Positions 1-12,238 of a stretch of 12,238 nt of DNA are shown here, piece after piece. Made by a program: the position numbers and the translations under genes. The notes below the pieces were generated by a model, which saw only the letters and a list, made by a program, of their open reading frames with translations, made no database searches and was not told the DNA's origin. The stretch comes from an uncultured archaeon (GTDB lineage: Archaea; Halobacteriota; Methanosarcinia; Methanotrichales; Methanotrichaceae): NCBI GenBank assembly GCA_902385025.1, contig CABMDX010000068.1:1-12238 (forward strand). Reading direction: 5' to 3'. Every line of letters starts with the position of its first letter. Position 1 is the first letter of the stretch.

Positions 1-672
1 CATGGGCAGGATGAGGGACCATCCAATATTAGGGTTGACATGAGCTATCAATCCATACATAATTCCTGCCATCGCTGCGAGACACATGCTGACTCCCCAG
101 GTGCACCTTATAACTCTGTCCACATCTATTCCCGAGATCCGGGCCAGGTCAGGATTATCTGAAAGTGCTCTCATTGACTTGCCAAGAGATGTCCTGCTCA
201 AGAGCGCATGCATCAGGAGCATGGCCAAGAGGGCAATCAATACCACGGCAACCTGGAAATCGGTGAAAACGATGCCGCCTATGTTCATGCCCTCCCGGAC
301 AGGGAGCGAGTATCTTTTCACATCTGGCCCGAAAAACACGATTAATAAATTTCTGAGTGCAAGCGATACGCCAATTGAAAGGATCATGATAGCCGTTCTG
401 TTTGCACCTTTCGAGCGCATAGGCTTCCAGGCCGCATAATCCAGCGCAATGCCAAATGCTGCTGCGGCAATTAATGCCAGAGCACATGATAGTATGAAAC
501 CGATATTGAAACTTGCTGCAAAAAAGAATGCGAAATAAGCTCCCAAAGTCAAGAATTCGCCATGAGCGAAATTGGCAAAGTTCAGGATTCTATATGCCAG
601 TGACAAACCAATGGCCGCCAGGGCAATGATGCATCCCAAAATTATGCCATTGGCTACAAGCTGCTCGATCAT
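1..672 (-). CDS. livH: LivH-type branched-chain amino acid ABC transporter permease (C-terminus cut by window edge)
   Basis: Inner-membrane permease of an ABC importer for branched-chain amino acids or related compounds. The frame starts at ATG 672 and runs 224 codons off the left edge without a stop; the family is usually about 290 residues, so roughly the last quarter is missing. The protein opens with MIEQLVANGIILG, then AAIGLSLAYRILNFANF and AHGEFLTLGAYFAFF, the typical LivH N-terminal signature. Several hydrophobic helices follow (about residues 5-27, 35-60, 62-80, 92-110, 133-155). KSMRALSDNPDLARISGIDV near residues 161-180 matches the cytoplasmic loop that contacts the ATPase. It is divergent from the binding-protein gene livK; livM, livG and livF would be expected further left. 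An AAGGA sequence lies just ahead of the start. The family call is firm, the substrate is not. Confidence 0.93.
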   Translation of the reverse strand, partial: MIEQLVANGIILGCIIALAAIGLSLAYRILNFANFAHGEFLTLGAYFAFFFAASFNIGFILSCALALIAAAAFGIALDYAAWKPMRSKGANRTAIMILSIGVSLALRNLLIVFFGPDVKRYSLPVREGMNIGGIVFTDFQVAVVLIALLAMLLMHALLSRTSLGKSMRALSDNPDLARISGIDVDRVIRCTWGVSMCLAAMAGIMYGLIAHVNPNIGWSLILPM

Positions 673-796
673 AATCCTTTATCTTCGCAAAGGGTATAGC
701 TATGACCTATTTTTACCTTTCCCTGCAGGCAAAAAGAACTGCTTTTCAATCTGTGCAATCAAATTATTATATGCTGCCGATGAATGATGGCGTTAG

Positions 797-805
797 TTAT
801 ATATT
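797..805 (+). promoter_or_regulatory. TATA box of livK
   Basis: TTATATATT lies about 60 bp before the ATG at 862. Transcription would begin near 827, leaving a leader of about 35 nt. This placement favours the start at 862 over the upstream in-frame ATGs at 784 and 787. The 189-bp gap (673-861) serves both livH and livK. Confidence 0.5.
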
Positions 806-861
806 CGCGCTACGCACAGCCGCTTGCTGAAAACATTATAGATATTCATAGAGTTGATGAG

Positions 862-2112
862 ATGAAGTCCAGCAAATATTTCGTGGCTATGGCCCTCGTC
901 CTTATGATTTTTTTGTCAGGATGCGTGCAGAAGGAAGAGAGCAAGGGCATTGCGACTGCGGAAGGCACTGCTAAAATTGGGGTCATTCAGTCCCTGACAG
1001 TTGATCTTGGGGCTTATGGCGGACCTATGTGCGATGCGATGAAAATCGCGGCCAAAGAGATCAATGCCAATGGCGGCTTGCTGGGAAAACAGGTCCAGCT
1101 CTTGATCGAGGATGACCAGACAAACAATGTTGCTGCAGTAGATGCAGTCAATAAGCTGGTCAAGGTTGACCGTGTGCCAGCAATTGTGGGTGCCACCGGT
1201 AGCGGCCCAAGCATGTCGATAATAGACATCGCAACCAAGAGCGGCGTGCTACAGATATCCTCATCCAATACAGGAATTGAGTTCACAAATTATAATGACA
1301 GCGATCTATACTTCAGGACATGTCCTTCTGATGCCCTGCAAGGAGCTGCAATGGCAGAGCTTGCCAAAAAGATGGGCTACAAGACGGCCTCAACAATTGT
1401 GATCAACAATCCATATGGCGTGGGTTTTGAGGACGTCTTCGTTAAGGCCTTCGAGGCAGATGGCAGCAGGGTGCTGGATAAGGTTAGGTATGATCCATCT
1501 CAGACTGTCTTTGATTCAGAGGTTCAGAAGGTTGTCTCAAGCAAACCGGACTTTGTGATGATGGTTTCCTACCCTGAGACTGGAAGCCTGATACTGAAGA
1601 CTGCTTACGAGAAAGGTGCATTGAAGGGAATATCGTGGCTGCTATCGGAAGGTCTGATGGCAGAAAACCTGGCAAATCTCGTGGGCAAGGATTCATCCGG
1701 CAAGTACATTGTCGCAGGCTTCCAGGGACTGACTCCCGATCCAAGCGCAGGTGGCAGTGCCTATGAGGCGTTCAGCAAGAAGTATGTTGAAGAAAACGGA
1801 AAGCAGCCTGGAATATACTGCTCCAACAGCTACGATGCACTGGCATTGGTTGCGCTGGCCATCGAGCAAGCCAAGAACGCTACTGGTAGAGCAATAGCTG
1901 ATAACATCAGGTCGGTTGCCAACCCGCCAGGCGTTGAGGTATCGGACCTTGCAGAAGCCCTGAAACTGGTCCGGGAGGGAAAGGATATCAATTATCAGGG
2001 AGCATCCGGCGAGATAACCTTCGATAAAAATGGAGATGTGAGCGGATCTTACTCAGTTTGGACTGTAGCTGATAATGGAAGCATAGTATTCGGGGAAAAG
2101 ATTGCAGTCTGA
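862..2112 (+). CDS. livK: LivK-type extracellular substrate-binding lipoprotein of a branched-chain amino acid ABC transporter
   Basis: Membrane-anchored binding protein (type 1 periplasmic binding fold, Peripla_BP_6 family) that delivers substrate to the divergently encoded permease. The frame is open from 784, but I chose ATG 862, giving 416 aa, because it starts a clean lipoprotein signal peptide: MKSSKYFVAMALVLMIFLSG followed by Cys21 in an LSGC lipobox, then a charged linker. The upstream 26 codons would bury this signal and they overlap the TATA box. The mature part opens with AKIGVIQSLTVDLGAYGGPM and later has EINANGGLLGKQVQLLIEDD, a hallmark of LivK/AmiC-like proteins, and AIVGATGSGPSMSIIDIATK in the ligand cleft. 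The C-terminal GEITFDKNGDVSGSYSVW is also typical. Length matches the family. Leucine/isoleucine/valine is the default substrate, but urea, amides or short acids cannot be excluded. Confidence 0.93.
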   Translation: MKSSKYFVAMALVLMIFLSGCVQKEESKGIATAEGTAKIGVIQSLTVDLGAYGGPMCDAMKIAAKEINANGGLLGKQVQLLIEDDQTNNVAAVDAVNKLVKVDRVPAIVGATGSGPSMSIIDIATKSGVLQISSSNTGIEFTNYNDSDLYFRTCPSDALQGAAMAELAKKMGYKTASTIVINNPYGVGFEDVFVKAFEADGSRVLDKVRYDPSQTVFDSEVQKVVSSKPDFVMMVSYPETGSLILKTAYEKGALKGISWLLSEGLMAENLANLVGKDSSGKYIVAGFQGLTPDPSAGGSAYEAFSKKYVEENGKQPGIYCSNSYDALALVALAIEQAKNATGRAIADNIRSVANPPGVEVSDLAEALKLVREGKDINYQGASGEITFDKNGDVSGSYSVWTVADNGSIVFGEKIAV

Positions 2113-2142
2113 AGGGTCCTGGGGCCTTCAGCCTCTTTTTTC
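2110..2142 (+). terminator. livK terminator: short hairpin and T tract
   Basis: TGAAGG (2110-2115) pairs with CCTTCA (2125-2130) right at the stop codon and is followed by a run of six or more T at 2136-2141. More T-rich sequence continues to about 2206. Confidence 0.55.
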
Positions 2143-2477
2143 CACGAGAACGCTTGAAAAAGGACGTTCCATTTTCATTTTTTCTCTCTTTCTCTTCTCT
2201 TGTTTCCGGCAGCATTTGCTGCAATCCAAATCTCATCGCCCTGCCCATGCGACTAACAAGTTAGAGAGGCTCCGCATGACCGTGCCCGACTCCCAGCCCA
2301 GAATAAACTCTGCCACCCTGAAGCCCATCTGCATAATCATTCAGGAGAACGAAGACTTCTACGTCCCAAACCATTAATTGCATGAGCTTCCGCAAGCGAG
2401 CACCTCTTCGATCGGGGCGAGGCCCTTGGATGATGATGCTGCAGGATCTGGATCCCAAAAATAATTCCAATCCAATT
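2143..2477. other. Gene-free spacer between convergent livK and thermosome genes
   Basis: A pyrimidine-rich stretch (2169-2206) is the tail of the livK terminator zone. A small hairpin, GCAGC-ATTT-GCTGC, sits at 2209-2222. Beyond that I see no frame with family resemblance, no tRNA-like element and no repeat. Short open frames exist on both strands, but none has a convincing ribosome site. Confidence 0.5.
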
Positions 2478-2522
2478 TTGCAGAAAAAGAGAAAAAGAAA
2501 AAGGAAAAGAGGCTAAAAAAAG
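2478..2522 (-). terminator. T-rich terminator of the thermosome gene
   Basis: Read on the minus strand, the TAG stop is followed at once by AGCTTTTTTTAGCC and then repeated T runs broken by single C residues, to about 2478. Consecutive T tracts without a strong stem are the usual archaeal termination signal. Confidence 0.6.
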
Positions 2523-4166
2523 CTACTCTTCCATTCCGCCCATGCCACCCATTCCGCCTGGCATTCCGCCCATTCCTGGTGCGCCGCCCGGTCCGGACTT
2601 GGAGGCAATGACATCGTCTATTCTCAGGATCATGACAGCGGCCTCGGCTGCAGAGTTTATGGCCTGCGTCTTGACCCTGAGCGGCTCGACCACGCCCAGA
2701 GACAGCATATCAACCGGCTTTCCGGTATCCATGTCCAGACCTGCGGTCTTCACACCCTTCTCATGCTGGCTGCGCAGCGCTACAAGTGTGTCGATCTGGT
2801 CCAGTCCTGCATTCTCAGCAAGGGTCTTGGGTATGATCTCCATGGCATCGGCAAAGGATTCAATTGCGAGCTGCTCCCTGCCTCCGACCGTGGAAGCGTA
2901 TGAGCGCAGCCTTAGTGCCAGCTCCACCTCCGGTGCGCCTCCGCCAGCAACCAGCAGCTTGTCCTCAACTGCCACGCCAACGACCCTCAGCGCATCCTCC
3001 ATGGCTCTGTCCAGCTCGTCGACCACATGCTCAGTTCCGCCCCGAAGAATAATGGATACCGACTTTGGGTTGATGCACTCTTCCACAAAGGTCATCTTCT
3101 CGTCGCTGACCTTTCTTTCTTCGACCAGGCCAGCCTTTCCGAGGTCGTCTTTGGTGATCTCGTGGATGCTTGTGACAACTCTTGCCCCAGTTGCCCTTGC
3201 CAGCTTTTCCATGTCGCTCTTCTTTACCCGGCGCACGGTGTAGATTCCTGCCTTGGCCAGGTAATGCTGGGCCAGGTCGTCAATTCCCTTCTGGACGAAG
3301 AGAACATTGGCTCCGGTGGCTGCGATCTTATCGACCATGTCTCTCAGCATGGTCTCCTCCTGGTCCAGGAACGCCTGAAGCTGATCCGGCGATGTGATCT
3401 GAATCTTGGCATCGACCTCGGTCTTCTCAATCTCAACAGCCGCATTCAGCAGGGCGATTCTCGCTCCCGTGACCTTCTTGGGCATATTGGGATGGAGCCG
3501 GTCCTTATCAATAACCACTCCGCCTATAAGCTGGGAATCGCTGATGCTTCCGCCTACCTTCTTCTCTACGGTGATGTTGTCGGTATCAACGCTTCCGTCT
3601 TCATCCACTACTGCCTTTATTGCCTCTACGGCAATGACTGCCAGGTCATCCCGGGCTGATTGAGAGCCCTTGCCTGTCATGGCGGTGATGGCGATCTTGC
3701 GCAGCAGATCATCATCCTTCACTGAGACCTTAATTGCCAGGCCCTTGAGAATCTCCAGGGACTTGTCGGCTGCGGCTCTGTAGCCAGCAGCTATTACCGT
3801 CGGATGGATCTCCTGCTCCAGCAGCTCCTCTGCCTGTTTGAGAAGCTCTCCAGCCAGCACCACCGCAGTTGTGGTTCCATCTCCTACCTCAGAATCCTGA
3901 GTTTTGGCGATCTCCACCATCATTTTGGCAGCAGGATGCTCAATGTCCATCTCCTTGAGAATGGTGACTCCATCGTTGGTGATCACGACATCGCCCATGG
4001 TATCCACCAGCATCTTGTCCATGCCCTTGGGCCCAAGAGTTGTCCTGACAGAGCCTGCTACTGCTTTTGCGGCCATGATATTCGATCTCTGTGCTTCTCT
4101 TCCAGCAGTCCTCTGGCTGCCTTCCCTAAGTATGTATATGGGAGTTCCACTGAATTGTCCTGCCAT
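2523..4166 (-). CDS. ths: Thermosome subunit (group II chaperonin)
   Basis: ATP-driven cytosolic chaperonin subunit that assembles into a double-ring cage with a built-in lid and refolds proteins. The 547-residue length fits the family. Visible signatures are TLGPKGMD (43-50) and NDGVTIL (64-70) in the equatorial domain and GDGTT (95-99), the nucleotide-phosphate contact. KITATGAN-like helices and apical segments follow in the middle, then [16 protein letters not shown] and [18 protein letters not shown] in the returning equatorial domain. The tail is a flexible Gly/Met repeat ending [14 protein letters not shown] 4166 is supported by a GAGGT ribosome site five bases upstream and by the conserved N-terminal QRTAGREAQ context. 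Only one subunit is in the window; methanogens often encode paralogues elsewhere, so I do not assign alpha, beta or gamma. It is transcribed alone, divergent from a Cys-rich small gene. Confidence 0.97.
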
Positions 4167-4171
4167 TAATT

Positions 4172-4227
4172 ACCTCAATAATGATTTATTTTGGTATCTA
4201 CTAGTTGTTTGAAGTTCTATATAAAGA
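4172..4227 (-). promoter_or_regulatory. Thermosome promoter and ribosome site
   Basis: On the minus strand, CTTTATATAG (4218-4227) is a good TATA box; transcription should start near 4195. GAGGT (4172-4176) is the ribosome site, five bases before ATG 4166. Confidence 0.65.
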
Positions 4228-4367
4228 GAACCCTTGCAAAGCTATCACCGGGCTAAATTTTGTGGATTGAAAAACTAGAATAGACCATCATTTTGGCGGC
4301 TATGGTTATCCAGATAAGGCAGGGAAGGATAATGTATATTTCACGAAATTTTTATCTGATGTAATGC

Positions 4368-4415
4368 CTTATATAGCGGGGAATCGATCTGAACATATAA
4401 GTGAGGCTTGTGGAG
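4368..4415 (+). promoter_or_regulatory. TATA box and ribosome site of the Cys-rich small gene
   Basis: CTTATATAGC at 4368-4377 is a TATA-like element with a predicted transcript start near 4400. GTGAGG (4401-4406) and GGAG (4412-4415) precede ATG 4426; the second is 10 bases away and is the likelier ribosome site. Confidence 0.5.
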
Positions 4416-4425
4416 TTGATTTGAC

Positions 4426-4695
4426 ATGACTTGCGATCTTTGTACCAGAGCGCCAGTAGGCGAATGTGTGGGCGAGGGGCTTTGTGCCTCAGCCTGTCTC
4501 TCCGATGATGATGCCTGCAGGATGGCGGCTGACACCTGCCTCTCATGGTGGCAGAAGAGGGACGAGGACCTGGAGATAGACGACATGCTCTGGGAGATGT
4601 CGGAGCAGAGAATCGATGAGCTTGCTATAGACCCTTTGGCGGCTCGGGCATACCTGGCAGAAAGGCTCGTGCGAGATCTGAAAAAGGTCGGTTAA
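4426..4695 (+). CDS. Small cysteine-rich acidic protein of unknown function
   Basis: An 89-residue cytosolic protein with no signal peptide or membrane segment. I do not recognise its family. The N-terminal 40 residues carry seven cysteines (3, 6, 14, 20, 24, 31, 38), opening with a CxxC pair (MTCDLCTRAP), which suggests a metal or Fe-S site. The C-terminal half is a charged, probably helical segment (WWQKRDEDLEIDDMLWEMSE, then RIDELAIDPLAARAYLAERL), rich in Asp/Glu. A TATA box and a GGAG site lie upstream at sensible distances, and the predicted start matches the only upstream ATG in frame. It is a single-gene unit, divergent from the thermosome and convergent with the membrane protein. Coding status is likely because composition resembles the neighbours and the signals are complete. 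No function is assigned. Confidence 0.7.
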   Translation: MTCDLCTRAPVGECVGEGLCASACLSDDDACRMAADTCLSWWQKRDEDLEIDDMLWEMSEQRIDELAIDPLAARAYLAERLVRDLKKVG

Positions 4696-4754
4696 GAAAT
4701 GGGATAGAACCGGCTCTTGCCTTTCCCCATAAGCCGTCACTTAAGCGTTCTTTG

Positions 4755-4791
4755 ATTTGGACCTTTTTTCAGATAGGTGGGCTGCTCACCC
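4755..4791. terminator. Shared terminator zone between convergent genes
   Basis: A run of six T (4763-4768) serves the plus-strand gene ending at 4695. GGTG (4776-4779) pairs with CACC (4787-4790) around a 7-base loop, followed by a short T run. Support for the minus-strand gene ending at 4796 is weak. Confidence 0.35.
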
Positions 4792-4795
4792 CTTT

Positions 4796-5296
4796 TCACG
4801 ATCCTCTCCTAAATTCCAGCCAAATATTGACCACTGAAATGCTGATCAGATTCAGAGTTGTTGCTGCATACCAGAGATAGGAATCCTGCCGGCTGAGCAG
4901 CACTATCCAGCCTGACCACAGAGCTATGCAGATGATGGAAAATGAGATGAGGGTGTCGATGGCCAGAAAGAGCCCCGGCCTCTTGAAGAACCTCCCCATC
5001 TGGGCAATGGTGCAGTATTCGATTGGCGAGGTCTTCTTGCTTAAGTGGAATACGACCCTTGTCAGATTCATAATCAGGTCGGCAGAGGCCCAAACCATGA
5101 TAAGCCAGCCGAAGGCTGTGAGTATTGCTGATGGCAGCATTCCGCCGACGTGCAGGCACATCACACCGAAGAGCAGCTTGAAGATGCAGAATGGAACGCC
5201 TATGGTCAGGGCTTGAAAGAGTGGTGTCTGAAAAAAGCTCTCTATTATTCTATCTGAATTAGACGGCTGGGGAGCATCATTCTCATTCATTGCCAT
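4796..5296 (-). CDS. Uncharacterised membrane protein with about four helices
   Basis: A 166-residue protein I cannot assign to a family. After a short polar N-terminus (MAMNENDAPQPSNSDRIIES) there are four hydrophobic segments at about residues 28-50, 54-78, 108-133 and 138-158, separated by a basic loop (VVFHLSKKTSPIEY, then MGRFFKRPG). The end, WLEFRRGS, is basic, as expected for a cytosolic tail. No catalytic or transport motif is visible. Two in-frame ATGs (5296 and 5290) are possible starts, and neither has a clear ribosome site. It is transcribed alone, convergent with the Cys-rich gene and divergent from the response regulator across a 295-bp AT-rich gap. The helix pattern and the residue mix argue that it is real; the function is unknown. 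Confidence 0.72.
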   Translation of the reverse strand: MAMNENDAPQPSNSDRIIESFFQTPLFQALTIGVPFCIFKLLFGVMCLHVGGMLPSAILTAFGWLIMVWASADLIMNLTRVVFHLSKKTSPIEYCTIAQMGRFFKRPGLFLAIDTLISFSIICIALWSGWIVLLSRQDSYLWYAATTLNLISISVVNIWLEFRRGS

Positions 5297-5591
5297 CAGA
5301 GATAGACGCTCAAGGCGAAAAAAGTTTGCTCTGGCAGGCCCTCTCGTAGGTCATAATGGCCTCTGCTTTTTTGGTGAAATGATATGTCATATGTTGCATC
5401 GAAGATAATATTTATATTTAAATTAGTTACAGAGTTATTTTTTGTTGATTCTTTTTTGCTGCTATTAGATTCCAAAAACAAATATCTTTCGGTTGATTTC
5501 AGGAAATTAATGATCTTATGCCTCTGCATAAAAATTAATGACTAAAGAAAAATTCTTATATTAGAAGAACTGTGTAATATATTGAGGGATT
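5297..5591. promoter_or_regulatory. AT-rich divergent intergenic region with a palindrome and TATA-like boxes
   Basis: This spacer is much richer in A+T than its flanks. ATATG-T-CATAT (5382-5392) is a perfect palindrome and could be an operator. TTATATTTA (5412-5420) reads as TATA-like on either strand and could serve the membrane-protein gene. TTCTTATATTAG (5553-5564) is a candidate TATA box for the response regulator, and GAGGGA (5584-5589) is its likely ribosome site. No credible gene was found here. Confidence 0.4.
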
Positions 5592-5981
5592 ATGCTGATC
5601 AGATCTGCTCTGAATATACTCCTGGCTGAGGATAACCCGGTAAATCAGAAGATGGCGCTCATCGTGCTGAGGAAACTGGGCTATCATGCCGATACCGCTA
5701 ACAATGGCCAGGAGGTCCTGCATGCCCTGGAAGGCCATGCCTATGATCTGGTTTTAATGGATATACAGATGCCAGAGATGGATGGCATCGAGGCCACCAG
5801 AATGATTCGCAAACGCTGGCCCCAGGGCCCCAAGATCATAGTAGTAACCGCATTCGAGCCAGAGATGTGCCGCGAGCTTTGCTTTGATGCGGGAGCAGAT
5901 GATTTCCTCAACAAGCCAGTAAAAATGGATGAGCTTGGAGCTGCAATAGAGAGAAATGCAGGAATAATTCAGACGGCATGA
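5592..5981 (+). CDS. Stand-alone receiver-domain response regulator (CheY-like)
   Basis: A single phosphoacceptor receiver domain of 129 residues with no output domain. The signature residues are all present: acidic pair Glu13-Asp14 in ILLAEDNPVNQK, phosphoacceptor Asp57 in LVLMDIQMPEMDG, Thr86 in IIVVTAFEP and Lys108 in FLNKPVKMDEL. The NPVNQK start is typical of receivers found at the end of hybrid histidine kinases, so this may act as a phosphorelay or diffusible partner of a kinase encoded elsewhere; no kinase is in the window. The start at ATG 5592 has GAGG four bases upstream and gives a complete first beta strand. The stop overlaps the next gene's ATG (ATGA), so the TPR protein is probably its co-expressed partner. 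The receiver call is firm; the signal and output are unknown. Confidence 0.93.
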   Translation: MLIRSALNILLAEDNPVNQKMALIVLRKLGYHADTANNGQEVLHALEGHAYDLVLMDIQMPEMDGIEATRMIRKRWPQGPKIIVVTAFEPEMCRELCFDAGADDFLNKPVKMDELGAAIERNAGIIQTA

Positions 5982-6295
5982 AATCCAAAGATATAGGGGG
6001 ATATATGAAAGCTTGCAGAGTCCTAACAAGATTATTGGTCATCCTGCGAGAACTCAATGATAGTGCTGAACATGATCCAAGGATTGCCTTGTCCTTGAAT
6101 CTCAAAGGCCTTGCTCTCAGCAACCAGGGCAAGTACAATGAGGCCATTGAAGCCTTTGATAAAGCAATTGAGATGGCTCCTGAATGGAAGGTGCCAAGGA
6201 ATAACAAGAGCATTGCCCTCCAAGAGTTGGGCTGGCACGAAAAAGGAGAGATTGAAGTGTGGCATAACCAGATACAGGAGATCCCGGGGGAATAA
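5978..6295 (+). CDS. Small TPR-repeat protein downstream of the response regulator
   Basis: A 105-residue protein with one clear tetratricopeptide repeat (about 36-69: ALSLNLKGLALSNQGKYNEA, then IEAFDKAIEMAPEW, with the canonical G-LAL-GKY-EAI-FDKAIE pattern) and a second, diverged repeat at 70-100. TPRs mediate protein-protein contacts, so it may bind the response regulator or its target. The ATG at 5978 overlaps the upstream stop as ATGA, suggesting translational coupling. An alternative ATG at 6005 (96 aa) is preceded by a purine-rich AGGGGG four bases away and is equally plausible. There is no signal peptide. The TPR assignment is good; the biological role is inferred only from the operon arrangement. 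Confidence 0.8.
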   Translation: MKSKDIGGYMKACRVLTRLLVILRELNDSAEHDPRIALSLNLKGLALSNQGKYNEAIEAFDKAIEMAPEWKVPRNNKSIALQELGWHEKGEIEVWHNQIQEIPGE

Positions 6296-6336
6296 TAGCT
6301 CTCTTCCGGCTATTCTATCCTGGTGAGTAATTTTAG
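6294..6336 (+). terminator. Possible terminator of the response regulator/TPR operon
   Basis: AATAGC (6294-6299) pairs with GCTATT (6309-6314) around a 9-base loop at the stop codon, with weakly T-rich sequence after it. The T run is poor, so this is tentative. Confidence 0.3.
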
Positions 6337-6361
6337 ATTTAATATAGTAATTCAGAGTTAT

Positions 6362-6397
6362 AAAAACTAATTAATAAAAGTTTGCAAAAAGCAAAAA
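6362..6397 (-). terminator. T-rich terminator of the left small gene
   Basis: On the minus strand, T runs of five, five, four and five bases occur within 65 bp of the stop at 6424. This is the usual archaeal pattern without a strong stem. Confidence 0.5.
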
Positions 6398-6423
6398 GAT
6401 GAATTATATACCTTTGAATAATT

Positions 6424-6540
6424 TTATTCGCAGGTATCTAGCAGCCCCTTCTTCTTTCCGCCTCTCTTATCTCCGAGCTTGATCGGCTCTACCTTCGCTT
6501 CTTCTTCCTTCTTCTCTTTCTTTTCTTCGTGGTGTGTCAA
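6424..6540 (-). CDS. Small charged protein, paralogue 1 of a tandem pair (38 aa, TTG start)
   Basis: A 38-codon gene not recognisable as a known family. It opens THHEEKKEKKEEE, a Lys/Glu-rich stretch likely to be helical or disordered, then AKVEP and IKLGDKRGGKKKGLLDTC with a single cysteine, ending in Glu and TAA. No signal or membrane segment is present. The start is TTG at 6540, aligned exactly with the ATG of its neighbour at 6789. No in-frame ATG or GTG lies between it and the upstream stop, and GGGGA seven bases before the TTG can act as ribosome site. A TATA-like GGTATAATTAAT (6574-6585) lies about 35-45 bp upstream. Comparison with the neighbour shows 24 identical residues in a row, with four nucleotide differences there, all synonymous, which strongly supports translation in this frame. 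Function unknown. Confidence 0.72.
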   Translation of the reverse strand: MTHHEEKKEKKEEEAKVEPIKLGDKRGGKKKGLLDTCE

Positions 6541-6573
6541 TTTACATTCCCCATTAATTCTTCAAGCTAATAT

Positions 6574-6585
6574 TAATTATACCTT
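6574..6585 (-). promoter_or_regulatory. TATA-like box of small gene 1
   Basis: On the minus strand the sequence reads GGTATAATTAAT, placing the transcript start near 6553. The leader would be short but would retain the GGGGA ribosome site at 6548-6552. Confidence 0.4.
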
Positions 6586-6640
6586 ACGACTGATCCGCAA
6601 AATCTCTTAATGATCGAAGATCTTCCGGATATTCTCAGGA

Positions 6641-6659
6641 CGATATAAACTATATATCG
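6641..6659. repeat. Inverted repeat between the two small genes
   Basis: CGATATA (6641-6647) is the perfect inverse of TATATCG (6653-6659) around a 5-base spacer. It lies 10 bp past the stop of small gene 2 and upstream of gene 1, so it could be a terminator stem or an operator. Confidence 0.4.
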
Positions 6660-6669
6660 GTTATTCTGG

Positions 6670-6789
6670 CTATTGGCAGGTATCTAGCAGACCTTTCTTT
6701 TTTCCGCCTCTCTTATCTCCGAGCTTGATCGGCTCCACCTTCGCTTCCTTATCTTCTGTCTTTTCTTTCTTGGCTTCGTGATGGGTCAT
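6670..6789 (-). CDS. Small charged protein, paralogue 2 of a tandem pair (39 aa)
   Basis: A 39-codon gene with an ATG start: MTHHEAKKEKTEDKEAK, then VEPIKLGDKRGGKKKGLLDTC, a final Gln and TAG. The signals are the better of the pair: GGAG (6799-6802) nine bases before the ATG, in a GGAGTTGAT context that matches the archaeal anti-Shine-Dalgarno well, and a TATA box, GATATATAC (6851-6859), about 65 bp upstream. It differs from paralogue 1 by one extra codon, four residue changes (E/A, K/T, E/D, E/Q), the start codon and seven synonymous changes. The N-terminal acidic/basic part varies while the Gly/Lys-rich C-terminal part and its cysteine are invariant, so the C-terminal part is probably the working portion. 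The Lys-rich stretch could bind nucleic acid, but that is only a guess. Function unknown. Confidence 0.77.
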   Translation of the reverse strand: MTHHEAKKEKTEDKEAKVEPIKLGDKRGGKKKGLLDTCQ

Positions 6790-6850
6790 TTAAATCAACT
6801 CCAAAAACTATGTATGCTGTTTTAGTTTATTAATGTTTCGACAAATAACG

Positions 6851-6859
6851 GTATATATC
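6851..6859 (-). promoter_or_regulatory. TATA box of small gene 2
   Basis: The minus strand reads GGGATATATACCG around this site. Predicted transcription start is near 6828, leaving a leader of about 40 nt with the GGAG site. Confidence 0.5.
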
Positions 6860-6892
6860 CCTCAATAGTTCAGTAATCGTCGAAGCATATTC

Positions 6893-6952
6893 TCAGAGCG
6901 CATAGGCGGAATTGTCTGCTGGAAATTGAAATATCGAATTTTGCCGCTCTGA
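6893..6952. repeat. Large imperfect inverted repeat upstream of small gene 2
   Basis: TCAGAGC (6893-6899) is the inverse of GCTCTGA (6946-6952). Inside it GGCGGAATT (6905-6913) pairs with AATTTTGCC (6937-6945), allowing two G-U pairs if read as plus-strand RNA. A 5-base bulge and a 23-base loop remain. It may be a structured RNA or a regulatory site; it overlaps the left end of the motif shared by the two small genes. Confidence 0.35.
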
Positions 6953-6956
6953 AGTC

Positions 6957-6995
6957 CTCGCGAATATGCGAGAGCAACAAAGACTCAAAAAAGAG
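6957..6995 (-). terminator. Probable terminator of the tetrapyrrole operon
   Basis: On the minus strand a run of six T (6987-6992) begins about 12 bp after the radical SAM stop, followed by a 5-bp stem (6957-6961 with 6968-6972, 6-base loop). The T run is the main evidence. Confidence 0.45.
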
Positions 6996-7004
6996 ATTTC
7001 AGGG

Positions 7005-8162
7005 CTAATCTGCCTGCTCCAGGATGCAAGTGGGATCCTCTCCCGATATATCACCCTGATAGAAGTAAGCCTTCTGGCGACACCCTCCACACAGCTCCAG
7101 ATACTCGCACTTCCCGCAGGCACCCTTGAGTCTGGACTTGATGCTTCGCAGGGCTAGAAGTTCTGGAGATGGATGTTCGATCAAGATATCCCGGAAGGAG
7201 CGCTCCCGTACATTTCCCACGACTACCTGCGGCATGAAGTGGCAGGGATGCACATCTCCCCGGTGATTGATATTGGCAACCTTCACTCCTGTGGAGCAGC
7301 CACCGGCATTGGTCAGAAGGTTTTTGACCTGCTCGTATCGTGGGTCTCCTTTAAGTAACTCCAGCAGATAGGCTCCGTCCATGGGCGAATCTGTGGTCAG
7401 GATCTCGATATTCTCTCCTTTCAGCTCCATCGCTGCCTCTGCGAGAAGCCGGATCACACTGCGCCGCTGCTCAGGCGTAACGTCCCTATCGGAAATCCCT
7501 GCACCTCTGCCTGTGGGCACCAGGTGATAGAGACAAAAACGGGGTATTTCTTCCTGCAAAGCGAGATTGAGCAGAGCCGGAACATCCTGCCAGTTGTCGC
7601 GCGTGAGGGTTATTCTCAGGCCGGTCTTGAGACCTGCATCACGGGAGTTCTTCAATCCCTGCAGCGCCCTGGCAAAGGCTCCGCCGACGCCCCGGAATTC
7701 GTCATGCTTCTCAGGTATCGCTGAGTCCAGGCTCACGCCCACATATCTGATCCTGGCCTCTGATAGCAACTCTGCTACTTCTGGAGTGATCAATGTTCCA
7801 TTTGTGGAGATCACAGTTCGCAGCCCCCTTTCACGAGCATGGAAGGCCAGAGGATAGAAATTGCGGCTCATGAGGGGCTCGCCGCCGGTGAAGATGAGGA
7901 TGGGCACCTTCATCTCGGCCAGGCTGTCCACCAGGCGCAGGCCCTCTTCCAGAGTCATCTCTTCGCGGGCTTTGACCTGCGCATCCATGTAGCAGTGCTG
8001 ACAGGCAAGATTGCACTGCGCCGTTATATTCCACATCACCACGGGCTTTGTCTGTGCAGAGAACCTGAGCAGATCGGGCGGCAGGCTCTCGCAACTGTCG
8101 CTCGCTCGCAGAGCCTCCCAGACGGTAGCCTGATCAGCCAGTGCTTTGGAAAAAATGATCAT
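7005..8162 (-). CDS. Radical SAM/SPASM enzyme of the AhbD/AhbC/NirJ group, probable late step of archaeal heme synthesis
   Basis: A 385-residue cytosolic iron-sulfur enzyme. The SAM-cleaving 4Fe-4S cluster ligands are Cys50, Cys54 and Cys57 in WNITAQCNLACQHCY; FTGGEPL follows as the SAM-binding strand and STNGTLI as the next conserved block. The C-terminal SPASM-type region supplies further cysteines: GGCSTG, HPCHF, CGKCEYLELCGGC and DPTC, which would bind auxiliary clusters. GNVRERSF is shared with NirJ and AhbC. In the siroheme-dependent heme route, AhbC removes acetate side chains from didecarboxysiroheme and AhbD converts Fe-coproporphyrin III to heme. The tail with CGGCRQKAY and the place in this operon suggest AhbD; the N-terminal LLRFSAQTKPVVMWN resembles AhbC/NirJ2. 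It lies 20 bp after cobA-hemD, with GGAAGG upstream of its ATG, so is last in the operon. The family is firm, the exact step is not. Confidence 0.88.
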   Translation of the reverse strand: MIIFSKALADQATVWEALRASDSCESLPPDLLRFSAQTKPVVMWNITAQCNLACQHCYMDAQVKAREEMTLEEGLRLVDSLAEMKVPILIFTGGEPLMSRNFYPLAFHARERGLRTVISTNGTLITPEVAELLSEARIRYVGVSLDSAIPEKHDEFRGVGGAFARALQGLKNSRDAGLKTGLRITLTRDNWQDVPALLNLALQEEIPRFCLYHLVPTGRGAGISDRDVTPEQRRSVIRLLAEAAMELKGENIEILTTDSPMDGAYLLELLKGDPRYEQVKNLLTNAGGCSTGVKVANINHRGDVHPCHFMPQVVVGNVRERSFRDILIEHPSPELLALRSIKSRLKGACGKCEYLELCGGCRQKAYFYQGDISGEDPTCILEQAD

Positions 8163-8182
8163 TAGATCTCAAACCTTCCTTT

Positions 8183-9643
8183 TTAATTCTTCCTTGCCTT
8201 CAGTGCTTGAAGCATGGCCTCAAAGGTGAACTTCTCAGGCATTACATCGACCTTTACACCCTGGCGGGATAGCTCCTCTGCGGTTGGTTTTCCAATCACG
8301 GCCACAGTGCTTCGCTCCAGCGCCTCTCTCAATTCCTTCTCGAGACCCATCGCCCTTGCCCGCTCCAACAGATAACGGACGGTGGATGAGCTCGTGAAGG
8401 CGAAGATCTCCACGCTCTTTGCTCTCTTAATGAGATCGTCAAGCCTCTGATCACCCGAGAAAACAACCTCGTAGAGGGGAATGTCATCTACCTGCAGACC
8501 AGCCTGCCTCAGCCCTTCCGAGAGGTATTGGCTGCCCTGCGCGCTTCTCAGAAAGAGAATACTGCAGGCTTGGCCCGAAAGCATCTTCTGGAGCCCCTCG
8601 GAGCTGTACTCCTCCGGCACCTGTGAAATCAGGCCATATTCGGACAGTGCCTGTTCTGTCTTTGGCCCAATGGCGATTACCCTCTTCCTGGTAAGAGCCT
8701 CTCTAATGCCCTTGTCTTGCAGAGCCATCAGCGCGCCGTTGGCGCTCGTGAAAGCTACACACTCCGCACGCTCTAGTCTCTCCAGAAGATCCTCTGGAAG
8801 TGGCTTCTCTTTCAGAGCGATTGCAGGAGCCATAATCGGCTGGAAACCGTAGCTCTCGGCGAGACGCGCTGACTCTTCCTGCTGGGCTTTCGGCCTTAAA
8901 ATTGCGATTCTGTCCCTGGCAAGCTTTTCTGCCAGCTCGACCACCTCGCCCACTACCAGTATGGCCGGAGACTCAATTCCTGCGCTTCTTGCCTTTTGTG
9001 CAATATCCTCCAGCGTCCCGGCAATCATCCTCTGCTCAGGCCAGCCACCCTTTTCCACGAGGGCCGCCGGAGTCTTTGCCGTCCTTCCTCCAGCTATAAG
9101 CGAAGCGATATTCTTTTCCAGGCGGGAGACACCCATGAGGATCACAAGCGTTCCTCCCAAATTTGCAATGGCCTTCCAGTCCAGAGGTGTGTCCTTTCCC
9201 GGCTCCTCATGGCCGGTGACGATCAAAAGCGATGAGGCTATGCCTCGATGGGTAACGGGAATTCCGGCCAGCTCTGGAGCGGCCACGGCTGATGTTACGC
9301 CCGGGACGACCTCCACGCTTATTCCCTTCTCCAGCAGCGCCAGTGCCTCTTCCCCACCCCTGCCAAAGAGGTAGGGGTCTCCACCCTTCAGCCTCACGAC
9401 GACGTTGCCCTCCTGGGCTTTTTCTATGAGGAGCTGGTTGATGCCTTCCTGGCTGAGCTTATGCCGTCCGGCGTTCTTGCCCACATCGATCAGCTCAGCT
9501 CTTGCGCCCTCCAGCATTCTCGGGTCGAGCAGCCTGTCAAAAAGTATAACATCCGCCTCTGAGAGGAGCCTCTTTGCCTTAAGTGTCATGAGCTCTGGGT
9601 CCCCTGGACCGCCGCCCACAAGATATACCTTACCGCGCGCCAA
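8183..9643 (-). CDS. cobA-hemD: Fused uroporphyrinogen-III C-methyltransferase / uroporphyrinogen-III synthase
   Basis: A two-domain enzyme of 486 residues. Residues 1-240 are the SAM-dependent CobA/SUMT domain that converts uroporphyrinogen III to precorrin-2: VYLVGGGPGDPELMTLKAKR at the N-terminus, DVGKNAGRH, RLKGGDPYLFGRGGEE, VEVVPGVTSA and GIPVTHRG. Residues 245-486 form the HemD domain, which cyclises hydroxymethylbilane to uroporphyrinogen III: IAILRPKAQQEESARLAESY at the domain start, AFTSANG, RVIAIGPKTEQAL, FAFTSSSTVRYLL and VAVIGKPTAEEL. The product of one domain is the substrate of the other. The start is TTG 9643, inside the last 14 bases of hemC, with GGTGA about seven bases upstream; there is no ATG between it and the conserved GGGPGDP motif. 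HemD sequences diverge greatly, but the pattern and the neighbours make this firm. Confidence 0.95.
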   Translation of the reverse strand: MARGKVYLVGGGPGDPELMTLKAKRLLSEADVILFDRLLDPRMLEGARAELIDVGKNAGRHKLSQEGINQLLIEKAQEGNVVVRLKGGDPYLFGRGGEEALALLEKGISVEVVPGVTSAVAAPELAGIPVTHRGIASSLLIVTGHEEPGKDTPLDWKAIANLGGTLVILMGVSRLEKNIASLIAGGRTAKTPAALVEKGGWPEQRMIAGTLEDIAQKARSAGIESPAILVVGEVVELAEKLARDRIAILRPKAQQEESARLAESYGFQPIMAPAIALKEKPLPEDLLERLERAECVAFTSANGALMALQDKGIREALTRKRVIAIGPKTEQALSEYGLISQVPEEYSSEGLQKMLSGQACSILFLRSAQGSQYLSEGLRQAGLQVDDIPLYEVVFSGDQRLDDLIKRAKSVEIFAFTSSSTVRYLLERARAMGLEKELREALERSTVAVIGKPTAEELSRQGVKVDVMPEKFTFEAMLQALKARKN

Positions 9644-10550
9644 CAGCCTTCACCGCCTCTTCTACTAGCTCTTTTCCGCCCATCTTCATGAGCCTTTGTC
9701 CGAGAATTTCTGCCAGGGACAGATAATCCTCCTGCATTGAGATCTTCTCGTCGAGCCGCACAAAGCGTTTCCCATCCAGAGACAGGACTTCGGCCAGGAC
9801 ACGTGCCTGGCCACATGCCACATCTGCGTGAACGGCCATAGGCACAATGCAGCCGCCTCCAACGGTCTCCAGGATTCTTCTCTCGATCATGGTCTCTGCT
9901 CTGGTTGGATTATCATCCAGCAACTGTGAATATGCTTCTGCCGGAGTTCCCTTCCTGGCCACCACTATTATAGTTCCCTGATTGGCAGAGGGAACGAACT
10001 TTTCTGCATCCAGTCGAATAAAGTCTCTCTTAAGGCCCATGCGCTGCAGACCTGCCTCAGCCAGAACTATGGCCTCATAGTCCCCCTGCTCGAGCTTACG
10101 AAGCCTAGTCTGCAGGTTTCCGCGCAGGCTCTTTACCACCAGATCGGGCCTGGCTCTGCGAAGTTGTGCCGTGCGCCTCATGCTGGAGGTGCCAACCACT
10201 GCCCCCGGCCTCAGATCATCGAGGGCCGCAATTTTGCTCCTGCTCACCAGGATATCGTAAGGTGAGTCGCGCATCAGGACTGCTGAGATGTTCAGCTCCT
10301 CCGGCCTCTTGGTGGGAAGGTCCTTCATGCTATGCACTGCCAGATCGATCTCGCAAGAGAGCATGCGCTCGTCAATCTCCGCCACGAAGACACCAACACC
10401 CGTGAGCTGGTGCAAAGGCTTGTCAAGGAACACGTCTCCGCTGGTCTTTACCCTGCATAGCTCGGTTTGCACTCCGCTCGCAAGAAGCCTCTCCTGGACG
10501 ATTTCCGTCTGGCGAAGCGCCAGGGGGCTTCCCCGGCTCCCGATGATCAG
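9630..10550 (-). CDS. hemC: Porphobilinogen deaminase (hydroxymethylbilane synthase), apparent CTG start
   Basis: Condenses four porphobilinogen units into hydroxymethylbilane. From CTG 10550 it has 306 residues, normal for the family. The first codons read [17 protein letters not shown], the conserved substrate-binding N-terminus with Arg6 matching Arg11 of the E. coli enzyme. [11 protein letters not shown] gives the catalytic Asp (about residue 77), GTSSMRR and [13 protein letters not shown] are the cofactor-contact blocks, and GGGCIVP holds the Cys (about residue 234) that carries the dipyrromethane cofactor. No ATG, GTG or TTG occurs ahead of the GSRGSPLAL motif in this frame. The CTG overlaps the hemL stop as CTGA, mimicking the usual ATGA coupling. 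The first conventional start, GTG 10472, would delete the conserved N-terminus. Its 3' end overlaps cobA-hemD by 14 bp. Function is firm; the start codon is an inference. Confidence 0.95.
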
Positions 10551-11815
10551 TCTTTCAGGCAGGACCGGAACGCCTCCAGGGTGGCTTCTATGACCTCTTT
10601 CGAATGGGCCGCCGATATGAAATCGGTCTCATACTGGCTGGGGGTGAGGAAGATTCCCTTTTCAAGCATGCGTCTGAAGAAGGCCAGGTATCCGAGCTTA
10701 TCGCACTTCAGGGCTTCTGAATAGTTATGGGGCTCCGGGCCGAAGAAGACCTTGAACATGCTGGCAATGCCCACCACGCTGTAGCTTTGTTTCAGGTCTT
10801 CTATTATTTCCTGCAGCCCTTTTCGCATTTCTTTTCCGGCATCGCTCAGCCTTTCCAGGGTCTTCTCCTTCTCCATAACGTCGAGGGTTGCCATTCCTGC
10901 TGCCAGGGATAGCGGGCTGCCGTTGAAGGTTCCGGCCTGGTAGATGCCTCCTGCCGGTGCCACCTGGGAGATCAGGTCGCGCCTGCCACCGAAGACGCCG
11001 ATGGGAAGCCCGCCGCCGATGATCTTTCCCAGAGTCGTAAGATCGGGCTTTATGCCGTAGTACTGTTGAGCGCCTCCAAGGGCCAGCCGAAAGCCGGTGA
11101 TGACCTCGTCGAAGATGAGGAGGACATCATGCTCTGTCGTGAGTTCACGGACCGCTTTCAGGTATCCTTCTTCGGGCAGCACCGGCCCGATATTTCCCAG
11201 GACCGGCTCCATGATCAGGCAGGCAATCTTGCCAGGATAGCTTTTCAGCATCTTCTGCAGGGCATCGAGATCGTTGTAGGGAACCTGGAGCGTATTCCTG
11301 GCCGTATCTGCTGGCACCCCCAGCGAGTCGGGAATTCCCAGGGTCGTGGCGCCGGAGCCTGCCTTGATGAGGACGCTGTCATGCGCCCCATGAAAGCCGC
11401 CCTCGATCTTGATGATCATATTTCTGCCTGTGGCTCCGCGCGCCACGCGCAGCGCAGCCATGGTGGCCTCGCTGCCCGAGCTCACGAATCTGAGCATTTC
11501 CATGCTGGGGTAGAGACCGGAGACCCTCTCCGCCATCTGCACCTCCAGCTCTGAGGGAGTTCCATATAGCCAGCCCCGCTGCATCTGGTCCGTGACCGCC
11601 TGCATGATGGCCGGGTGGCGGTGGACCAGGATCATGGGGCCATAGGCCAGGCAATAGTCGATGAATCTGTTCCCGTCCGCATCCCAGAGGAATGGGCCAT
11701 CTGCTTTCGATGTGTAAAAGGGATGGGGAGAAAATGCGCGAACGGGGCTTGAGACGCCGCCAGGAATTAGCTTTCCGGCGCGATCATATAGACGGATGGA
11801 TGAGTCAAAACGCAT
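10547..11815 (-). CDS. hemL: Glutamate-1-semialdehyde 2,1-aminomutase
   Basis: PLP-dependent class III aminotransferase that converts glutamate-1-semialdehyde to 5-aminolevulinate, the first committed tetrapyrrole precursor in the C5 pathway. At 422 residues it is of normal length. Motifs in order: [12 protein letters not shown] (17-28), SSGSEAT for the phosphate of PLP (112-118), [18 protein letters not shown] (235-243) and the PLP lysine, Lys264, in [14 protein letters not shown], followed by AGTFNGSPL. The start at ATG 11815 has GGTG nine bases upstream and gives the usual short N-terminus. It is the first gene of the operon; its stop overlaps the hemC start by four bases. The partner glutamyl-tRNA reductase (hemA) is not in the window. 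A 140-nt leader with an inverted repeat may carry regulation. Confidence 0.96.
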
Positions 11816-11901
11816 TAGAGGAGCACCAGCAAAGCTTGCCCGGTATTAATTAATCAAGCTTGCGAGCCATCGATAAAGCCCGCATACCTGGCGATCCTGC
11901 T

Positions 11902-11986
11902 ATCTGATACTTTTGAATCAGATTCTTAGAGCTGGTGACGGATGCATAATTGGTCATTAATATTATTTTGCTATGTGACTTTATAT
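11902..11986 (-). promoter_or_regulatory. hemL operon promoter region with leader inverted repeat
   Basis: On the minus strand ATATAAAG (11979-11986) is a TATA box with a predicted transcript start near 11957, giving a leader of about 140 nt. Within the leader, ATCTGAT (11902-11908) and ATCAGAT (11917-11923) form a perfect 7-bp inverted repeat with an 8-base spacer, a candidate operator or RNA stem. A second AT-rich box (11844-11854) lies about 30 bp from the start codon but would leave almost no leader and no ribosome site. Confidence 0.4.
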
Positions 11987-12041
11987 CTCAATTTGAAGCA
12001 TGTGCGAGATTATTTCTGGCCTTCGCACGAAACCCCGCATC

Positions 12042-12058
12042 GGCAAAAAGTATATATA
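12042..12058 (+). promoter_or_regulatory. Strong plus-strand TATA box with BRE-like A run
   Basis: GGCAAAAAGTATATATA has an A-rich BRE-like stretch directly followed by an excellent TATA box; transcription would begin near 12080. An inverted repeat, GTGCGA (12002-12007) and TCGCAC (12023-12028), lies upstream. Downstream only tiny frames are visible (MKQL at 12091, MIIKQMSEGN at 12102), so the product is unknown. Confidence 0.5.
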
Positions 12059-12189
12059 TTTGCAACTACAACTTAAACTATATTAGTATTATGAAACAGT
12101 TATGATTATCAAACAGATGAGCGAGGGAAATTGAGGGCGCGGGAGCAATAATAATAGCTGAAGAATACTCGGCTGGGATGGCACGGTTT

Positions 12190-12237
12190 TCATTGATTTG
12201 CAGCCCGCCAACCCTCCTCTTCCACCTTCTTTATGAC
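12190..12237 (-). CDS. Possible C-terminal end of a further minus-strand gene
   Basis: Fifteen codons entering from the right edge read VIKKVEEEGWRAANQ and end in TGA at 12190. The composition looks like a genuine protein tail, but the stretch is far too short for certainty, and no terminator-like T run follows. If real, the gene lies almost wholly outside the window, upstream of hemL and separated from it by about 375 bp. Confidence 0.25.
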   Translation of the reverse strand, partial: VIKKVEEEGWRAANQ

Positions 12238-12238
12238 C

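Follow-up and report, generated by a model that had tools for sequence, protein, structure and literature searches.

A tandem pair of microprotein genes in a Methanotrichaceae genome represents an unnamed, protein-selected family of methanogens

The window analyzed here, a 12,238-nucleotide stretch of DNA from an uncultured member of the Methanotrichaceae, carries a tandem pair of very short genes that are almost certainly selected protein genes and that, judged by their sequence, belong to a large and unnamed archaeal microprotein family of methanogens (Table 1). The pair is no curiosity of a single genome: The family is lineage-wide, its members occurring singly, in tandem, with a doubled module, or fused to DUF1059, and the reading of an earlier note on this DNA, which had described a pair of selected microproteins, is right and extends further than first claimed. 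Methanothrix and Methanosarcina are the source of much acetate-derived methane. A 23-residue module that is found in most sampled genomes of both families, ends in a nearly invariant cysteine, and has no name provides a concrete target in the genetically tractable Methanosarcina, and the family as a whole is a clean example of selected genes that are partly hidden by length cut-offs.

Table 1. Positions of the microprotein genes, their conserved modules and upstream signals, and the neighboring radical SAM gene in the window.
Feature	Position	Strand	Basis
Upstream microprotein gene, 39 aa, ATG start	6670..6789 (stop included)	minus	ORF list, codon alignment, own-genome search, homologues
Downstream paralogue, 38 aa, TTG start	6424..6540 (stop included)	minus	ORF list, codon alignment, own-genome search
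C-terminal module A16-C38 of the upstream copy, part conserved family-wide	6676..6744	minus	family alignment, column counts
C-terminal module A15-C37 of the downstream copy, part conserved family-wide	6430..6498	minus	family alignment, column counts
Promoter-like sequence of the upstream copy: BRE-like TCGAAAC, then ATTAATAA	6827..6841	minus	sequence; 55-base alignment with G006 and G017
Promoter-like sequence of the downstream copy: TCGTAAG, then GTATAATTAA	6573..6589	minus	sequence; 55-base alignment with G006 and G017
Shine-Dalgarno-like GGAG of the upstream copy	6799..6802	minus	sequence
Shine-Dalgarno-like GGGG of the downstream copy	6549..6552	minus	sequence
NirJ1/AhbC-like radical SAM/SPASM protein, last gene of siroheme/heme-type cluster	7005..8162	minus	profile matches

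Both of the near-identical minus-strand frames that the earlier note had described are indeed present, and a repeat finder pairs them as a direct repeat of 120 bases with 79% identity and a spacing of 246 bases. The codon alignment reproduces the note's tally of seven synonymous codon differences outside the start and stop codons (ACC/ACA, CAT/CAC, GAA/GAG, GTG/GTA, AAA/AAG twice, and GGT/GGG), four amino acid changes (A6E, T11K, D13E, and Q39E), and one whole-codon indel between the upstream and the downstream copy, with the ATG/TTG start difference left uncounted, and it agrees that a stretch of 24 residues from E-A-K-V to L-L-D-T-C is identical in both copies with four silent differences. 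Either of the two first codons would be read as Met, and a TTG start ahead of a THH-type N-terminus is also found in relatives (e.g., loci L032, L034, and L062). In a search of the window's own genome, the copies match at E = 2.2e-21 and 7.4e-16, far beyond chance, and no third copy was found at E values up to 10 in this assembly, which is 78.6% complete. The two proteins are rich in Glu and Lys, highly charged, and carry a single cysteine each. Neither Rfam matches at the gathering score nor tRNAs were found in the window. The earlier description of the genes as unannotated holds in part, given that several relatives are listed as "hypothetical protein" in public records.

The best evidence for protein genes comes from the family rather than from the pair. 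For 103 distinct codon rows supplied by a profile search, pN/pS amounts to 0.28, the silent sites being saturated (pS 0.79), and the closer pairs among the relatives (n = 291, pS 0.1 to 0.5; non-independent pairs) give a JC-corrected ratio of mean pN to mean pS, i.e., the kind of dN/dS estimate across homologues that the earlier note had called for, of around 0.15. A control reading shifted by one base gives a pN/pS of 1.53 over 1128 stop-free pairs and encounters a stop in 31 of 79 gap-free rows; the low ratio in frame as opposed to 1.53 in the shifted one points to selection on the protein in its actual frame. An earlier pN/pS value of 0.136 was biased low because its rows came from a regular expression that fixed most motif residues, and the profile-picked rows are therefore preferred. 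A test of the homologues for stops and frameshifts, set beforehand, revealed one internal stop among the listed matches at E < 1e-3 (a single TAA in G188:C76). The selection that had been seen in the window pair is thus borne out at the protein level family-wide, but the pair alone is no proof of it, since the two copies look homogenized and this homogenization would partly account for their few silent differences.

Each protein of the family consists of a variable, charged N-terminal stretch and a conserved C-terminal module of 23 residues with the consensus A-K-V-E-P-I-x-P-G-D-x-R-G-G-K-K-K-x-L-L-D-T-C. The Glu/Lys-rich N-terminus frequently reads MTHHEEKK and elsewhere begins with MPEE, MVEE, MEEK, or MAEE. 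Among 116 distinct tails, the best conserved module columns are R12 and L19 (115 each), P5 and C23 (112 each), V3 (110), and L20 (106), as counted on searches that did not require the cysteine and that left out P0121, P0122, L117 to L122, and all loci from L136 on, the latter having been fetched with a cysteine-requiring pattern. The four tails without Cys comprise two degenerate first modules, P0044 with its frame-shifted C-terminus, and L067 of genome G047, where the residue is Gly. The "invariant cysteine and the Gly/Lys block" of the earlier note stands for the cysteine, which is nearly invariant, and less so for the block, in which the first Gly of Gly-Gly is Val in 23 of the 116 tails; the three lysine columns hold Lys in 93, 108, and 88 of them. 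While the module mostly lies at the very end of the protein, some relatives carry extra residues beyond it (CYPTSSG...KK), and four loci encode doubled modules in one polypeptide (L044, L125, L128, and L135). In four Methanotrichaceae loci (L049, L050, L059, and L063), the module forms the C-terminal tail of a DUF1059-like domain (PF06348) that is matched by the DUF1059 profile in L049, L050, and L063, i.e., in the three fused relatives profiled, whereas the window proteins have no DUF1059 match. A weaker, module-like stretch opens a Methanolobus GbsR/MarR-like regulator (L117:1363-1992, E 4.1e-5; L118:1364-1993, E 0.0056) that starts with VARVTPVHPGDERV and is named a GbsR/MarR family regulator in one source; we treat this resemblance as a lead.

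When the 43-aa open frame of the downstream copy served as protein query, 155 proteins were retrieved at E ≤ 1, and a 15-row profile found 429 proteins at E ≤ 0.1 when scoring the 7983 candidates that shared most words. At the genome level, the homologue search suggested in the earlier note uncovered relatives in 118 of 199 genomes of the class by using a 24-column profile of the C-terminal part at E ≤ 0.1. These comprise 44 genomes in f1, which is the window's own family and which we read as Methanotrichaceae, 72 in f3, read as Methanosarcinaceae, and one each in f5 and f7 (E 0.081 and 0.035) that we take as chance; one f3 genome, G085 (E 0.0033), matches solely via its GbsR-like protein. Six of the listed f1 genomes lack a match, three of them being less than 70% complete. 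Within f3 alone, the module is found in 77 of 111 genomes at E ≤ 0.001 and in at least one genome each of 10 of the 14 genera. Genome G116 carries a tandem pair of the genes and, in addition, a third locus. No genome of the Methanosarcinaceae-type genera g16 (11 listed) and g27 (6 listed) has the module at E values up to 0.001, and the microprotein can therefore not be essential to a process common to all members. In a sample of the phylum, 65 of 392 genomes match at E ≤ 0.01, comprising 15 of f1, 47 of f3, and three outside both families (G329, G356, and G500) whose weak, partial matches lie in long Arg-rich frames without L-L-D-T-C and were discarded as chance. The well-scoring listed matches of the class are restricted to Methanotrichaceae- and Methanosarcinaceae-type genomes.

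This distribution was also seen with a degenerate DNA pattern for R-G-G-K-K-[KR]-x-L-L-D-T-C, which overlooks members that deviate from these residues, e.g., the R-V-R-P-K-R forms. Searched against 84,980 bacterial and archaeal species with one genome each, it found 53 stretches, of which 50 lie in entries named after Methanothrix/Methanosaeta, Methanotrichaceae, Methanosarcina, Methanosarcinaceae, Methanosarcinales, or Methanosalsum and the remaining three in entries named only "Euryarchaeota archaeon". The same pattern had no match in viral contigs. A plasmid search by tblastn and a second viral scan with tblastn as its confirmation step returned nothing either, but these are weak nulls, since tblastn is apparently blind to such Glu/Lys-rich sequences and confirmed 0 of 589 stretches in the very collection in which the plain pattern then found 53; for viruses, the pattern scan carries more weight. 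The earlier note, whose author was aware of no family with this sequence, is upheld by database comparisons: Neither window peptide matches Pfam, NCBIfam yields a single match for the upstream copy (11.8 bits against a cut-off of 285) and none for the downstream copy, and searches of PDB return nothing at E ≤ 1 for a Methanosarcina member and a sole match at E 6.1 for the module profile. No description of the family was found in the literature listings searched, although the supplementary tables of the M. mazei small proteome may list it; the strings RGGKKKG and VEPIHPSEQR did not occur in that search, and LLDTC was found in unrelated papers only.

As proposed in the earlier note, each copy in the window has a TATA-like box and a ribosome site of its own, as seen by sequence for both (Table 1). 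Among 45 upstream regions of relatives, TATAATTA is present in 16 and ACCGGAAG in 10. A strict BRE/TATA expression (CCGnAAn followed by a TATA-like string) matches 9 of these 45 regions, compared to 0.055 expected from letter shuffles, and the matches end 36 to 37 bases before the start in every case; both window copies fall outside this strict form, with TCG instead of CCG. Looser TATA-like strings, counted without a control, occur in 28 further upstream regions. Genomes G006 and G017 share the tandem arrangement of the window, and we compared the 55 bases before each start by gapped alignment with 100 letter shuffles each. For the upstream copies, the window scores z 7.0 against G006 and 7.2 against G017 (7.0 to 7.7 among all three genomes), and for the downstream copies 8.6 and 4.3, respectively, with 2.7 for the remaining pair, whereas upstream and downstream promoters compared with each other give z-scores of only -1.3 to 1.4. 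The promoters thus match their positional counterparts and not their neighbors, which shows that the duplication is old and rules out a recent tandem duplication. By contrast, the coding copies of the window are 86% identical to each other and 77% to 84% identical to their positional counterparts in G006 and G017, while the copies within G006 (80%) and within G017 (79%) are no more alike than counterparts. These three genomes are most simply read as descending from an ancestral pair that already had separate promoters, the coding sequences having undergone gene conversion in the lineage of the window.

The pair lies downstream of an operon-like run of genes on the same strand that encode a presumably hemL-type aminomutase (named from its sequence), a porphobilinogen deaminase, a fused uroporphyrinogen-III methyltransferase/synthase, and the NirJ1/AhbC-like radical SAM/SPASM protein. 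The latter scores 341 and 335 bits in comparison to cut-offs of 650 for NirJ1 and AhbC. Two radical SAM proteins of the window's genome are near-equal on the AhbC profile (334.2 and 334.4 bits for G000:C44:17-1093 and the window protein), both far under the cut-off, and the best AhbC-profile matches of G004 and G061 (355 bits) also stay below it, suggesting that Methanotrichaceae may use a divergent AhbC/NirJ type. All four Methanosarcinaceae-type genomes tested have an AhbC over the cut-off, and in the module-bearing ones among them (G116, G040, and G041), it is located away from the module. Across 113 rows, which were gathered with a cysteine-requiring regular expression that dropped L067 and are not fully de-duplicated, a radical SAM gene of the heme cluster lies within 6 kb of the module in 31, all of them from f1. 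A SudAB/NfnAB-like pair, our reading of FAD/NAD-binding and glutamate synthase-type matches, is the neighbor in 30 rows (17 of them also with ArsR or ArsM), HPS-RraA plus FlaK-like genes in 14, YjbQ or its neighbor in five, and polyphosphate-type genes in three, with none of these sets in another 30; the names other than SudAB/NfnAB and the polyphosphate-type ones come from profiles. The loci span 1.4 to 17 kb, many with around 1.5 kb per side, where an absence weighs little. Neighbors are alike within a lineage and different across lineages, a shift that offers no basis for guilt by association, and we regard the radical SAM gene as a frequent neighbor in Methanotrichaceae rather than as a functional partner. 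The gene context lends no support to a dedicated maturase. In the Methanosarcina-type loci L043, L071, and L092, the microprotein gene sits between genes that we take, from their sequences, to be polyphosphate kinase-like and exopolyphosphatase-like; a polyphosphate link was dropped, this arrangement not being seen in the other neighbor rows, many of which come from short loci.

The binding or redox role of the microproteins that the earlier note put forward as speculation is plausible. We tentatively think that the module docks on a partner and that the cysteine does thiol or metal chemistry there, a reading that is possible but falls short of being probable. The charged N-terminal part would be a disordered spacer and the module a short docking motif that would contact a single conserved partner protein through its V-x-P-[IV] stretch and its terminal L-L-D-T-C, with the R-x-x-K-K block strengthening the hold electrostatically. 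As a thiol switch, in a mixed disulfide, or as a metal or cobalt ligand, the lone cysteine would provide the active chemistry, the outcome would be redox-dependent control of the partner, and the two promoters would allow the same tail to be made under two conditions. A conserved end behind a variable spacer fits such a docking tail, and the occurrence of the module as a stand-alone, doubled, or DUF1059-fused unit shows that it is portable. AlphaFold (41-row alignment) predicts short helices at residues 4 to 13 and 34 to 37 and no globular fold (mean pLDDT 69.9, pTM 0.17), which would fit a motif that folds on its partner, though the low confidence may just reflect the 39-residue query. CP12-type regulators are short disordered proteins that dock into an enzyme by a cysteine-bearing region at their C-terminus; we compare them with the window proteins in principle only and claim no sequence relation. 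The docking reading has to contend with the change of neighbors across lineages, with the lack of matches in the listed g16 and g27 genomes, with the Gly that replaces Cys in L067, and with the basic R-x-x-K-K block, which equally suits nucleic acid binding. Indeed, the K/R-rich module might instead be a nucleic acid- or ribosome-binding tail that attaches to RNA or DNA, e.g., in a stress or dormancy factor, with the cysteine being secondary. The basic R-G-G-K-K-K block and the module-like stretch at the N-terminus of the Methanolobus regulator (L117 and, more weakly, L118) agree with this, but charge-driven binding would not need the conserved L-L, Val, Pro-Ile, and Cys, and the lysine columns rank below Pro, Arg, L19, and Cys in conservation. 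The L117 stretch, moreover, lacks the L-L-D-T-C end, and a protein search with it returned two proteins only, though this search missed the protein of L118 and was thus not exhaustive. Overall, we consider such a tail unlikely.

The fusions to DUF1059, a predicted small metal-binding family, could also speak for a metal chaperone or buffer in which the N-terminal His-His and the C-terminal Cys bind the metal and the fused domain adds further Cys/His residues. The MTHH start of many members, the four fused loci (three by profile), and the ArsR and ArsM genes adjoining Methanosarcina-type loci are in line with this idea, yet HH is absent from the many members with MPEE, MVEE, MEEK, or MAEE starts and therefore no feature of the family, and a lone Cys makes a weak site, so that metal handling strikes us as quite unlikely. 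It is highly improbable that the peptides are RiPP precursors whose core the SPASM radical SAM enzyme next door modifies at Cys, as might be imagined for a short peptide with a Gly/Cys core that has such a gene nearby in the window and in many Methanotrichaceae relatives, all the more since the enzyme scores well under the curated NirJ1/AhbC heme-family cut-offs. However, this maturase-like neighbor is confined to f1 among the compared rows (many of them from short loci) and other lineages have other neighbors, while the enzyme itself is part of a heme-type cluster and ranks among the two best matches to the AhbC profile in its genome, so that heme synthesis explains its presence; in G116, G040, and G041, the AhbC over the cut-off sits apart from the module. 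RiPPs usually keep their leader and vary their core, whereas here the N-terminus varies and the C-terminal end is kept. The AhbC comparison and the varying neighbors ruled out a RiPP precursor as first choice. Hardly any weight can be given to a non-coding RNA or DNA element that merely resembles coding sequence or to a recent, functionless duplication. The ORFs are short and one has a TTG start, but purifying selection acts in the actual frame and is absent from the +1 frame, the frames are open in nearly all listed homologues, no Rfam match reaches the gathering score, and the divergence of the promoters shows that the duplication is old. Non-coding RNA specifically was ruled out by the Rfam null together with the frame-specific selection.

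Two small proteins of Methanosarcina mazei invite comparison with the window pair. MtrI (MM_2401), a small protein of the Mtr complex, is reported to have 68 aa that form four helices and, at the N-terminus, a zinc ribbon with four cysteines; through Cys40 it is a ligand of the MtrA cobalt, and its binding is induced by oxygen. It is reported from Methanosarcinaceae, Methanoperedenaceae, and Methanocomedenaceae, with Methanotrichaceae not being named (PMC12774963). MtrI resembles the window genes in being an overlooked, stand-alone, and order-restricted small gene of varying context, with a cysteine that is functional in MtrI, but the window proteins are 38 to 39 aa long with one cysteine each and no four-cysteine zinc ribbon, and this difference in size and cysteine number rules out identity. 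MtrI nonetheless sets a published precedent in this lineage for a single cysteine as cobalt ligand of a core complex. MtrR, according to its published description, is an oligomeric, hydrophilic, and uncharged protein of ca. 50 (49) aa that is bound to MtrA and likewise represents a small protein of the same order (PMC13370731). The highly charged, Glu- and Lys-rich window proteins are set apart from it by its lack of charge, which on that description excludes identity. It is rather doubtful, though conceivable, that the family is a portable cysteine-capped docking module specific to Methanotrichaceae and Methanosarcinaceae that would bring a thiol into one conserved target and thereby provide these methanogens with a common switch on a core enzyme, responsive to redox state or oxygen and operating alongside MtrI yet independently of it, be it used alone, doubled, behind DUF1059, or perhaps ahead of a GbsR-type regulator.

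Two minor observations concern genes next to members of the family. One of the DUF1059 fusions is adjoined by a DUF1059-like ORF without module tail (L049:8478-8693). On the plus strand of the window, a lone response-regulator receiver domain (5592-5981) overlaps a small TPR protein (5978-6295) by four bases.
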